From: Alkalicoccus daliensis
Lineage (GTDB): Bacteria > Bacillota > Bacilli > Bacillales > Salisediminibacteriaceae
NCBI RefSeq assembly: GCF_900103955.1
Contig: NZ_FNIL01000007.1
Span: 1-64,000, forward strand
DNA: 64,000 nt
Reading direction: 5' to 3'
Each line of letters begins with the position of its first letter. Position 1 is the stretch's first letter. The notes below the pieces were generated by a model. That model was not told the origin of the DNA. It made no database searches and saw only the letters and a list, made by a program, of their open reading frames with translations. The position numbers were made by a program, and so were the translations under genes. This document shows, piece after piece, positions 1-64,000 of the stretch.

Positions 1-3
1 CAA

Positions 4-119
<116 letters not shown>

Positions 120-131
120 TTGAATTATTAT

Positions 132-207
132 GGGGCCTTAGCTCAGCTGGGAGAGCGCCTGCTTTGCACGCAGGAGGTCAGCGGTTCGATCCCGCTAGGC
201 TCCACCA
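132..207 (+). tRNA. tRNA-Ala(TGC)
   Basis: Cloverleaf with acceptor GGGGCCT/AGGCTCC, anticodon loop TTTGCAC (anticodon TGC), T-loop TTCGATC and encoded CCA. First tRNA after the 5S gene. Confidence 0.97.
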
Positions 208-231
208 TATTTATATTTAATGATAGTTTTT

Positions 232-308
232 GGCGGTGTAGCTCAGCTGGCTAGAGCGTACGGTTCATACCCGTGAGGTCGGGGGTTCGATCCCCTCCGC
301 CGCTACCA
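232..308 (+). tRNA. tRNA-Met(CAT), elongator type
   Basis: Acceptor GGCGGTG/CGCCGCT, anticodon CAT and encoded CCA. A paired first base and the absence of an initiator-type GGG/CCC anticodon stem argue for elongator Met. It closely resembles the Bacillus elongator tRNA rather than the lysidine-modified Ile tRNA. Confidence 0.93.
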
Positions 309-317
309 TTTATATAC

Positions 318-410
318 GGAGGAATACCCAAGTCTGGCTGAAGGGATTGGTCTTGAAAACCAACAGGGGTGTCAAAGCCCGCGGGGGTTCGAATCCCTCT
401 TCCTCCTCCA
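318..410 (+). tRNA. tRNA-Ser(TGA)
   Basis: Long variable arm, anticodon TGA in CTTGAAA, acceptor GGAGGAA/TTCCTCC and encoded CCA. The discriminator base at 407 is T, whereas bacterial serine tRNAs nearly always have G73. Confidence 0.95.
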
Positions 411-440
411 TTTGATTTTTACACGAATATTTTGTATACT

Positions 441-516
441 GGTCCCGTGGTGTAGCGGTTAACATGCCTGCCTGTCACGCAGGAGATCGCGGGTTCGATT
501 CCCGTCGGGACCGCCA
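441..516 (+). tRNA. tRNA-Asp(GTC)
   Basis: Acceptor GGTCCCG/CGGGACC, anticodon loop CTGTCAC, discriminator G and encoded CCA. Confidence 0.97.
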
Positions 517-565
517 TTTTTTCAGTGGAAGCTGAAAAGATTTTTATTAAAGCACATTAAAATAT

Positions 566-649
566 GGAGGGGTAGCGAAGTGGCTAAACGCGGCGGACTG
601 TAAATCCGCTCCTTCGGGTTCGGCAGTTCGAATCTGTCCCCCTCCACCA
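566..649 (+). tRNA. tRNA-Tyr(GTA)
   Basis: Acceptor GGAGGGG/CCCCTCC, anticodon GTA in CTGTAAA, extended variable arm typical of bacterial Tyr, discriminator A and encoded CCA. Confidence 0.97.
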
Positions 650-654
650 TCTTT

Positions 655-728
655 AGGGGTATAGTTTAATGGTAAAACGAAGGTCTCCAAAACCTTTGAT
701 GTGGGTTCGATTCCTGCTACCCCTGCCA
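655..728 (+). tRNA. tRNA-Trp(CCA)
   Basis: Acceptor AGGGGTA/TACCCCT, anticodon loop CTCCAAA, discriminator G and encoded CCA. Confidence 0.97.
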
Positions 729-740
729 ATTACATATTGT

Positions 741-817
741 GGCGGTTGTGGCGAAGTGGTTAACGCACCGGATTGTGATTCCGGCATTCGTGGGTTCGAT
801 TCCCATCAGCCGCCCCA
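741..817 (+). tRNA. tRNA-His(GTG)
   Basis: Anticodon loop TTGTGAT with anticodon GTG. The acceptor carries the extra 5' G (G-1) opposite C73 that identifies histidine tRNA. CCA is encoded. Confidence 0.97.
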
Positions 818-836
818 TAAAATTAATATTAAAGAT

Positions 837-911
837 AGGGCTATAGCCAAGCGGTAAGGCATCGGATTTTGATTCCGTGACTCGCAGGTTCGAATCCTGC
901 TAGCCCTGCCA
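837..911 (+). tRNA. tRNA-Gln(TTG)
   Basis: Acceptor AGGGCTA/TAGCCCT, anticodon loop TTTTGAT with anticodon TTG, discriminator G and encoded CCA. Confidence 0.96.
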
Positions 912-925
912 TTTTTATATATTAA

Positions 926-1000
926 GCGGGAATAGCTCAGTGGTAGAGCACCACCTTGCCAAGGTGGGGGTCGCGGGTTCGAATCCCGTTTCCCGCTCCA
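926..1000 (+). tRNA. tRNA-Gly(GCC)
   Basis: Acceptor GCGGGAA/TTCCCGC, anticodon loop TTGCCAA, encoded CCA. Confidence 0.97.
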
Positions 1001-1011
1001 GATTTTAATAG

Positions 1012-1088
<77 letters not shown>

Positions 1089-1112
1089 TACATAACTTTA
1101 TATTTTAACTGC

Positions 1113-1186
1113 GCGGGTGTAGTTTAGTGGTAAAACCTCAGCCTTCCAAGCTGATGATGTGGGTTCGATTCCCATCACCCGCTCCA
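1113..1186 (+). tRNA. tRNA-Gly(TCC)
   Basis: Acceptor GCGGGTG/CACCCGC, anticodon loop CTTCCAA, encoded CCA. It is the second glycine tRNA of the cluster and reads the GGA/GGG codons. Confidence 0.97.
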
Positions 1187-1209
1187 TTTTTTATGCAATT
1201 ATTGGGTGG

Positions 1210-1286
<77 letters not shown>

Positions 1287-1290
1287 TTAT

Positions 1291-1365
1291 TCCACAGTAG
1301 CTCAGTGGTAGAGCTATCGGCTGTTAACCGATCGGTCGTAGGTTCGAATCCTACCTGTGGAGCCA
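1291..1365 (+). tRNA. tRNA-Asn(GTT)
   Basis: Acceptor TCCACAG/CTGTGGA, anticodon GTT, discriminator G and encoded CCA. It begins only 4 nt after the preceding tRNA. Confidence 0.97.
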
Positions 1366-1373
1366 TTTATTAA

Positions 1374-1448
1374 GGCCCGTTGGTCAAGTGGTTAAGACAC
1401 CGCCCTTTCACGGCGGTAACACGGGTTCGAATCCCGTACGGGTCACCA
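1374..1448 (+). tRNA. tRNA-Glu(TTC)
   Basis: Acceptor GGCCCGT/ACGGGTC, anticodon loop CTTTCAC with anticodon TTC, encoded CCA. A 107-nt spacer follows that is longer than the others in the cluster and holds a small GCGCAC/GTGTGC hairpin but no gene. Confidence 0.96.
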
Positions 1449-1555
1449 TTTTCAAAAAAGAAGTTTGAGGAAAGAACGACGGAGCGCACTTGTGTGCGTG
1501 ACAGGAGAGAGACGGCAGGTGACGAAGAAATTCGCCTCTTTTGCCAATTAAATAA

Positions 1556-1631
1556 GAGCCATTAGCTCAGTTGGTAGAGCATCTGACTTTTAATCAGAGG
1601 GTCGGAGGTTCGAATCCTCCATGGCTCACCA
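1556..1631 (+). tRNA. tRNA-Lys(TTT)
   Basis: Acceptor GAGCCAT/ATGGCTC, anticodon loop CTTTTAA with anticodon TTT, encoded CCA. Last tRNA before the operon terminator. Confidence 0.97.
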
Positions 1632-1644
1632 TTTTAAAATTCAC

Positions 1645-1674
1645 GCCTTGATACATTGGTATCAAGGCTTTTTT
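1645..1674 (+). terminator. rRNA/tRNA operon terminator
   Basis: A 10-bp perfect stem GCCTTGATAC/GTATCAAGGC with a 4-nt loop (ATTG) is followed directly by six T residues. It ends the tRNA cluster. Confidence 0.93.
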
Positions 1675-1689
1675 CTATTGTTTTTCAGT

Positions 1690-2505
1690 TCACTCTGTAC
1701 CAACCATACCTTCATCGAGCTTCTCCGCATTGTTCAAAACGTCTTCGGGAATTGTTATTTCTTCAATTTCATTAAAATTATTCAGTGACATTTCTGTTGT
1801 CTGTTCCATATCCATTGTTTCTCCATTTTCGGTAAAAGTCAGAGACAGAATAATTGAAGCTTCTTTTTGGTAATAGCTTTCTTTATCAATATGGGCAGTA
1901 AAATCAAAAGAATTAATTTCTACTTCTTCAAGCATTTCCATCATCTCATCAAAATTTTCCATAGCAGCTCCTCCCAGATGCTCCATAATTTCCTGGAGTT
2001 CCAGTGTTTCCCCTTGTAAATGGATAATATAATCTTCTTCCGTGGTTTCCAATTCGACATCTGATACATATTCCTGAAACAGTTGCAGTTGTTCTTCGGG
2101 ATGTAACTGAGAATTCGTCATCGCCAGAATTTCTTCCAGGTGCTCTTCAGGCAGCTGTACCCATCCGCCGAGCATCGGGTCTTCGATAAACAAACCTTCT
2201 TCTTCGTGAAAATAGGAGGTATAAGAAAGGGAATCCACGCCGCCTGTCATTTGAATGGAGGCTTCCTCTTTAAAGGTTAAAGGCTGCTGCGTAAGATGCA
2301 TAATTGTTTCGGTAGTTACATACACGTCCTCTTCTTCTGCAGACGTCATCTGTTGTTCTGCACTGCTGGTTATTTGATAAGAAGCTAATTCCTCCATAGT
2401 TTCTGACGATTTTTGCAGGATTTCTTCTGCCGATAAGCTGCTTCCTCCTGTGCATGCTGAGAGCAGCAACAGACTAAAGATAGATAAACCAATCTTTTTT
2501 TTCAT
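1690..2505 (-). CDS. DUF6612-like lipoprotein of unknown function
   Basis: This 271-aa product begins with a lipoprotein signal (Lys-rich N-terminus, hydrophobic core, lipobox LLLSAC with Cys18), so it is probably anchored to the outer face of the membrane. The rest is very acidic (Glu/Asp/Met-rich) and resembles the family of Firmicutes lipoproteins annotated as DUF6612, in which beta-strand-rich domains start with helices such as 'ILQKSSETMEEL'. No catalytic motif is visible. The ribosome binding site GGAGGGG lies 10 nt before the ATG. The gene is monocistronic and converges with the rRNA operon. Family assignment is from memory of sequence pattern only. Confidence 0.8.
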   Translation of the reverse strand: MKKKIGLSIFSLLLLSACTGGSSLSAEEILQKSSETMEELASYQITSSAEQQMTSAEEEDVYVTTETIMHLTQQPLTFKEEASIQMTGGVDSLSYTSYFHEEEGLFIEDPMLGGWVQLPEEHLEEILAMTNSQLHPEEQLQLFQEYVSDVELETTEEDYIIHLQGETLELQEIMEHLGGAAMENFDEMMEMLEEVEINSFDFTAHIDKESYYQKEASIILSLTFTENGETMDMEQTTEMSLNNFNEIEEITIPEDVLNNAEKLDEGMVGTE

Positions 2506-2559
2506 TTATTGTACCCCTCCAAATTCAATTAAGTCACCTCAGACAGGTTGATTATCCAA

Positions 2560-2815
2560 TTGCTCTCCTGTTTTTCTATCCAAAAACGACAAGGGGGGGC
2601 TTACCTGGATGATGGAAAGACTCTGTAATCCCGCAGGACCCTTTCCGGGAGGGAATCTTTCGGCAGGCGGATTTTCGAATCGTCCTTCTCCCCACAATTT
2701 GTCTTTTCTAAACTGTGGAAAAAAGAAAGTCTGAAAGTCACCTCCCCGGTGTTTTTCAGCCGAAAGCTTTGTCCATGGCTGGGGAAGAAAATGAAACCGC
2801 AGATACTGCATTACC
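2560..2815 (+). repeat. Dispersed intergenic repeat, family A (copy 1, degenerate)
   Basis: The gap 2506-2972 contains no convincing gene. Its middle carries a degenerate copy of a repeat found twice more in this window: CCTTTCCGGGAGGGAATCTT (2640-2659) and a GGATTTTCGAATCGT core (about 2671-2685) match the better preserved copy near 41962-42080. An open frame crosses it on the minus strand, but it has no ribosome binding site or recognisable product. Confidence 0.55.
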
Positions 2816-2972
2816 GCATCTTGTATGTATTTTATTTAGATAAATGGATAATCAACAAACTTGAAGTCATCTATTATTTTAGCGTATTTGAGAGAAAAAA
2901 GTTTCAAAAACAGTAGATTTCATGTTTATTCTATTATATGATAATATTATCAAAATTGAGAAAGGAGATTAT

Positions 2973-3503
2973 ATGAATAGAGAAGAAGCAGTGCTGCACC
3001 CGGTTCGGATGAAAATTATTCAGATGTTAATGAAAGAGCCGAGAACGGCCCAGGAAATGCTGAAAGAAATCGATGCAGCCCAGGCAACAATGTACCGTCA
3101 TCTAAGAATACTGGAGAAGGCAGAAATTATCAGTGTAGAAGGAGAAAAACAGGTGCGCGGAGCTCTGGAAAAAACATATGTACTCCACGCAGAAAAGGCA
3201 TCTTTTCGGGGAGGAGACGTTGCAGAATGGTCAGGAGAAGATTTCCGGAAAGCTTTCTTGATGTATCATATCCACCTCCTTCAATTAGTAGGAGACTATA
3301 CATCTGGAAACATAGATGCAGAAGCGGATGGATTTGGGTTTCATCAGGTAGAACTGTTTCTGGATGAAGAGGATTTCAAAGAATTTCAGCAGGAATACGT
3401 GCAGCTCCTGCAAAAGTATGAAGCAAAAAGAGATACTGCTGCCAGAAGAAGAACGCTCGCGGCAGCATTTATTCCAGAAAAGAAACAGGGGAGAGATTTA
3501 TAA
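2973..3503 (+). CDS. ArsR-like winged-helix transcriptional regulator
   Basis: The 176-aa product has an N-terminal winged helix-turn-helix of the ArsR/HTH_20 type (about residues 5-80: 'HPVRMKIIQMLMKEPRTAQE', then 'QATMYRHLRILEKAEII') and an acidic effector/dimer domain. The start was set at 2973 because AAAGGAGATT sits just upstream; an upstream in-frame ATG at 2922 lacks such a site. The stop codon overlaps the next ATG (TAATG), so it is the first gene of a four-gene operon with a YxlE-like membrane protein and an ABC exporter. It is most likely the repressor or ligand-sensing regulator of that operon. The ligand is unknown. Confidence 0.85.
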   Translation: MNREEAVLHPVRMKIIQMLMKEPRTAQEMLKEIDAAQATMYRHLRILEKAEIISVEGEKQVRGALEKTYVLHAEKASFRGGDVAEWSGEDFRKAFLMYHIHLLQLVGDYTSGNIDAEADGFGFHQVELFLDEEDFKEFQQEYVQLLQKYEAKRDTAARRRTLAAAFIPEKKQGRDL

Positions 3504-3709
3504 TGGAAGAACTTAATCAGATAGACTATCAGCTGTTTGCACCGATTATACTGCTGGGATTTATACTCACTTTATCAGCTCTTATTTCATGCATCCGACA
3601 GGATATGAGTAAGGAAAAACGACTGATCTGGATTTTAGTAATTGTATTTATAAATTTTTTGGGCCCTATTATTTATTTTATTTTTGGAAGGAATAGAAAC
3701 CAGAAATGA
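3503..3709 (+). CDS. PLDc_N domain small membrane protein (YxlE-like)
   Basis: This 68-aa protein has two membrane segments (about 13-31 and 42-62) separated by a short charged loop 'RQDMSKEKR'. It ends in the 'FLGPIIYFIFGR' signature of the phospholipase D N-terminal (PLDc_N) family. In B. subtilis the similar YxlE lies beside the ABC genes yxlF and yxlG in the sigY operon and dampens SigY activity. The same three-gene order occurs here, but an ArsR-like regulator replaces the sigma factor. It overlaps both neighbours by a few bases (TAATG and ATGA), which implies translational coupling. Confidence 0.85.
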   Translation: MEELNQIDYQLFAPIILLGFILTLSALISCIRQDMSKEKRLIWILVIVFINFLGPIIYFIFGRNRNQK

Positions 3710-4602
3710 TGAATATAACGGAGATTTCCAAACAGTTTGGTGATGTAAAAGCAGTCGATGGAGTCTCAATGAATATTGCTAAGGATCGCTGCACCGCGCT
3801 GCTGGGACCGAACGGCGCAGGAAAAACAACTTTGCTTTCTATTGTTACGGGACTCCTGCCGGCAGATCAGGGAAGTGTAACCCTGGAGATGAAAGTAAAA
3901 GACCGCAGGGAAGTGATCGGCTACCTGCCGCAGTTTCCCAGCTTTTATACTTGGATGAGCGGAGAAGAGTATGTGATCTACAGTGCAAAACTCTGTGGAC
4001 TTACACACAAAAAAGCAAAATCTAAAGCGGAAGAACTGTTGTCACTTACCGGTCTCAGTGATTCCCGGCATAAAAGAATCAGCGGATATTCAGGAGGAAT
4101 GAAACAGCGTTTAGGTATCGCGCAGGCACTGGTGAATGAGCCGGCACTGCTAATTCTGGATGAACCAGTCTCTGCACTTGATCCTATCGGCAGAAGAGAA
4201 GTGCTGCAGCTGCTGCAAAAGCTTAAAGCACACACGTCTATTTTGTTTTCTACCCATGTGCTGGGGGATGCTGAACTTGTAAGTGACGATGTGTATATGA
4301 TGAAAAATGGCCGGCTTATTATGGAAGGCTCTCTCAAATCTTTAAAGCAGAAATATGAACAGCCTGCTTTTTTAGTGGAAGCGTATGAGGATTTAACAAC
4401 GTTTGGCAATAAAATAAAAGAAGCTGCCTGGGTCAGGAGCGTAATTCCTTCTGAGAGCGGGCTCCGCCTCGAAGTTACTTCGCTTCAGGAAGCGAGAAAA
4501 GGATTACTGGAGGCGGCAGTCAAAGAAAATATAGCATTTACAAAAATAGAAGCAGGGGCCGTTTCACTGGAGGACCTGTTTATGCAGGTGATGGAATCAT
4601 GA
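3706..4602 (+). CDS. ABC transporter ATP-binding protein (YxlF-like)
   Basis: The 298-aa product is an ABC ATPase of the drug/antibiotic or bacitracin exporter type. Visible motifs: Walker A GPNGAGKTT (residues 34-42), Q-loop 'GYLPQFPSFY', signature 'SGYSGGMKQR', Walker B 'ALLILDEP' and switch His in 'FSTHVL'. The last ~80 residues form a C-terminal extension common in ABC-2 partners. The gene overlaps the upstream gene by ATGA and the downstream permease gene by ATGA. It powers the membrane partner encoded next; the substrate is not evident. Confidence 0.93.
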   Translation: MMNITEISKQFGDVKAVDGVSMNIAKDRCTALLGPNGAGKTTLLSIVTGLLPADQGSVTLEMKVKDRREVIGYLPQFPSFYTWMSGEEYVIYSAKLCGLTHKKAKSKAEELLSLTGLSDSRHKRISGYSGGMKQRLGIAQALVNEPALLILDEPVSALDPIGRREVLQLLQKLKAHTSILFSTHVLGDAELVSDDVYMMKNGRLIMEGSLKSLKQKYEQPAFLVEAYEDLTTFGNKIKEAAWVRSVIPSESGLRLEVTSLQEARKGLLEAAVKENIAFTKIEAGAVSLEDLFMQVMES

Positions 4603-5375
4603 AACAGTTCTGGGTAATGCTTATCAAAGAATGGAAGGAAGCTCTGCGGAGCTACAAAGTTATCTGGATTCCGGTTGCTTTCATGCTGCTGGGAGCAATG
4701 CAGCCGTTAACAACGTATTATATGGATACGCTCCTTGAAACGCTGGGCGGCCTGCCGGAGGGCACAGTGTTTGAGGTGCCGCTGCCTGGTGCTGCAGAAG
4801 TGCTGACTACCGTACACAGCCAGTTTAACCAGATAGGAGTGCTTATTCTGGTGCTGGCTTTCATGGGGATATTAACAGCGGAACGTCAGCAGGAAACGCA
4901 CATTATGGTGCTTGCCAAACCGGTAAGTATAGCATCATTTGTACTGGCGAAGCTTGTTTATACAGCTCTTTTCAGTACTGGCGCCTATGCTGCCGGTATG
5001 CTGTTCGGTACCTATTATACTATCGTTCTTTTCGGAAATGTACCTGCCGGACAGATAACCGCCGGGGCGCTTGTGTTTTTACTTTGGCTGGTTTTTATTG
5101 CTGTACTGCTGATTTTATTCAGTTCTTTTATGAAAAGCAGCGGCGCCGTAGCTTTTCTTACAATTGCATCTGCTCTGTTTCTTCATGTGACAGCCTCGAT
5201 GTTTCCAGAGACGCTGCAGCTTTCCCCGGGGATGCTGGCGCTTCACAGTAATGCTTTGCTTGTTACAGGAGAACCCCTGGAATTGTTTGCCGGAAGCATG
5301 ACTGTATCCATTTTGGCTATACTTATATTTCCCATATTATCCTGCATTTTGTTCCGAAAACAAAAGCTCGCCTAA
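4599..5375 (+). CDS. ABC-2 type transporter permease (YxlG-like)
   Basis: The 258-aa protein has about six hydrophobic spans and an N-terminal amphipathic lead-in ('WVMLIKEWKEALRSYKVIWIP') typical of ABC-2 (NatB/YxlG-type) permeases. It is coupled to the ATPase gene by a 4-nt overlap and closes the regulator-YxlE-ATPase-permease operon. A large extracytoplasmic segment between spans 1 and 2 (about residues 38-75) fits this family. The probable function is export or multidrug/peptide resistance. Confidence 0.9.
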   Translation: MKQFWVMLIKEWKEALRSYKVIWIPVAFMLLGAMQPLTTYYMDTLLETLGGLPEGTVFEVPLPGAAEVLTTVHSQFNQIGVLILVLAFMGILTAERQQETHIMVLAKPVSIASFVLAKLVYTALFSTGAYAAGMLFGTYYTIVLFGNVPAGQITAGALVFLLWLVFIAVLLILFSSFMKSSGAVAFLTIASALFLHVTASMFPETLQLSPGMLALHSNALLVTGEPLELFAGSMTVSILAILIFPILSCILFRKQKLA

Positions 5376-5453
5376 AAATTCTTACTATTTTGCACAACAC
5401 CTAGAAGGAAGGCGCTGAGTGGTGTAGAATAAGGTCAGCAGGGAGGGAACATC

Positions 5454-5951
5454 ATGACAGAAAAAGAACGCGAACTATTATTATTAATTGAAAAAGAAGG
5501 GCGTATGCCCGCGGAAAAACTTGCCAAAATGCTGGATGTACAGTTAAACGAAGTAAAAAAGATGATTAATCATCTGGAAAGCCGGAAAATTATTCTTGGC
5601 TATTCTGCGATCATAGATTGGACAAAGGCAGTAGATACGGAAATGGTTACGGCAATGATTGACGTAAAAGTCACTCCGCAGCGGGGAGTAGGCTTTGATC
5701 AGGTGGCGGAGCGGATTTACCGGTTCAGCGAAGTGAAAGCATGCTATTTAATGTCAGGCACTTACGATCTTTCAGTAGTAATTGAAGGCAGGTCAATGTC
5801 AGAAATTGCGAATTTCGTATCCGAAAAATTATCAACGCTGGATTCGGTTATTTCTACGACTACCCACTTCCGGCTGAAACAGTATAAACACGACGGCATT
5901 ATTTTTATAGATGAAGATGATGAAGATCATCGTATGGTGGTTTCCCCATGA
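5454..5951 (+). CDS. alaR: Lrp/AsnC family regulator of alanine metabolism (AlaR/YugG)
   Basis: This 165-aa protein has an N-terminal Lrp/AsnC helix-turn-helix (residues ~3-50, 'LLLLIEKEGRMPAEKLAKML') and a C-terminal RAM ligand-binding domain ('VTAMIDVKVTPQRG', 'VKACYLMSGTYDLSVVIEG'). It overlaps the aminotransferase gene by ATGA. In B. subtilis the homologous pair yugG-yugH (alaR-alaT) encodes a regulator and alanine transaminase, and yugI follows just as here. The ribosome binding site is GGGAGGG, 8 nt before the ATG. Probably it activates or autoregulates this two-gene operon in response to alanine, by analogy. Confidence 0.9.
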   Translation: MTEKERELLLLIEKEGRMPAEKLAKMLDVQLNEVKKMINHLESRKIILGYSAIIDWTKAVDTEMVTAMIDVKVTPQRGVGFDQVAERIYRFSEVKACYLMSGTYDLSVVIEGRSMSEIANFVSEKLSTLDSVISTTTHFRLKQYKHDGIIFIDEDDEDHRMVVSP

Positions 5952-7132
5952 CGAAGACAAAACCTACACATGAGGTCCACTTGTCGCAGGCTGTGGAACG
6001 GATCAAACCATCCGGCATACGCCGCTTTTTTGACTTAGCTTCTTCCATGGATAATATCATATCGCTCGGGGTAGGAGAGCCCGATTATACTACCCCGTGG
6101 AACGTCCGTGAGGCGAGCATTCATTCCCTGGAGCGCGGAATGACTTCCTATACCGCAAATGCGGGGTTAATTGAGCTGCGGGAGGCGATTGCCTCCTACA
6201 TGTCCAGCAGATTCGGGGTAACGTATGACCCGGGGGACGAAGTAATTGTAACGGTAGGAGCAAGTGAGGGGATAGATATTGCACTGAGAAGCGTGGTGGA
6301 CCCGGGAGATGAAGTACTCGTGGTGGAACCGTGCTTTGTTTCCTACGCCCCGCTTGTATCACTGGCGGGTGGAAAAGCTGTTTCTGTTCCGACGAAAATG
6401 GAAAATGATTTTCAGGTACATGTAGATGATATTAAGGAGCGGATTACACCGAATACGAGAGCAATCATGATCTCGTTTCCTAATAACCCGACTGGTGCAG
6501 TAATGGGAAAAGAAGAACTGGAGGCATTTGCGCAAGTAGTCATTGAACATGATTTAGTGGTTTTGTCTGATGAGATCTATGCAGAGCTTTCCTACGATAA
6601 AGATCATGTAAGTACTCCATCCATTGAGGGAATGTGGGAAAGAACGATTTTAATTTCCGGTTTTTCCAAATCATTCGCAATGACTGGGTGGCGTGTCGGC
6701 TATGTCTGCGCACCGGCTGCTTATGCGAAATCTATGCTGAAGATTCACCAGTATGCGATGATGTGTGCTTCCACCATGGCGCAGTACGCAGCCTTGGAAG
6801 CAATGGAAAATGGACAGGTGGAAATGGGAGAGATGATTGCAAGCTACCGCCAGCGGCGTAACTATTTTGTGAAGTCGCTCCGGGAAGCCGGACTTTCCTG
6901 CCATACGCCGGGAGGCGCTTTTTACGCTTTTCCATCGATTAGAGAAACAGGTCTTTCTTCTGAAGAATTTGCGGAGAAGCTGTTAATTGAGCAGCGTGTT
7001 GCAGTAGTGCCGGGCCACGTATTTGGAGAAGGCGGAGAAGGACATATCCGCTGTTCCTACGCTGCTTCCATGAGCCAATTAGAGGAAGCTGTAGAGCGGA
7101 TTGCAGCCTTCGTAAAAAACTTTAAAAACTAA
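5948..7132 (+). CDS. alaT: PLP-dependent aminotransferase, alanine transaminase type (AlaT/YugH)
   Basis: The 394-aa product is a class I/II fold-type I aminotransferase. The PLP-binding Lys lies in 'ISGFSKSFAMTGWRVGY' (about residue 240), with the 'FPNNPTGAV' Asn and 'SDEIYAELSYD' Asp/Tyr PLP contacts upstream and a C-terminal substrate-carboxylate Arg in 'GHIRCSYA'. The length matches B. subtilis YugH/AlaT. It probably interconverts pyruvate/glutamate and alanine/2-oxoglutarate. It is translationally coupled to the preceding alaR. Other class I aminotransferases share these motifs; the assignment rests on synteny. Confidence 0.9.
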   Translation: MTKTKPTHEVHLSQAVERIKPSGIRRFFDLASSMDNIISLGVGEPDYTTPWNVREASIHSLERGMTSYTANAGLIELREAIASYMSSRFGVTYDPGDEVIVTVGASEGIDIALRSVVDPGDEVLVVEPCFVSYAPLVSLAGGKAVSVPTKMENDFQVHVDDIKERITPNTRAIMISFPNNPTGAVMGKEELEAFAQVVIEHDLVVLSDEIYAELSYDKDHVSTPSIEGMWERTILISGFSKSFAMTGWRVGYVCAPAAYAKSMLKIHQYAMMCASTMAQYAALEAMENGQVEMGEMIASYRQRRNYFVKSLREAGLSCHTPGGAFYAFPSIRETGLSSEEFAEKLLIEQRVAVVPGHVFGEGGEGHIRCSYAASMSQLEEAVERIAAFVKNFKN

Positions 7133-7145
7133 CATTGTTTTCTTT

Positions 7146-7174
7146 TTGTTTTTTTTGAGAAATCGTGGTACAAT
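7146..7174 (+). promoter_or_regulatory. Predicted SigA promoter of yugI
   Basis: TTGTTT (7146-7151), a 17-nt spacer and TACAAT (7169-7174), the latter preceded by TGG as an extended -10. It lies 34 nt before the yugI start in the 75-nt gap after alaT. Confidence 0.6.
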
Positions 7175-7207
7175 TACACAGTTAAAAAATATATAGGAGT
7201 TGTTTTC

Positions 7208-7639
7208 ATGTCAGGTCAATACGAAGTTGGAAGTATCGTTGAAGGAAAAGTTACAGGAATCAAACCATTTGGTGCGTTCGTTGCGTTAGACGAAAAGAAG
7301 CAGGGGCTTGTTCATATCTCCCACATCGCTCACGGCTATGTGAAAGACATTAATGACGAGCTTTCTGTAGGAGACGTTGTAAAGGTAAAAATCCTTTCTG
7401 TCGATTCTGAATCCGGAAAGATTTCTCTTTCCATCAAAGAAACACAGCCGAAGCCGGAGCGCCAGGAGCGCCCACGTCCAAGCGGCGGCGGACAAGGCGG
7501 AAGCGGCGGCCCGAAGCGTACGAATACTGCGCAGCAGAGCCAGCCACAGGGATTCAACACGCTTGAAGATAAGCTGAAGGATTGGTTAAAGCAGTCTAAC
7601 GAAATTCAAGCAGATCTAAACAAACGCATTAAGAAGTAA
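7208..7639 (+). CDS. yugI: S1 RNA-binding domain general stress protein 13 (YugI)
   Basis: This 143-aa protein starts with one S1/OB-fold domain (residues ~5-75: 'VGSIVEGKVTGIKPFGAFVAL', 'GLVHISHI', 'GDVVKVKILSVD', 'GKISLSIKE'). A low-complexity linker rich in Gly, Ser, Arg, Pro and Gln (~79-118) and a short helical tail follow. B. subtilis YugI (GSP13) is a ribosome-associated general stress protein of similar size. The linker is longer than usual. It has its own promoter and a bidirectional terminator downstream. Confidence 0.93.
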   Translation: MSGQYEVGSIVEGKVTGIKPFGAFVALDEKKQGLVHISHIAHGYVKDINDELSVGDVVKVKILSVDSESGKISLSIKETQPKPERQERPRPSGGGQGGSGGPKRTNTAQQSQPQGFNTLEDKLKDWLKQSNEIQADLNKRIKK

Positions 7640-7690
7640 GTTTCCTGTCTTTTTCTCATGAGCGCCGGCTTCTGCCGGCACTTCCATATC

Positions 7691-7724
7691 AAAAAACCGC
7701 TGTCCTCCGGGGCAGCGGTTTTTT
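7691..7724. terminator. Bidirectional terminator between yugI and the 7752 gene
   Basis: Stem AAAAAACCGCTG/CAGCGGTTTTTT (12 bp) with a 10-nt loop. The A-tract and T-tract on the two arms make it usable from both strands. A smaller GCCGGC hairpin precedes it near 7663-7679. Confidence 0.92.
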
Positions 7725-7751
7725 GCGGTTACATATGTGTAAAGAGTTGGT

Positions 7752-8579
7752 TCAGGAGTCTGTGCGGCTTCTTTCCAGCGCAGTAATATATTCGCTTAAA
7801 GCTGCAGTTAATCGATAAAACGCCTCCGGATCATTTCTTGGGTCACGCAGAGAGCGATGTATTTCAAGCTGCATCGCTGAAATGTGAAGTTCCCGGCTGC
7901 TGAAAGCAGCGATTGTTTCCGGCTTTACTGCGGGAAAAGTATGATCTGTTTCTATTCGATGAATATCAAATTTCGAAAAATATTCTTCTAATACAGATAC
8001 AGCATGCGTATCTATATTTGCACCTTCTCCGGTACCGATATCCACATGAAAATCATGCTCCCTTCCTGCGCCATGCAGGTCGATAATCAGTGCAATAGGG
8101 TAATCGCCGGCCAGAGAACGAAGCTTCTCTTTAAAAGCTGTATCGTCATAGTGTGAAGGATCTTCAGTGTACTGCGAAGCAGCCAGCACGTGAGCTCCCG
8201 TGTAGTGGTGCAGGAGACGGGCAAGTGCAGCGGTGTAAACTTCTGCAGGCTTTGGCTCTTCCTCGCGCATATGATACACCGAATGCGGTGCAGTAATAAG
8301 CACTGGTGTATCACTGCTGCCTTCATAAAATACGAAAGGCTCCTCCGCATCCTCGGCGCCGTAATAATCATTCTCTGAATAAAGAGCTTCATATTTAAAT
8401 ATCTGGTCCTCAAAGGAACTCTCTTCCCAATCTTTCTCTATTGTATTCCCCACTTCCGTATCCTCCTGAATATCTAAACTTTGTTGATGAAAAATGTTAT
8501 CTTCTGTATTATTTCCACACGCAGTGATTATCAGCATAGTGATACTTAAAAAGCAGGGGAGGTGTAATTGTTTTCTCAT
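7752..8579 (-). CDS. N-formylglutamate amidohydrolase-like lipoprotein
   Basis: The 275-aa product has a lipoprotein signal with lipobox 'LIITAC' (Cys21), then an acidic linker. A catalytic-type domain follows that resembles the N-formylglutamate amidohydrolase (FGase) family: 'PVLITAPHSVYHMRE', 'PIALIIDLHGAG', 'HDFHVDIGTG' and 'SAMQLEIHRSLR'. The His/Glu/Asp residues in these blocks match a zinc peptidase-like site. FGase-type enzymes are usually cytoplasmic, so a surface-anchored version is unusual. It is inserted against the direction of the yug-type block. The substrate is unknown. Confidence 0.75.
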   Translation of the reverse strand: MRKQLHLPCFLSITMLIITACGNNTEDNIFHQQSLDIQEDTEVGNTIEKDWEESSFEDQIFKYEALYSENDYYGAEDAEEPFVFYEGSSDTPVLITAPHSVYHMREEEPKPAEVYTAALARLLHHYTGAHVLAASQYTEDPSHYDDTAFKEKLRSLAGDYPIALIIDLHGAGREHDFHVDIGTGEGANIDTHAVSVLEEYFSKFDIHRIETDHTFPAVKPETIAAFSSRELHISAMQLEIHRSLRDPRNDPEAFYRLTAALSEYITALERSRTDS

Positions 8580-8721
8580 TATACCCTCCTTCCAGCACTA
8601 GTTTACTATAGAAAAACAACAGGTGCCAGACATAGAAGAAAGCACTTTCTTTGCATCAGTTGCAGTAGATACGCAATAATGGAAACCGTGAAGAGGAATT
8701 TAATAGAGGAGTGAATACAGC

Positions 8722-9888
8722 ATGGATAATTTTATTTATCAAAATCCGACACGTCTTATTTTTGGCCAGGGCCAGGTACAGGAACAGCTTGTACAGCAGC
8801 TGAAGCCTTTCGGCAGCAAAGTGATGGTCGTTTATGGCGGAGGAAGTATTAAAAAGAATGGTTTGTACGATGAAGTTATTAGTTTATTAAAAGAAAATGA
8901 GTTTGAAATAGAAGAATTAGCCGGAGTGGAACCAAACCCGAAGCTTGAAACAGTGCGCAAGGGGATTGAGAAAGCAAAGGACAAGCAAGTGGACGTTCTC
9001 CTCGCCGTAGGCGGAGGAAGCGTAATTGACGCAACGAAAGCAATGGCGGCAGGTGCTAAATATGATGGAGATGTATGGGATCTTGTAACGAAGAAAGAAA
9101 CTCCGAAGGATGCACTTCCTTTCGGAACGATTCTTACGCTTGCAGCAACAGGCTCTGAAATGAATGCAGGCTCTGTCATTACGAACTGGGAAACCAATGA
9201 GAAATACGGATGGGGCAGCCCGCTGGTATTCCCGAAATTCTCCATTCTCGATCCGTTGAATACAATTTCTGTGCCGAAAGACCATACGGTGTACGGCATT
9301 GTAGATATGATGACGCACGTGCTTGAGCAGTATTTTCATCAGCAGAAAAACACACCGCTGCAGGAGCGCATGTGTGAAGCAGTGCTGCGTACAGTAATTG
9401 ATGAAGCACCAAGGCTTGTTAACAACCTGGAGGATGTGGAAAAACGGGAAACAATTCTTTATTCCGGCACGATTGCTTTAAACGGTACGCTGCAGATGGG
9501 AACAAAAGGAGACTGGGCTTCTCATAATATTGAGCATGCAGTTTCTGCTGTGTATGATATTCCGCATGCAGGCGGACTGGCAATCATTTTCCCGGAATGG
9601 ATGCGCCATCACCGCAAAATGGGCCAGGAAAAACTCGTGAAGCTTGCAACCCGTGTCTGGGGAGTGGTTCCGGCTGGTAAGTCTGACGAAGAAATTGCAG
9701 AAGAAGGCATCCAGAAGCTTGAGCAGTTCTGGCAGTCTCTCGGCGCGCCGTCAAAGCTGGCTGATTATGATATTGATGATTCCCAGATTGAAGTAATGGC
9801 GGATAAAGCGATGATTAATGGCTCATTTGGCAACTTCAATAAGCTGAACAAAAAAGATGTCGTGGAGATTCTGGAAGCTTCCCTATAG
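8722..9888 (+). CDS. Iron-containing alcohol dehydrogenase, butanol dehydrogenase type (YugJ/YugK)
   Basis: The 388-aa protein is a group III Fe-dependent alcohol dehydrogenase. Visible blocks: NAD(P)-binding '[16 protein letters not shown]', '[17 protein letters not shown]', and metal-ligand regions '[12 protein letters not shown]' and '[17 protein letters not shown]' with conserved Asp and three His residues. B. subtilis has two such genes, yugJ and yugK, between yugI and pgi; here one copy occupies that place. It probably reduces aldehydes to alcohols with NAD(P)H. The ribosome binding site is AGAGGAGTG before ATG 8722. Confidence 0.93.
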
Positions 9889-9925
9889 CAATATCCTGAA
9901 GCAAGAGAAGAAATAAACAGTTAAC

Positions 9926-9955
9926 CGCCCCCTTGGATGTATTATTGCCAGGGGG
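9926..9955 (+). terminator. Weak hairpin after the alcohol dehydrogenase gene
   Basis: CCCCCTTGG pairs with CCAGGGGG around an 11-nt loop with one bulged T. It is followed only by a loose T-rich stretch, so termination may be partial. The remaining gap up to 10121 holds the pgi upstream region. Confidence 0.45.
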
Positions 9956-10121
9956 ATAGTTTGTATATCGTGTTTTTTGTTAAACATAGGGTATTTAGAG
10001 AAAAGTAATAATTAATTTTAAATTGTCAGCGTTTACATCCGGACATGGACTTGCATGTTGCGCCCTGTTTTTATAAAGTGAAAGGTGGAGTACCTAGATT
10101 TCAAAACGGAGGAGAATTATT

Positions 10122-11480
10122 ATGGCCAAAACGATTACGTTCGACTATTCAAAAGCAGCATCGTTCTTAGCTCCGCATGAAGTAGATTATATGCAGCCTG
10201 GAGTAAAAGCAGCACATGAAGCACTGCATGAAGGAACAGGTGCAGGAAATGACTTTTTAGGATGGATTGACTTACCGGTTAATTATGACAAAGATGAATT
10301 TGCACGCATTCAGAAATCAGCTCAAAAAATTCAGTCAGATTCAGATGTTCTGCTTGTGATTGGTATCGGCGGGTCCTACCTCGGTGCTCGTGCCGCCATT
10401 GATGCTTTAACGCACTCTTTTTATAATGAGCTTGATGGAGGGAAAAGAAAAACACCACAGATTTTTTACGTAGGTAATAACATCAGTTCTACGTACGTGA
10501 AGCATCTGCTTGAAGTAATTGATGGGAAAGATGTTTCTATTAATGTTATCTCCAAGTCGGGTACTACTACAGAACCTGCAATCGCTTTTCGTATTTTCCG
10601 GGATTATGTGGAAAAGAAATACGGAGTGGAAGAAGCGCGCAAGCGTATTTACGCGACTACTGATAAAGCAAGAGGTGCGCTGAAGCAGCTTGCGTCAGAC
10701 GAAGGGTATGAGTCATTTATTATCCCGGATGATGTAGGAGGCCGTTTTTCAATTTTAACAGCAGTAGGTCTGCTGCCTATCGCAGCAGCTGGACTGAATA
10801 TTGAACAGATGATGCAGGGAGCAGCAGATGCCCGCGAAGCTTACAGCAGTCCGGATTTAAAGAAGAATGAAGCTTATCAGTATGCTGCTGTAAGAAACGC
10901 GCTTTACAATAAAGGAAACCTGATAGAATTAATGGTCAACTATGAGCCATCACTTCACTATGTTAGTGAATGGTGGAAGCAGCTGTATGGTGAAAGTGAA
11001 GGAAAAGATGGAAAAGGACTCTTCCCCGCAGCGGCTGATTTCTCTACAGATCTTCATTCGCTCGGCCAGTATGTACAGGACGGCCGGCGCAGCATGTTTG
11101 AAACAGTGCTGCATGTGAACAAGGCGACCGAAGAAATTACGCTGGAAAAGGGAGAAAGCGACCTTGACGGCCTGAATTATCTTGCAGGAGAAACGATGAG
11201 TTTCGTGAATGATAAAGCCTACGAGGGTACGATGCTTGCCCACATGGATGGGGGAGTACCAAACCTTGTGGTGGAAATTCCAGAGTTGAATGAATATCAC
11301 TTCGGCTATATGATTTATTTCTTTGAAAAAGCATGTGCGATCAGCGGCTATCTTTTAGGAGTAAATCCATTCGACCAGCCGGGGGTGGAAGCATACAAGA
11401 AAAATATGTTTGCGCTTCTCGGAAAGCCGGGATTCGAAGAAGAAAAGAAAGAACTGGAACAGCGGTTAAAAGATATGTAA
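10122..11480 (+). CDS. pgi: Glucose-6-phosphate isomerase
   Basis: This 452-aa protein matches Firmicutes phosphoglucose isomerase in length (B. subtilis about 450). It has the family signatures '[20 protein letters not shown]', '[16 protein letters not shown]', '[17 protein letters not shown]' and, in the C-terminal part, '[18 protein letters not shown]'. It interconverts glucose-6-phosphate and fructose-6-phosphate in the cytoplasm. Placement after the yugI-ADH genes matches B. subtilis. The start ATG follows GGAGGAG with ideal spacing, and a strong terminator follows the stop. Confidence 0.98.
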
Positions 11481-11483
11481 AGG

Positions 11484-11523
11484 AAAAGAGGCAGCTCCCA
11501 AATTATCGGGGCTGCCTCTTTTT
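11484..11523. terminator. Bidirectional terminator after pgi
   Basis: GAGGCAGC-T-CCC pairs with GGG-GCTGCCTC (one bulged T) around an 8-nt loop. It is preceded by AAAA and followed by TTTTT. It separates pgi from the convergent small gene. Confidence 0.92.
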
Positions 11524-11704
11524 ACTTTTCTGGAGCCGTTTTATCTTCATTTTGTGCTTTTCTTAATAAATAAATCTCCTGCTCCATGCGTTCCAGCTGT
11601 TTTGTACGGCGGATCTGGCTGCGGATAAAAAGAATTACGCCTGTAAAGATACCGATCATGATTGCAAAGGCAAACAGTTGATAAAATGCATTAATCCATT
11701 CCAT
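11522..11704 (-). CDS. Small single-span membrane protein
   Basis: This 60-aa protein has one membrane segment (about residues 7-27, 'LFAFAIMIGIFTGVILFI') and a basic, then heptad-like cytoplasmic helix ('QIRRTKQLERMEQEIYLL'). The start was set at 11704 because AGGAGG lies 8 nt upstream; a longer frame to 11731 would place that site inside the gene. It is convergent with pgi. Function unknown. Confidence 0.75.
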   Translation of the reverse strand: MEWINAFYQLFAFAIMIGIFTGVILFIRSQIRRTKQLERMEQEIYLLRKAQNEDKTAPEK

Positions 11705-12106
11705 GGTAAGTTCCTCCTGGTTCATTTTCAAATAGCGATGTTGAGTAAAATATAATTTCTTTATTGTCCTGAGAAATACAAGTTATGTAAATAATTATAC
11801 CTTATCAGGGAATTAATACCAATAACCCATAATCTTCTCTGCACGAATTTACTTTATTTTACCTCGGGGTTCATCCAGCAAGGATTACTTGCGTCTTACA
11901 GAAGGAATTGCTGTACCATAGGCGTTGGAAGCAATTCACAGTAAAAGTAGGATCTCATAAGAAGTATCCGTCTGCAAAGAAAAAAACTCACTGCGTTCAA
12001 AATAATAATCTAAAATTATTTGATAATATTTATTCAAAGTATTAAGGTAAAATAAGTAAAAAATCCTCGAATGACGGAATAAGCTACATTGTCCATAAAA
12101 GAGTGT

Positions 12107-12204
12107 TACAATGGACCGAGTGAATAAATAATAAATGACCTCAGACCCCGCAGTTTAGTTTATCGTTTCGTATGAAACATCTTAACTAAGCTGCGGGTTT
12201 TTTT
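12107..12204 (+). promoter_or_regulatory. Leader with extended -10 promoter and strong terminator hairpin upstream of the dgcN-like gene
   Basis: TGTTACAAT (12104-12112) reads as an extended -10. About 35 nt later CCCGCAGTTTAGTT (12147-12160) pairs with AACTAAGCTGCGGG (12184-12197), with an inner GTTTC/GAAAC stem, and seven T follow. The hairpin is 65 nt before the start codon of the next gene, so it is either a transcriptional attenuator or the end of a short RNA of about 85 nt. No known riboswitch consensus or T-box was recognised. The rest of the gap 11705-12268 shows nothing else. Confidence 0.6.
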
Positions 12205-12268
12205 ATGTGGACTTATGGAAAATTATTCAAATAAATTATCCAGAAACATATTGAAGGAGTGGAATAGA

Positions 12269-13360
12269 ATGATTAAAAAAACGGCATTAATATACTGCGA
12301 AGGTAACTTTGGGACAATGGACGGCAAGACAGCAAATGGGTTAATTAGAAGTTCAGGTAATTATATTATTTCAGGCGTGATAGACAGTTCTAAAGCAGGC
12401 AGGGATACAGGGGAAGTTCTTGAAGGGAAAACAAACGGCATTCCATTCTTTGAAAGTATAGAAGAAGCTTTAACGGTCCTTCCAGCTGTACCAGATCAAT
12501 TTATTTATGGCATGGCTCCTTCTGCAGGATTATTAAAAGAACATGAAAGAAACATTGTGTTAAAAGCAATGGAGCGTGGAATGAATATTGTGAATCCGCT
12601 GCATGAATTTTTTACAGAAGACGAAGTGTTTATACAGCAGTCCCAAAAATTCAGTATTGAGATTCAGGATATCAGGAAGCCGCCGGCTAAAAAAGATATG
12701 CATTTATTTTCCGGGAGAAGCCTGGATATCAACACACCCATTGTTGCAGTGCTTGGCACAGACAGCGCAGTAGGCAAACGGACAACTTCTGTGCTTCTGG
12801 AGGAAGCCTTAGAGAAAGAAGGGTTAACCGTAGCTTTCATTGCTACGGGACAGACCGGTCTTATTCAAGGGAAAAAGTATGGAGTTGCTATTGATGCGAT
12901 TCCTTCGCAGTTTATGACGGGAGAAATAGAAAACCAGATTTTAAAGGCATATGAAGAACTGAATCCAGATATTATGATTGTAGAAGGACAGGGTGCGCTG
13001 AGTCATCCGGCGTACATCAGTTCCTGTGCGATCATCCGCGGTTCCCGTCCTGGTTCTGTAATTATGCAGCATCCGCCGAAGAGAGAAAATCTTGGCGACT
13101 TTCCTTACATGCCTATGCCGACCCTTGAAAGTGAAATTGCACTGATTGAAAGTTTTTCTTCAGCAAAGGTAACAGCTATTTCTATTAATCATGAAAATAT
13201 GACCAATATGGAAATTCGCAATACGATTACTGATTACGAAACGAAATTCGGCCTGCCTGCGACAGATGTGCTTACGTTCAGCTGTGATAAACTTGTAGCA
13301 TCTATTTTCAAGACTTACCCGCTGTTAGAGGAAAAGCGATCAACAGTTTTAAGTAATTGA
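12269..13360 (+). CDS. DUF1611 protein, D-glutamate N-acetyltransferase-like (DgcN)
   Basis: The 363-aa protein belongs to the DUF1611 family: an N-terminal Rossmann-like domain ('GMAPSAGLL', 'NPLHEFF') and a C-terminal P-loop domain with 'VAVLGTDSAVGKRTTSVLLEEAL' (Walker-A-like GTDSAVGKRT) and 'DIMIVEGQGALSHPAY'. A characterised marine member, DgcN, acetylates D-glutamate in D-amino-acid catabolism. The start was set at 12269 because GAAGGAGTGG lies just upstream; a longer frame from 12215 has no such site. The stop overlaps the TTG start of the racemase-like gene. A role in D-amino-acid use is inferred from the family and partner. Confidence 0.8.
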   Translation: MIKKTALIYCEGNFGTMDGKTANGLIRSSGNYIISGVIDSSKAGRDTGEVLEGKTNGIPFFESIEEALTVLPAVPDQFIYGMAPSAGLLKEHERNIVLKAMERGMNIVNPLHEFFTEDEVFIQQSQKFSIEIQDIRKPPAKKDMHLFSGRSLDINTPIVAVLGTDSAVGKRTTSVLLEEALEKEGLTVAFIATGQTGLIQGKKYGVAIDAIPSQFMTGEIENQILKAYEELNPDIMIVEGQGALSHPAYISSCAIIRGSRPGSVIMQHPPKRENLGDFPYMPMPTLESEIALIESFSSAKVTAISINHENMTNMEIRNTITDYETKFGLPATDVLTFSCDKLVASIFKTYPLLEEKRSTVLSN

Positions 13361-14460
13361 TCCGTCCGACACCCAGAATAGAAGTAGATCTTTCAAAAGT
13401 AGCTTATAATGCGAAAAGAATTATAGAACTTTACAGGTCGAAGGGTATTGAAATCATGGGGGTCACCAAAGGAGTGGGTGGTTGTGCTGAAATAGCACAT
13501 CTGCTGTGTGAACAGGGTATTGAAATGCTTGCTGATACAAAGCTGCAGAATTTGAAGAAAATGAAACAAGTAGGAGTAAAAGCAGCATTTGTTTTGCTGA
13601 GAACTCCGTCATTAAGCGAAGCGGCAGCAGTAGTAAGAGTCGCTGATATCAGTATGAACACAGAACTGAAAGTGATGGAAGCTCTTTCTGCAGCTGCTGT
13701 AGAACAAAAGTTAGTCCACAAAGTGATTCTTATGGTAGAGATGGGGGATCTGCGGGAAGGGCTTATGCCTGCAGATCTGGAAGAAACGATTCGTGCAGGT
13801 ATCCTTCTTGAAGGAATTAAAATAACAGGGATCGGAGCAAACTTTGCCTGCTTTGGGGGAATTAGACCCAATCAAGAAAAAATGATCGAGCTCTCTATGC
13901 TTGCTGAAAGAATGGAGGCAAAGTTTTCCCTCTCTTTTTCTTGTATTACCGGGGGGAATTCCGGTAACTATCACTGGTTTACAGCCGCCGATGATACTGC
14001 GAAGATTAATAACCTGCGGATTGGAGAATCTATTTACCTCGGGTGTGAAACCCTGGACAGGGAGGAGATTCCCGGACTTTATACAGATGCTTTTACTTTA
14101 TATGCAGAAGTGATAGAAGTGAAGACAAAACCATCAAAGCCTTATGGTGATGCGGGGCAGGATGTCGCTGGGAATTATCCTCAGTTTGAGGACGAGGGCT
14201 TGATGAGAAGAGCTATCGTCGCTGTGGGATCACAGGATGCCGCCGCAGCGGGACTGAAACCGAAAATCGATGCAGACATTCTCGGTTCCAGCAGTGATCA
14301 TTTAATTCTAAATGCTAAAAGCACCGGTCTTACAGTTGGGGAGGAGGTTGCGTTTCAACTCAATTACAGCGCACTGCTCTCTTTAATGACCTCTTCCTAT
14401 ATCTCAAAAACTTATATTGGCAGCGAGAATTTCTCTGATGAACAGTATTCTGCAGGATAG
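13357..14460 (+). CDS. Alanine/ornithine racemase family PLP protein
   Basis: The 367-aa product is a fold-type III (Alr-like) PLP enzyme. The N-terminal barrel has the PLP Lys in 'GIEIMGVTKGVGG' (about residue 38), with 'RIGESIYLG' and a C-terminal beta domain ending '...SYISKTYIG'. It is most like the ornithine/alanine racemase (Orr/YhfX-like) group, not canonical Alr. Translation probably starts at TTG 13357, which overlaps the TGA of the preceding gene, so expression depends on re-initiation. With the DgcN-like partner it suggests interconversion of a D- and L-amino acid. The substrate is unknown. Confidence 0.8.
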   Translation: MIRPTPRIEVDLSKVAYNAKRIIELYRSKGIEIMGVTKGVGGCAEIAHLLCEQGIEMLADTKLQNLKKMKQVGVKAAFVLLRTPSLSEAAAVVRVADISMNTELKVMEALSAAAVEQKLVHKVILMVEMGDLREGLMPADLEETIRAGILLEGIKITGIGANFACFGGIRPNQEKMIELSMLAERMEAKFSLSFSCITGGNSGNYHWFTAADDTAKINNLRIGESIYLGCETLDREEIPGLYTDAFTLYAEVIEVKTKPSKPYGDAGQDVAGNYPQFEDEGLMRRAIVAVGSQDAAAAGLKPKIDADILGSSSDHLILNAKSTGLTVGEEVAFQLNYSALLSLMTSSYISKTYIGSENFSDEQYSAG

Positions 14461-14489
14461 GAGCTTCCTATTCGAGAAGCTGTTTTTTT
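14461..14489 (+). terminator. Terminator after the racemase-like gene
   Basis: A short stem AGCTTC/GAAGCT with an 8-nt loop is followed by G and seven T. It overlaps the 3' end of the convergent uvsE gene. Confidence 0.7.
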
Positions 14490-15373
14490 GTGTCTGCACT
14501 CATATGTTCCAATATCCTCAGTACTGATTTTTCTTTCTGTTTCGCTTCGAACATAATATCGACTTCGCTGGTACCGAGAAGTTCTATAAATTCATCAAAC
14601 TCGCTTTCGAAAATAAAATCATGATGTGATCTGTCAGTTCTGGAAGTGGCACCAGAGCTGATATGCACTTTTGGCCGCCCTTTTTCTTTCCATGAATGAA
14701 AAACTTCCTGGAGCGCTGTTTTTAAGTGAATATCATCAGAATAAGGATTGCAGCGATGGTGGTGGATATCAAAGCATACAGGGACCTTTGTTTCCCGGGA
14801 AATATCGATCACATCAAGCAGATGAAATGTTTTATCATCATTTTCCAGTATTAATTTTGATTTGATATCCTCAGAAAGCAGATGGTAGGAATCCACGAAA
14901 CTTTTTTTCGCCTGTTCTTTATCACCGTAAGCTCCGCCGACATGAAGTACAATATCACTGCCGCCGGTAAGGTTCATTACCTGATTATGATATTCAAGAT
15001 CCTTCACAGCATTCGTTACCACTTGTTCCTTAGGTGAATTTAATACAGAGTACTGGCCGGGATGCATAGAAAGTCGGAGAGAATGCTGTTTCGTGAGTTC
15101 CTGAATCTGTGCTGTTAAATAAAGTACATCTTCATCTTCCGCCCAGTTCCAAGTCATGATTTCATGAGTGGCGAATGGAACGAGCTCACTGCTCAGGCGG
15201 AAAAAATAGATTTGATGTTCAATATTCCAGCGAATTGCTTTTAATACTTCTTCGAAATTGTGAAGTGTTAATTCCTTCACTTTCTCCATGCCCTGTTCTT
15301 CTGCCGTTTTAAGCCGGCAGGTACGGTATTTTGTAGGTACTGTTAAATTGATGCAGGCGTATCCTAATTTCAT
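14468..15373 (-). CDS. uvsE: UV DNA damage endonuclease UvsE
   Basis: The 301-aa protein is a UVDE-family TIM-barrel endonuclease. It starts with 'KLGYACINLTVPTKYRTCRL' and has metal-site blocks 'RLSMHPGQYSVLNSP', 'DIVLHVGGAYGDK', 'LILENDDKTF', 'VPVCFDIHHHRC', 'KVHISSGA' and 'DIMFEAKQKE', which supply the conserved His, Glu and Asp ligands. It nicks DNA 5' of UV photoproducts in the cytoplasm. The start at 15373 was preferred because AAGGA lies 8 nt upstream; two in-frame ATG codons follow too closely on that site. The gene is transcribed alone, convergent with the DgcN-like operon. Confidence 0.94.
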   Translation of the reverse strand: MKLGYACINLTVPTKYRTCRLKTAEEQGMEKVKELTLHNFEEVLKAIRWNIEHQIYFFRLSSELVPFATHEIMTWNWAEDEDVLYLTAQIQELTKQHSLRLSMHPGQYSVLNSPKEQVVTNAVKDLEYHNQVMNLTGGSDIVLHVGGAYGDKEQAKKSFVDSYHLLSEDIKSKLILENDDKTFHLLDVIDISRETKVPVCFDIHHHRCNPYSDDIHLKTALQEVFHSWKEKGRPKVHISSGATSRTDRSHHDFIFESEFDEFIELLGTSEVDIMFEAKQKEKSVLRILEHMSADTKKQLLE

Positions 15374-15496
15374 AATCATCATCCTTACTCGTCATAATCG
15401 TATCCATAAACTTTTACCTCTTTTCTCATCACTTAAACAACACTTGCCAGCAGCACCCGTATATTTCAAAACAGCCATTGGAACAGCAGACATAAA

Positions 15497-15528
15497 GAAA
15501 CCGGACCTCTTTTGCGGGGTCCGGTTTC
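15497..15528 (-). terminator. Terminator-like hairpin downstream of the OFA transporter gene
   Basis: GAAACCGGACC pairs perfectly with GGTCCGGTTTC (11 bp) around a 10-nt loop. On the minus strand it is followed by TTTATG, a weak T-tract. It lies 90 nt beyond the transporter stop, in a gap that otherwise shows no gene. Confidence 0.6.
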
Positions 15529-15618
15529 AGGGAGAGAAAAAATAAAAGGTGAACTGTTTCATCTTTAACGGTCAGCATCCGCAAAGCTTAAAACAGGGGA
15601 CACCTGTATTCAATTAAT

Positions 15619-16887
15619 TTAAGCTGTCTGCTGTTCCCGTTGATGATCTTTTTGTTTCTGTTGTACTTTTTTTATGTCGAGCTGAAGGAAAACAGCGATG
15701 ATAAGTGCAAGAAAGATCAATGCTGTAAATACATAAAATACAGGAATATAGCTCTGTGTAATTTCTCTGATCTGTGAAACCATCAGCGGTCCGAGTATGC
15801 CCCCGAGGGACCAGGTAGTAAGCAGGAAGCCGTGAATTGCACCAAGCTGCTTTGTACCGAAAAGGTCACCGATGTAAGCCGGGAGATTGGAGAATCCGCC
15901 TCCGTAACAGCTAACTACTACAAATATTAATGTTTGGAATAAGAGAATGTTTGTAATATTAGGCAGTGTAATAAAAGCAATCAGCTGCAGTATGAAAAAC
16001 GTTACGAATATGGCAGGGCGCCCGATGTAATCAGAAAGAGCTGCCCATGCGAGCCTGCCGCCGCCATTGAATATTCCCATGATTCCGACCATTGCCGCAG
16101 CACCTGCTGCAGATAAACCGACAACTTCCTGAGCCATAGGAGAGGCAACGGAGATCATCATAATACCAGCAGTAACGTTGATGAGCATAATCGACCAGAG
16201 CATCCAGAAGTGCTTTGTTTTTACCGCTTCTTTTGCAGTAAGCTGCATTAAATCTTTTTTAACTTTCTTCTTACCTGAATCAACGTCTTTCTGCATTCCC
16301 TCCGGCATATATCCTTCCGGCGGCGGGGCAATATAGGAAGCCCCTAAAATCATAAAGAGAAAATAGGCAAGACCTAAAGAATAGAATGTCCATGTAAGAC
16401 CAACGGTTTCAATCAGACTGGCGGCTACGGGAGCGGTTATTAACGCCCCGGCTCCAAACCCGAGCACTGCCATACCGGTCGCAAGTCCGCGTCTGTCCGG
16501 AAACCATTTTACGAGTGTGGAAACCGGGGCGATATAGCCGAGCCCCATTCCAAGTCCACTTAAAAACCCGTAAGTGAAAATGAAAAGTACAAGTGAATCC
16601 AAAGCGATTGCGGCGCCGGCACCCGCCTGTCCGGCACTGAAGAGAATCGCTGCAAGTATGGCTGATTTTCTGGGACCATTTCTTTCAACAAAGGTGCCGA
16701 AGAATGCAGCTGCAATTCCTGCCAACGCCATCATAATGGTGAAGGAAAAAGTAATTCCTGTCGCAGACCAGCCCATCGTGTCCCGAATCGGATTGGTGTA
16801 TACGCTGTACGCATAGGCTGCACCAATGGAAAGATGAATCGCAATAGCGGAAAGAGCAATGAGCCATCGGTTTTTATTGGTTTTCAT
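15619..16887 (-). CDS. OFA family MFS transporter (monocarboxylate/oxalate-formate type)
   Basis: The 422-aa protein has twelve hydrophobic spans and the OFA signature at the N-terminus ('SIGAAYAYSVYTNPIRDTMGW'), MFS loop 'DRRGLATGMAVLGFGAGAL', and the second-half motif 'GRLAWAALSDYIGR'. It lies 72 nt downstream of acsA on the same strand with its own ribosome binding site (GGGAGGAAC), so co-transcription is likely. The context argues for uptake or exchange of acetate, lactate, pyruvate or a similar monocarboxylate. Family members transport different acids, so the substrate is open. Confidence 0.9.
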   Translation of the reverse strand: MKTNKNRWLIALSAIAIHLSIGAAYAYSVYTNPIRDTMGWSATGITFSFTIMMALAGIAAAFFGTFVERNGPRKSAILAAILFSAGQAGAGAAIALDSLVLFIFTYGFLSGLGMGLGYIAPVSTLVKWFPDRRGLATGMAVLGFGAGALITAPVAASLIETVGLTWTFYSLGLAYFLFMILGASYIAPPPEGYMPEGMQKDVDSGKKKVKKDLMQLTAKEAVKTKHFWMLWSIMLINVTAGIMMISVASPMAQEVVGLSAAGAAAMVGIMGIFNGGGRLAWAALSDYIGRPAIFVTFFILQLIAFITLPNITNILLFQTLIFVVVSCYGGGFSNLPAYIGDLFGTKQLGAIHGFLLTTWSLGGILGPLMVSQIREITQSYIPVFYVFTALIFLALIIAVFLQLDIKKVQQKQKDHQREQQTA

Positions 16888-16959
16888 GAAAGTTCCTCCC
16901 TGATTTTTATTGAAAGTTACTGCTCCAAGCTGTAATCAAATCTTTGGGGAACTGCTGCA

Positions 16960-18675
16960 TTATTTTTCCATTGTTGAAAGGTCGCCTGTAGGAAGATCTA
17001 ATTCCCAGGCTTTCAGAACGCGGCGCATAATTTTACCACTGCGCGTTTTGGGCAGAGAATCTCTGAATTCAATTTCACGCGGTGCAGCATGTCCAGCCAG
17101 TTCTTTTTTTACGAAAGAACGAATTTCTTCCTGCAGCTCCTCATTCTCTTCGTAGCCGTCTCTTAAGGAAATAAATGCCTTAATTATTTCACCGCGGACT
17201 TCATCAGGTTTGCCTATGACTCCAGCTTCTGCAACTGCCGGGTGCTCCAGCAGTTTGCTTTCAATCTCAAATGGGCCAACGCGTTCACCTGCTGTCATAA
17301 TCACGTCGTCAATTCTTCCCTGGAACCAGAAGTAGCCTTCTTCATCCATATAGGCGGAGTCACCGGAAACATACCAGTCACCTCCAAGAAAATAGGAATT
17401 AAACTTTTCAGGACGATTCCAAATTGTTTTCATCATGGAAGGCCATCCTTTTTTAATCGCAAGATTTCCCATACTGTTCGGAGGAAGCACCTTTCCTTCA
17501 TCATCCACGATTGCTGCTTCCACCCCAGGGATTGGTTTTCCCATGGAGCCTGGTTTAATATCCATGGAAGGGTAGTTGCAGATGAGCATTGCTCCGGTTT
17601 CTGTCATCCACCATGTATCGTGAATGCGGTGATTCATCGCGTCCATGCCCCAGCGGATAACTTCCGGATTCAGCGGTTCTCCGACACTCAGCACATGGCG
17701 CAGGGAGGAAAGATCATATTTCTTAAGAAGCTCATCTCCGGCCCCCATGAGCATCCGGAAAGCAGTAGGAGCGCTGTACCAGACTGTCACTTTATAACGT
17801 TCCAAAGTCTGGTACCAGTCGTCCGGGCTGAAACGGCCGCCGCGGATAACGTTGGTTACCCCTGCAAGCCAGGGAGCGAAAATACCGTAGGAAGTGCCCG
17901 TGACCCAGCCGGGATCTGCCGTGCACCAGTAAACATCTTCATCTTTTAAGTCCAGGACCCATTTGGCAGTCTGGTAATGCTGGATCATTGCATTATGAAC
18001 GTGTAAAACTCCCTTTGGCTTTCCAGTCGATCCCGATGTATAATGAAGAATCATACCGTCTTCTCGGTCCACCCACTCTATATCGAGGGAAGGAGATGCC
18101 TGCTGGAAACGGGTTAGAAAATCAACCTTTTGCTCGTCTTCTTCAATGTTTTCGCCGACAAGTACGAGCTTTTGAAGTTCCGGAAGCTCATCCACCGGTA
18201 CACGCCCGACAAGTTCCGGTGTGGTGACAAGTACTTTTGCACCGCTGTCTTCGAGGCGGTCTTTTACCGCTCCTTCCATAAATGCTTCGAAGAGGGGACC
18301 GGCGATTGCGCCGAGCTTCAGCGTGCCGAGAAGTGCAAAATACAACTCCGGAGAGCGGGGCATGAAAATAAATACACGGTCTCCTTTTGAGACGCCAATG
18401 TCCTGAAGCACTCTTCCTGCTTTATCTGAAGCTTCTTTCATTTCCTGATAGGAATACTTTTCGTCTCTCTTGGCATCTGAGTAATAAAGTGCAATTTTAT
18501 CTTTATTTCCTGATTCGGCATGGCGGTCAATTGCTTCATAGGCAATATTTACTTTTCCGGTGTTATACCAGGAAAACTGTTTTTCCACCTGACTCCAGTC
18601 GAACTCGGAAGCTGATGACTCGTAATTTGCTAAATTGTGCTCACCGTTTGACGATTTAATTACTGATGAATTCAT
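16960..18675 (-). CDS. acsA: Acetate--CoA ligase (acetyl-CoA synthetase)
   Basis: The 571-aa product is an ANL-superfamily acyl-CoA synthetase. It has the P-loop 'ILHYTSGSTGKPKGVLHVH', A5 motif 'DTWWMTETG', A7 'YVSGDSAYMDEEGYFWFQGR', and the A10 Lys in 'KTRSGKIMRRVLK', which is the acetylation site in Acs enzymes. The length equals B. subtilis AcsA (572). The start was set at 18675, where AAGGAGG precedes ATG; an upstream in-frame codon at 18771 would add 32 residues of uncharacteristic sequence. It activates acetate to acetyl-CoA. A cre-like site lies upstream, so glucose repression by CcpA is likely. Confidence 0.96.
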   Translation of the reverse strand: MNSSVIKSSNGEHNLANYESSASEFDWSQVEKQFSWYNTGKVNIAYEAIDRHAESGNKDKIALYYSDAKRDEKYSYQEMKEASDKAGRVLQDIGVSKGDRVFIFMPRSPELYFALLGTLKLGAIAGPLFEAFMEGAVKDRLEDSGAKVLVTTPELVGRVPVDELPELQKLVLVGENIEEDEQKVDFLTRFQQASPSLDIEWVDREDGMILHYTSGSTGKPKGVLHVHNAMIQHYQTAKWVLDLKDEDVYWCTADPGWVTGTSYGIFAPWLAGVTNVIRGGRFSPDDWYQTLERYKVTVWYSAPTAFRMLMGAGDELLKKYDLSSLRHVLSVGEPLNPEVIRWGMDAMNHRIHDTWWMTETGAMLICNYPSMDIKPGSMGKPIPGVEAAIVDDEGKVLPPNSMGNLAIKKGWPSMMKTIWNRPEKFNSYFLGGDWYVSGDSAYMDEEGYFWFQGRIDDVIMTAGERVGPFEIESKLLEHPAVAEAGVIGKPDEVRGEIIKAFISLRDGYEENEELQEEIRSFVKKELAGHAAPREIEFRDSLPKTRSGKIMRRVLKAWELDLPTGDLSTMEK

Positions 18676-18719
18676 GTGAAATGGCCTCCTTAGGTCACTT
18701 ATAAATTTTTGATTTAAAA

Positions 18720-18733
18720 TTGAAGCGCTTACA
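18720..18733. promoter_or_regulatory. cre-like CcpA site upstream of acsA
   Basis: TTGAAGCGCTTACA matches the catabolite-responsive element TGNNARCGNWWWCA at all but one position, with the palindromic AAGCGCTT core. It lies 45 nt before the acsA start, within the 5' leader. B. subtilis acsA is CcpA-repressed. Confidence 0.65.
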
Positions 18734-18783
18734 AAAATGCGTTGAAGACTCTGTAATTCTGTACACAACAAGCTTTAACAAAG

Positions 18784-18801
18784 CTCTGTATAATTACAGA
18801 G
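18784..18801. promoter_or_regulatory. Palindrome CTCTGTA-TAAT-TACAGAG in the acsA / LytTR intergenic region
   Basis: A perfect 7-bp inverted repeat around TAAT. The half site CTCTGTA occurs again in direct orientation at 18749-18755, 35 bp away. Being between the divergent acsA and the LytTR-type regulator genes, it is a candidate operator. The binding protein is unknown. Confidence 0.5.
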
Positions 18802-18970
18802 AATATAATTAAATCCCTCATATATTTTTTAGATTGGGGAATATACTAAAGTGTAAAATTAATTCACAAATTTGTCACAAATTAATGATAGATAGTAAAT
18901 AATCTGGATGGAAGAAAAATAATTGCGATTAATAGAAAGATTCAGAATATATAAAAAGGAGTGAAAAGCA

Positions 18971-19633
18971 ATGGATACGAAGATCATGCAGCAATTCTCA
19001 TCCTTTATTGAAGACTGGGTGCCGAAAGAAGCGTCAATTGCAATAGCAAGCAAAGATAAATATATTTCTTACAGACCCGGGGCGCACGATATCCATATCA
19101 GCCAGGGACAGCCAATACCGGCAGGGAGTATTACGCAGCAGGTATACGCATCAAAACACAAGATAGAGTCACTCGTGGATAAATCCGTATTCGGACTGCC
19201 TTATTATGGGGTGGGGTATCCAATTGAAGACGCAGACAGTGGTTTTACCGGCGCAATTACGATCATTCTGCCACCGGAATATGCAGTAGCACCGCAGGAA
19301 CCGATCAGTTATATTGCCGGGCGTCTGGAAGATCTATGGATTCCTATTAAGGTGGAAGATGTATGCTTTGTAGAAAGTAATCAAAAAAAGACACTCATCT
19401 ATACAGCAGATGAATGCTACCAGTCAAAACATTCCTTGAAAATCCTTGAGCAGCAGCTTTCCAATTCTTTCATCCGGATTCACCGATCTTATATCGTAAA
19501 CATTGCTTCGATCAGACACTTTTCACGTGACATTGCCTCTAATTTAATAGTCACGATGAAAGAGCCGGCAGATACTGAACTGCTTGTCAGCCAGAGTTAT
19601 ATGAAAACTGTAAGGGAGAAATTGGGGTTTTAG
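18971..19633 (+). CDS. LytTR-domain transcriptional regulator, divergent from acsA
   Basis: The 220-aa protein lacks a receiver domain. Residues 1-115 form a PAS/GAF-like sensor region ('WVPKEASIAIASKDKYISYR', 'GLPYYGVGYPIED'), and residues ~120-220 are a LytTR DNA-binding domain ('VCFVESNQKKTLIYT', 'SFIRIHRSYIVNIASIRHF'). The ribosome binding site AAGGAGTG precedes ATG 18971. Its divergent position from acsA and the OFA transporter suggests that it controls acetate or monocarboxylate use and that the N-terminal part senses a metabolite. Its site has not been identified, though a CTCTGTA palindrome lies between the genes. Confidence 0.87.
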   Translation: MDTKIMQQFSSFIEDWVPKEASIAIASKDKYISYRPGAHDIHISQGQPIPAGSITQQVYASKHKIESLVDKSVFGLPYYGVGYPIEDADSGFTGAITIILPPEYAVAPQEPISYIAGRLEDLWIPIKVEDVCFVESNQKKTLIYTADECYQSKHSLKILEQQLSNSFIRIHRSYIVNIASIRHFSRDIASNLIVTMKEPADTELLVSQSYMKTVREKLGF

Positions 19634-19764
19634 AATTGAATGGACTTGCTGAGTTCAAAAATATGTTTTTATGCGATAGATATGTGCTGCATAATAGGCG
19701 GACACTCTCCATAGAGATTCTTTTAACTACCATGAAAACTAATTTCTTTTATGAATAAAGAAAG

Positions 19765-20040
19765 TTCTTATTGCTGTTTCACTGCCGGCGGATGCTTGCT
19801 GGAGGGCTGGTTCTCGACTAATTTCTCCGGCGCTTCGAGCCATCGAAAAGGATTCTTGAACGGCGCTGGTTCACGTCCCCGCCTTCGTTGCCCAGCAATA
19901 GTATTTTCATCGTCTATGATGCATATATTTATTTTGCATGGGTGAATAATTCTTTTATTGTTGGCTCTGTTAAAGACTAGTGTTGATATAAGAAAGGTAC
20001 GCCTAAGGCTCTCCGAAAGTGAAGCAGCAGTATTACTTCT
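19765..20040. repeat. Dispersed non-coding repeat, family B (copy 1)
   Basis: The gap 19634-20151 has no credible gene. It contains an element starting with CTGTTTCACT and ending with AGTGAAGCAG near 20022-20031, that is, imperfect terminal inverted repeats (ATTGCTGTTTCACT against ACTGCTGCTTCACT). Internal blocks TTCTCGACTAATTTCTC, CCTTCGTTG..CAGCA and TGTTGATATAAGAAAGGTACG recur in copy 2 at 23893-24340. Frames crossing it lack ribosome binding sites. Confidence 0.7.
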
Positions 20041-20151
20041 TTTTAGCGGAACTTTTATTTTCAAGGTAGCTTTATTGTTAAGCGCGGGTAGATTGAATTT
20101 TTCAGAAATGCATGAATTATTAAAGGGAAATCATTCATTTTACAGTTAAAC

Positions 20152-20196
20152 AAAAAAACGATACGTTCTCTCATGAAAATGAGGATTCGTATCGTT
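20152..20196 (-). terminator. Terminator of the minus-strand tRNA-Ala gene
   Basis: AACGATACG (20157-20165) pairs with CGTATCGTT (20188-20196), with an inner CTCAT/ATGAG stem. On the minus strand seven T follow (A 20152-20158). It ends the tRNA-Ala transcript. Confidence 0.9.
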
Positions 20197-20210
20197 CATT
20201 CATTTATGTA

Positions 20211-20286
20211 TGGTGGAGCATAGCGGGATCGAACCGCTGACCTCTTGGCTGCCAGCCAAGCGCTCTCCCAGCTGAGCTAATGCCCC
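20211..20286 (-). tRNA. tRNA-Ala(GGC)
   Basis: On the minus strand: acceptor GGGGCAT/ATGCTCC, anticodon loop CTGGCAG (anticodon GGC), T-loop TTCGATC and encoded CCA. It is a lone tRNA outside the rRNA-linked cluster, with its own terminator downstream. Confidence 0.97.
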
Positions 20287-20402
20287 TCTTTTTTGCTACA
20301 TTTCGGATTATACACGAAAAAGAATAGCACGTGCAAGCAATTTTTTTGCTTTATGCTGCTGAAATGAGATAAAGATATTTTTACCGGGTGAAATCATAAA
20401 AG

Positions 20403-20432
20403 AAAAAAAGAAACGGTGATAACCACCGTTTC
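20403..20432 (-). terminator. Terminator of the 20445 gene
   Basis: GAAACGGTG/CACCGTTTC (9 bp, 5-nt loop), followed on the minus strand by seven T (A 20403-20409). Confidence 0.92.
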
Positions 20433-20444
20433 TCCAAAAAAGTA

Positions 20445-20696
20445 TTAACCATATTTTTTCTTTAAAATCGTTTCTGCTTTTACTCTTAAAAACTCATCAA
20501 AATCTTCTGGATCTTCTACCTTTTGGCTTAAAAGCGTTTTTGCTGTGTTGATAAACTCTTCTCCCCGCCTTTCGATGGTAACAGCAAATGATGTAGCATC
20601 TGCCGGCTGGACTTCGAACACTACCGTACCTTTTTCGGGAGAAATCATGTTGCTGTCAGTTTCTTCTACTTTTACGTTTCCATAATGATAAATCAT
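20445..20696 (-). CDS. Small cytoplasmic protein of unknown function
   Basis: The 83-aa acidic protein reads 'MIYHYGNVKVEETDS...' and ends in a helical segment 'EDPEDFDEFLRVKAETILKKKYG'. No signal peptide or membrane segment is seen, and no family was recognised. The start was placed at 20696 (ATG); AAGGAG lies 11 nt upstream and a GTG 6 nt earlier is also possible. It has a strong terminator downstream. Confidence 0.7.
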   Translation of the reverse strand: MIYHYGNVKVEETDSNMISPEKGTVVFEVQPADATSFAVTIERRGEEFINTAKTLLSQKVEDPEDFDEFLRVKAETILKKKYG

Positions 20697-20981
20697 TTGC
20701 ACAAACACTCCTTTGGAAAATTTCCACTGTTTTATCAAACTGGGGAACAGAAAGCTAAAAGCGGTTTTTACTTCATAAGCTTTTTAGAAGAAGAGTGATT
20801 ATAAGTTATCTTATAAACTGCGTTTACCTTTCATTTTCCTATTCTCAGAAGAATAAACATTGAATTTTAAAAGTGCATGTTAAGACTCACAACTTTTAAG
20901 CAATAGAAACTATTGAGTTTGCTTTTTAGATATTAAAAAGTGTACGGCAGCTTAACAAAGCAGCAGTATCCAAGCTGGGTG

Positions 20982-21140
20982 CTAAAATATTACAAATAAT
21001 ACATACCAGGCGACTCCGGCTACCATAGAAGCAGCCAGGCCTGATACCACATTTTCTTTCACCAGTTTCTTATGTTTTATATAATCAAATATCGTCCATC
21101 CGATAAACATAGTTACAGCGAAAATCAGTGCACCAATCAT
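20982..21140 (-). CDS. Small two-span membrane protein (52 aa)
   Basis: A short frame beginning ATG at 21140, preceded by AAGGAG, encodes 52 residues. Two hydrophobic segments ('GALIFAVTMFIGWTIFDYI' and 'GLAASMVAGVAWYVLFVIF') flank a basic loop 'KHKKLVKE'. The ribosome binding site, the length of the open frame and the membrane pattern support a real gene. No family was recognised. It lies in an otherwise empty gap (20697-21344). Confidence 0.65.
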   Translation of the reverse strand: MIGALIFAVTMFIGWTIFDYIKHKKLVKENVVSGLAASMVAGVAWYVLFVIF

Positions 21141-21344
21141 CCTGCCAGCTCCTTTACTAATAAAACATTTCCCTTCCTATCCTATCAAAATCCGCAGAGA
21201 AAGAATAGAAGCTGATTCCTGATATAATAGTAATCATATGACGTCACATGAAAAAATAAAGCAATCTGGAGCCTGACACTAAATACTATATCTTGCGAGG
21301 AGAGAAGAAGATGATACTTTACCATAGGTTTTTAAATCAGGGAG

Positions 21345-21956
21345 GTGGGAGCAATCGGAAAGGTGTTCGCAAAATTATATGATCCGCTTATGAAGCCGCT
21401 GGATATTATCCTCATTTATAAAGTCAGGAACAGGCTGCTGCAAAAAGCATATGGAGAAGTACTGGAGATTGGTTCCGGTACAGGATTGAACTTCCCACAT
21501 TATCCTTCAGCAGCAGAACAGATAACAGCAATCGAGCCGCAGCGGAAACTGCGGGACAAGTCACTCCCAAGAGCGATCCGGGCAGGTAACAGCATAACCG
21601 TGCACGAAGGAATCGCAGAAGCGCTGCCTTATCCGGATAACAGCTTTGATACAGTCGTAAATACGCTCGTTTTCTGCACGATTCCCGAACCCGAAAAAGC
21701 AATGAAAGAAATTGTAAGAACTGTAAAGCCGGGGGGGACAGTGCTGTTTTATGAGCATGTCCAGCCAAAGAATGAAGTGATGAGAGCGGTATTTAACAAA
21801 GCAACTCCTTTATGGAAACGTATATGTGATGGATGTCATTTAAACCGTGATACGGAAACGTTAATACGCAATTCCCCGCTGGAAATTGTTGAAAAGCAGG
21901 CTTCCTTAAATGAAATTTTTATTGAAATCACCGCGAAACTTCCCACGGAGTTGTAA
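21345..21956 (+). CDS. Class I SAM-dependent methyltransferase
   Basis: The 203-aa protein has a methyltransferase fold: motif I 'EVLEIGSGTGLNFPHYP', the acidic post-I region 'ITAIEP', 'ALPYPDNSFDTVVNTLVFC' and 'VRTVKPGGTVLFYEHV'. It resembles the UbiE/phospholipid N-methyltransferase-like group. The start is unclear. GTG 21345 overlaps the ribosome binding site GGAGG (21341-21345), whereas the ideally spaced codon is ATC at 21354, where homologues typically begin 'MGK.FA'. The substrate is unknown. UbiD follows 80 nt downstream on the same strand. Confidence 0.85.
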   Translation: MGAIGKVFAKLYDPLMKPLDIILIYKVRNRLLQKAYGEVLEIGSGTGLNFPHYPSAAEQITAIEPQRKLRDKSLPRAIRAGNSITVHEGIAEALPYPDNSFDTVVNTLVFCTIPEPEKAMKEIVRTVKPGGTVLFYEHVQPKNEVMRAVFNKATPLWKRICDGCHLNRDTETLIRNSPLEIVEKQASLNEIFIEITAKLPTEL

Positions 21957-22036
21957 CAATTTTGTCAGAGGAACAGCATTGACTTCATCAAAAACCTGCG
22001 CAACACTGAGAGAAAGCGGAAAGAAAGGATGATTTG

Positions 22037-23857
22037 GTGATATATCAAAGTCTGGAAGAGGCAGTGCTTGATTTGGAAAAGCATGGTCATTTAATACGTA
22101 TTAAAGAAGAAATAGATCCGGATAAAGAAATGGCGGCCCTGCACCTGCGTGTTCATGAAGCAGGAGGTCCGGCCCTGCTGTTTGAAAACGTGAAAGGCTC
22201 CAGTTTTCCGGCGGTTTCGAATGTATTTGGCACCCTGGAAAGAAGTAAATTTTTATTCCGTTCTACACTGGAAAGCGTGCAGAAAGTCATGGAAGTGCGC
22301 AATGATCCCGGAACTGCTTTAAAAAAACCGTGGCAGCATATCAGCGCAGGATTTGCGGCAACGAATGCGCTCCCGTTAAAACGAAAGTTACTGGAGCCGG
22401 TGGGGAAGCAGCAGATAAATATTTCTGATCTTCCGTTAATCAAGCACTGGCCGGAGGACGGCGGCGCATTTGTGACACTCCCGCAGGTATACACAGAAGA
22501 TCCGGAAAAGCCGGGGATTATGAATGCAAACCTCGGCATGTACAGAGTGCAGCTGAGCGGGAATGACTATAAGTTAAATGAAGAGATTGGCATGCATTAC
22601 CAGATCCACCGGGGCATCGGAGTGCACCAGTCAAAAGCTGTAGCCAAAGGAGAGCCGCTGAAAGTAAGTATTTTTATCGGCGGGCCACCTTCACACACGC
22701 TTTCTGCAGTTATGCCGCTGCCTGAAGGCCTCAGTGAGATGACGTTTGCGGGACTGCTTGCAGGAAGGCGTTTCCGGTACAGCTACGATAAGGAAGGTTT
22801 TGCAGTAAGCAATGACGCGGATTTTGTCATCACCGGAGAGATATATCCGGACGAAACAAAGCCGGAAGGTCCTTTTGGGGACCACTTGGGTTATTACAGT
22901 CTGACACACGAATTTCCGTTAATGCGGGTGAAAAATGTTTACGCGCGTGAAAATGCGATCTGGCCGTTTACTGTCGTCGGCAGGCCGCCGCAGGAGGATA
23001 CTGCTTTTGGAGCGATGATTCATGAACTGACAGGGGATGCGGTGCGGCAGGAAATTCCCGGTGTTCAGGAAGTGCATGCAGTGGATGCAGCAGGTGTTCA
23101 TCCGCTTCTGTTTGCTGTCGGAAAAGAGCGCTACACTCCCTATCAGGAGACGAAACGCCCGGCCGAGCTGTTGACGATAGCCAATAGAATCCTTGGTACA
23201 GGACAGCTGAGCCTTGCAAAATATCTTTTTATTACGGCGGGCGAAAATGTTACTACCCACAAAGAAGAAGAATTTTTAACATATGTGCTGGAAAGAATTC
23301 AGCTGCAGCGTGATCTGCATTTTCAAACAGAAACTACGATTGATACGCTGGACTATTCCGGAACGGGACTGAATACAGGAAGCAAGGTAATCGCAGCTGC
23401 TTATGGAGATAAGATTCGCGACCTCTGCACCTCGGTGCCTGCGCAGTTTGAAAGAGTAGCAGGAATAAAGAAATCCAGACTGGTAATGCCGGGTGTAGTC
23501 GCTTTGGAAATGGAGGAGTATGCAGACGCTCAGGATGCGGAAGCACTCAGCCGGAGGCTTTCTGAAAAAGGCAGCGATGAAACTGCCCCTATGCTGATTC
23601 TGTGTGACGATGCAGAGTTTCTGAGTAAGAGTATTTCCAACTTTTTATGGGCGGCCTTTACGAGAAGCAACCCTTCCCACGACATCCATGGGGTGAACGA
23701 AACCTTTAAGCATAAACACTGGGGATGCGATCAGCTGATTATTGATGCCCGGCGCAAACCTCATCATGCTCCGCCGTTAATAAAGGATGAAGTCGTGGAG
23801 AAAAGCATTGAGCGTTTCTTTGCCCCTGGAGCAAGCCTGGAAGGATATAATTTTTAA
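22037..23857 (+). CDS. UbiD family decarboxylase
   Basis: The 606-aa protein is a prenylated-FMN-dependent UbiD-type decarboxylase. It has 'GGPALLFENVKGSSFPAVSNVFG' at the N-terminus, the central 'VFIGGPPSH'-like metal/prFMN region, 'GEIYPDETKPEGPFGDHLGYYS' (conserved Glu and Asp) and 'PFTVVGRPPQEDTAFG'. GTG 22037 is preferred because AAAGGA lies 7 nt upstream; a TTG one codon earlier is an alternative. It could decarboxylate an aromatic or unsaturated acid, possibly in menaquinone or phenolic acid metabolism. No UbiX flavin prenyltransferase gene is in the window. Confidence 0.93.
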   Translation: MIYQSLEEAVLDLEKHGHLIRIKEEIDPDKEMAALHLRVHEAGGPALLFENVKGSSFPAVSNVFGTLERSKFLFRSTLESVQKVMEVRNDPGTALKKPWQHISAGFAATNALPLKRKLLEPVGKQQINISDLPLIKHWPEDGGAFVTLPQVYTEDPEKPGIMNANLGMYRVQLSGNDYKLNEEIGMHYQIHRGIGVHQSKAVAKGEPLKVSIFIGGPPSHTLSAVMPLPEGLSEMTFAGLLAGRRFRYSYDKEGFAVSNDADFVITGEIYPDETKPEGPFGDHLGYYSLTHEFPLMRVKNVYARENAIWPFTVVGRPPQEDTAFGAMIHELTGDAVRQEIPGVQEVHAVDAAGVHPLLFAVGKERYTPYQETKRPAELLTIANRILGTGQLSLAKYLFITAGENVTTHKEEEFLTYVLERIQLQRDLHFQTETTIDTLDYSGTGLNTGSKVIAAAYGDKIRDLCTSVPAQFERVAGIKKSRLVMPGVVALEMEEYADAQDAEALSRRLSEKGSDETAPMLILCDDAEFLSKSISNFLWAAFTRSNPSHDIHGVNETFKHKHWGCDQLIIDARRKPHHAPPLIKDEVVEKSIERFFAPGASLEGYNF

Positions 23858-23892
23858 GCTGCCTTGAAAATAAAAGTTTTACTAAAAGGAAG

Positions 23893-24340
23893 TAATCATA
23901 CTGTTTCACTTTCGGAGAGGCTTACCCAAGGGCTTGTTCTCGACTAATTTCTCTCCCAGGGCACGGCTTCCATCGATCCACAGACAGCAGGGCAGAGACC
24001 GCCATGCTGTCTTTAAAAACCAGGATCGATTCCGCACGTGCTTCGTGACCAGGCCACTTGGATTCTCCAACGGCGCTCATCCTTTGGGCGTTCTCTCCTT
24101 CGTTACACAGCAGTATTAATTTCATCATTGATGGTGCAAAAGATTTGCATGAGTGTCTCTGTTAATGTTCAGTGTTGATAATAATAGAAGACTTCGCTGC
24201 ATCCAGATATGGCGGTCTTTGGCTTACTTGGATGGGCTGGACGGAACCCTGCTTTCTTAAGGGAAGGGATAGTGTAAGGGTTTCTCCGCGGCAGGCGTGC
24301 TTTTCTTATATCAACATCAGACGTAACAAAACATTATTTT
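23893..24340. repeat. Dispersed non-coding repeat, family B (copy 2, longer)
   Basis: The gap 23858-24429 holds a second copy of the family seen near 19765-20040. Shared blocks: CTGTTTCACT (23902), TTCTCGACTAATTTCTC (about 23937-23953), CCAACGGCGCT, CCTTCGTTA..CAGCAGTATT, TTTGCATG and CTCTGTTAA..GTGTTGATA. A further arm (about 24290-24320) carries the TGTTGATATAAGAAA..CACGCCTGCCG motif in inverted orientation. Reading frames inside lack ribosome binding sites. Confidence 0.7.
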
Positions 24341-24429
24341 CAAAGCAACCAAATGAAAAAGACGCAAAATACAAAGCTCTCTGATACTATGAATCATGAT
24401 ATACAGGTTTGAAAAAGGAGGAAGATTAT

Positions 24430-24945
24430 TTGAAACAACTATTACTCTTTATTACTTTGGCAATCATAGCAGCAGGCTGCGGTACAAATAATGAGGAAAC
24501 AACCGGTTATGATCCGGAAGATTATTCTATTGAATTAACGAGCACCAGCGGGGAAGAAGTGGAAGTCTTTACTGAAGACAGAGCCGACATATATTTTTAC
24601 TTCACAGGATCCACCTGACAAGTCTGTATCTCTCAGCTAGTTGAGCTGAACGAAGTGCAGGATGAAATTGAAGAATTGGGGTATACGCTCTATGGAATCA
24701 GCCGTGACACACCGGAGAATCATCAAGGCTTAATTGAGCAGCATGATTTAGGGTATGAGCTCTTATCTGATGCGCAGCTGGAAGTTGGTCTCGCTCACGA
24801 TTTTGTTGAAGAGGAAGAACAGATCATTTACCGCGGCTACATCGCAGTGCAGCCGGAGAGCGGGGAAATGACAAGAGAAGTAGATTACCTGGCCGGTGAA
24901 AATAGTGACGAAGTGCTGGAAGTTTTGGAAAATATGAACCCATAA
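24430..24945 (+). CDS. Peroxiredoxin-like lipoprotein with in-frame UGA, probable selenoprotein
   Basis: Read through the TGA at 24616-24618, this frame encodes 171 residues. TTG 24430 follows AAGGAGG with 8-nt spacing. A lipoprotein signal ends in the lipobox 'AAGC' (Cys17). The rest is an AhpC/TSA (peroxiredoxin-like) thioredoxin fold: 'IYFYFTGST-U-QVCISQLVEL', then 'GYTLYGISRDTPENHQGL' and 'YELLSDAQLEVGLAHDF'. The UGA falls exactly where related proteins have the first Cys of a CxxC redox motif, giving UxxC (U63, C66). A hairpin with GU in its loop lies 14-31 nt downstream. Without readthrough both halves would be useless: the first lacks the active site, the second lacks a start. The alternative is a recent Cys-to-stop mutation. 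Selenocysteine machinery is not in the window. Confidence 0.8.
24633..24649 (+). promoter_or_regulatory. Bacterial SECIS-like hairpin
   Basis: TCAGCT (24633-24638) pairs perfectly with AGCTGA (24644-24649) around the loop AGTTG. The loop carries the GU (24640-24641) required for SelB recognition, 21 nt after the UGA, within the 16-37 nt range known for bacterial SECIS elements. It is inside the coding frame, as expected. Confidence 0.72.
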
Positions 24946-24966
24946 ATATTAAAGAATAATAAAAAG

Positions 24967-24998
24967 TGCTGAAGAGAGCTTTCTCTCAGCATTTTTTT
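24967..24998 (+). terminator. Terminator of the selenoprotein-like gene
   Basis: TGCTGA..AGAGA pairs with TCTC..TCAGCA (one bulge) and is followed by seven T. Confidence 0.88.
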
Positions 24999-25124
24999 GT
25001 GAACTGTGTGGAGATGTGGATTATTATATGGGTAATCTGTTTACTTAAAATGAAATTCAAAATTGTTTGGGAATTCTCTGGAACGGGAATGTGTACCTAG
25101 AGAAAATTAAAAGGAGTGAAGCAA

Positions 25125-25478
25125 ATGTCAATTCACATGAATGTTTATCTGAACAATGAAGACGATGCAGAATCACTGGCAGCTTCCTTACAAAAGTACG
25201 ATATTGAAAATGAGCGTGTTGAAAAAATTTCAGATTACAGTGACGATAACCTTACGATTATACCAGCAGCTGGTATGGCAGGTAATGCGGGTTCTGCACA
25301 TCAGGGCAGCCCTGCGATGTTCGGTTCATTGAGTAAACTGAAAGAGACAATGACAAAAGACGAAAAGAAATATCCTGAATATATGCTCACCTTTGAAGTG
25401 GACGAGAAAAATAAACAGGCAGTATTAGATGAAATTCAAAAAACTGATGGGTTTATTGAAAAAGATGTAATGGATTAA
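25125..25478 (+). CDS. Acidic cytoplasmic protein of unknown function
   Basis: The 117-aa protein begins 'MSIHMNVYLNNEDDAESLAASLQKY', then a flexible Gly/Ser/Ala stretch ('PAAGMAGNAGSAHQGS') and 'YMLTFEVDEKNKQAVLDEI'. The two segments look like halves of a ferredoxin-like fold, somewhat reminiscent of general stress proteins of the YflT type, but no family was firmly recognised. ATG 25125 was chosen because AAGGAG lies 9 nt upstream; a GTG at 25116 overlaps that site. It is monocistronic with its own terminator. Confidence 0.75.
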   Translation: MSIHMNVYLNNEDDAESLAASLQKYDIENERVEKISDYSDDNLTIIPAAGMAGNAGSAHQGSPAMFGSLSKLKETMTKDEKKYPEYMLTFEVDEKNKQAVLDEIQKTDGFIEKDVMD

Positions 25479-25514
25479 AAAACAAGGTGTCCCGAAGCGG
25501 GGCACCTTGTTTTC
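25476..25514 (+). terminator. Terminator after the 25125 gene
   Basis: AACAAGGTG-T-CCC pairs with GGG-G-CACCTTGTT around GAAGC. It is preceded by A-rich and followed by TTTT. Confidence 0.9.
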
Positions 25515-25529
25515 GAAGGAGGAGAAAAT

Positions 25530-26129
25530 ATGAAGAAAAAAACAGTGGGAATTTATTTGTTTGATGAAGTAGAAGTTTTGGACTTTGCAGGTCCATATGA
25601 AGTTTTTTCTGCAGCGGAACTGGAAGACGGAACGAAACCTTTTCAGGTAGTAACGCTTTCTGAAACAGGAGGGTTAATTGCTGCGCGGAACGGACTCAGA
25701 GTAGAAACTGAAAAAGCCATGCAGGCAGCTCCTGAATTGGATATTCTTATTATTCCTGGTGGGTATGGAGCGACTTCTGCTGAAATACATAAGAAAGATG
25801 TTATTTCATTTATTCAGGCACAGGAGAAGAAAACCGACATGATTGCTTCTGTCTGTACTGGTTCGTATTTACTTGCTGAAGCTGGGTTATTAAATGGCAG
25901 GAAGGCTGCCACACACTGGAAGGATATTGAGGAAATGGAAAAAAAGTATCCGGAAGTGCAGATGAAACGAAATGTAAAATTTGTGGATGAAGGGCATATT
26001 CTTACATCAGCAGGAATTTCTGCCGGAATTGAATTATCACTGCATATGGTAAAAAAGGTTTTAGGAGAAGAAGTAATGAAGAACACTGCAAAGCATATGG
26101 AGTATGATATGCAAACCAGTGAGAATTAA
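25530..26129 (+). CDS. DJ-1/PfpI family protein
   Basis: The 199-aa product has the class I glutamine amidotransferase-like DJ-1/PfpI fold. It shows 'GIYLFDEVEVLDFAGPYEVFS' at the N-terminus, the nucleophile-elbow Cys in 'IASVCTGSYLLAEAGLL' and His in 'RKAATHW'. This pattern is closest to the isonitrile-hydratase / AraC-N-terminal subgroup. The reaction is not predictable. AAGGAGGAG precedes ATG 25530. The next gene follows after 20 nt, so the two may be co-transcribed. Confidence 0.9.
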   Translation: MKKKTVGIYLFDEVEVLDFAGPYEVFSAAELEDGTKPFQVVTLSETGGLIAARNGLRVETEKAMQAAPELDILIIPGGYGATSAEIHKKDVISFIQAQEKKTDMIASVCTGSYLLAEAGLLNGRKAATHWKDIEEMEKKYPEVQMKRNVKFVDEGHILTSAGISAGIELSLHMVKKVLGEEVMKNTAKHMEYDMQTSEN

Positions 26130-26149
26130 AACGGAGGAGAATTCTAAAG

Positions 26150-26770
26150 ATGGATATAAAAAATATATACTGTGTCGGAAGAAATTACAGTGCGCATGCA
26201 AAAGAGCTGGGAAATCAAGTGCCTGAGGAGCCAATGTTTTTCAGCAAGCCTTCACATTCTTTTGTGCAGGGAGATAATAAAAAGCTCTCCTTTCCAAAGG
26301 ATGCAGGAGCCATTCATTATGAGGTGGAGCTTGTTATTGTTATTAAAAAAGAGTGGGAAAAGGGAATTTCATTATCAGATCTAATTGAAAAAACGGCCCT
26401 GGGAATAGATTTTACTCTACGGGACAAGCAGGAAGAGATGAAGCAAAAACGATATCCATGGCTCATTTCCAAGGGATTCCCCAATTCAGCTGCAGTAGGT
26501 TCCTATTCTCCCTTTTCTGAAAAGGACTGGGAAGATATTAGATTTTCGCTTTATCAGAACGGAGTAAAAAAACAGGAGGGGAGTCCATCACAGATGATTT
26601 TTCCGCTGCGGGAATTAGTAGATTTTACAGGGGAGCATTTTGGTTTGGGCCCGGGAGATCTCATATTTACCGGTACACCCGAAGGAGTCGGTCCTGTAAA
26701 AGATGGAGATGAATTATCGCTTATTTTTAATAAAAAAGAGGCAGGCACTTTTAAAATAATGCTGAATTAA
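26150..26770 (+). CDS. Fumarylacetoacetate hydrolase family protein
   Basis: The 206-aa protein is a single FAH domain. It has 'IYCVGRNYSAHAKELGN' at the start, metal ligands in 'IHYEVELVIVI' (ExE) and 'LGIDFTLRD' (Asp), and the C-terminal 'LGPGDLIFTGTPEGVGPV' signature. Such enzymes hydrolyse or decarboxylate acylpyruvates or oxaloacetate using Mg/Mn. It follows the DJ-1 gene after 20 nt with its own GGAGGAG site. The substrate is unknown; acylpyruvate hydrolase is the simplest guess. Confidence 0.92.
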   Translation: MDIKNIYCVGRNYSAHAKELGNQVPEEPMFFSKPSHSFVQGDNKKLSFPKDAGAIHYEVELVIVIKKEWEKGISLSDLIEKTALGIDFTLRDKQEEMKQKRYPWLISKGFPNSAAVGSYSPFSEKDWEDIRFSLYQNGVKKQEGSPSQMIFPLRELVDFTGEHFGLGPGDLIFTGTPEGVGPVKDGDELSLIFNKKEAGTFKIMLN

Positions 26771-26962
26771 TCAGGTCTAATGGTTATAATCTTACATTTT
26801 CACAGAGGAAACACTAATTATTATGTATAAGTTACAGAACTTTAGTAATGTATATTAATAAAAACTTGTAAAAAGGGGTATGAAAGTATATAAGGATGCA
26901 GGAACTTACCATCATCCATTCATGAGTAGAAAAAACAAAATACAGAGAGAAAGGATTTGTGA

Positions 26963-27211
26963 ATGATGGGCAAGCCGAATGTGTTTCAGCTGAGTATATT
27001 TATCGTACTGCTGTTGATACTGCTTATTCCGGAAGCTCCAAGATGGTTAATGCCTTTTGTTCTTGCTGGTTTTTTTCTTTATGCCCCGATAGTAATTGAA
27101 ATGGAAGAGGATAAATCTTTAATTAAAAAATATAAGCCTTTCTGTTACGTTATCAGTGGCAGCTTTTTACTCATTGGCGTAATAGATGTGTCCTTAAGGA
27201 TGATAATGTAA
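26963..27211 (+). CDS. Small membrane protein (82 aa)
   Basis: Three hydrophobic segments are visible (about residues 10-24, 28-46 and 60-80), with an acidic loop 'EMEEDKSLIKKYK'. AAAGGA lies upstream of two adjacent ATG codons (26963, 26966). No family was recognised. The gap 26771-26962 before it shows only AT-rich upstream sequence. Confidence 0.75.
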   Translation: MMGKPNVFQLSIFIVLLLILLIPEAPRWLMPFVLAGFFLYAPIVIEMEEDKSLIKKYKPFCYVISGSFLLIGVIDVSLRMIM

Positions 27212-27284
27212 ATGCAGAACTCCGTTATTGCAGCAGACTGGTATGCATTACTCAAAATGAATACTTGAACATCATAACAGGATG

Positions 27285-27352
27285 AAAAAGGGGGAGGACC
27301 TCAGCCAAATGACAGCTCACACGAAACGTCATCTTTGATGTGCTGATCCTCC
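27285..27352 (-). terminator. Terminator overlapping the exonuclease gene end
   Basis: On the minus strand GGAGGATCAGC (inside the last codons) pairs with GCTGAGGTCCTCC, with a smaller inner stem, then CCCTTTTTC. It would end the symporter-DUF294-exonuclease operon. Confidence 0.55.
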
Positions 27353-27997
27353 ATTTTCTTTACTGGTAATATCAATTAACTCTCCAAGTGTCGACTTCCC
27401 ACGTTCCTCCACATAACGCAGCAGTTCCACAAGCAGGTAGGCAGTAGTCAAAGCATCTCCTACAGCGCTGTGACGCTGGAATATTTTCGTGCCGAAAGAC
27501 AGGGCATAGTGCTGTAAATCTCGCATATCCCAGGAAGGTGCCAGATAGCCTATTAAGTCTAAAGTGTCCATATACATTGGCTCGTCGAACGTGAGCTTAT
27601 GACGCAGCAGCTCTTTTTTCAACACCAGTACATCAAATTCAAGGTAGTGACCCACCCAGCCATCACTTTGATTTTTCTCGATATACGAATAAAATTCCTC
27701 AATAGCTTCTAATGACTCAGGGGCATCTGCTACAGTTTCCTGGGAAATGCCGGTCAGCTCTGTGATTCTTTCTGGAATGTCTCTTTTAGGGTTAACATAG
27801 GTCTGAAAAATTTTATCGGTGACTTCCAAATTTTCCACATGAACTGCTCCGATTTCAATTAATCTGTCGTGACTTCCTACAGAAAAGCCTGTCGCTTCCG
27901 TATCGAACACCGTAAAAGAAAGATCGCGGATCGGAGTATTGAGCGGCTGCTCCTGCACAAGCTGGTAATGAAGTTTCTTTTTCTTCCAAAACATCAT
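27329..27997 (-). CDS. DEDDh 3'-5' exonuclease (DNA polymerase III epsilon-like)
   Basis: The 222-aa protein has an exonuclease fold with all five DEDDh residues visible: 'FTVFDTEATG' (DxE), 'VGHYLEFDVLVLK' (Asp) and 'RHSAVGDALTTAYL' (His, Asp). It lies 45 nt downstream of the DUF294 gene with its own AAAGGAG site. A DnaQ-like exonuclease behind cNMP-CBS-DUF294 and acetate-type symporter genes is a recurring arrangement in bacteria. Why an exonuclease belongs there is not understood; it may act on a nucleotide signal rather than DNA. Confidence 0.9.
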   Translation of the reverse strand: MMFWKKKKLHYQLVQEQPLNTPIRDLSFTVFDTEATGFSVGSHDRLIEIGAVHVENLEVTDKIFQTYVNPKRDIPERITELTGISQETVADAPESLEAIEEFYSYIEKNQSDGWVGHYLEFDVLVLKKELLRHKLTFDEPMYMDTLDLIGYLAPSWDMRDLQHYALSFGTKIFQRHSAVGDALTTAYLLVELLRYVEERGKSTLGELIDITSKENGGSAHQR

Positions 27998-28042
27998 AGG
28001 AATGCTCCTTTTTAGTGAAGTCTGAGAGGCGGATAGTAAACA

Positions 28043-29965
28043 TTACATAATGCCAAAAGAGGCTAATGTCTGGCTCTGCAGAGAGCGGATTGTTTTCAAT
28101 GCAATCATGAGTTCTTCTTTTTCGCGTGTTTTCATATGCGTAAAATAGACTTCACTTGTACTTGTTTCGCCCCGTTGATAGCGTCCCCAGGACTGGGATA
28201 CACGTACAGAAAGCAGCACTTCATATGCATACAGCAGCTCTTCCGCGAAGTCACTGCTGAATATTTTCTTCTGTTTCAATAAATATATCTTCTCTTTTGG
28301 CGTGCCTTCTATAATACCGTGCTGGACACTCAGCAGCTGCAGGCCATGATAGAAAGGAAAAAGAGCCTGTTTTTTAATGTCAATTTTTTCTTTTTTCATT
28401 CGGAAAATAGCTCGGATCGGATGATCAAGGGCAGGGACAGGGGTTTGTTTCTCCTGCTGCGCAGCCCGGTAAAGAAAGATGCGGGATTTTTCAAACTGTT
28501 CTCCCACCATGGAAACAAAACGGTCATGAAGTGCTTCATCTCCGTAAAGAAAACGAAAAGCGAGGAAGTTATGACCGAGTAAAATATTATCGTTTGTAGC
28601 ACGCAGCCCCCATGTGCGGAGCCGTTCCTCCCAGCGTGTGATCGATCCTCTCCACTGCTGGTAGCTTGCCATCATATTACCTTCACAGCGTTTATACCCG
28701 GCAGTTTCCATTATTTCTACGATATACTTTCCGAGTTTTGCAAAATAAGCGTCAACTTCCTCTTCTTGACCTTCGGGAGGATTATCATATACGAAGAAAT
28801 GATCCTGATCTGTAAGCATAAATTGTTCTCCACGGCCGCCGCTCCCCATCATATAAAAACCGAAAGGCAGAGGAGGAGCACCGGCATTCTCTTCTTCCAT
28901 CTTTTGAATGGCAAGAGCAATGATATGAAGTACAAGTTTGTCGTAAAGACTTGTGATTACTTCCAATACATGAAGAATTGGGATATGGTCATCCAGCAGC
29001 TTTTCAAGTACACCATATATAGCAAGTTTCACTTCTCCGAGGTTCGCTTCTGTGGAAACTTCAATTTCCTGAAGAATATCAAAAGTGCCCCGGTTTTTCC
29101 TGCGCAGCAAATCAGATAAAGTTACCATACCGATAGGCTTTTTGTTCGTAACGACAGGCATATGCTTTATTCCGTTTATTAAAAAACGGGATAACGCTTC
29201 ATAATAGTATTCGTTCCTTGTAACTGTGTATGGATCCGGAGTCATAATGTCCTTCGCATTTTTATTTGTCTGAATACCTGCTGCTACATATCTTGAAACA
29301 ATATCTTTTTCGGTAATAATCCCGGAAAGCTTTCCTTTATTATCTGTGATTAAAAGAGAGCTGACTTTATGCTCCATCATAAATTCTGCAAGTTCCTGCA
29401 CCGGAGTGTCTTCAGTTTTACAGAGAGCAGGCTGGCTCATTAAATCCTGCACCCTCCGAATAAAAGGTTCACTTTCTCCCCACTGGGTGGCAAGCTTAAC
29501 TTGTTCTGCAAGAGAAGCGTAAATTTCCCGCAGTCTCGTTGCTACCTGCCGCATCACGTAGTCACGAACGGATTCATCGTTCCAGCGTGCTTCAAGCACT
29601 TCATAGGGGATCCTCAGGCAGACAGTTTCTTCGATTGCTCTTACTTCCACCGTATAGTTTTCCTCATGGGGATTAGGCTCTCCCAGAAAGTCAGCTAAAC
29701 TTGAAAAACCAACCATTTCTCCAGGTTCCAAAACTTCCAGTACTTCCTGATTTTCCTTTTTTCCGGCATCTACACATACTTCGGCAACTCCCTCAAGAAT
29801 AAGGAGAAGTCCTTCACGCGTAGATTTCGCGTAAAGGATTTTCTCTCCTGCTTTAAAAGTGCTCCACTCGCAAGCGTTTAACAATTCATCTGTCTCTGCA
29901 CGGGAAAGTCCGCTGAACATCGGGTGATGGAGTACCTGATCAATGTGATTATTTTTCGGTTCCAT
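28043..29965 (-). CDS. cNMP-binding/CBS/DUF294 nucleotidyltransferase-like regulator
   Basis: The 640-aa protein has an N-terminal cyclic-nucleotide-binding domain (~15-130), two CBS domains (~175-300: 'VSSLLITDNKGKLSGIITEKDIV', 'HMPVVTNKKPIGMVTLSDLL') and a DUF294 nucleotidyltransferase-like domain with 'GSGGRGEQFMLTDQDHFF' (GSxxRxExxxxxDxD). A helical DUF294_C domain ends it. The architecture resembles the GlnD-like signal-transduction proteins paired with SSS acetate symporters. Its start overlaps the symporter gene by 17 nt in another frame. It probably senses nucleotide or energy state and controls the transporter. Confidence 0.9.
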   Translation of the reverse strand: MEPKNNHIDQVLHHPMFSGLSRAETDELLNACEWSTFKAGEKILYAKSTREGLLLILEGVAEVCVDAGKKENQEVLEVLEPGEMVGFSSLADFLGEPNPHEENYTVEVRAIEETVCLRIPYEVLEARWNDESVRDYVMRQVATRLREIYASLAEQVKLATQWGESEPFIRRVQDLMSQPALCKTEDTPVQELAEFMMEHKVSSLLITDNKGKLSGIITEKDIVSRYVAAGIQTNKNAKDIMTPDPYTVTRNEYYYEALSRFLINGIKHMPVVTNKKPIGMVTLSDLLRRKNRGTFDILQEIEVSTEANLGEVKLAIYGVLEKLLDDHIPILHVLEVITSLYDKLVLHIIALAIQKMEEENAGAPPLPFGFYMMGSGGRGEQFMLTDQDHFFVYDNPPEGQEEEVDAYFAKLGKYIVEIMETAGYKRCEGNMMASYQQWRGSITRWEERLRTWGLRATNDNILLGHNFLAFRFLYGDEALHDRFVSMVGEQFEKSRIFLYRAAQQEKQTPVPALDHPIRAIFRMKKEKIDIKKQALFPFYHGLQLLSVQHGIIEGTPKEKIYLLKQKKIFSSDFAEELLYAYEVLLSVRVSQSWGRYQRGETSTSEVYFTHMKTREKEELMIALKTIRSLQSQTLASFGIM

Positions 29966-31610
29966 CGTTCATCCATACCTCTCCGTCTTTATAGGTCATC
30001 TGTTCAGGGTAACGCAGATCTGTTACCTCATCCTGCAGACGCTGAGATGGTGCCGGCGTCAATAATGAGACAACGATTACCAGAATAAGGTTTGCAGTTA
30101 CTCCAAACACACCTGCTCCAGTATCCTGAATACCGAATAAAGTAATACCGTTCATTGATAAGAAAATATAAGATAATGTGACTCCAAGGCCGCCAAGCAT
30201 TCCGGCAATAGCTCCCTGAGCATTCATTCGCTTCCACCATACTCCTAAGAAAAGTACAGGGAAGAAAGTTCCTCCGGCTAAGCCAAAGGCCCAGGCGATG
30301 ATCTGTGTAATAACTCCCGGCGGGTCCAGTGCAACAAGACCAGCAGCAATGGTTGATAGCACAATCGCAATTCTGCCGGCTCTCAGACGATTGCTGTCTG
30401 TTGCATCCGGACGCATTAGTCTGTAATAAATATCGTGTGCAAAAGAAGAAGATATCGTAATTAACAACCCGCCGGCTGTAGAGAGAGCGGCAGCCATCGC
30501 ACCGGCAGCAACAAGACCGACTACAAACATTCCGAGATTTGCAATTTCCGGCGTAGCCATAACTACAATATCCTGGTGAATAACAAGGTCTTCCCATTGA
30601 AGAATTCCATCTCCACCGGAATCTGCAATTTCAAGCAGTCCTGTATTTACCCAGGATTCAGTCCAGCCAGGCAGTTCATCTATCGGCTGCCCAACGACCT
30701 GCGTCATGATAACAAAACGGGAAAACGCTGCGTAAGCAGGAGCCGAAAGATAGAGCAGTGCAATAAAAAGCAGTGCCCAGGCGCCGCTCCAGCGGGCAGC
30801 CTTCATCGTAGTAACTGTATAAAAGCGTACAATAACGTGCGGGAGAGCAGCAGTCCCAACCATTAAAGTGAACAATAAAGCCAGAAATTGTGCCCTGTTG
30901 CCGTCATCGAAGGGTGCGAAGTATTCAGATAGCCCAAGTTCCGCATCGATTGCACCTAATTCATTTACGATATTTCCATATGTAAGCCACGGCAGCGGGT
31001 TTCCGGTAATTTGCAGCGACATAAATACAATAGGAATAATGTAAGCGGTAATTAATATCATATACTGTGCTACCTGCGTCCACGTAACACCTTTCATTCC
31101 ACCTAGGGAAGCGTATATAGCAATTACTACTACACCAACCATTACCCCGGTAGAAGCGGGAAGATTTAACAGTCTTCCAATAACTACGCCGGAACCGGAA
31201 AGCTGGCCAATAATATAGGTGAAGCTGATGATAATAGTGGCAATCGCTCCAATTAACCTTGCAATGTTAGAGTCAAATCGGTCACCAATAAATTCCGGAA
31301 CAGTAAACCGGCCGTATTTCCGCAGCTGCGGAGCGAGCAGAAAGGTTAAAAGCAGATAGCCGCCCGTCCAGCCCATAATGTAAGCCAGCCCATCATAACC
31401 AAGCATCATTACAGTCCCGGCCATTCCAATAAAGGAAGCGGCACTCATCCAGTCACCGCCGATAGCCATCCCGTTCCAAAGCGGTGGAATGCCTCGGCTT
31501 GCTACATAAAAGTCAGATGTAACTTTCGCCCGGTTATAGATGGAGATTCCGATATATAGTGCGAATGTTAGTAAAATTAATAATAGAGACACGAGTGATT
31601 GCTGATCCAA
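29949..31610 (-). CDS. Sodium:solute symporter, VC_2705/ActP-like monocarboxylate type
   Basis: The 553-aa protein has about 13 membrane spans. It shows SSS-family features such as 'SDFYVASRGIPPLWNGMAIGGDWMSAASF', 'GYDGLAYIMGWTGGYLLL' and 'GMKGVTWTQVAQYMIL'. The upstream DUF4212 small membrane protein and downstream DUF294 regulator define the VC_2705 subgroup, thought to carry acetate or related acids with Na+. Together with acsA and the OFA transporter elsewhere in this window it suggests several routes for acetate uptake. Confidence 0.93.
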   Translation of the reverse strand: MDQQSLVSLLLILLTFALYIGISIYNRAKVTSDFYVASRGIPPLWNGMAIGGDWMSAASFIGMAGTVMMLGYDGLAYIMGWTGGYLLLTFLLAPQLRKYGRFTVPEFIGDRFDSNIARLIGAIATIIISFTYIIGQLSGSGVVIGRLLNLPASTGVMVGVVVIAIYASLGGMKGVTWTQVAQYMILITAYIIPIVFMSLQITGNPLPWLTYGNIVNELGAIDAELGLSEYFAPFDDGNRAQFLALLFTLMVGTAALPHVIVRFYTVTTMKAARWSGAWALLFIALLYLSAPAYAAFSRFVIMTQVVGQPIDELPGWTESWVNTGLLEIADSGGDGILQWEDLVIHQDIVVMATPEIANLGMFVVGLVAAGAMAAALSTAGGLLITISSSFAHDIYYRLMRPDATDSNRLRAGRIAIVLSTIAAGLVALDPPGVITQIIAWAFGLAGGTFFPVLFLGVWWKRMNAQGAIAGMLGGLGVTLSYIFLSMNGITLFGIQDTGAGVFGVTANLILVIVVSLLTPAPSQRLQDEVTDLRYPEQMTYKDGEVWMNDGTEK

Positions 31611-31670
31611 GAAAAATCCCTCCTCTGTATTAAGTTATGCAGGGCAGTGCATTATTCAGGCCGGAGCTGA

Positions 31671-31976
31671 TTAATGATCGGCTCCGCTTCCACTGATTTG
31701 TACATTTTGTTTTTCATCAATTCCGAATTTCTTATCTACCTGATCACTGATAATTGAATTTAAAAAGAGCAGAATAACAAACGTAACCACTGCACCTTGA
31801 GCTCCCATATAATAGTGTGCAGGCATTCCCATGATAGTAGTGCCAGCTTCATGAATAGATTCTGCAAAAAAGGCTACACCAAAAGAAACAGAAAAACCGA
31901 TCAGTAAAAAGATAATAATCATCGTCGTGCGAATTTTAAAATACTTGTCTGCCACTGATTTTTCTACTTTTCTCAT
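31671..31976 (-). CDS. DUF4212 domain small membrane protein, symporter subunit
   Basis: The 101-aa protein has two membrane spans (about 17-35 and 52-72) and the DUF4212 pattern: '...ADKYFKIRTTMIIIFLLIGFSVSFGVAFFAESI' and 'GMPAHYYMGAQGAVVTFVILL'. Members always sit next to SSS symporters of the VC_2705 type and may be an auxiliary subunit, like YjcH beside ActP. The start ATG is preceded by AAGGAGG at 7-8 nt. A 20-codon upstream frame (32035 to 31973, GTG start) overlaps the start as ATATGA. Confidence 0.92.
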   Translation of the reverse strand: MRKVEKSVADKYFKIRTTMIIIFLLIGFSVSFGVAFFAESIHEAGTTIMGMPAHYYMGAQGAVVTFVILLFLNSIISDQVDKKFGIDEKQNVQISGSGADH

Positions 31977-32078
31977 ATCGAGGTTCCTCCTTTTAAAGTA
32001 AGCATTTTTTCCTGCGCTTTAACCGCCGAATTCACCTCCTTTAAAATATGAAATCGCTTTCAGTATTCCTTAAAAAAA

Positions 32079-32366
32079 TTAAGTTTGCACTTTATTGAAA
32101 GCTGGAGCTCTTTTTTTCGTCTGCCGGCAGTTTGGACAAATAGTGAGCGGCGCTTTCCGTGAAGCAATAAAGTAATTTGTTGCAAGCACCGGCAGAATTA
32201 ATATGTAAAAGAAAGAGTCTATCACCATGCCTAAAATAATTCCAATAATAACAGGCAGTAAAGAAGTAGCAAAAAAATATCTGCCTTTTGATATAAACAG
32301 CAGCCCTGTTTTGTTACAGTCACTGCATTGATTCTTCTGACTCGGAGTCCGCTCATGCTGTTTCAT
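32079..32366 (-). CDS. Small zinc-ribbon membrane protein
   Basis: The 95-aa product has Cys pairs at each end ('QCSDCNKTGLLF' and 'TICPNCRQTKKRA'), consistent with one zinc-binding unit, flanking two membrane spans ('LLPVIIGIILGMVIDSFFYI', 'LILPVLATNYFI'). The start at 32366 has GGGAGGTG 5-10 nt upstream; a GTG at 32375 is inside that site. It lies between two other small membrane-protein genes on the same strand and may belong to the symporter operon. No named family was recognised. Confidence 0.75.
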   Translation of the reverse strand: MKQHERTPSQKNQCSDCNKTGLLFISKGRYFFATSLLPVIIGIILGMVIDSFFYILILPVLATNYFIASRKAPLTICPNCRQTKKRAPAFNKVQT

Positions 32367-32385
32367 AAATTTCACCTCCCTGCAG

Positions 32386-32568
32386 CTATCTTAAACTGAA
32401 TACAAAGCGTACCGTTTCCCAAAAAGGCATCGGCACCATCGCTATCTGTACAACGAGAAAACCCAGCATTGCAAAAAACGGTACAGTGAGCAGCAATGGT
32501 TTACGATATTTTATCGTAGCAATTACAGCAGCAAGGGCGATAACCCAGAAACTGATTAATATCCACAT
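32386..32568 (-). CDS. Small membrane protein (60 aa)
   Basis: Two spans are visible ('WILISFWVIALAAVIATI' and 'LLLTVPFFAMLGFLVVQIAM') with a basic connector 'KYRKP'. GAAGGTG precedes ATG 32568. It is 20 nt upstream of the zinc-ribbon membrane protein gene, so the two are probably co-transcribed. No family was recognised. Confidence 0.72.
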   Translation of the reverse strand: MWILISFWVIALAAVIATIKYRKPLLLTVPFFAMLGFLVVQIAMVPMPFWETVRFVFSLR

Positions 32569-32816
32569 TTTTTCACCTTCTTTCTCCACTTTTACGCTGA
32601 AAACAGGAGGCCTGTAATCATCATTGACCTATAACAGTACAGTAAAAAAGAAATCCTCTGCTGAGATCCAGAAGAGGGAATGTAAATTTGTTTCTATATG
32701 ATTATTTCAAATTTTCTGAAATAACACAACTTATTTATATAATTTTTTAGGGAATTTTCTATGCGCCAGGTTTTCAGGAGTGTATTTCCCCGATCTGAAA
32801 TTTTTAGTGAAAAAGT

Positions 32817-32842
32817 AAAAAAAGCCCTGGTTTCCCAGGGCT
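32817..32842 (-). terminator. Terminator of the NSS symporter gene
   Basis: AGCCCTGG/CCAGGGCT with a 4-nt loop, followed on the minus strand by seven T (A 32817-32823). Confidence 0.92.
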
Positions 32843-32846
32843 CTCA

Positions 32847-34205
32847 TTAAAAGGTAACAATACCGGTAGAATATAAAAATACAATTAATATAGCGAGAGG
32901 TGCGAAAATTCTCACGATCCACAGCCATATATTTCCGAGTACAGTATCCCCAAAGTTGGAAGCTTCGAGTGCATCTGCTTTTTTCCATCCCCAGCCGATA
33001 AACAGCGCAATAATCATACCGCCGAGTGGAAGGAAGATGTAAGAGGCAAGGAAGTCCATTGAATCAAGAATATCTCTTTCTCCTAAAATTGTTACATCCG
33101 CTAAAGCACCAAACCCAAGGGAAGATGGGATACCTATCAGAAAAATAATCGTACCGATAAACACGGACGTCATCTGACGGGACCATTCAAACTTGCGCAT
33201 AAAGTAAGCAACTGCCACCTCCAGAAGTGATACACCAGAAGAAATAGCTGCTGCAGTAAGCAGGAAGAAAAACAGCAGTCCATAAATTATCCCGAATGAC
33301 ATATCGGCAAAAATATCCGGCAGCGCGATGAATACCAGACCAGGTCCTGAATCAGGAGCAATACCGAAAGTAAATACTGCAGGGAAAATCATAAGTCCTG
33401 CCACGATCGCAAAAAGGGAATCCATGGAAGCAACGCCAACGGCTGCACCTGGGAGTTTTTCTTTCTTGGATAAATAGCTTCCGTAAGTAATGAGCGCTCC
33501 CATACCAAGACTCAGGGAGAAGAAAGCCTGGCTGAGTGCAGCAAGGTACACGCTTGGATCAGTCAGCGCACTCCAGTCAGGTGTAAATAAGAAATTCAGT
33601 GCCTCACTGGCTCCTTCAAGCGTCATGCTGTATCCAGCGAGAATCAGGACAAGAATAGCAAGAAGCGGCATAAGAATTTTGTTGGAAGCTTCAATTCCTC
33701 TTTTTACCCCTACATATACAATTCCAACAGTGATCAGCATAAAAATAAACTGCCAGAGTATCGGCGCAAACGTTGCCGTGTGGAAGTTCACAAAGAAATC
33801 AAGGGAACCGCCCTCTCCACCGATATCGGGTCCTCCAATCACATACTGTGAGAAGTAAAACATGGACCAACCTGCAATGACCCCATAGAAAGATAAAATG
33901 ATAAATGCAGAAGCCACTCCCATGTATCCAGCTAGCACCCAGGGCTTTCCTGGGGAAATTTTTTGGAACGACCCTACTACATCTAACTGTGCCCGTCTTC
34001 CTATGGTAAATTCAGCCATTAAAATTGGAAGGCCGATTGCTGCAATACAAAATAGATAAATAAGTATAAATGCTGCGCCTCCACTTTCTCCAGCCACATA
34101 AGAAAACCGCCAGATGTTCCCAAGCCCAACTGCAGAACCGAGTGCAGCGAGCATGAACCCTAGACGGGACCCCCATTGTTCTCTTGGTCTGTTTTCCGTG
34201 TTCAT
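32847..34205 (-). CDS. Sodium-dependent transporter, neurotransmitter:sodium symporter (NSS/SNF) family
   Basis: The 452-aa protein has eleven to twelve membrane spans and the NSS hallmarks: 'REQWGSRLGFMLAALGSAVGLGNIWRFSYVAGESGGAAFILIYL' region (unwound TM1 and Na+ sites) and 'ALSQAFFSLSLGMGALITYGSY' in TM6. Bacterial members import amino acids or related compounds with Na+. It is divergent from the PucR gene (202-nt spacer), so it may be the uptake system for the substrate of the downstream doeA cluster; this link is inference. RBS AAGGAGG. Confidence 0.93.
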   Translation of the reverse strand: MNTENRPREQWGSRLGFMLAALGSAVGLGNIWRFSYVAGESGGAAFILIYLFCIAAIGLPILMAEFTIGRRAQLDVVGSFQKISPGKPWVLAGYMGVASAFIILSFYGVIAGWSMFYFSQYVIGGPDIGGEGGSLDFFVNFHTATFAPILWQFIFMLITVGIVYVGVKRGIEASNKILMPLLAILVLILAGYSMTLEGASEALNFLFTPDWSALTDPSVYLAALSQAFFSLSLGMGALITYGSYLSKKEKLPGAAVGVASMDSLFAIVAGLMIFPAVFTFGIAPDSGPGLVFIALPDIFADMSFGIIYGLLFFFLLTAAAISSGVSLLEVAVAYFMRKFEWSRQMTSVFIGTIIFLIGIPSSLGFGALADVTILGERDILDSMDFLASYIFLPLGGMIIALFIGWGWKKADALEASNFGDTVLGNIWLWIVRIFAPLAILIVFLYSTGIVTF

Positions 34206-34416
34206 GAATATAGTTCCTCCTTTAAAACGTTGAAGTGTAAAAGAATTTAGAATATTACTATAACATATTGATGCGAGAAGAAAAGAGGAAATTCTACATT
34301 ATCCGACTCTTTTCTCTTTTTCTCTGCCGTTTATCGAATAAGATAAGTTGCCACAAGGTCTGGACCGTGAGAAAATATAATCAGAATATAGAGAAAATTC
34401 GCGTGAGGTGAGTAAA

Positions 34417-36120
34417 ATGGGAGTATTCGCAGCACAAATCATTCAAAAGCCGTTATTTGCTTCCGCAGCGATTCGATCGGGAGAAAGTGAGCTGTTTGTA
34501 AAAGAGATTGAATGGGTCTCTGTCATGGAAATGCCTGTAGAAAATTTTGTGCGTGAAAAAGAATTTGTGTTAACCACGGGTATCGGCTGCAGCGGAAACG
34601 TTGAACTGCTGGAGAAGTTTGTTCAGGATGTAATTGAATCTGGAGCATCTATGCTCGGCATTGCTACCGGCAGGCATATATTTGATATCCCGGACAGGAT
34701 AATTGACCTCGCGGAAAAAAATGATTTTATTATTATTGCTCTTCCCTGGGACATTCGATTTGGAGATGTGATCCAGGCAGTACTTGAAGAGATTAATAGA
34801 GGAATGCAGGAAGAGCGGCAGCAGTCTGAAGAAATCCGGCAGGAATTTATCAACAGAGTACTCGAAGAAAGCGATGTACAGGAAATAACGGAAGCACTGG
34901 AAAGACACCTGGGACTTCCTGCAATGATTACTGAATATGATGGTTCTATGCGGGCAGCAAATAAGGTGAAAGAGGATGTCATGCGGGCGGTGGAAACTGG
35001 AGAAACCCAATTACTGGAGGACTTTGAAGCAGCAGAGCATCTTGGAAGCCAGTTCAGTGAGCATCGTCTGCATCCGCAGATATACGTGCTTGATATTTCC
35101 GGAGAAAGATGGTGCCGGATTTTAGTCAATACCAATCATCGTAAGCAGGGGTATTTATGGTTCAAACTAGGGCTCTCTCAGGAGATCAGCTGGTTCATGA
35201 TGAATGTACTGGAGCATGCTGTCACTGCCTGTGCTTTATTTTTCATTAAAGAAAATGCGATTGAAATGACGGAAATTCGTTTAAAAGACAACTTTATTTT
35301 ACACCTTGCAAAAAACGCCAGTGAAAATGAAAACGCGCTCCGTTCGAAGGCAGAACTGCTTGGATATGATTTATCACTTCCCTATTTATGCATTGTGGGA
35401 GAAATCCATTTACGCAGTAAAAAAGCAGATTTTCCTTCTTTTGAAGCAGATAATCCTCCTACTTCTTCGCTTCAGAACGTGAACTATTATATTCAAAAAG
35501 AAATTACAAATGCCGCAAAGTTTTTAAGTAAAAAGGCAATGACAACATTTGATGAAAATGAAGTAATTATTTTTTTGGAGGCTGATTATCATATCTATAC
35601 GGAAACTGCCAACCAATTCCTGGATTCTGTAGACCGGCGGCTGAATGAAATGCTAACTGAGATGGAAATTACCTGGGGAATTGCTTTGAAAAGAGATGAG
35701 CTGCAGGGGTTTCACGTAAGTTACAAAGAAGCAAAAACTGCGCTGGAAATGGGGATGCGGAAAAGCGAAAGCGGCGGCAGAACTTTTTACAGTGATACGA
35801 GAATCAACCGGGTGCTGCTCGCAATGTCAGAAAGCAAGGAAATTGAAAAGCTGGTAAAAGAGGTTGTTAAACCGCTCGCAGATTACGATCAAAAGCGGCA
35901 GACAGATTTAATTGAAACATTTATGGCGTACAGCAAGTACAATGGAAATGTAAGTCAGACGGCGAGAGCGCTGCACCTTCACCGGCAGTCACTTCTTTAC
36001 CGGCTGAGAAATATAGAATCATTAACGAAACTATCTTTACTGGAGGCAGATGATGTATTTCTGCTGGAACTGACAATACGACTATGGCAGCTTCAGGACC
36101 TTCATCATATGCAGAAATAG
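34417..36120 (+). CDS. PucR family transcriptional regulator
   Basis: The 567-aa protein has an N-terminal PucR purine-catabolism-type domain ('FVREKEFVLTTGIGCSGNVELLEKFV', 'LGIATGRHIFDIPDRIIDLAEK'), a GGDEF-like/CdaR middle region, and the C-terminal PucR helix-turn-helix ('NGNVSQTARALHLHRQSLLYRLRNIESL'). ATG 34417 is preferred; GAGGTG lies 6 nt upstream and overlaps a GTG at 34408. PucR proteins activate catabolic operons in response to the substrate. Its position before the ectoine-hydrolase cluster and opposite the NSS symporter makes it the likely regulator of both. Confidence 0.92.
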   Translation: MGVFAAQIIQKPLFASAAIRSGESELFVKEIEWVSVMEMPVENFVREKEFVLTTGIGCSGNVELLEKFVQDVIESGASMLGIATGRHIFDIPDRIIDLAEKNDFIIIALPWDIRFGDVIQAVLEEINRGMQEERQQSEEIRQEFINRVLEESDVQEITEALERHLGLPAMITEYDGSMRAANKVKEDVMRAVETGETQLLEDFEAAEHLGSQFSEHRLHPQIYVLDISGERWCRILVNTNHRKQGYLWFKLGLSQEISWFMMNVLEHAVTACALFFIKENAIEMTEIRLKDNFILHLAKNASENENALRSKAELLGYDLSLPYLCIVGEIHLRSKKADFPSFEADNPPTSSLQNVNYYIQKEITNAAKFLSKKAMTTFDENEVIIFLEADYHIYTETANQFLDSVDRRLNEMLTEMEITWGIALKRDELQGFHVSYKEAKTALEMGMRKSESGGRTFYSDTRINRVLLAMSESKEIEKLVKEVVKPLADYDQKRQTDLIETFMAYSKYNGNVSQTARALHLHRQSLLYRLRNIESLTKLSLLEADDVFLLELTIRLWQLQDLHHMQK

Positions 36121-36130
36121 AAATCTAAGA

Positions 36131-36166
36131 AAGCAGGCTTTTCCTAATCAGGAGAAGCCTGTTTTC
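36131..36166 (+). terminator. Terminator after the PucR gene
   Basis: CAGGCTTTTCCT pairs with AGGAGAAGCCTG (one mismatch) around a 3-6 nt loop and is followed by TTTT. It separates pucR from the downstream catabolic genes. Confidence 0.85.
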
Positions 36167-36374
36167 ATTATGCTCTGTTATCATTCGCGGCTCTAACGCA
36201 ATAAAAGTGAATTTCATTTAATGGTGAAAAACTTCTAATTTTACCCCTGTTAATCGTCTTAGGTAAGGGTTAACAGATTACAATAAGAAATCAGGGTAGG
36301 TCATCGTTTCGTGAAACTACAGTATTGATTTTAAAAGAATGATAAAAATACCAATACAGCCATCTTCAAAAAAG

Positions 36375-36500
36375 AGCAGCGCGCAGCCGGCAACTCCGGG
36401 AGGTTTTGAGGACGATTCGAAGATCCGGCTGCCGAAGGCAGACTAGCTGAGAGAGTCTCCTACGGAAAGCGTCCGGCGGAAGCAGAGAGTCTTAATGCAT
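36375..36500 (-). repeat. Dispersed intergenic repeat, family A (copy 2, inverted)
   Basis: Within the gap 36121-36786, the segment GGACGATTCGAAGATCCGGC (about 36410-36429), then CTGCCGAAGGCAG and AGCTGAGAGAGTCTCCTACG, is the reverse complement of the family A unit near 41962-42080. The copy is complete enough to contain the small CTGCC..GGCAG hairpin. Confidence 0.72.
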
Positions 36501-36659
36501 TCCAGACAAGAAGTTTCTTCACTCGTTTTTAGATTGGGAAACAACAGATATTATTCTAATTATATTTGATAATCGACACACCTGATGCAAATTATACTTT
36601 TATACAAATAAAAGAGAATAATCAAATACTCCCTTGTGCATTTATATATTTTAGATTAT

Positions 36660-36705
36660 GCAAATGTTCAATTTGTATGAAGAAGAAAGGCAAACGTTCA
36701 TACAA
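36660..36705. promoter_or_regulatory. Candidate operator upstream of doeA
   Basis: GCAAATGTTCA (36660-36670) and GCAAACGTTCA (36690-36700) are direct repeats spaced exactly 30 bp, three helical turns. Overlapping them, TTGTATGAA (36673-36681) and TTCATACAA (36697-36705) form a perfect inverted repeat with 15-nt spacing. It is 82 nt before the doeA start and could be a PucR site. Confidence 0.5.
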
Positions 36706-36786
36706 GTTGTACATCATATTTTTAACAATGAAGTATTAAGATAAATGTAAGAACAATCTAAATAATCAAAAAACGGAAGAGGGTGG

Positions 36787-38001
36787 ATGGATATGCTGCC
36801 TTTTGATATTCAAGAGTATCAAGAGAGATTGCAAAAGACTAAGAAGAGCATGGCAGATCGGGGAATTGATGTTCTGCTTGTTACTGACCCGGCCAACATG
36901 AATTATTTAACTGGATATGATGCCTGGTCATTTTATGTGCATCAGATGGTGGTCATTATTATCGACGAGCCGCAGCCATTATGGATCGGCCGTTATTTAG
37001 ACGCAAATGGAGCAAGAGTTACTACGTGGATATACGATGAAAATATTATTGCGTATCCCGATTATTATGTGCATTCTGACGTCTTCCATCCGATGAGTTT
37101 CGTAGGAGAAATTTTAGCTCAGATAGGCCAGGGGAACCGGCGTATCGGTGTAGAAATGGATAATTATTATTTTTCCGCGAAAGCCTTTATGAAACTGCAG
37201 CAGGCCCTTCCGAATGCAAAATTTATAGACGGAGATTTAATTGTAAATTACGTGAGAATTATCAAATCTCAACAGGAAATAGAATATATGAAGCGAGCGG
37301 CACTGATTGCTGATAAAGCAATGCATCATGGAATAGAAAATATTCGAATCGGAAGCCGGGAAAACGATGCAGCAGCGCATATTTCGTACCATTTAATCAG
37401 CGGTACGGAAGAATTCGGCGGAGAATATACTTCTATTGTACCAATGCTTCCATCGGGTAAAAATACGGGCATACCGCATCTGACCTGGAGTGACCGGCCA
37501 TTTGAAGATGGAGATTCCACGATTATTGAACTCGCTGGCTGTTACCAACGGTACCATGTACCCCTTGCCCGAACAGTCACGATAGGGAACCCGGATGACC
37601 GGCTTCATCAGCTTACTCCTATTATTCAGGACGGAATTGCAGCTGTACTGGAAGCAGCGAAACCTGGGGCAACATGCAGTGATATGGAAGAAGCATGGCG
37701 CAGATCAATCAGCGCCTACGGTATTGAAAAAGAATCAAGACTCGGATATTCCGTCGGACTTGGATATCCACCAGACTGGGGAGAGCATACAGCGAGCATC
37801 CGCAAAGGAGATCAGACGGTACTGGAACCAAACATGACATTTCATTTAATTCCAGCTCTTTGGTTTGATCAGTATGGAATAGAACTTAGTGAAACGCTGC
37901 GCATTACAGAAAATGGATGTACTACTTTTTCCAATTACCCGCGGGAGCTGATAATAAAGCATCCTTTCTTATTGAATCAGCACGGCGGAGAAATTTCATA
38001 A
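36787..38001 (+). CDS. doeA: Ectoine hydrolase (DoeA/EutD), creatinase-like M24 family
   Basis: The 404-aa protein has the creatinase N-terminal domain and a pita-bread M24 domain. The blocks 'LLVTDPANMNYLTGYDAWSFYVHQ', 'RIGVEMDNYYFSAKAF', 'GIPHLTWSDRPFEDGD', 'ELAGCYQRYHVPLARTV' and 'GYPPDWGEHTASIRKGD' closely match known ectoine hydrolases. The usual M24 metal-ligating Asp residues are replaced, as in the metal-independent creatinase. It opens the ectoine ring to N-acetyl-diaminobutyrate. GAGGGTGG precedes the start (ATG 36787 or 36793). It is the first of four genes that look like one catabolic unit. Confidence 0.88.
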   Translation: MDMLPFDIQEYQERLQKTKKSMADRGIDVLLVTDPANMNYLTGYDAWSFYVHQMVVIIIDEPQPLWIGRYLDANGARVTTWIYDENIIAYPDYYVHSDVFHPMSFVGEILAQIGQGNRRIGVEMDNYYFSAKAFMKLQQALPNAKFIDGDLIVNYVRIIKSQQEIEYMKRAALIADKAMHHGIENIRIGSRENDAAAHISYHLISGTEEFGGEYTSIVPMLPSGKNTGIPHLTWSDRPFEDGDSTIIELAGCYQRYHVPLARTVTIGNPDDRLHQLTPIIQDGIAAVLEAAKPGATCSDMEEAWRRSISAYGIEKESRLGYSVGLGYPPDWGEHTASIRKGDQTVLEPNMTFHLIPALWFDQYGIELSETLRITENGCTTFSNYPRELIIKHPFLLNQHGGEIS

Positions 38002-38026
38002 TTAATTAAATGAGGAGGTTTTTTCA

Positions 38027-39229
38027 ATGAAAAAAGACATTAGAATGGGTACAAAAGCAATCTGGGCAGGAGAAAAAGAACAGCTGGCATTTGGAGCTAC
38101 GCAGGTACCGGTAGTGCACAGCGTTTCTTATGGATATGAGGATATGGATGAATGGTACGAAGTAGCGGTAGGAAACAAAAAAGGCCACATTTACGGACGG
38201 AACACGAATCCTACTGTGGAAGCGTTTGAAAACAAGGTGCGAATCCTGGAAGGCGCGGAGCATGCTACTGCTTTTTCTACAGGAATGGCAGCAATCAGTA
38301 ATACGCTTGGGACATTCCTTTTCCCTGGAGACAGAATTGTTTCAATTAAAGACACCTACGGCGGCACAAACAAAATTTTTACGGAATTTCTGCCGCAGCT
38401 GAATATTGATGTTGTGTTATGCGATACCGGCGATCATGAAGCGATTGAAGCAGAAGTTGCGAAAGGATGCAAGGTGCTTTATTTGGAAACACCGACGAAC
38501 CCTACAGTAAAAATCACAGATATTGCCCGAATGGCACGAGCGGGAAAAAAAGCAGGAGCTTTAGTCATAGTAGATAATACGTTTGCAACACCGATCAACC
38601 AGAATCCCCTTGCGCTGGGAGTAGACCTTGTGCTCCATAGTGCAACGAAGTTTCTCGGGGGGCATGCGGATGCACTCGGCGGGGTGCTGGTAGGCGCTAA
38701 AGAACTGGTGGAAAAAGTATATCACTACCGGGAGATCAACGGTGCGACCATGGATCCTATGTCCGCCTACCTGCTGCTGCGCGGGATGAAAACATTGAAG
38801 CTTCGTGTGGAGCGGCAGAACGAAAATGCAATGAAGGTAGCGGAATATCTGCAGTCAGTGGATATTGTGGATGACGTGTTTTATCCAGGACTGGAAACGC
38901 ATCCGCACCATGACATTGCGAAGGAACAGATGAGCGGCTTTGGCGGTATGCTCAGTTTTAGTGTAAAAGGCGGAGTAGATACAGTGCGTCATCTGCTTCC
39001 AAAACTGGAATTTGCCAACCGGGCAGCGAATCTCGGTTCCGTAGAGACAATCGTCGGACCTTCCCGCACAACGAGCCACGTAGAGTGTACACCGGAAGAG
39101 CGGGCAGCAATGGGAATTCCAGAAGGACTGATTCGATATTCTGCAGGGATTGAAGATATTGAAGACCTTATCGGAGACCTGGAACAGGCGTTTCAATCTC
39201 TGCCAAAAGAAATTTTCACGAGCGTATAG
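38027..39229 (+). CDS. Cystathionine gamma-synthase family PLP enzyme
   Basis: The 400-aa product is a Cys/Met-metabolism PLP enzyme. It has the tyrosine contact in 'GHIYGRNTNPTVEAFENKV', 'YLETPTNPT', the Asp in 'ALVIVDNTFATP' and the PLP Lys in 'LVLHSATKFLGGHADALGG' (about residue 209). It ends with 'LIRYSAGIEDIEDLIGDLEQAF'. It falls in the gamma-lyase/gamma-synthase group without a clear choice of substrate. Spacing to doeA is 25 nt, with AGGAGG upstream. In this cluster it might act at the gamma carbon of diaminobutyrate, giving homoserine or 2-oxobutyrate; that is inference only. Confidence 0.88.
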   Translation: MKKDIRMGTKAIWAGEKEQLAFGATQVPVVHSVSYGYEDMDEWYEVAVGNKKGHIYGRNTNPTVEAFENKVRILEGAEHATAFSTGMAAISNTLGTFLFPGDRIVSIKDTYGGTNKIFTEFLPQLNIDVVLCDTGDHEAIEAEVAKGCKVLYLETPTNPTVKITDIARMARAGKKAGALVIVDNTFATPINQNPLALGVDLVLHSATKFLGGHADALGGVLVGAKELVEKVYHYREINGATMDPMSAYLLLRGMKTLKLRVERQNENAMKVAEYLQSVDIVDDVFYPGLETHPHHDIAKEQMSGFGGMLSFSVKGGVDTVRHLLPKLEFANRAANLGSVETIVGPSRTTSHVECTPEERAAMGIPEGLIRYSAGIEDIEDLIGDLEQAFQSLPKEIFTSV

Positions 39230-39237
39230 ACCATCAA

Positions 39238-39278
39238 AAAGTCACTGAAAAGTCGAGTCTGAATTTTTCAGTGACTTT
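39238..39278 (+). promoter_or_regulatory. Intercistronic 14-bp hairpin between the PLP enzyme and homoserine dehydrogenase genes
   Basis: AAAGTCACTGAAAA (39238-39251) pairs with TTTTCAGTGACTTT (39265-39278) without a mismatch. No T-run follows, only CCAGAAGGAGG. It may be a partial terminator or an mRNA-stabilising hairpin that sets expression of the distal genes. Confidence 0.65.
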
Positions 39279-39298
39279 CCAGAAGGAGGAGTTCTCTT

Positions 39299-40351
39299 AT
39301 GACAGTAAAGCTCGCATTCATTGGGTTCGGAGGGGTCGGCCAGGGGCTGCTTCAGATACTGCTTGAAAAAGAAAACGAACTTCGTTTGGAGGAAGGACTG
39401 GAAACGCAGGTAGTAGCAGTAGCTGATGTGATGAAAGGGTCTGTTTATAATCCGAACGGCCTGGATGGGAATCAGTTACTTTCGCTTGCGAAGGAAAAGC
39501 GTCCTTTAAGCGAATATATCGGGGACAGCAGTACAATTACCGGCCTTGATAGTATCAGAACGATTCAAGAAACGAATGCAGATGTTATTGTAGAGGTTAC
39601 TTTTACGGATGTAAATACAGGTCAGCCGGCAATTGACCACTGCAGAGCTGCTTTTGAAAAAGGAAAAAGTGTCATTACTACGAATAAAGGACCCGTGGCA
39701 CTGGCTTATCAGGAATTGTCGGAAGCAGCAGAAAATAATGGGGCGTTCTTTGGTTTTGAAGGAACAGTGATGAGCGGTACTCCTGCACTGCGCCTTCCGA
39801 GAGAAACACTCTGCGGTAATAAGATCCACCAGATTACTGGCATTTTAAACGGAACAACAAATTATATGCTAACTGAAATGGAAAAGGGATCTTCTTATGA
39901 GGAGGCCTTGAAAAAAGCACAGGAGCAGGGATTTGCAGAAGCGGACCCGACAAGTGATGTAGAAGGATATGATGCCCGCTATAAAGCAGTAATCCTTTCA
40001 AATGTAGTGATGCAGACACCGATGATCGCCGCAAATGTACCCTGTACGGGAATTACAGAAGTGACGCAGGAGATGCTTCATGAAGCGGTGAAAGAAGGGA
40101 AACGTATTCGTCTTGTTGCTAAAATAACCAGAACTGAATCAGGTGTGAAAGCTGTTATACAGCCGGAAAAACTGGATGAGACGAATCCTCTGGCAGCTGT
40201 CCCGGGTGCTACTAATGCAATACTGTATGAATGTGACCTTGCAGGGCCGATTTTTTTAACGGGAGCTGGTGCGGGATTGAAAGAAACGGGATTTTCTCTG
40301 CTTATTGATTTGATTCACTTCACCCGGCAGAAAGCAGCCGTAAAGCAATAA
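39299..40351 (+). CDS. Homoserine dehydrogenase
   Basis: The 350-aa protein has an N-terminal NAD(P)-binding Rossmann motif ('KLAFIGFGGVGQGLLQIL') and homoserine dehydrogenase catalytic blocks: 'SVITTNKGPVALAYQEL', 'FEGTVMSGTPALRLPRE', 'GILNGTTNYMLTEME' and 'GFAEADPTSDVEGYDARYKAVIL' (Lys and Asp of the active site). There is no ACT domain, so the form is short and probably not feedback-regulated. A catabolic direction, homoserine to aspartate semialdehyde, would fit the following aldehyde dehydrogenase. AGAAGGAGGAG precedes ATG. Confidence 0.92.
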   Translation: MTVKLAFIGFGGVGQGLLQILLEKENELRLEEGLETQVVAVADVMKGSVYNPNGLDGNQLLSLAKEKRPLSEYIGDSSTITGLDSIRTIQETNADVIVEVTFTDVNTGQPAIDHCRAAFEKGKSVITTNKGPVALAYQELSEAAENNGAFFGFEGTVMSGTPALRLPRETLCGNKIHQITGILNGTTNYMLTEMEKGSSYEEALKKAQEQGFAEADPTSDVEGYDARYKAVILSNVVMQTPMIAANVPCTGITEVTQEMLHEAVKEGKRIRLVAKITRTESGVKAVIQPEKLDETNPLAAVPGATNAILYECDLAGPIFLTGAGAGLKETGFSLLIDLIHFTRQKAAVKQ

Positions 40352-40371
40352 CTGAAAAGGCGGTGTAATTA

Positions 40372-41823
40372 ATGCAGACTAAAGTATTATCCGTAAAGAT
40401 GTATGTTTTGGGAGAATGGGTCAGTCAGGAAGAAACGTTTGAAGTAGTGGATCCCCAAAATAATGAAGTGATTGCGAGAGTTCCAAAAACTACTCGGGAG
40501 TATGCAAGAAAAGTAATCGACGGAGCAGCAGAAACATTTTACTCCATTTCTTCCTGGCCCACGCATGAACGGATGAAAGTGCTGCAGCGGGCGGCGGATT
40601 ATATAGAGAAAAATCACGAACGCTATGCCTATACGATCGCCCGGGAAGGTTCTAAAACGATTACCGAGGCGCGTGGGGAAGTGAGCAGAGCTGTACAGAC
40701 ACTGCGGATCAGCGGGGAAGAGGCAAGACGTATTAAAGGAGAAACTATTAATTTTGACCAAAAAGAAGGCAGTGAGAACCGCACCGGCTATTATTTCCGG
40801 TTTCCGATCGGGGTCGTTGCAGCTATTACGCCTTTTAATGACCCACTCAACCTCGTAGCGCATAAAGTTGGTCCAGCGTTAGCAGCGGGCAATCCCGTCG
40901 TAGTTAAACCGGCTTCCGTTACTCCACTGAGCGCACTTCTCTTAGCAGAAGCTTTGGATCAGGCAGGGGTGCCGCGGGGATTTCTTTCAGTAATCACCGG
41001 CGCTGGAAGAGAGCTTGGGGAAGAACTTGTCACCCATCCGGAAGTGAAAATGATTTCTTTTACCGGAGGAGTGAATGCGGGGGACAAAATTATAGATAAA
41101 GCAGGTCGTAAGAAAATCGGAATGGAGCTTGGCTCAAACTCGCCTGTTATTGTACTGAATGATGCAGATCTGCATGATGCTGTAAAATCAACAGTATCAG
41201 GTGCATTTTCTGCAGCAGGCCAAAATTGTATCGGTGTACAGAGAGTATTTATTGAACAAAATTTATTTGATGATTTTGCAGCTCTGTTTGCTGAACGGAC
41301 AAAAGAACTGCAGATGGGCGATAAATTATCTGAGTGGACGGATATGGGTCCTCTTATTAATGAAACAGAAGCAAAACGGGTGGAAGAATGGGTGAATGAA
41401 GCAGTATCCGAGGGTGCCAGAATTCTTCAGGGAGGAAAGCGGGAAGGCGCATTTTACGAACCGACCGTGCTTGTAGATGTACCCGTCAGCTGCCGCTTAT
41501 ACTATGAGGAAATCTTTGGGCCTGTGGTCCTGCTTGAGGAAGTAGAGAGCTTACAGGAAGCAGTTTCAAGAGCGAATGACGTTGACTACGGTCTGCAGGC
41601 TGGTATTTTCACAAAAAATATTGACCATGCTTTTTATGCAGTGAACCATCTGCATGTAGGCGGTGTAATGGTAAACGACAGCAGTGATTATCGAATAGAC
41701 GAAATGCCATTCGGAGGAGTCAAGCAGTCAGGACTCGGAAGAGAAGGGGTGGCACATTCTATTCAGGAAATGACAGAGCCGCGTGTTGTCTGCATCAAAC
41801 TGACCCAGCCATGGTCTGTATAA
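40372..41823 (+). CDS. Aldehyde dehydrogenase family protein, probable semialdehyde dehydrogenase
   Basis: The 483-aa protein is a typical ALDH. It has NAD-binding 'ITPFNDPLNLVAHKVGPALAAGN', 'SFTGGVNAGDKI', general base Glu in 'KKIGMELGSNSPVIVL', catalytic Cys in 'AAGQNCIGVQRVF' (about residue 285) and 'EEIFGPVVLLEEV'. The short motif around Cys is closer to lactaldehyde/semialdehyde enzymes. It follows the homoserine dehydrogenase gene by 20 nt and could oxidise aspartate semialdehyde to aspartate, as DoeC does in the known ectoine pathway; the substrate is inferred. Confidence 0.9.
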   Translation: MQTKVLSVKMYVLGEWVSQEETFEVVDPQNNEVIARVPKTTREYARKVIDGAAETFYSISSWPTHERMKVLQRAADYIEKNHERYAYTIAREGSKTITEARGEVSRAVQTLRISGEEARRIKGETINFDQKEGSENRTGYYFRFPIGVVAAITPFNDPLNLVAHKVGPALAAGNPVVVKPASVTPLSALLLAEALDQAGVPRGFLSVITGAGRELGEELVTHPEVKMISFTGGVNAGDKIIDKAGRKKIGMELGSNSPVIVLNDADLHDAVKSTVSGAFSAAGQNCIGVQRVFIEQNLFDDFAALFAERTKELQMGDKLSEWTDMGPLINETEAKRVEEWVNEAVSEGARILQGGKREGAFYEPTVLVDVPVSCRLYYEEIFGPVVLLEEVESLQEAVSRANDVDYGLQAGIFTKNIDHAFYAVNHLHVGGVMVNDSSDYRIDEMPFGGVKQSGLGREGVAHSIQEMTEPRVVCIKLTQPWSV

Positions 41824-41881
41824 AGGACTTGATGAGGGAGTACAGCTTCTTCATTCACAATCGCAGCAGATTATTATAAAA

Positions 41882-41912
41882 GACGGACCGGCAGTTATGT
41901 AACTGCCGGTCC
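41882..41912 (+). terminator. Hairpin copy 1 of a duplicated terminator, without T-tract
   Basis: GGACCGGCAGTT/AACTGCCGGTCC (12 bp) with loop ATGT. The 31 bases 41882-41912 recur identically at 42312-42342, but here no T-run follows. It lies 60 nt after the aldehyde dehydrogenase stop. Confidence 0.75.
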
Positions 41913-42311
41913 ATGAGCCTGTTGAAAAAGTGCTTTTTTTGTATAAGTATACGATCTTATGCTTTTGTCTCCGAAGTGTCGCTTTCCGGAGGGAACTCTC
42001 TCAGCTAACCTGCCGTTGGCAGGTGGATCTTCGAATCGTTCAAATCCTCCAGGAGTCGACTCTTCTGCGACTGCAGCATAAATAAGGGAGGCAATGGTTA
42101 TATACAAAACCGCAGAAACAGGAACACTTTTTCTGCGGAAATAACTTGTCTCCATAGCTCCCGGCGGTGACAGCGGGATTCAAGCACAGTATGAAGATCC
42201 TTTTTTCTGCCCCGCGGGCAGGAAAATAGCTGAAGACCGGCCGGCAAGCGGAGGAGAATCTATACACAGCAAATCATAAATATACAAAAATTTTTACTTT
42301 ATAAACACTCT
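41913..42311. repeat. Inserted repeat block, family A copies (copy 3 plus a degenerate inverted copy)
   Basis: The block lies between the two identical hairpins. The segment 41962-42080 has the best preserved family A unit: CGCTTTCCGGAGGGAACTCT, CAGCTAACCTGCCGTTGGCA, GGATCTTCGAATCGT and GGAGTCGACTCTTCTGCGAC. A degenerate inverted copy follows near 42190-42245 (GAAGATCC..CTGCCCCGCGGGCAGG..TAGCTGA). Minus-strand frames across it have no ribosome binding site. The gap 41824-42442 has no gene. Confidence 0.7.
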
Positions 42312-42357
42312 GACGGACCGGCAGTTATGTAACTGCCGGTCCGTACTTTTTATTTTT
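42312..42357 (+). terminator. Hairpin copy 2 of the duplicated terminator, with T-tract
   Basis: The same 12-bp GGACCGGCAGTT hairpin, extended to 14 bp by AC/GT, is followed by ACTTTTTATTTTTG. It is the functional-looking copy and probably the original terminator of the doeA operon. Confidence 0.85.
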
Positions 42358-42442
42358 GTGGCTGCTTTGAAAATAAAAGCTTTGTTAATGTGCGTTCCTA
42401 TATTCAAATTATTCATTTCCCTGGAGAAAAAACGATGATGTA

Positions 42443-43363
42443 TCAACCGGTTTTCTTTCCTTTCCATTTCAATGCCATTGGATGCGTTCGTTTTTGTTTC
42501 TGCACTGTCAGCAGCACAGAAGCAAGGACGAGAGCCATCCCGATGCCCTGCCAGAAGGTGACAACTTCCTGAAAGACAAGAAGTCCAATAATAATTCCTA
42601 CGACTGGTTCCACTGTAGAAAGAATAGCGGCTCTGCTTGATTCAATATAGCGGAGTCCCGCAGTGTAAAATATGTAGGCAAAGACAGTAGCTACTGCTGC
42701 GATGCCAAAACTGGAAAGCAGTACTGGAGTGCTTGTAAGAAGGTGGGATTTTTCCCAAAGGCGGCTCGTAGGAAGCAGGAATAAACTTCCGAATACCATA
42801 GAATAAGTTGTAATTGTCATCGCATGGTACCGGCCGCTTACATATTTTCCGAAAATACTGTAAAGAGCATAGAAAAAACCTGAGAGCACTCCAAATAAAA
42901 TTGTAGTGCCGGAAACGGAGAGCGATCCTGCCGGCAGAAGTTCCACTGCGAAAACACAGCCCAGCATCATTAAGACTAATGCAGCAATCTTTCTGCCGGT
43001 AAACGGTTCACCAAAAGTAAATCTTGAAATAAGAGCCACGAAAACCGGACCTGTATACAAGAGAACGATTGCAAGGGACAGAGTAGCAGTTTCTATGACG
43101 GTAAAAAAGAAATAATTAAAAAATGCAATGCTGATAATACCTGTCCCAATAAAAAAAGGTAAATCCCGGAGCTTTACATAAAGGAGATGACGCTTAAATA
43201 ACAATAAAAAAAGAAGCAGCAGGCCTGCGGAAAAAGAAAGACGTATTCCAACAACTTCCCACGGGGTAAAGCCAGCGGCATTTAATTGGTTTACAAATAT
43301 TCCGATTGTGCCCCAGAGCGCTGCTCCGGCCATCACAATCAAATAAGCCATTTTGTTCGACAT
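42443..43363 (-). CDS. EamA/DMT family transporter
   Basis: The 306-aa protein has ten predicted spans in two EamA repeats ('GAALWGTIGIFVNQL...PWEVVGIRLSFSAGLLLL', 'GFFYALYSIFGKYVSGR', 'RAAILSTVEPVVGIIIGLLVFQEVVT'). Members of the drug/metabolite superfamily export amino acids or metabolites; the substrate is not predictable. The C-terminus is basic. It is transcribed alone, with GGAGAGG upstream of ATG 43363. Confidence 0.92.
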   Translation of the reverse strand: MSNKMAYLIVMAGAALWGTIGIFVNQLNAAGFTPWEVVGIRLSFSAGLLLLFLLLFKRHLLYVKLRDLPFFIGTGIISIAFFNYFFFTVIETATLSLAIVLLYTGPVFVALISRFTFGEPFTGRKIAALVLMMLGCVFAVELLPAGSLSVSGTTILFGVLSGFFYALYSIFGKYVSGRYHAMTITTYSMVFGSLFLLPTSRLWEKSHLLTSTPVLLSSFGIAAVATVFAYIFYTAGLRYIESSRAAILSTVEPVVGIIIGLLVFQEVVTFWQGIGMALVLASVLLTVQKQKRTHPMALKWKGKKTG

Positions 43364-43629
43364 GAAATCCTCTCCTAACTACTTTTTACATTTTAATACG
43401 GAACAGTAAGAAAGAAAAGAGAAGTAATGGCGATGTTAACATACCTGTAATAGAAATCATTAACATTTTTGCAGGTAAGCTTTTTCCGTTTGATTTTGTG
43501 AAAGGTGTTAAAGCTGTCTCAGTGCATCTGGGCTCTTACTTTTCGTGGAAGTGCAAACTGGCAGTACATTTTCTTCCTATTAAAATATGTAGTATAATGG
43601 AGATAGAAATAAACGGAGGCGATGTGTAA

Positions 43630-43806
43630 GTGACTGCAAAAAATATAGAAATTGAAACCGCGCTGCGTTCTGCCCAGGCGTCACTTGCAGTAGAAGGAAT
43701 GACGCTCACGGAGAAAGAAGAAGCGCTTGTGAAAGAACGATTGGCAGGCAATGTAAGTCAGGAGTCATTTTTGCAGCGTGCTCTTGAGCTGTCCAGAAAT
43801 GAGTAA
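43630..43806 (+). CDS. VbhA-like Fic antitoxin
   Basis: The short frame GTG 43630 to TAA 43806 encodes 58 residues. It contains 'SLAVEG', which fits the Fic-inhibitory motif [S/T]xxxE[G/N] that places a Glu into the Fic active site. The later part 'KEEALVKERLAGNVSQESFLQRAL' matches VbhA-like antitoxins. GGAGG lies 10 nt upstream. Its last 8 bases overlap the start of the Fic gene (ATGAGTAA), so the pair is translationally coupled. It is too short for simple gene calling but the motif and overlap are convincing. Confidence 0.88.
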   Translation: MTAKNIEIETALRSAQASLAVEGMTLTEKEEALVKERLAGNVSQESFLQRALELSRNE

Positions 43807-44401
43807 ATACGGTCCAGGCCCCTCAAAGTACTGCTATCCCGGCACAGAAGTATTAAGAAACTACTTTCATATAAAAAATGAAGAGCAGCTTCAAAGGCTC
43901 GATGGAATGCTGACTTCCAAAAGACTTGCAGAATTGTCCCTCACGCCTTTAAAAGGCGCGTGGGATTTCGCGCATCTAAAGAAAATACATGCATGGATTT
44001 TTCAGGATCTCTATCCCTTTGCCGGGAAAGTCCGTACAGAAAATATCGCAAAAGACGGTTTTGCATTTGCTCATATAAAACATATCGAACCGAGTGCGAA
44101 AAAAATATTCACGAGTCTCCAAAGCGAAGCATGGAATGATTTATCTAAGGAAGAATGTGCAGAGAAATTGGCTTTTTATCTTGCTGAACTCAACGTCCTG
44201 CACCCTTTTCGGGATGGAAACGGCAGAGCGATACGTGAATTTATCCGTTCTCTTGCCGGAGAGTCAGGATTCCAGCTGGACTGGACAAAAGGTGACAAAA
44301 AAGAAATTCTCCGGACTTCAATTCAATCGGTTACTGATTCAGCTCCGCTGGCTGAAGTACTGGAACAGCTGTTGTGGCAAGAGAAAAAATTCGATAATTA
44401 A
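43799..44401 (+). CDS. Fic/DOC family AMP-transferase toxin
   Basis: The 200-aa protein has a complete Fic domain. The core motif 'HPFRDGNGRAIREFI' matches HxFx(D/E)GNGRxxR, and the flap and N-terminal 'GAWDFAHLKKIHAWIFQDLYPFAGKVRTENIAKDG' are typical of VbhT/FicT toxins. It lacks its own inhibitory helix, which the upstream VbhA-like protein supplies. It probably adenylylates a target such as DNA gyrase when free; the target is inferred from related FicT proteins. ATG 43799 inside the antitoxin end is the likely start. Confidence 0.92.
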   Translation: MSKYGPGPSKYCYPGTEVLRNYFHIKNEEQLQRLDGMLTSKRLAELSLTPLKGAWDFAHLKKIHAWIFQDLYPFAGKVRTENIAKDGFAFAHIKHIEPSAKKIFTSLQSEAWNDLSKEECAEKLAFYLAELNVLHPFRDGNGRAIREFIRSLAGESGFQLDWTKGDKKEILRTSIQSVTDSAPLAEVLEQLLWQEKKFDN

Positions 44402-44764
44402 ATAACGAAGTTCCCCCTTCTTATTAAAGAGGCGGACACATACCATTTCATGGTAAAATGGAAGTGTATGTAATGAATCGGTGGTACATTGCTGCTGAGA
44501 GGCGGGTCTGCTGTAAAGAAGATCTACGCTTTCTCAGGTTTACTGCGTCCTGCGGGAGCTTTCTTTTTACTTCTTCTCCAGTGGTCCGCTGATTTCGTTT
44601 TTCGCAAACCTTACAAAAAAATATTTATGCTTCACGAGCAATTTTTTTCTGGTTCATAAATAATTGCCGAAACTTATTTTTAAAGGCTATAGATAATAGT
44701 ATCGCCTTTTCTATAAAAAGCGATTTTAACTTTAATAGAGCAAAATAACAAAAAGGAGACCTGC
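44402..44764. other. Intergenic region without a recognised gene
   Basis: Its first part holds CCATTT/AAATGG around CATGGTA with outer ACATAC/GTATGT pairing (44447-44475), an imperfect hairpin. The part near 44490-44600 is GC-richer (CGTCCTGCGGGAGC) and looks like degenerate repeat sequence, but no second copy was found. The end is the AT-rich upstream region of the Mur-ligase-like gene (AAAAAGGAG before ATG). Confidence 0.4.
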
Positions 44765-46369
44765 ATGATTTCAACAATCGTTTTCTTTATCGTATTACTG
44801 GCTGCATGGATTCTGCCTGTCACTTTAAAAGTGAAACGGAGTGTGCATATGCTCCAGTTGAACTTCTACCAGAATGAAGAATTAAATAAATGGATGAGCA
44901 ATAACATGAACAAGGTATTTTCGCCGATAGAAGTGCTGTATTTTACACCAATTATTCTTGTTATATTTTCAGATGCAGACAATTTTATACTGGCGGGTTC
45001 TGCTGCTGCATTTATCATCGTGTTTGGCTATTTATATGCTACGCGTCCCGAAAAGGAAGGAGACCTGGAATACACTCCGCAGATACAGCGGATTTTTGGA
45101 GTTACATATTTACTTTACGGAGTGGGCTCGGCTTTAGCTATTGCTATCGGTGCTTTTATCAGCATCGAATTTTCGGTCGTTGTATTAATTGTGCTGGCTT
45201 GTCTTCCTTTTACCTTAGTAAAAATTACTAACAGCCTTCTTGAGCCTGTAGAGCGGAATATTAATCAGCGTTCCATAGATGATGCTAAGCGTTTAATACA
45301 GGCTTCACCAGATTTAAAAGTAATTGGTGTCACAGGGAGTGCGGGAAAATCGAGTGTAAAAACTTTTGCAGAAGCAATACTGTCTGAGAAATATAATGTA
45401 CTGGTTACGTCAGGAAGCTATCATACTGAACTCAGTGTGACCGAGACAATTAATGAACAATTGAAACCGGATCATGAAGTATTTATCGTAGAAATGAACG
45501 CAAAGCAGGAGGGTGACATCGCATCTATCTGCGGCGTGGTCGGCCAGGAATATGGAATCATCAGCTCAATCAGTGAAGAACATATGGAAACGTTTGGTTC
45601 TTTAGAAACGATTAAAAAAACAAAGCATGAGATAGTCGAAACTCTCCCGGAAAACGGTACAGCTCTGTTAAATAAAGATGATGAAAATATAAGGTCTTAT
45701 GAAGCGGCCAACCCAGTAAAAAGTGTTTATTACGGGATTGAACAGGAAGATGTGGACATCAGAGCCTCAGAAATTGCATACAGCCGCAAAGGAACGAGTT
45801 TTAAAGTTGTCACAGCGGACGGTGAAACAGAAAACTTTCAAACCTGTCTTCTGGGAAAGCATAATATTTACAATCTGCTTGCTGCTATTGCATTAGGTTT
45901 AGAGATGAATATGACGCTATCTCAAATGATCCTGCCTATTAAAAATATTGCCCCTTTAAAGCGAAGTCTGGAGCTGAAGCCGCAGAAGGGAAATATTACG
46001 ATTATTGATGACAGCAATAATTCTGATCCCGCCGGCTCAAAGCGGGCAGTAGAAATACTTGGAAAAATGAACGGATATCGTATGCTGATCACACCGGGTA
46101 TTATGAATCTGGAAGAATCAGAATATGAATGGAATAAAGAATGGAGCCGCTACAGCGCGGAAAAGTGTGATTATATTATTCTGGTCGGGGAAAAATTAAC
46201 GAAGTATTTTCAGGAAGGACTGGAAGAAGTGAAATTTCCCAAAGATAACTATTATGTAGCAGAGGATTTTAATGATGCCATCCAGCATATGCATAAAATT
46301 GCCAAACCGGAAACAATCGCACTGTTTGACAATAATTACCCGGAAGCTGCAGGTGACCACTCCCAATAA
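44765..46369 (+). CDS. Membrane-anchored Mur ligase family protein
   Basis: The 534-aa protein begins with four hydrophobic spans (about 3-20, 58-95 and 115-160). A cytoplasmic Mur-ligase domain follows: P-loop 'IGVTGSAGKSSVKTFAEAIL', 'VFIVEMNAKQEGDI', 'GLEMNMTLSQMI' and 'GNITIIDDSNNSDPAGSKRAVEIL', most like MurF. Membrane-anchored Mur ligases with such an N-terminal domain are not the housekeeping MurF. They may ligate amino acids to a membrane-bound or capsular polymer, as PgsB/CapB does. No pgsC/A partner is nearby. A CarB-like ATP-grasp gene lies 4 kb away. Confidence 0.85.
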   Translation: MISTIVFFIVLLAAWILPVTLKVKRSVHMLQLNFYQNEELNKWMSNNMNKVFSPIEVLYFTPIILVIFSDADNFILAGSAAAFIIVFGYLYATRPEKEGDLEYTPQIQRIFGVTYLLYGVGSALAIAIGAFISIEFSVVVLIVLACLPFTLVKITNSLLEPVERNINQRSIDDAKRLIQASPDLKVIGVTGSAGKSSVKTFAEAILSEKYNVLVTSGSYHTELSVTETINEQLKPDHEVFIVEMNAKQEGDIASICGVVGQEYGIISSISEEHMETFGSLETIKKTKHEIVETLPENGTALLNKDDENIRSYEAANPVKSVYYGIEQEDVDIRASEIAYSRKGTSFKVVTADGETENFQTCLLGKHNIYNLLAAIALGLEMNMTLSQMILPIKNIAPLKRSLELKPQKGNITIIDDSNNSDPAGSKRAVEILGKMNGYRMLITPGIMNLEESEYEWNKEWSRYSAEKCDYIILVGEKLTKYFQEGLEEVKFPKDNYYVAEDFNDAIQHMHKIAKPETIALFDNNYPEAAGDHSQ

Positions 46370-46416
46370 ATAATAGGCAATTAGCCAGTTTGGAAAACAT
46401 ATCGAATAAAACAAAT

Positions 46417-46452
46417 AATCCGCCCACTGTGTTACTGCAGCAGGCGGATTTT
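46417..46452. terminator. Bidirectional terminator
   Basis: AATCCGCC (46417-46424) pairs with GGCGGATT (46443-46450), with inner CTG/CAG pairing, followed by TT on one side and A-rich on the other. It separates the Mur-ligase-like gene from the convergent CAP protein gene. Confidence 0.75.
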
Positions 46453-46497
46453 GCATTAGATGAACATGAATTTTTCTATGTCAGTTTACATTTCTTA

Positions 46498-47523
46498 TTA
46501 TGGCTGCATAAACATTTGTACATAGTAAGTTCTGCCACCTTCATAATAACCAACACCTAAATGTGTGTAGTTTTCATTCATGATATTTTCCCTGTGCCCC
46601 GGGCTTTCCATCCATTCTTTTATTACTTCCTCCGCGGAAGGCTGCCCGTATGCAATATTTTCTCCGGCATTTCTAAAAGTAATACCTGCTTCCAAGATCA
46701 TTTGAAACGGATCTCCGTGCTCGGGGGATTCATGAGCAAAGTAATTATTAATATGCATGTCTTCGGCTTTCACCATTGCTACTTCCCGAAGTTCGCTGTG
46801 AAATTCCAGAGGATCAATGCCTTCTGCGGCTCTTTCTTCATTTGTTAATTTTAGAATTTCTTCTTCTATGGGAGTTGCAAAATCTTCAATCAGAATAAGA
46901 GGCACTCTGACTTGTTCACCAGAGAGATAATCCGAAATTTGATTAGTATATACAGCTGCTTGTGCACGGGTCATAGGCTTCTCGGGACCAAAAGAATCGC
47001 CTGCTTCCCCTTTCGTAAGACCAGCTGTAAGAAGAGTATCGATATTAGCTGCGGACCATAATGAAGAAAGAACGTCACGAGGAGAAGAAAAAGTTTCTTT
47101 CTGCTCTGCAGCAAAAATGATTGCCCGGTTCATTTCTGCACGCGTAAAAGAGTTCCCCGGGTAAAAAAATTCAGTTTCTTTAAAAATTCCCTGAGCAGTA
47201 AGGGCATATATATACTGGTAACCCTCCAATTGAGAGTTTACATCCTGATAAGTATGGGCATTCTCGCTTTCTGTTTCAATATCAAGCGCACGCCCTACCA
47301 TAATCGCCTGCTGCCCTCTCGCGGCTTCATACTCTGGCCGAAATCTTCCATCTGCATCAATGGCAAGTATATCTTTTTTTAATAGAGACTGAATATGTTC
47401 ATAAGCATAGTGATCACTTGAGACGTCTGGAAAAGAGGCATGGACTGTGTTACCAGATAGAAAAAAAGCAGCTATTCCAATGAGGGAGATAATATAACGT
47501 CTAAAGGAAGATGCATAGTTCAT
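46498..47523 (-). CDS. SLH and CAP domain surface protein
   Basis: The 341-aa protein has a Sec signal peptide ending near 'TVHASF', three SLH repeats (about 32-190: 'FPDVSSDHYAYEHIQSLLKK', 'YIYALTAQGIFKE', 'GLTKGEAGDSFGPEKPMTRAQAA') and a C-terminal CAP/SCP domain ('ILKLTNEERAAEGIDPL', 'FAHESPEHG', 'GENIAYGQPSAEEVIKEWMESPGHRENIM'). SLH repeats tether it to the cell wall; CAP domains of YkwD type are of unknown activity. ATG 47523 was chosen for AAGGAGG upstream; a longer frame starts at 47550. Confidence 0.92.
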   Translation of the reverse strand: MNYASSFRRYIISLIGIAAFFLSGNTVHASFPDVSSDHYAYEHIQSLLKKDILAIDADGRFRPEYEAARGQQAIMVGRALDIETESENAHTYQDVNSQLEGYQYIYALTAQGIFKETEFFYPGNSFTRAEMNRAIIFAAEQKETFSSPRDVLSSLWSAANIDTLLTAGLTKGEAGDSFGPEKPMTRAQAAVYTNQISDYLSGEQVRVPLILIEDFATPIEEEILKLTNEERAAEGIDPLEFHSELREVAMVKAEDMHINNYFAHESPEHGDPFQMILEAGITFRNAGENIAYGQPSAEEVIKEWMESPGHRENIMNENYTHLGVGYYEGGRTYYVQMFMQP

Positions 47524-47737
47524 ATATTCCTCCTTTGCTCTCTGCAGCATATTTCATTTCCCATATTGTATCACGGTAAGGAAGACAGAGGGTTTATGTT
47601 TACTTCGCATTAAGTAAAAACATGAATTTTCTTAGAAGTATGTTAAAAGAAGGAAATAAAAGTGATAAAAGAACTGTTATATATAATCATCCCACGGGTA
47701 TAAGCTTTGTAAACCTGTAAATAAAAGGAGAGATAAG

Positions 47738-48940
47738 ATGTATAAAGCAGCTTCGCTATTTTCGCTGTTGTTCCTGGTGTCTGCTTGTCAGGCAAACAAC
47801 GAAGAAAATAATGTTGATGTAGTAGAGAGTCCTCAAAATAACGAGAGCAATAACGATGATAATAATAGTGATGAGGCAGTCGATCCGATAAACAACTCTG
47901 ATAATAATCAGAATGAAGCGGAAAACACACAGGAAGAAAATAATATAAACGATGAAGATACACTCACGAATACAAATATAGAGGACTGGAATGTGGAGAC
48001 TTTAGCCGATCAACTTTCTACACCGTGGACAATTACTTTAAGTGAAGATGCAGAAGTAATTCATCTTACCAGCAGAGAAGGCCATATTTTAGAAATTACA
48101 GAAGGGGAAGAACCTGAACAAATAGAAATGAGAACATCTGATCCAATTGTCGAAGCAGGAGAGGGCGGACTGCTTGGCTTTGAACTGCTGGAGGAAGAAG
48201 AAGCATTTCTTTATTACACATATGAAGGAGGAGAAACAGGGCTTTCCAACAGAATTGTCCGGGCAGAACGCACAGAAGACGGCTGGGAAGAAACAGATAT
48301 TCTGCTCGACGAGATTGAGGGGGCACAGATTCATAATGGAGGCCGGCTTGCTTTAGGACCCGATGATATGCTCTATGCCACTACTGGAGATGCTGATGAA
48401 CCAGACTGGTCTCAGGACGAAGGCCGTCTTGCAGGAAGCATTCTGCGAATGACGACCGAAGGGGAGATTCCAGATGATAATCCTTTAGATGATTCTTACG
48501 TATACAGCTACGGCCATCGAAATCCTCAGGGGCTGGCGTGGAATACAGAAGAAGAGCTTTACAGTTCTGAGCATGGAGCACAGGCTTTGGATGAGGTGAA
48601 CATTATAGAGCCAGGCAATAACTATGGCTGGCCGGTTATCGAAGGCAGTGAAGAGGAGGAAGGAATGGAAACACCCGCGCTTCACTCCGGAGAAACTACC
48701 TGGGCACCTTCAGGAGCAGCTTTTTGGGAAGATGAATTTATTACGGTAGGGCTGCGCGGAGAAAGTGTGTATGTATTTAATGAAGAAGAGGAAGAAATGC
48801 ACATTACCTATGAAGGAGAAGGACGCCTTCGCGATGTAGTAGTTCACGATAATGCATTATATATCATTACAAATAATACCGACGGCAGAGGTAATCCTGG
48901 AGAAAATGACGATCGTCTTCTCCGTCTCACCAGAGATTAG
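47738..48940 (+). CDS. PQQ-dependent sugar dehydrogenase-like lipoprotein
   Basis: The 400-aa product has a lipobox 'LVSAC' (Cys17), a ~75-residue linker of almost only Asn, Glu, Asp and Gln, then a beta-propeller of the glucose/sorbosone dehydrogenase family: 'STPWTITL', 'GGLLGFEL', 'HNGGRLALGPDDMLYATTGDADEPDW', 'YSYGHRNPQGLAWN', 'EHGAQALDEVNIIEPGNNYGWP'. Such enzymes oxidise aldoses outside the cell. The PQQ cofactor genes are not in the window and many Firmicutes members have unknown cofactors. AAAGGAGAG precedes ATG. Confidence 0.92.
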   Translation: MYKAASLFSLLFLVSACQANNEENNVDVVESPQNNESNNDDNNSDEAVDPINNSDNNQNEAENTQEENNINDEDTLTNTNIEDWNVETLADQLSTPWTITLSEDAEVIHLTSREGHILEITEGEEPEQIEMRTSDPIVEAGEGGLLGFELLEEEEAFLYYTYEGGETGLSNRIVRAERTEDGWEETDILLDEIEGAQIHNGGRLALGPDDMLYATTGDADEPDWSQDEGRLAGSILRMTTEGEIPDDNPLDDSYVYSYGHRNPQGLAWNTEEELYSSEHGAQALDEVNIIEPGNNYGWPVIEGSEEEEGMETPALHSGETTWAPSGAAFWEDEFITVGLRGESVYVFNEEEEEMHITYEGEGRLRDVVVHDNALYIITNNTDGRGNPGENDDRLLRLTRD

Positions 48941-48945
48941 GATGT

Positions 48946-48973
48946 AAAAGCAGGTCTTTGGGACCTGCTTTTT
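48946..48973 (+). terminator. Terminator after the sugar dehydrogenase gene
   Basis: AAAAGCAGGTC pairs with GACCTGCTTTT around TTTGG and is followed by T. Confidence 0.9.
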
Positions 48974-49199
48974 GTCTGTAGAAATATAAGTATTCCTATC
49001 TCAAAGAACCGCCTGCCTTTCTATATATTTTTTCTCCAAATAATTTAATAAAATATAATACAAGAGTTAGTGGGGACAATTACCATCACAGTTATTCATA
49101 AAAGAATTTCAAGTATAATAGACAAGGAAGGTTCATGTACATTGATTTACATATGTAATTAAAATTATCAGTTGATTTTGCTTGAGGGGGGCCTTAATT

Positions 49200-50060
49200 A
49201 TGGAAGAACCTAAACCGCAGCCGATTGGTTTATTGTTAACAATATCTATTATAGCCATCTCTTTTGCAGCTATTTTTGTAAAATGGTCAGATGCTCCAGC
49301 GACTATTATCAGTATGTACAGAATGTTTCTGGCAGCATTGCTGCTCCTCCCTATAATTTTTGTGAAGCGTGAACAGCTGTACCGTTTAAAAGGCAGAGAT
49401 TTTATTATCCTTACTTTTTCAGGGGTGTTTTTAGCACTTCACTTTGCACTTTGGTTCGGTTCACTGAAACTTACTACGGTGGCGAGTTCTACGATTATAC
49501 TTGCTCTGCAGCCGATCATCGCATTAGCTGGAGGGTATTTAATTTATAAAGAACGAACTGATTTTTTTACAGTCGCAACCATTAGCATTTCTTTTGTTGG
49601 AATTGTAATTATTGGTATTGGAGATCTGGGGCTGAGCAGGGCACACCTTATCGGAGATTTATTGTCTTTTCTCAGCGTAATTGCGATTGTCGCTTATCTG
49701 TTAATTGGGCAGTCCACTGTAAAAAAGATCTCTCACTGGATTTACAGCTTCTGTGTTTTCCTGATTGCCGGTATCGCACTGATGATATATAACATTATTA
49801 CAGCGGTACCTCTTGGGGGATATGATGCAGGAGAATGGAGAATATTTATTTTACTGGCTGTATTCCCTACAATTGCGCATGTTATTTATAATCTGCTTTT
49901 AAATTATGTAAATACCTCCACTATTTCCATGAGTATTTTAGGAGAGCCGGTCGGAGCCACCATTTTAGCTGTGCTCCTGCTGGGAGAAACGGTGACACTT
50001 ATGCAGATCAGCGGAGGATTTCTGGTGCTGCTTGGAGTGTACTTGTTTTTAAGAAGATAA
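49200..50060 (+). CDS. EamA/DMT family transporter
   Basis: The 286-aa protein has ten hydrophobic spans with two EamA repeats ('FVKWSDAPATIISMYRMFLAALLLLPIIF', 'ALWFGSLKLTTVASSTIILALQPIIA', 'STISMSILGEPVGATILAVLLLGETVT'). ATG 49200 is preferred, with GAGGGGGG upstream; a TTG at 49182 is inside that site. It is the second DMT exporter in the window and not closely similar to the first (42443-43363). The substrate is unknown. Confidence 0.92.
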   Translation: MEEPKPQPIGLLLTISIIAISFAAIFVKWSDAPATIISMYRMFLAALLLLPIIFVKREQLYRLKGRDFIILTFSGVFLALHFALWFGSLKLTTVASSTIILALQPIIALAGGYLIYKERTDFFTVATISISFVGIVIIGIGDLGLSRAHLIGDLLSFLSVIAIVAYLLIGQSTVKKISHWIYSFCVFLIAGIALMIYNIITAVPLGGYDAGEWRIFILLAVFPTIAHVIYNLLLNYVNTSTISMSILGEPVGATILAVLLLGETVTLMQISGGFLVLLGVYLFLRR

Positions 50061-50267
50061 GAACTCAGGAAATCACATGCTGTTTTCCAAACTACTTCAA
50101 CGTCCACCCCGCAGATTTGGATGTTTCGTCAGGAAGAAACAATGTTCTTAAGAGAATATGTATTTTTCTAAATTTCTTCAAATATTAGATTGTCTTTATT
50201 TACATCCGGGTAATAATGGGTTATAAGTAACACAATTTTCATTGGCTATATAGGAGGATCGATAACT

Positions 50268-51320
50268 ATGAACGTTTTAATTACATCTACGGCAAGACGC
50301 ATAGATTTTGTTGGTTTTTTTCAGGAAGCTTACAGAAAACTTGATATCAATGGCAAAGTAATTGCGACAGACCCGGAATATAATGCCCCGTCCCTTCAGC
50401 AGGGAGATATCAGCTATGTAGTTCCTGCTCATACAGACCCTGAATATGCAAATGTAATTTTAGAAATCTGCAAAGAGCACGAAGTAAAAGGTATTTTACC
50501 TTTAAATGATCTGGAGGTTGCCCAGCTGATAGAGCATAAAGATAAATTTATGGAGAATGGTATATCAGTTTTCGTACCAAGTGCAGATGTAAATGAGAAA
50601 ATCAGGGATAAAGGAAAGTATGAAGAACTGCTTGGTGGTTTTGGCGTGAAAGCTCCCAAAACTTTCAGCAATGTAAAAGATACAAAAAAAGCAGTAGAAT
50701 CAGGAGAACTGGATCTGCCTGTTATATTAAAACCGAGAAATGGTTCCGCTTCTGTTGGAATTGAGTTCGTTTATTATTTAGAAGACCTGGAAATGGCTTA
50801 CCGCCGCGTAGTAGAAGAAATTAAAGCAGAACCTTTAACAGAAGCAACAGATAAAAATCCGGAAGAGAATGTGATTATTCAACAGGTAGTAGAAGGGGAC
50901 AAATTCAGTCTGGATATATTTAATGATTTGAACGGCCATTATGTTACTTCATTTGTAAGAAAGCAGCTGGCAATGCGCGGAGGAGATGTAGACAGATGTA
51001 TTATTTATGATGAACCTGTTCTGCATGATATTGCGCGGAAAATAGGAGAGAATCTTGGACATGTCGGTTATATTAATACAGACGTTTATTATGACGGGAA
51101 AGATTATTATGTAATTGACATTAATCCTCGGGTAGGAGGAGGGTATGCATTTTCACACCACGCTGGCGCAGATCTTCCATCTATCATACTTGCGCTTTTA
51201 TCCGGTCAGGATATTAAAAAAGAATGGGCCGAAGAAGAACCTGGACTGGAATTTGCCCGCCATGATGTCGTGACGCAGATAAATAAAAATAGAGGAAAAA
51301 GATTATACTCTCACAGTTAA
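50268..51320 (+). CDS. CarB-like ATP-grasp domain protein
   Basis: The 350-aa protein has an N-terminal preATP-grasp domain ('MNVLITSTARRIDFVGFFQEAY', 'DPEYNAPSLQQGDISYVVP') and an ATP-grasp domain: 'PVILKPRNGSASVGIEFV' (ATP loop Lys), 'NVIIQQVVEGDKFSLDIFND' and 'YYVIDINPRVGGGYAFSHHAG' (Mg-binding Asn/Arg). It forms an acyl phosphate and joins it to an amine; the substrates are unknown. Related enzymes make peptides or cofactors. It stands alone with AGGAGGATCG upstream. Its nearest possible partner is the Mur-ligase-like gene 4 kb upstream. Confidence 0.85.
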   Translation: MNVLITSTARRIDFVGFFQEAYRKLDINGKVIATDPEYNAPSLQQGDISYVVPAHTDPEYANVILEICKEHEVKGILPLNDLEVAQLIEHKDKFMENGISVFVPSADVNEKIRDKGKYEELLGGFGVKAPKTFSNVKDTKKAVESGELDLPVILKPRNGSASVGIEFVYYLEDLEMAYRRVVEEIKAEPLTEATDKNPEENVIIQQVVEGDKFSLDIFNDLNGHYVTSFVRKQLAMRGGDVDRCIIYDEPVLHDIARKIGENLGHVGYINTDVYYDGKDYYVIDINPRVGGGYAFSHHAGADLPSIILALLSGQDIKKEWAEEEPGLEFARHDVVTQINKNRGKRLYSHS

Positions 51321-51333
51321 TTAGTGAACTATT

Positions 51334-51375
51334 AAATGCAGGAGAACATTGAAATTCATAATGTCTCCTGCATTT
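51334..51375. terminator. Bidirectional terminator between the ATP-grasp gene and the TerC gene
   Basis: AAATGCAGGAGAACATT pairs with AATGTCTCCTGCATTT with one bulged A. It lies between convergent genes. Confidence 0.88.
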
Positions 51376-51381
51376 CTGCTT

Positions 51382-52170
51382 TTATACGGCTTTTGGAACT
51401 GTTTCTGCAGGTTGCTTCGACGGCTTAGATAAAAACCAGCCTGATACGGCAATGGCAATTAATACAGTGTAAAAAGTTATTTTCCACAGGAAAGATGAAG
51501 CAAAGTGATGTGGCAGAACAGCTAGTGATGGATGGGATAGCGTGTGTATAAGCAGTTTGATGCCGACCCAGCCTACAATTGCATATGCAGCATGTTCCAA
51601 TCCTGGTTTCTTTGAAAGAAGTATTACAAAGTAGCCCGCAGCATAACGCATCAGGATAACACCTATAAGACCTCCGGCTAAAACGATGAAAAATTGTCCG
51701 CCGTCCATACCGCCTATAGATGGGAGAGATGTTTTTGGCAGTGTAACAGCAAGTGCTACAGCAGCGAGAATGGAATCAACTGCAAAAGCGATATCTGCGA
51801 TTTCTACTTTTAGTACTGTAGGCCAAAATCCTGCTTCTTTTTTGGGAGTACTTGTGTTTACTTTAACTTCTTTAAATTTCCGCTTAAACTTTATTCTGAA
51901 AAAGTGAAGAACGGAAATAAAGATTAAATAGAGAGCGCCTACTGCCTGGATCTGCCATACATTGATTAAGAGCGCAATCCCAAACAGCGCTGCAAAGCGG
52001 AAGATAAAAGCGCCTGCCAAGCCATAAAACAAAGCTTTTTTTCGTTTCTCTGGTGCAAGCTTTTTTACCATTACTGCAAGTACCATGGCATTATCGGCAG
52101 CTAATATTCCTTCTAATATAATAAGTACCACCAATATCCAGCCATATTGTAAAACAATGCTCCATTCCAT
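51382..52170 (-). CDS. TerC family membrane protein, probable manganese exporter
   Basis: The 262-aa protein has seven to eight spans and TerC hallmarks 'LEGILAADNAMVLAVMVKKL' (Asp pair) and 'LKVEIADIAFAVDSILAAVAL'. B. subtilis TerC proteins MeeF and MeeY (YkoY) export Mn2+ and help load secreted enzymes with manganese. A yybP-ykoY manganese riboswitch directly upstream in the leader makes Mn2+ export the clear prediction. It resembles the MeeY/YkoY subgroup, and ykoY itself has this riboswitch in B. subtilis. Confidence 0.93.
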   Translation of the reverse strand: MEWSIVLQYGWILVVLIILEGILAADNAMVLAVMVKKLAPEKRKKALFYGLAGAFIFRFAALFGIALLINVWQIQAVGALYLIFISVLHFFRIKFKRKFKEVKVNTSTPKKEAGFWPTVLKVEIADIAFAVDSILAAVALAVTLPKTSLPSIGGMDGGQFFIVLAGGLIGVILMRYAAGYFVILLSKKPGLEHAAYAIVGWVGIKLLIHTLSHPSLAVLPHHFASSFLWKITFYTVLIAIAVSGWFLSKPSKQPAETVPKAV

Positions 52171-52220
52171 AAACTCTCTCCACCTTTTTAAAATTTCTTC
52201 TTTTCCGGTGCAGAGGATAC

Positions 52221-52276
52221 AAAAAAGACCCTCACTTTAAAACGAAATGATACCCTCGTTTTAAAGTAAAGGTCTT
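52221..52276 (-). terminator. Riboswitch expression-platform terminator
   Basis: On the minus strand GACC-CTCACTTTAAAACG-type arms (GACCTTTACTTTAAAACG with CGTTTTAAAGTGAGGGTC) form a long stem with an 11-nt loop and six T. Its 5' arm shares AGACCTTTACT with the 3' end of the aptamer, so ligand binding and termination are mutually exclusive. Confidence 0.85.
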
Positions 52277-52357
52277 GCTGACAATAGAATCACTGTCCAT
52301 ACAACCGGGGATATTCATCCCGTCCTGACGGCTGTAATGCGGGAGCTACTCCCCTTT
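52264..52357 (-). promoter_or_regulatory. yybP-ykoY manganese riboswitch aptamer
   Basis: On the minus strand the leader starts AAAAGGGGAGTAGC, contains GCCGTCAGGAC and CCCCGGTTG, and ends CAGCAAGACCTTTAC. These match the yybP-ykoY consensus (GGGGAGUAGC ... GCCGUCA ... AGCAAGACCUUU). Mn2+ binding should prevent the overlapping terminator and switch on the TerC exporter gene. Confidence 0.92.
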
Positions 52358-52386
52358 TACATTAGAAGTGTTATGAAGTTATTTGT

Positions 52387-52415
52387 ATTATATTCTTTCG
52401 TTCCGATTTTCACAA
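52387..52415 (-). promoter_or_regulatory. SigA promoter of the riboswitch-TerC transcript
   Basis: On the minus strand TTGTGA, exactly 17 nt, TATAAT. Transcription would begin about 25 nt before the aptamer. Confidence 0.8.
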
Positions 52416-52630
52416 TAGAAAGACGAGCAATCCCATAATAATACTTTTTTACGCGGATGTGAGGAGTCCAATTCGTTCAGCTCTTGAAAATATTCCAATA
52501 ATAAAACTATGTAATTTTTAATAGTGTAAGCAGGAGACGTTTAAAAGCATGGTAATTACGGAAATATTAAAGTAATGCATAAATCAAGTATGCTGGCATA
52601 GTGCTTACTTAGTAAAGGAGTTGTATATAG

Positions 52631-54337
52631 ATGAGTTTAGAAGAAGTGTTTCAAAATCAAAAAGCAGAAAAGCAGGGGGCCCAGTGGCAGACTGCTGAAG
52701 GAAATCAGGGAATGATTTCCTGTCCTATCGAAGAAGCAGCAGAAGCTGGAGAACAAGTGTTAAAAGACGGCGGAAACGCCATAGATGCCGTCATTGCAAT
52801 GCAGCTTGCTTTAATACCGACCGAAGGAATGAATACCAGTATTGGGGCAGGGGGCTTTATTGTATACTACGATAATGAAAAAAAGGAAACCAAAGTTATC
52901 AATGGCCATACAAAAGCGCCATCAGCTGCAAGACCGGATTTATTCCACGATGAGAATGGAGAAATTATCCCGTTTGATGAACGTTCTACTAGTATTAATT
53001 CTGTGGGAGTACCTGGAATTATGAAAGCGCTGGAACTCGCACAGGAAAAATACGGCACGATGTCGCTGGATCGTTTAATAGATCCTGCCATAAAGCTTGC
53101 GGAAGAAGACTTTGTTATCAACCGCCTCTGGGATCGAACGATTGATATCTTTCACGATAGAATGGGGGAAGAAGCAAAAAAACAGTTTGCTCCTAATGGA
53201 AAACCGCTTAAAAAAGGGGATACGATGAAGCAGCAGGACCTTGCTAAGGCTTTAAAAATAATTAAAGAAGAAGGTTTTAAATCTGTATATGAAGGTGAAA
53301 TTGCAGATGCCATTATATCCACCATAGAGAGTCAGGGCGGTATCATGAAAAAAGAAGATCTTGAAAACTATGAAGCCTCCATAGATGAACCTTTCTGGGG
53401 AAGCTATAAAGAATATGACCTTGCTTTTCCGGCTCCACCGAATGGCGGCGGATTTGCAGTGTCACAGCTATTAAAACTTCTGGAACCGATGAATGTGGCG
53501 CAATATGATATCCACTCCTGGGAAAAATATCATGTACTTGCAGAAACGATGCGTATTGCTCTTGCTGATCAGCAGACCCATATCGGGGATCCGAATGTAG
53601 TGGACATCCCGATCGAAGGATTGTTTCATCCGGATTATTTAGAAGAAAGACGCAAGCTGATGTCTTTTGATCACCGCAAGGAAGACATCCGCGGCGGAGA
53701 GCCTTGGAATTATCAGGAGGGTACTCCAAAATACAAAGCGGAAAGAGATGACAGTATTAAAGGAATGGATACTACGCACTTCACTGCGGTGGACCGCTGG
53801 GGAAATATTGCTGCCTGCACTTCCTCCATTGAACGTATCTTCGGTGCGGGAATTATGGTGCCAGGATATGGATTTCTGCTTAATAACGATTTAACGGACT
53901 TCAATCCTGAGCCGGGAACAACGAATGAATTATATGCAAACAAGTATGCAGTCAGCTCAAAAGCACCTACGATCGTATATCATGAAGGGAAGCCGTTCTT
54001 TACTCTGGGTTCGCCAGGAGCTTCTACAATCGTTGGTTCTGTAGTGCAGGTGTTACTGCATGTGTTGGAATACAAAATGGATCTGCGCGAAGCCATTGCT
54101 GAGACAAGAATCTTTAACAATCCAGATCTTTCTATGGAATGGGAAGATGGCATTAATGAAGAAACGATGGAACAACTTAAAAAACTTGGCTATGAACTGG
54201 ATCGCAGCTTTAAAAGCCAGACTGCCGATGACAGAATTGGAGATATACAGGCAATATTAATCAATCCGGATACCGGGAAAATTTACGGTGCTACAGATTC
54301 TCCCCGTCCAGGAAAAGCAGTTGGAATTCGGGAATAG
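52631..54337 (+). CDS. Gamma-glutamyltransferase family protein (cytoplasmic form)
   Basis: The 568-aa protein is a full-length GGT-type Ntn-hydrolase. It has 'AGEQVLKDGGNAIDAVIAMQLAL' and 'GAGGFIVYYD', and the autoprocessing site at Thr in 'MDTTHFTAVDRWGN', followed by 'LNNDLTDFNPEPG', 'SSKAPTIVYHEGKPFFTLGSPG'. No signal peptide is present, so it is likely cytoplasmic, in contrast to secreted Ggt of B. subtilis. It could hydrolyse gamma-glutamyl compounds or glutathione-like thiols. It is monocistronic; AAAGGAG precedes ATG 52631. Confidence 0.92.
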   Translation: MSLEEVFQNQKAEKQGAQWQTAEGNQGMISCPIEEAAEAGEQVLKDGGNAIDAVIAMQLALIPTEGMNTSIGAGGFIVYYDNEKKETKVINGHTKAPSAARPDLFHDENGEIIPFDERSTSINSVGVPGIMKALELAQEKYGTMSLDRLIDPAIKLAEEDFVINRLWDRTIDIFHDRMGEEAKKQFAPNGKPLKKGDTMKQQDLAKALKIIKEEGFKSVYEGEIADAIISTIESQGGIMKKEDLENYEASIDEPFWGSYKEYDLAFPAPPNGGGFAVSQLLKLLEPMNVAQYDIHSWEKYHVLAETMRIALADQQTHIGDPNVVDIPIEGLFHPDYLEERRKLMSFDHRKEDIRGGEPWNYQEGTPKYKAERDDSIKGMDTTHFTAVDRWGNIAACTSSIERIFGAGIMVPGYGFLLNNDLTDFNPEPGTTNELYANKYAVSSKAPTIVYHEGKPFFTLGSPGASTIVGSVVQVLLHVLEYKMDLREAIAETRIFNNPDLSMEWEDGINEETMEQLKKLGYELDRSFKSQTADDRIGDIQAILINPDTGKIYGATDSPRPGKAVGIRE

Positions 54338-54351
54338 TTTTCCTTGTGCCG

Positions 54352-54384
54352 AGACCTTCAGATATTTACTATCTGGAGGTCTTT
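54352..54384 (+). terminator. Terminator after the GGT-like gene
   Basis: AGACCTTCAGAT pairs with ATCTGGAGGTCT (one G-U) around ATTTACT. Only TTTA follows, so it is of medium strength. Confidence 0.65.
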
Positions 54385-54461
54385 ATGTATGAAAAAAATT
54401 CTGGAGATGAGTTATTGGCATTGGTTCAGATTTATATTTTCAGCAGACTTGATTCACACAG

Positions 54462-54490
54462 AAAAACTCAGAGAAGCAACCTTCTCTGAG
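54462..54490 (-). terminator. Terminator of selO
   Basis: CTCAGAGAAG/CTTCTCTGAG (10 bp, 4-nt loop), followed on the minus strand by TTTTTC. Confidence 0.9.
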
Positions 54491-54512
54491 TCGATAAGCC
54501 AGCACTGATTTA

Positions 54513-55985
54513 TTACGTGCCGCAATACGTTCGATAAGGCACATTGGCAGGGCCGGGGGGAGTGCAGTATTCTGCTTTTGATTCTTCTAAATTATAAGGC
54601 TGAGATAAAACTTCCAATAATTCGTGCATCACGCTGTAGTCACCTTCATCAGCCGCTGCTAATGCCTCTTCCACACGGTGATTACGAGGAATCACTGCCG
54701 GGTTGTTAGATTGCATCAGCTCAATGGCTGCAGCTTTTGTCTCTTCCTGGCTATCCTGTCTGGCTATCCAGCGTTCCTGCCAGTTCTTAAAATCCGGATG
54801 AGCTGCAAGAACTGTTTTATCAATTTTTTCGGACGCAAGCGCACGGAAGGTATTGGTGAAATCTGCTTTGTTCTCCTTCATCATGCGGAGTAAATCATCC
54901 ACCAGTGTTTTATCCTCCGCTGCTTCATTGAAAAGTCCGAGCTTCGCTCTCATCATGTTCAGCCAGCGTGCTTCAAACACAGGAGTGAAATTGGATATTT
55001 CTTTTTGTGCCATTTCCAATGCTTTCTCCTGATCTTCGTGAAGAAGGGGAATCAATGATTCTGCCAATCGGGCAAGGTTCCAGCCTGCAATATAAGGCTG
55101 ATTTCCGTAAGCATACCGGCCCTGCACATCAATAGAACTGAACACAGTGGCTGGATCATATTCATTCATAAAAGCACACGGACCATAATCTATCGTTTCT
55201 CCGCTTAATGCCATATTGTCTGTATTCATTACTCCATGAATAAAGCCGACTCTCTGCCACTCTGTTATTAATTCCGCCTGTCTGTTAATTACTTCCTGTA
55301 ATAAAAATAAATAACGGTTGGATGCTTCTACTGCACCCGGAAAGTGTCTTTCCAGTGTATAATCAGCAAGCTTCTGCAGATCCTCTTTACTCGTGCCGCG
55401 TACCGCATATTCAAACGTTCCTGTGCGTATATGACTGGAAGCGATACGTGTAAGCACAGCACCTTTCTGAATTTTTTCCCGGTACACTGGTTCTCCTGTA
55501 GTAACTACGGCCAGGCTGCGGTTTGTCGGGACACCAAGTGCATGCATTGCTTCACTTAAAATATATTCGCGGAGCATAGGACCGAGAGCTGCTCTTCCAT
55601 CTCCTCCACGGGAGTAGGGAGTGCGTCCGGACCCTTTCAATTGCACATCGCGGCGTTCATTCTTCGGAGTAATTTGTTCTCCAATCATCAAAGCACGTCC
55701 ATCACCGAGCATCGTAAAATTGCCAAACTGATGACCCGCATATGCCTGCGCAAATGGAATAGATTCTTCAGGCACCTTATTGCCTGCAAGTATTTGAACA
55801 CCTTCATCACTCTGAAGTGCTTCTGGATTTAATCCGAGTTCTTCAGCAAGTGAATAGTTTGCTATCACCAACCCTGGAGAACGAACTGGGTTCAATGAAA
55901 TATTCGTAAAAAAGGGCTGGGGCAGCGAAGTATAAGTGTGTTCCAGTTTCCAGCCGGTAGTTATGGTTTCTTTTCCTTCTGCCAT
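54513..55985 (-). CDS. selO: Protein adenylyltransferase SelO
   Basis: The 490-aa protein is a SelO/YdiU pseudokinase that AMPylates proteins. It has '[22 protein letters not shown]', '[31 protein letters not shown]' split over two blocks, and '[24 protein letters not shown]' (catalytic-like Asn/Asp). In eukaryotic SelO the third-last residue is selenocysteine; here the end is 'YRTYCGT', with Cys in that place and no UGA. ATG 55985 was chosen, with AAAGGA 10 nt upstream; a GTG three codons earlier is less likely. It probably acts in redox stress. Confidence 0.95.
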
Positions 55986-56330
55986 GGTCTTCACGTCCTT
56001 TCAAGGAGTGGAAATCTAAGAATTAAAGCTGAGAGGCCAGCGGTATTGAAAAGAATGACTTTTGCTGTGGAAATTATCTTTTAAAAACAACTGCTGTTTC
56101 TTCGCATTATACGTTGCATGAGAAGAAACATTCAAATACTTTACATTAAAAATAGGAAAGAAGGATAGTGTAATACGATTAAATTTAAAAGAGAAGGGAA
56201 TAGTTGAAAATAGAAGGAAGTAACACAGCGCTTTTTAATTAAATTTAAAGCCAAGGTTAATTATTCTATTTAGTGAATACTTCTTTTTTTATGCAGCAGA
56301 TCATTAAACTTTCTAAGAGGTGAAATTAAA
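55986..56330. other. Intergenic region without a recognised gene
   Basis: AT-rich spacer between the divergent selO and the 56331 gene. The only structure noticed is an approximate direct repeat GATTAAATTTAAAAGAGA (about 56178) and AATTAAATTTAAAGCC (about 56238). No RNA gene or open frame with a ribosome binding site was seen. Confidence 0.4.
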
Positions 56331-56645
56331 ATGAGTATATTTCAAAATGTTACTATTTCAGGGGAAAAAGGCAATTACGAAGTAAAAGGAGAAGCAAAAA
56401 TTGAAACAGATGCGTTTCAGTATTCGGTAGAAGATGGGGAGAATTTTATCGATTCCGGGAATGTTTCTTTCGATAAGAAAGAAGGAGACTGGGGAGACTT
56501 TCAGATAGAAATTAATATACCCAAGGATATGCTCCCGGTATTCGGAGTGCTGAGTTTAACGCTTTACGAAATGAAAGAAGACGGCGAAATGGTGAATGAG
56601 GAAGGATTTACTCTGGATAAACTGAACGAAGAAGAAGGTATGTAA
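56331..56645 (+). CDS. Gmad2-like immunoglobulin-fold domain protein
   Basis: The 104-aa protein is a single beta-rich domain: 'ISGEKGNYEVKGEAKIETDAFQYSVEDGENFIDSGNV', 'GDWGDFQIEINIPK', 'GVLSLTLYEMKEDGEMVNEEGF'. This pattern matches the Gmad2 (spore germination-related Ig-like) domain. Family members are usually attached to lipoproteins, but this copy has no signal sequence or partner domain. AGAGGTG precedes ATG. Function unknown. Confidence 0.75.
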   Translation: MSIFQNVTISGEKGNYEVKGEAKIETDAFQYSVEDGENFIDSGNVSFDKKEGDWGDFQIEINIPKDMLPVFGVLSLTLYEMKEDGEMVNEEGFTLDKLNEEEGM

Positions 56646-56680
56646 AAAAGAGCCGTCTCTATAAATGAGGCGGCTTCTTG
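56645..56680. terminator. Bidirectional terminator
   Basis: AGCCGTCTC pairs with GAGGCGGCT (one G-T) around a 7-nt loop, with A-tract upstream and T-rich downstream. It separates the Gmad2-like gene from the convergent methyltransferase gene. Confidence 0.88.
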
Positions 56681-56697
56681 TAACAACTGTTTTATCT

Positions 56698-57792
56698 TTA
56701 TCCCCAGACTTCTTCTGCAATATTTACCACGTGGCGGATTTTTGCCCACTGTTCTTCTTCCGTTAAAATATTCCCTTCTTCTGTAGAAGCGAATCCGCAC
56801 TGAGGGCTTAAGCAGAGCTGCTCCAGCGGAACATAGGAAGAGGCTTCTTTAATTCTCGCCTTTATTTCTTCTTTATCTTCCAGCGCACCAAATTTTGAAG
56901 TAATAAGCCCTAGTACGATATTTAAGTCTTTGCGCTGCACGTATTGTAAAGGCTCGAAGCCGCCGGAACGTTCATCGTCATATTCCAAAAAGAGCCCATC
57001 GAGATTCAGCCCGTCAAAAATTGTTTTGGAAGCTGCTTCATAACCGCCGGAACCTACATACGTAGAACGGAAATTTCCTCTGCAGATATGCATTGTAATT
57101 TTCATATCTTCCGGTCGCTCAGAGATTGCTTCGTTAATTGTATCTGCAAATGTCTGGCGGAGCTGTGCAGGTTCCAGACCTCTGCTGCGAATCAGTTCTT
57201 CTCCTTGCTCCGCAAAGAAAAGGGACCAGGAAGTATCGTCCAGTTGCAGGTAGCGGCAGCCTGCATCATAAAAAGCCTGAATTGCTTTTTTATACGCATT
57301 TATTACATCCTTAACAAGTGCTGCTTCCTCGGGATATACAGTCTGATCTATGTCCCCGCGGAAAAAAAGCATATTGGGGCTGGGAATAGTTAATTTAGCT
57401 ACATGATTTTCTCCTGCTAGATTGTGGAGGAAACGGTAATGGGTGAGCATCGGATGATTGTCAAAATCAACTTTTCCGATCACACGGATCGAATGAGCTT
57501 TCGTTTTTACTCCTTTAAACTGAATACCTTCAGTTTCATATCCTTCAATACCTTCCAAGCCTTCCAGAAAATCAAAATGCCAGTAGGCTCTGCGGAATTC
57601 TCCATCTGTAACAGCCTTCAGCCCTGATTCTTTTTGTTTTTCCACGAGCTTTGTAATCTCTTCGTCTTCTACTTTACGCAGGTCATCTGCGCTGATCTTT
57701 CCTTCAGAAATATCCTCCCGTGCCTGTTTCAGTCTTTCTGGTCTGAGAAAACTGCCTACATGATCTCCTTTAAATGGCGGTGTTCCGTTCAT
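56698..57792 (-). CDS. MetE-like methionine synthase (YxjG/YxjH type)
   Basis: The 364-aa protein corresponds to the C-terminal catalytic half of cobalamin-independent methionine synthase. It has 'HVGSFLRPERLKQAREDISEG', 'AVTDGEFRRAYWHFDF', 'YLQLDDTSWSLFF', 'HICRGNFRSTY' and 'LSPQCGFAST', in which His and Cys bind zinc. B. subtilis YxjG/YxjH are close in length and are thought to transfer methyl groups to homocysteine. ATG 57792 is preferred over the GTG at 57801. No SAM riboswitch was recognised in the 250-nt leader, unlike B. subtilis yxjG. Confidence 0.9.
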   Translation of the reverse strand: MNGTPPFKGDHVGSFLRPERLKQAREDISEGKISADDLRKVEDEEITKLVEKQKESGLKAVTDGEFRRAYWHFDFLEGLEGIEGYETEGIQFKGVKTKAHSIRVIGKVDFDNHPMLTHYRFLHNLAGENHVAKLTIPSPNMLFFRGDIDQTVYPEEAALVKDVINAYKKAIQAFYDAGCRYLQLDDTSWSLFFAEQGEELIRSRGLEPAQLRQTFADTINEAISERPEDMKITMHICRGNFRSTYVGSGGYEAASKTIFDGLNLDGLFLEYDDERSGGFEPLQYVQRKDLNIVLGLITSKFGALEDKEEIKARIKEASSYVPLEQLCLSPQCGFASTEEGNILTEEEQWAKIRHVVNIAEEVWG

Positions 57793-58050
57793 CTGCTTCA
57801 CTCCCTGAAATTACAAAATTTGTACGATTAATACTTTAACAAGAGAAAGTGGAAAAGGAAAGGAAAATATCCTAGTAACCCGATCGATTTTTAAACAACA
57901 GATGTAGAATCTGCAATTTATAAAAAGAGATGAGTTATTTTATCCGGAGCTCCTCTGCTTAAGAAATCTTACTGCTAAAATATCTGTGCAGGACATTGGA
58001 GAATTGCTTTTCGAAGCGGAACGATGAATTTTTAAAACCTCAGAAAAAGT

Positions 58051-58254
58051 TTATTTTTTAAATAAATCCCAGAAACTGAATGAAGTCTTTTTGTAAACTT
58101 TGTTGTAAGCAGATTTTTTAGGATTTTTAACTAAGCCCATTCCTTTTCTTCCATAACCTGGGGAAACAGATTTTTTAACCTTTCTTTTCAATTTTCCTGT
58201 AGTGCGTGCTTTCAGAGATCTTTTGATACTTGGTTTTCTTATTCCTATTTTCAT
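58051..58254 (-). CDS. Small basic conserved hypothetical protein
   Basis: The 67-aa protein is highly Lys/Arg-rich ('KPSIKRSLKARTTGKLKRKVKKSV') with 'GYGRKGMGLVKNPKKSAYNKVYKKTSF' following. The pattern recurs in Firmicutes hypothetical proteins, some in phages. It is preceded by GGGGGG 8 nt before ATG. It could bind nucleic acid; nothing more can be said. Confidence 0.72.
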   Translation of the reverse strand: MKIGIRKPSIKRSLKARTTGKLKRKVKKSVSPGYGRKGMGLVKNPKKSAYNKVYKKTSFSFWDLFKK

Positions 58255-58394
58255 AAAAAATGCCCCCCTGTATTTTTGCAGGATTAATAAAAACCATAGA
58301 GAATACTTCCTGATAAGAAAGTGGTCTCTATGATGTATTCAACACTGGAATTATTTTTCCTGTGTTTATCACAATTAAATTCGGAGGGGAAGAT

Positions 58395-58832
58395 ATGAAG
58401 ATAATAGAAGTTTCTTCCACGAAAGAGATTGCAGGGGCTGCAGCACTTGCTGTAAAACTCTGGCCTCATCAGACACAAAATGCGCTCGAACAGGAATTTA
58501 AAGATTTATTGACAACGAACAAGCACGTTCTGTTTATGTCACTGGAAGAGCAATATACAGGCTTCATACATTTTTCTTTGCGTTTTGATTACGTGGAAGG
58601 AACATTTTCGAGTCCGGTAGGTTATGTGGAAGGAATATATGTAGAAGAGAGAGCGAGAAACAAAGGTACTGCTGCTGCTTTGTTGCGGACTGGAGAACAG
58701 TGGGCACGACATAAAGGATGTCTGGAGATAGCTTCTGATGTTGTATTGGGAAATGAAAAAAGCTACAAGTTTCATGAGAAAAATGGATTTACAGAAGTAA
58801 ACAGGATCGTATGTTATGCAAAGAAATTATAA
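58395..58832 (+). CDS. GNAT N-acetyltransferase, aminoglycoside 6'-N-acetyltransferase-like
   Basis: The 145-aa product resembles AAC(6') enzymes. It has 'WPHQTQNALEQEFKDLL', 'YTGFIHFSLRFDYVEGTFSSPVGYVEGIYVEERARNKGTAAALLRTGEQWARHKGC' (split; acetyl-CoA loop RNKGTA) and 'IASDVVLGNEKSYKFHEKNGFTEVNRIVCYAKKL'. ATG 58395 follows GGAGGGG. Chromosomal copies in environmental Bacillaceae often act on metabolites rather than giving resistance, so drug modification is not assured. Confidence 0.88.
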   Translation: MKIIEVSSTKEIAGAAALAVKLWPHQTQNALEQEFKDLLTTNKHVLFMSLEEQYTGFIHFSLRFDYVEGTFSSPVGYVEGIYVEERARNKGTAAALLRTGEQWARHKGCLEIASDVVLGNEKSYKFHEKNGFTEVNRIVCYAKKL

Positions 58833-58851
58833 ATAGTAAATAATTTAGAAG

Positions 58852-58897
58852 AAGACCGCTCCCTTTCATGATGTGTAATGAAAAAGGAGCGGTCTTT
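58852..58897 (+). terminator. Terminator after the acetyltransferase gene
   Basis: AAGACCGCTCC-CTTTCAT pairs with ATGAAAA-AGGAGCGGTCTT and is followed by T and A-rich sequence. It lies between convergent genes. Confidence 0.88.
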
Positions 58898-58948
58898 AAA
58901 CAAAATTTTTGAACGTGGGAAGATACTTCTGCTGTATCTGCCGGAACT

Positions 58949-59197
58949 TTAAATTTTTAAATGCTTATCCTCATGTTCTTTCTTCCACTCCCAGAACCCC
59001 GGGGTTTCCTGAAAACGGAATGAATGTAACACAAGAAAAGTTTTTACGCGAAGCTCCTGCATTAAATTTTCCTGTTCTTCCCTGGAAGTATATTTCAAAT
59101 GTCTTTTCATGTTCGGCTCTAATGTTCGAATTGCCCATTCAGCAGAGTATTTATCGCCGCTCTGCACTTTATTGACTACGGTCTTCCAGTTAGTCAT
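58949..59197 (-). CDS. rsoA: RsoA-like sigma factor subunit, region 2-like
   Basis: The 82-aa protein resembles only region 2 of a sigma factor: 'VVNKVQSGDKYSAEWAIRTLEPNMKRHLKYTSREEQENLMQELRVKTFLVLHSF' in shortened form matches the 'GD..A...L......L......D.EDL.QE' core-binding pattern. In B. subtilis RsoA (YvrHa) has this role next to SigO (YvrI), the region 4 partner. The gene begins 4 nt after the SigO-like stop, and AAGGAG overlaps the end of that gene. Without a region 4 it cannot act alone. Confidence 0.78.
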   Translation of the reverse strand: MTNWKTVVNKVQSGDKYSAEWAIRTLEPNMKRHLKYTSREEQENLMQELRVKTFLVLHSFRFQETPGFWEWKKEHEDKHLKI

Positions 59198-59201
59198 TTT
59201 T

Positions 59202-59786
59202 TTACTCCTTCCATAAACCTCTTAATTTTTGAATGGCCTGCTTATGAATGGAGGACACTCCCTGCTGCGTGATTCCAAGTATCTCCGCTGTTTCATAAAA
59301 TAACAGACCCTCTCCGTAAATATAATGAAGTACTGTTTTTTGCCGAAATGTCAGCTGCTTGTAAGCCTGTTTTAAAGAAGGATAAGAAATTTTATCTTCC
59401 AGTAAGGGGAAAAGGTTTTCCAGTGCTTTATTTTCAGTAGAGCCGGAAGCTTTCAGGTGAAGCGCCTCTTCATTAGAAAACGGTGGAAAGCGGGCGTGCT
59501 GTTTTCTTCGCTGTTGATCATAATGAACTGATTTCCAGTATAAAGTTGTCGATAAATAATTTAAAAACTGCTTGTTCGCATAATAAGTGCGGAATGCGTC
59601 ATCCAATGCGAGGGCATGTGCGTCAGATGGATAACATATAGCAGTGCAGAACAGATCCAGATGTTCTGCATCTTCTAAAAAAGCGATGAAGAAGGGATCT
59701 TCCATGATAGTAAGGTGTTCCTTCAGAAATATATTCATTTTCGTACATATAGAAGACTGATTGCATAAAGAACAAGACAGCGTCAC
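59202..59786 (-). CDS. sigO: SigO-like sigma factor with region 4 and N-terminal Cys motif
   Basis: The 194-aa protein has a C-terminal sigma region 4 helix-turn-helix ('LKQAYKQLTFRQKTVLHYIY', 'YETAEILGITQQGVSSIHKQAIQKL') but no clear region 2. Its N-terminus begins 'MTLSCSLCNQSSIC', with three Cys that could bind metal or sense redox state. Start is GTG 59786 (GGAGGT 8 nt upstream). It resembles B. subtilis SigO (YvrI), which needs RsoA to form a two-part sigma factor. The divergent yvrJ-like gene supports this. Confidence 0.78.
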   Translation of the reverse strand: MTLSCSLCNQSSICTKMNIFLKEHLTIMEDPFFIAFLEDAEHLDLFCTAICYPSDAHALALDDAFRTYYANKQFLNYLSTTLYWKSVHYDQQRRKQHARFPPFSNEEALHLKASGSTENKALENLFPLLEDKISYPSLKQAYKQLTFRQKTVLHYIYGEGLLFYETAEILGITQQGVSSIHKQAIQKLRGLWKE

Positions 59787-59853
59787 AAAGAATGACCTCC
59801 TTTCTCACTTACCTAATAAAAGAGATAATACGAACAATTTAACAACTAAAAAG

Positions 59854-59867
59854 CGAACATTAGTTCG
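59854..59867. promoter_or_regulatory. LexA-like palindrome between sigO- and yvrJ-like genes
   Basis: CGAACATTAGTTCG fits the Bacillus SOS box CGAACNNNNGTTCG perfectly. It lies 68 nt upstream of the SigO-like start. Sequence similarity to sigma-O type promoter elements is an alternative reading. Confidence 0.55.
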
Positions 59868-59921
59868 TATATATCATTTTACAGAAAAAGAACTAATTTG
59901 TAAAAGGTAATTGTAAAAATA

Positions 59922-59935
59922 GAAACATATGTTCT
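59922..59935. promoter_or_regulatory. Second LexA-like palindrome near the yvrJ-like gene
   Basis: GAAACATATGTTCT has the SOS-box core AACATATGTTC with one mismatch in the left arm. It is 29 nt before the yvrJ-like start. Confidence 0.45.
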
Positions 59936-59963
59936 TATTATGGGTAAGGAAGGAGGAAATCAA

Positions 59964-60098
59964 ATGTTAACAGAATGGAGTTTGTTCGCGGAAAATATCG
60001 GATTTCCAGCCCTGCTTATTATTTATCTGCTATCGAGGTTTGAAAGGAAGCTGGACCGTCTTACAAAAGAAATCAGGAGAAATTCGTTAAAGAAGTAA
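59964..60098 (+). CDS. yvrJ: YvrJ family small membrane protein
   Basis: A 44-aa frame starts at ATG 59964 after AAGGAGG. It reads 'ENIGFPALLIIYLLSRFERKLDRLTKEI', which is the YvrJ-family pattern: a short N-terminus, one membrane span around 'GFPALLIIYLL' and the basic-amphipathic tail 'RFE.KL..L...I'. B. subtilis yvrJ is beside sigO-rsoA. It is divergent from them here. Function unknown. Confidence 0.85.
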   Translation: MLTEWSLFAENIGFPALLIIYLLSRFERKLDRLTKEIRRNSLKK

Positions 60099-60156
60099 CT
60101 TAAGAAATAATAAAGACAGCTGCAGAAAGCTTCCAGCTGTAAGGAGAGAATTTTCA

Positions 60157-60258
60157 TTGACCAGAGAAAACTTTATTGGTAAGACTTATGAATATGAAGC
60201 AATAGAAAAAGAATTAACTGGGGAAAATGCAGTAGAAAGTAAAAGAAGCATACATTAA
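60157..60258 (+). CDS. Possible 33-aa small protein
   Basis: TTG 60157 follows AAGGAGAG with 9-nt spacing and opens a 33-codon frame, 'MTRENFIGKTYEYEAIEKEL...'. It lies 58 nt after the yvrJ-like gene and ends just before a terminator. No family was recognised. It may be real because of the good ribosome binding site, but length and codon content are not decisive. Confidence 0.4.
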   Translation: MTRENFIGKTYEYEAIEKELTGENAVESKRSIH

Positions 60259-60261
60259 AAA

Positions 60262-60308
60262 TATCCCGTCAGCCGATGTGTAATCATTGGCTTACGGGAT
60301 AAGTTTTT
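60262..60308. terminator. Bidirectional terminator
   Basis: TATCCCGT-CAGCCGATG pairs with CATTGGCTT-ACGGGATA (two imperfect positions), followed by TTTTT. It lies between convergent genes. Confidence 0.85.
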
Positions 60309-60939
60309 CGTCTGATTTTTCATGAGGAAGAAAATCATTATGATGAGATTGGAAAGAGCTGATGTCAACTTCATAATGACTGCATACACTGATCAATTTT
60401 TCGAGTGTCTCCGTTCGGTATACATACAACTTGAATTGTTTTCCGTTTCTGCGATTCAGATGAAAAGTAACTTCTTTGTAATCAGCTGAGTTTTCAAACA
60501 TTCCGTATGCTTCGCTGCCGAGCCTGATAGTAGATACCTCTGCAGAATTAACAGCTTCCCATGGGTGAAACTTTTCGTCTGCATAAATGCCGCTTTCTGT
60601 AATGAAAAAGCTGGGAACCTTTGCTTGCGCTAAGGTAAATAATGGGTAAAACAGAGAGAGGAAAAATAAATTCAAAGTCGGTTCAATATTTCCAAAGATG
60701 ACAGCTCCCAACACAAAAATGATAACAGCAATAGAAGCGATAAATAAGCCGCGTCTGACACGCCAGTCTTTTGATTTAAAATGAAGAGGGCTTACTTCTC
60801 CGCGATCGGTACGCATTTTAACAGAAGCATCGGGAAAAACTGCCTGGCTATGCTGCAGGATCATTTTCCGTGCCCGAAAAAAATCAAATAATATTACGAA
60901 GACAGCAAAAATGGCACAAGCAATAAAAGCAATGTACAT
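60292..60939 (-). CDS. Membrane protein of unknown function
   Basis: The 215-aa protein has an N-terminal span ('AFIACAIFAVFVILFDFF'), two closely spaced spans ('GLFIASIAVIIFVLGAVIF' and 'LFFLSLFYPLFTLAQ') and a C-terminal cytoplasmic beta-rich domain ('FFITESGIYADEKFHPWEAV', 'KQFKLYVYRTETLEKL') resembling bacterial PH/DUF5673-like domains. No function can be assigned. The start ATG 60939 follows AAAGGAGAT. Confidence 0.78.
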   Translation of the reverse strand: MYIAFIACAIFAVFVILFDFFRARKMILQHSQAVFPDASVKMRTDRGEVSPLHFKSKDWRVRRGLFIASIAVIIFVLGAVIFGNIEPTLNLFFLSLFYPLFTLAQAKVPSFFITESGIYADEKFHPWEAVNSAEVSTIRLGSEAYGMFENSADYKEVTFHLNRRNGKQFKLYVYRTETLEKLISVCSHYEVDISSFQSHHNDFLPHEKSDEKLIP

Positions 60940-61216
60940 ACAGATCTCCTTTCTCTCTTACAAGGCCAGGGAAGGCTTGCATCTGTAACAAAATTTCATG
61001 CATGGGCTTAACTACAGCTCCTCTTTTATAAATTCTATCATAATTTTCCATTTATTTTAATCAAGGGAGATTCAGCATCCCGGATGTTTTACGGAGAAAA
61101 TGAAAGGGGAGAGACTTATAATAAAGTAAAGAGGAATATTAGACTTCATTTAATATTTTTGTGAAAATAAATAGAGCAGGCGTCTATGAAAAATATAACT
61201 CGAGGAGTTGTTAATT

Positions 61217-61735
61217 ATGAGTGTAGAGGAGCATAAGGCCGAAGCACCAAATGAAGTCCGGTGTAAGATTATTACGGTAAGTGATACAAGAACGGAAGAG
61301 AATGATAAGAGCGGCAAATTAATTCAGGAATATTTAAAAGAAGCAGGGCATGTAGTAACAGACTCTGCAATCGTACCTGATGATCAGGAGGCGATAAGAG
61401 CGGCAATCAAGTCGGGGTTAGCAGATAAATCAATTGATGCAGTGCTGTTAAACGGCGGAACTGGAATAGCAGACCGCGATGTAACGATTGAAACGGTAAA
61501 AGAACTGCTGGAAAAAGAACTTGTCGGCTTTGGTGAGATTTTCAGAATGCTGAGCTATACAGATGATATTGGTTCAGCAGCGATCTTAAGCAGAGCAATC
61601 GCAGGGACAAGTCAGCACACCGCTGTATTTGCTATGCCTGGCTCAAGCGGTGCAGTTAAATTAGCGATGGGCAGGCTTATTCAACCGGAACTCGCTCATG
61701 TCGTAAGAGAAATAAGAAAAGATCAAAATAAATAA
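61217..61735 (+). CDS. moaB: MogA/MoaB family molybdopterin biosynthesis protein
   Basis: The 172-aa protein has the MoaB/MogA fold with 'CKIITVSDTRTEENDKSGKLIQEYL', 'VLLNGGTGIADRDVTIETVKELLEKEL', and 'FAMPGSSGAVKLAMGRLIQPELAHVVRE' as family blocks. It binds molybdopterin and probably adenylylates it in molybdenum cofactor synthesis. ATG 61217 with GAGGAG upstream is preferred over TTG 61208. It stands alone, with its own terminator. Confidence 0.95.
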   Translation: MSVEEHKAEAPNEVRCKIITVSDTRTEENDKSGKLIQEYLKEAGHVVTDSAIVPDDQEAIRAAIKSGLADKSIDAVLLNGGTGIADRDVTIETVKELLEKELVGFGEIFRMLSYTDDIGSAAILSRAIAGTSQHTAVFAMPGSSGAVKLAMGRLIQPELAHVVREIRKDQNK

Positions 61736-61785
61736 AATCAGAAACATAAGTGATATAACGGCTGTTTAAACAAATATATATGAGT

Positions 61786-61830
61786 AAAAATGCTCCTGAA
61801 CTGGTAAATTAGGAGCATTTTTAATTTTTT
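61786..61830 (+). terminator. Terminator after moaB
   Basis: AAAAATGCTCCT/AGGAGCATTTTT with a 14-nt loop and a long T-rich tail. Confidence 0.92.
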
Positions 61831-61838
61831 GCTATTAT

Positions 61839-61852
61839 CGAACGTTTGTTCT
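61839..61852 (+). promoter_or_regulatory. LexA (SOS) box upstream of the YolD-like operon
   Basis: CGAACGTTTGTTCT matches the Bacillus LexA site CGAACNNNNGTTCG with one mismatch at the end. It is 51 nt before the YolD-like start. YolD-type genes of B. subtilis are also DNA-damage induced. Confidence 0.75.
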
Positions 61853-61902
61853 TGTAATTTTCGGGGTATCGTTTTATAGTATAGTCAGGAGGTTGATAAA
61901 CC

Positions 61903-62217
61903 ATGAGTCAAGCTATACAGGAAATGAGCAGAACACCGCTGATGGACACACAGGAATCAATCCAATTTATGAGAGCCGCCAGAAGAAGTAATAAACGCAG
62001 AGTGTACCGGTCTGATCAAAAATTAATTGATCTGGGAGCAAAAGCTATTTTCAGCCAGGCTTACCGCCAGGAAGTAAAAGTTTCTTACGTGGAGCTGGAT
62101 GAAGCAATTGCCGAGACTGGTATTATCCAGGAAATTGATACGAAGCACAAGCAGCTTCAAATAAACGACAGCTGGATTTCTTTTTATCACATCAGCGAGA
62201 TTTCTTTAAATAGATAG
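61903..62217 (+). CDS. YolD-like family protein
   Basis: The 104-aa protein has a basic N-terminal region ('MRAARRSNKRRVYRS') and the YolD-like fold ('VKVSYVELDEAIAETGIIQEIDTKHKQLQINDSWISFYHISEI'). Such genes are usually followed by a Y-family DNA polymerase (UvrX/YqjW), but here a zinc-ribbon protein follows after 13 nt. An SOS box upstream suggests induction by DNA damage. AGGAGG precedes ATG. Confidence 0.82.
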   Translation: MSQAIQEMSRTPLMDTQESIQFMRAARRSNKRRVYRSDQKLIDLGAKAIFSQAYRQEVKVSYVELDEAIAETGIIQEIDTKHKQLQINDSWISFYHISEISLNR

Positions 62218-62230
62218 AGAGGTGTCGATG

Positions 62231-62743
62231 ATGAGTGAACGATTACTAGAAGCTGCATTCAGCCGGCAGGAGAGTGCTACATGCCCTTATTGCGGCGGAG
62301 TACTCCAGCATAGATATGTGGAATACTACTGTACCTATTGTTCAATGCAGCTGCAGACCTTCGACACTCATCGTAATGGAGAACGAATTCCTCCGCCTAA
62401 AGTAAGAACAGTGCTGGGAGTTCATCTTAATAAATCAACTCCTGAACTGATGAAGTTTTCTACCTTCGAACTGTTGCAGCTATTAAAACTGGCGCGGGAG
62501 GAACAGGAAGAAACACATCATCTGCTTCATACTATTACAAAGCTGCAGAAGGCCACCGGAGAAGAGATTCTTCGAAGAGAAGAACAGATAAGTAACAATG
62601 TATACGAAAAAATCACAAGAAAAGTGTATGCGATTGAAACACTTTTACAGCAGCGTCTGGATTTTATTCCAAGAAAAATTACTGAAGATGCTCTTTTTCG
62701 TTATGAAGAAAAATTATCTGACACGAAAAAGAGATATATATAA
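62231..62743 (+). CDS. Zinc-ribbon protein in an SOS-type operon
   Basis: The 170-aa product has an N-terminal zinc ribbon 'CPYCGGVLQHRYVEYYCTYC' (two CxxC pairs, about residues 18-37). A long helical region follows ('TFELLQLLKLAREEQEETHHLLHTITKLQ', '...VYAIETLLQQRLDF') that may be coiled coil. It overlaps the operon start of the preceding YolD-like gene by spacing of 13 nt. ATG 62231 was selected, with AGAGG 8 nt upstream. A nucleic-acid binding or damage-response role is inferred from context only. Confidence 0.8.
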   Translation: MSERLLEAAFSRQESATCPYCGGVLQHRYVEYYCTYCSMQLQTFDTHRNGERIPPPKVRTVLGVHLNKSTPELMKFSTFELLQLLKLAREEQEETHHLLHTITKLQKATGEEILRREEQISNNVYEKITRKVYAIETLLQQRLDFIPRKITEDALFRYEEKLSDTKKRYI

Positions 62744-62762
62744 GCTCTCTAAAAGAGCAGCA

Positions 62763-62798
62763 AGCCTTTACAAAAAAATCCACGTAAAGGCTTTTTTT
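62763..62798 (+). terminator. Terminator after the zinc-ribbon gene
   Basis: AGCCTTTAC/GTAAAGGCT with a 12-nt loop, followed by seven T. Confidence 0.92.
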
Positions 62799-62817
62799 GT
62801 TTTGTTTCATCAGTAGA

Positions 62818-63747
62818 TCAAACGAAAATTCCTAACCATATGGCAGTGAGTACAGCAAGCAGCAATAAAAGCTTTTCAAGGCGGGTTACTTTTTCAGGAT
62901 CTTTGGGATCTACAAACAAACTATAAATTAAACTAATGCTTATAAAGAAAACTAATCCTCCTGCCGCCCATACTCTTTCTATTCCGAGCCAAAACGCACA
63001 AAGTCCCGTTAGCAGCAAATAAATCACAGCTGGAAAACGAGCGAAACGGATATCGAAGTGATTTACAAACCATACCACGCTTGTTCGTTTTACTGGAGAT
63101 GCTTGTCTATCCGCTTCCAGATCAGGAATGTGGTGGACCATTACCCAGGACATACAAAACAATGCGTTGATTACTGCATTCTGCAAAGCCCATTCAGGAA
63201 GGTAGCCCAGTGCGATCCAGGGACCGGCAGCACCGAGAAAGAAAAGCGAAGGGAATAAACTCAGCCATTCCCCGGCAAATGGTTTATAGCTTAAACGAAA
63301 AGGCGGGAGAGAATAAGAAACTGCTCCCCAGACACCTGCCAGAATAAGAAAAGAAATAAAATAATGAGAAAATATCGTTAACAAAAAAGCAGTGGATAAT
63401 AAAAATATTGTAAGCCACTTCCCAATGGAATATAACGTATTTACCTGCACTCTTTTTTCCTGTATTAATCTGCTGCCGCCGGAGAGAATTGCAGGGCTGA
63501 ACTGGTCTGTGCCTGAATGATAGTCCGTGAAATCATTAAATGCATGCGTTAAAACTCCATGCACAAGAAAGGAAGCAAAGATTAAGAAGAGAAATAACAG
63601 ACTCACATAAAGTGGAGAAACAGAAGTGTAGAGTAATATAGGAAGCAGAGAAGACAATACAGCTGCGGCACTCGAAGAAAGTACAGCTGCAGCCCGAAGA
63701 AGTTGTATGCCGTTTTGAAATATTTCTTTATTCACCACATTTAGCAT
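62818..63747 (-). CDS. UbiA family prenyltransferase
   Basis: The 309-aa integral membrane protein has eight to nine spans and both UbiA aspartate motifs: 'HAFNDFTDYHSGTD' (NDxxDxxxD) and 'HHIPDLEADRQASPVKRTS' (DxxxDxxxx). It belongs to the MenA/UbiA group that attaches a prenyl chain to an aromatic acceptor. The presence of UbiD at 22037-23857 does not by itself show a shared pathway. ATG 63747 with AAAGGACG upstream is chosen over the ATG at 63786. Confidence 0.9.
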   Translation of the reverse strand: MLNVVNKEIFQNGIQLLRAAAVLSSSAAAVLSSLLPILLYTSVSPLYVSLLFLFLIFASFLVHGVLTHAFNDFTDYHSGTDQFSPAILSGGSRLIQEKRVQVNTLYSIGKWLTIFLLSTAFLLTIFSHYFISFLILAGVWGAVSYSLPPFRLSYKPFAGEWLSLFPSLFFLGAAGPWIALGYLPEWALQNAVINALFCMSWVMVHHIPDLEADRQASPVKRTSVVWFVNHFDIRFARFPAVIYLLLTGLCAFWLGIERVWAAGGLVFFISISLIYSLFVDPKDPEKVTRLEKLLLLLAVLTAIWLGIFV

Positions 63748-63992
63748 CAGCAGCCGTCCTTTCAGGATTAAAAAGGTTAATTTCAAGCTCGGACTGATAT
63801 TCAGCGTTTAATTTTCAAGTAAGTAAGGTAGAAGAATAAAGAAGGTTTGCCATGTGTATCAGTAAAATCAACTGTCGGAAAACATATAAAAAGTCAGGTA
63901 TTTGGAATGACCAGTTTAAATGCTCATTCATTTCCCGGTTTTTTTGATTTTATGGTGAATCAGAAAATTTAATAAAAGGAGCTGACTATACA

Positions 63993-64000
63993 ATGGCTGT
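63993..64000 (+). CDS. Start of a gene cut by the window edge
   Basis: AAAAGGAG precedes ATG 63993 by 12 nt, and only ATGGCTGT is visible. The spacing is slightly long. The product is unknown. Confidence 0.4.

Follow-up and report, generated by a model that had tools for sequence, protein, structure and literature searches.

A lipoprotein-type gene of Alkalicoccus daliensis that probably encodes a peroxiredoxin-fold selenoprotein

The start of contig C11 of Alkalicoccus daliensis raises the question of whether a TGA that lies within an otherwise continuous reading frame ends a gene or is read as an amino acid. The stretch analyzed, referred to here as the window, comprises the first 64,000 nucleotides of this contig, in a genome assembly (G000) of 3.78 Mb in 28 contigs that is 99.98% complete. 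We consider it very probable that the gene encodes a selenoprotein, a lipoprotein of peroxiredoxin fold in which the UGA at positions 24616 to 24618 is read as selenocysteine (Sec). This degree of confidence belongs to the selenoprotein reading alone; the chemistry proposed for the protein is held less firmly.

The reading frame across the UGA and its conservation

The gene frame occupies positions 24430 to 24945 on the plus strand and yields 171 residues when the TGA is read as U, from a TTG start to a TAA at 24943 to 24945. A likely ribosome-binding site, AGGAGG, can be read from the sequence on the same strand at 24416 to 24421, 8 nucleotides ahead of the TTG. The in-frame TGA is codon 63 and lies in the motif STUQVC, i.e., U63-Q-V-C66, with the Cys66 codon at 24625 to 24627. 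The coordinates given in the original prediction for the TTG-started frame, the TGA, and the same-frame stop at 24945 hold, as does its placement of the UGA at the first Cys position of a CxxC-type motif; none of the 45 aligned proteins differed at the U or the C of UxxC. The segment from 24430 to 24480 encodes a putative signal peptide with a lipobox ending at Cys17 (codon 24478 to 24480), and this motif suggests a lipoprotein. Besides Cys17, U63, and C66, the residues T59, Q69, L70, L73, S91, D114, and the pair R135-G136 were invariant in all 45 proteins. The Pfam AhpC-TSA domain (PF00578) scored 56.6 bits in the window protein, well over its cut-off of 26, and none of the NCBIfam models reached its own cut-off with this protein. 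Searched against plasmid records, the protein gave two weak matches and no good one. Beyond the gene, a hairpin resembling a terminator, with a run of T behind it, lies at 24974 to 24987 on the plus strand; one such element was found, against 1.0 expected in shuffled sequences, and a one-gene transcript would fit this weak signal.

A protein search of 120 relatives returned at least 45 matches with one TGA, in 44 genomes; the match in genome G012 shows a TAA besides the TGA, and this TAA is its natural end. All 45 loci of this first set have the UGA in UxxC with an open frame of 104 to 118 codons beyond it. A profile built from these loci was searched against 397 genomes of the order, with the best 8 candidates scored per genome, and gave 81 matches at an E value of 1e-20 or better in 77 genomes, each with one TGA and none stop-free. 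Of the 135 genera of the order that were sampled, 30 have the gene. When 50 further matches were read, 49 had the same UxxC and an intact frame. The remaining one (L175, G722:C1) keeps the UGA, the UxxC, and the hairpin described below but has a frameshift immediately before the UGA, which points either to a sequencing error or to a young pseudogene. The UGA is thus kept in the same motif in all 95 loci read, with the frame intact in 94. The original prediction had named displaced stops, or random extra stops in the downstream half, among close relatives as evidence that would count against it, and neither was seen in these loci, where the frame after the UGA is open in every case. Moreover, in seven pairs the uncorrected pN/pS after the UGA was 0.10 to 0.32 over 106 to 108 codons. 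Such values would not be expected of meaningless sequence behind a true stop; the downstream frame is not a product of chance, and purifying selection acts on it.

The hairpin downstream of the UGA and the selenocysteine machinery

A hairpin of the kind expected of a bacterial SECIS element lies at 24633 to 24649 on the plus strand, starting 14 nucleotides past the UGA. Its 6-bp stem pairs 24633 to 24638 (TCAGCT) with 24644 to 24649 (AGCTGA) around the loop AGTTG (24639 to 24643), with GU at 24640 to 24641, all as originally described. The bacterial SECIS model set out in a 2026 review asks for a loop of 3 to 9 nucleotides, a stem of 4 to 16 bp, a G at loop position 1 or 2, and a UGA-to-loop distance of 16 to 37 nucleotides (PMC13188914); the window hairpin, with 6 bp, the loop AGUUG, and a UGA-to-loop distance of 20 nucleotides, lies within these limits as given there. 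Single-sequence folding of a 51-nucleotide stretch gave -15 kcal/mol (z = -1.46), a value equaled or bettered by 19 of 200 shuffles and thus unexceptional. Because the energy of the hairpin is ordinary on its own, its support was taken from covariation, and the hairpin is convincing only by comparison.

Across the 45 aligned loci (43 distinct), standard pairs filled 98.4% of stem cells, with two-sided changes in 27 cells. The covariation score was 0.283, compared to a shuffled mean of 0.102; none of 500 shuffles reached the observed score, and the best slid version of the stem scored 0.071. This result is to be read with the caveat that related sequences may beat shuffles even without structure. 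Of the five measures of covariation, two did not rise above the shuffles: the number of pairs with two-sided changes was reached by 489 of 500 shuffles, and that of further pair types by 464. In each of the two covarying pairs, a third codon position is matched with the first position of a different codon. At columns 21 and 31, 33 of the 45 loci have G-C, 10 have A-U, and 2 have G-U; the 10 loci changed on both sides are synonymous at each (Gln CAG to CAA and Leu CTG to TTG), and therefore the pairing cannot be explained by the protein sequence. Loop column 25 is G in all 45 loci, the commonest loops being AGUUG (23 of 45) and GGUUC (13 of 45). In the later set of 49 loci, which lay outside the covariation count, columns 18 and 34 were paired in 43 and columns 21 and 31 in all 49. 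The outermost stem pair was absent from 4 of the 43 distinct rows and from 6 of the 49 later loci. When a covariance model of the hairpin was run over the genome, with 150 of 2675 first-look candidates scored, no second good match appeared (next best E value, 2.1). The model did not report the other UGA-containing peroxiredoxin genes considered below; it is specific to this gene and hence unusable for counting selenoproteins.

The genome also encodes the means of decoding UGA as Sec. One tRNA-Sec gene (selC) scored 59.2 bits against the Rfam cut-off of 47, with the anticodon tca according to ARAGORN, and selB (387 bits; cut-off, 242), selD (369; cut-off, 125), and selA (518; cut-off, 268) were likewise above their curated cut-offs. 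The selA, selB, and selD genes and selC lie within about 6 kb, and mnmH is about 8 kb away. The supposition in the original prediction that this genome decodes UGA as Sec is supported by this complement. A lack of selA, selB, or selC had also been named there as counting against the prediction; all three are present. The selD gene (L016:12448-13515, minus strand, G000:C15) itself has a UGA, in AGUGCK, and its listed open reading frame begins only past that UGA; translated by eye with the UGA read through, its start is MENIFQGSKRLTQMTKKAGUGCK, which we take to be the Sec form of SelD.

Presence of the gene follows that of tRNA-Sec across the order. Among the sampled genomes, 178 of 397 had a tRNA-Sec above the Rfam cut-off, including 76 of the 77 gene-bearing genomes and 102 of the other 320 (Fisher P = 2.3e-30, a value that ignores the relatedness of the genomes and overstates their independence). 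The one exception, G065, has the gene and selB (373.7 bits), with no tRNA-Sec score over the cut-off even in a laxer search; selC may be divergent there or may fall in a gap of the assembly. The gene is also present in G034, a genome of the first set that is 76% complete, and neither selB nor tRNA-Sec was over the cut-off there. Conversely, in five sampled genomes of the same family that have no tRNA-Sec above the cut-off (G014, G016, G022, G026, and G030), no selB was over the cut-off and no TGA match of the gene was among the matches listed.

These observations bear on two other ways of reading the UGA. It might be a true stop, so that the locus would be a decayed pseudogene or a pair of short genes, the second starting from the GTG at 24655. 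A mechanical list of open reading frames does give two of them, at 24409 to 24618 and 24655 to 24945, and one relative carries the frameshifted copy L175. That reading is scarcely credible in view of the identical UGA motif and open frame throughout the loci read and the purifying selection downstream of the UGA; in addition, a start at GTG 24655 would remove the UxxC motif and, in the structure model, most of the helix formed by residues 64 to 75. Alternatively, the UGA might be read through as another residue, e.g., Trp or Cys, by suppression and not by the SelB route, and it is true that co-occurrence and a hairpin by themselves do not identify the residue inserted. With a tRNA-Sec of anticodon tca adjoining selB, selD, and selA, a gene whose presence tracks tRNA-Sec, and a covarying hairpin that is suitably spaced and has GU in its loop, we regard suppression as highly improbable. 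We therefore favor decoding as Sec. On this reading, translation would begin at TTG 24430; SelB, guided by the hairpin at 24633 to 24649, would deliver Sec-tRNA(Sec) at UGA 24616 to 24618; and, after Sec insertion, translation would continue to the TAA at 24943.

Predicted fold, active site, and likely chemistry

The structure model of the window protein had a mean pLDDT of 89.9, with a helix that begins directly after Sec63. The best PDB matches to the predicted structure were tied between an integrative model of BCP (Z = 19.8; 2.1 Å over 145 residues) and crystal structures of PrxQ (Z = 19.3; 2.5 Å over 148 residues), and Foldseek agreed with these peroxiredoxin-type matches. A peroxiredoxin fold is thus predicted. 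In peroxiredoxins, whose motif is PxxxT/SxxC, the conserved Arg is catalytic. In two profile alignments to solved peroxiredoxins, Cys66 lines up with the peroxidatic Cys, Sec63 with the Ser of S/TxxC, and Thr59 with the Pro; in the first of the two, Arg135 (codon 24832 to 24834) also lines up with an Arg. The window protein does not have PxxxT/SxxC; it has TxxxUxxC, in which T59 takes the place of the Pro and U63 that of the Ser or Thr, and the Cys and Arg are kept. Because the Sec lies in the Ser/Thr column, away from the peroxidatic Cys, a peroxidase role is not assured.

Relative to PrxQ/BCP and AhpE, the fold is shared at Z scores of 17.5 to 19.8 over 140 to 148 residues, with Cys and Arg aligned, whereas the window protein has TxxxUxxC in place of PxxxT/SxxC and, in addition, a lipoprotein signal; the model for thioredoxin-dependent thiol peroxidase (NF006960) gave 37.6 bits against a cut-off of 140. 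PrxU (PF00578, TxxU) is also of peroxiredoxin fold and likewise carries its Sec at the active-site helix. The difference is that in PrxU the Sec replaces the peroxidatic Cys, as the TxxU entry in Table 1 of PMC13188914 has it, while in the window protein the Sec stands three residues earlier and the peroxidatic Cys is retained. Three residues before the Sec there is Gly60 in the window protein and Thr in some relatives (TTYTU). The PrxU model NF040737 was absent from the NCBIfam families listed for the window protein and was weakly matched by 4 of the 45 members. The SelL-related model (NF040769) and that for TUGYCR-motif redox proteins (NF053656) were also matched weakly, the first reaching 15.7 of the 120 bits required and the second 22.7 of 100. 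The other 44 members matched mostly PrxQ, AhpC, SelL-related, ResA, and similar NCBIfam models. ResA and StoA, which are extracytoplasmic, have in common with the window protein a thioredoxin fold with a CxxC-type motif, and an extracytoplasmic site is likewise probable for the window protein.

We therefore considered the possibility that the selenoprotein acts as a thiol:disulfide oxidoreductase of the ResA/StoA or thioredoxin-like kind on cell-surface or secreted proteins, in which case Sec63 would attack disulfides and Cys66 would resolve. UxxC is a variant of the CxxC-type motif, and some remote paralogues have WCPYC or WCPVC at this site; 12 of the 45 members weakly matched ResA (best E value, 3.9e-7) and 5 matched StoA (best E value, 1.1e-6); the lipobox suggests a location outside the cytoplasm; and a published class defined by the same domain and motif bears the name thiol:disulfide oxidoreductase in Table 1 of PMC13188914. 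However, the 50 VIA-align rows listed were all of peroxiredoxin type by title, Arg135 and Cys66 align with the peroxiredoxin Arg and peroxidatic Cys, and neither ResA nor StoA was matched by the window protein itself at an E value of 0.01. We judge an oxidoreductase role to be a serious possibility whose chances fall somewhat below even.

A peroxide as the substrate has, in our estimation, about an even chance, and we prefer it because of the fold and the retained Cys and Arg, with disulfide exchange a close second. In the mechanism we propose for the selenoprotein, the signal peptide would be processed at the lipobox and the protein tethered by a lipid to the external side of the cytoplasmic membrane. 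Sec63, with which the active-site helix begins, would attack an oxidized substrate there, most likely a peroxide. Cys66, aided by Thr59 and Arg135, would resolve the intermediate by forming a selenenylsulfide, to be reduced again by an extracytoplasmic thiol donor.

Distribution, related genes, and place among selenoproteins

No Cys orthologue of the gene was found in 397 genomes of the order and 398 of the phylum, with the best 8 candidates scored per genome; in the 398 phylum genomes, matches outside G000 and G117 were of only about 60 bits or less. The original prediction proposed aligning homologues to see a Cys where this gene has UGA. None of the 81 orthologous matches has one, and a Cys in that column occurred only in remote peroxiredoxin-like paralogues, in 5 of 18 alignments (L105, L106, L109, L110, and L112), which read WCPYC or WCPVC there. 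Judged by eye, the 18 remote loci are AhpC, PrxQ, AhpE, or peroxiredoxin-like paralogues. The neighborhood of the gene was compared across 20 relatives and the window; no gene family was conserved throughout, the commonest being present in 9 of 21, and there was no conserved operon partner that would name a substrate or reductant. Some neighbors recur, for the most part in the same genus and a few genera close to it; from the look of their sequences, these are presumably UbiD-, YflT-, DJ-1-, and FAH-like proteins.

Within the genome, 10 matches to PF00578 were found, 4 of which have one TGA: the window gene and three more peroxiredoxin-family frames. One of the three is a PrxU/AhpE-like candidate that starts in the window at 63993 to 64000 and continues in L118 (C11 to about 64450), with a UGA at the peroxidatic Cys in IAFTPGUIKELTSW. 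Another, L121 (G000:C3:32999-33400), is a peroxiredoxin-like frame with a UGA in GSWUPAC; the similar locus L112 in G076 reads GSWCPVC, and, by eye, the two are likely a Cys/Sec pair. The fourth UGA-containing AhpC/TSA-family candidate, L125 (G000:C24:11927-12220), is a peroxiredoxin-like frame with a UGA in FVRHLGUPICRNHL. One of the remote loci, a PrxQ-like frame in a distant genome of the phylum (L104, G368:C84), has its UGA where the peroxidatic Cys would be (NTPGU). The four molybdopterin oxidoreductases of the A. daliensis genome are without TGA in the matched part, and thus no Sec formate dehydrogenase was seen.

The original prediction spoke of a probable new selenoprotein. Identification as a selenoprotein stands, and so does novelty at the level of the subfamily, but the kind of protein is not new. 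Among the 119 prokaryotic selenoprotein families or subfamilies of the 2026 review, Table 1 includes a "Prx-like thiol:disulfide oxidoreductase" class with PF00578 and UxxC or UxxU, exemplified by WP_010940744.1 (PMC13188914). The window protein resembles this class in having the AhpC-TSA domain above cut-off and the UxxC motif, and by that rule of domain and motif it falls within the known class, so that "new" applies to the subfamily, the kind itself being already in print. What sets the branch apart from the class, as the table describes it, is its lipoprotein type, with the lipobox Cys in 45 of 45 members, its presence in 30 of the sampled genera of one order, and the lack of a Cys orthologue in the genomes searched. 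A peroxiredoxin-like seleno-lipoprotein of Bacillales was not named in the literature searched, which was largely open access and without supplementary tables. The original prediction described selenoproteins as rarely reported in Bacillaceae. A 2006 survey had already recorded three selenoproteins of three families in Bacillales (PMC1794560), and with tRNA-Sec above the cut-off in 178 of 397 genomes, Sec decoding is common in the order. The aconitase of this genome fits the Bacillales label: among plasmid records, it is nearest to copies from Cytobacillus, Listeria, and Bacillus, at 69 to 71% identity, and the other rows listed are below 58%. A scan of the two shortest contigs for a 16S gene gave no match.

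Together, these results allow a broader proposal, which we advance tentatively and hold to be rather more doubtful than not. The gene may represent a Sec-only branch of peroxiredoxin-fold lipoproteins that extends across this order of Bacillus-like bacteria and has a two-chalcogen site, TxxxUxxC...R, in which Sec occupies the catalytic Ser/Thr column while the peroxidatic Cys and the Arg are retained. It might provide a selenium-dependent peroxide or thiol defense on the outside of the membrane and, with the three other UGA-containing peroxiredoxin genes of this genome, might be a main reason that the Sec machinery is kept in these Gram-positive bacteria; where Sec decoding is absent, the gene would likewise be absent instead of having a Cys form. 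Because the mechanical list of open reading frames splits the gene at the UGA and no NCBIfam cut-off is reached, the gene may be misannotated where it is present. A family for which no Cys orthologue exists would also tend to escape a search strategy that relies on Cys-containing homologues. The occurrence of tRNA-Sec in 178 of 397 genomes, and of this gene in 77, suggests that selenium-dependent redox defense is common in the order. For A. daliensis itself, the gene offers a testable reason for the persistence of the Sec trait in a genome in which no Sec formate dehydrogenase is seen.
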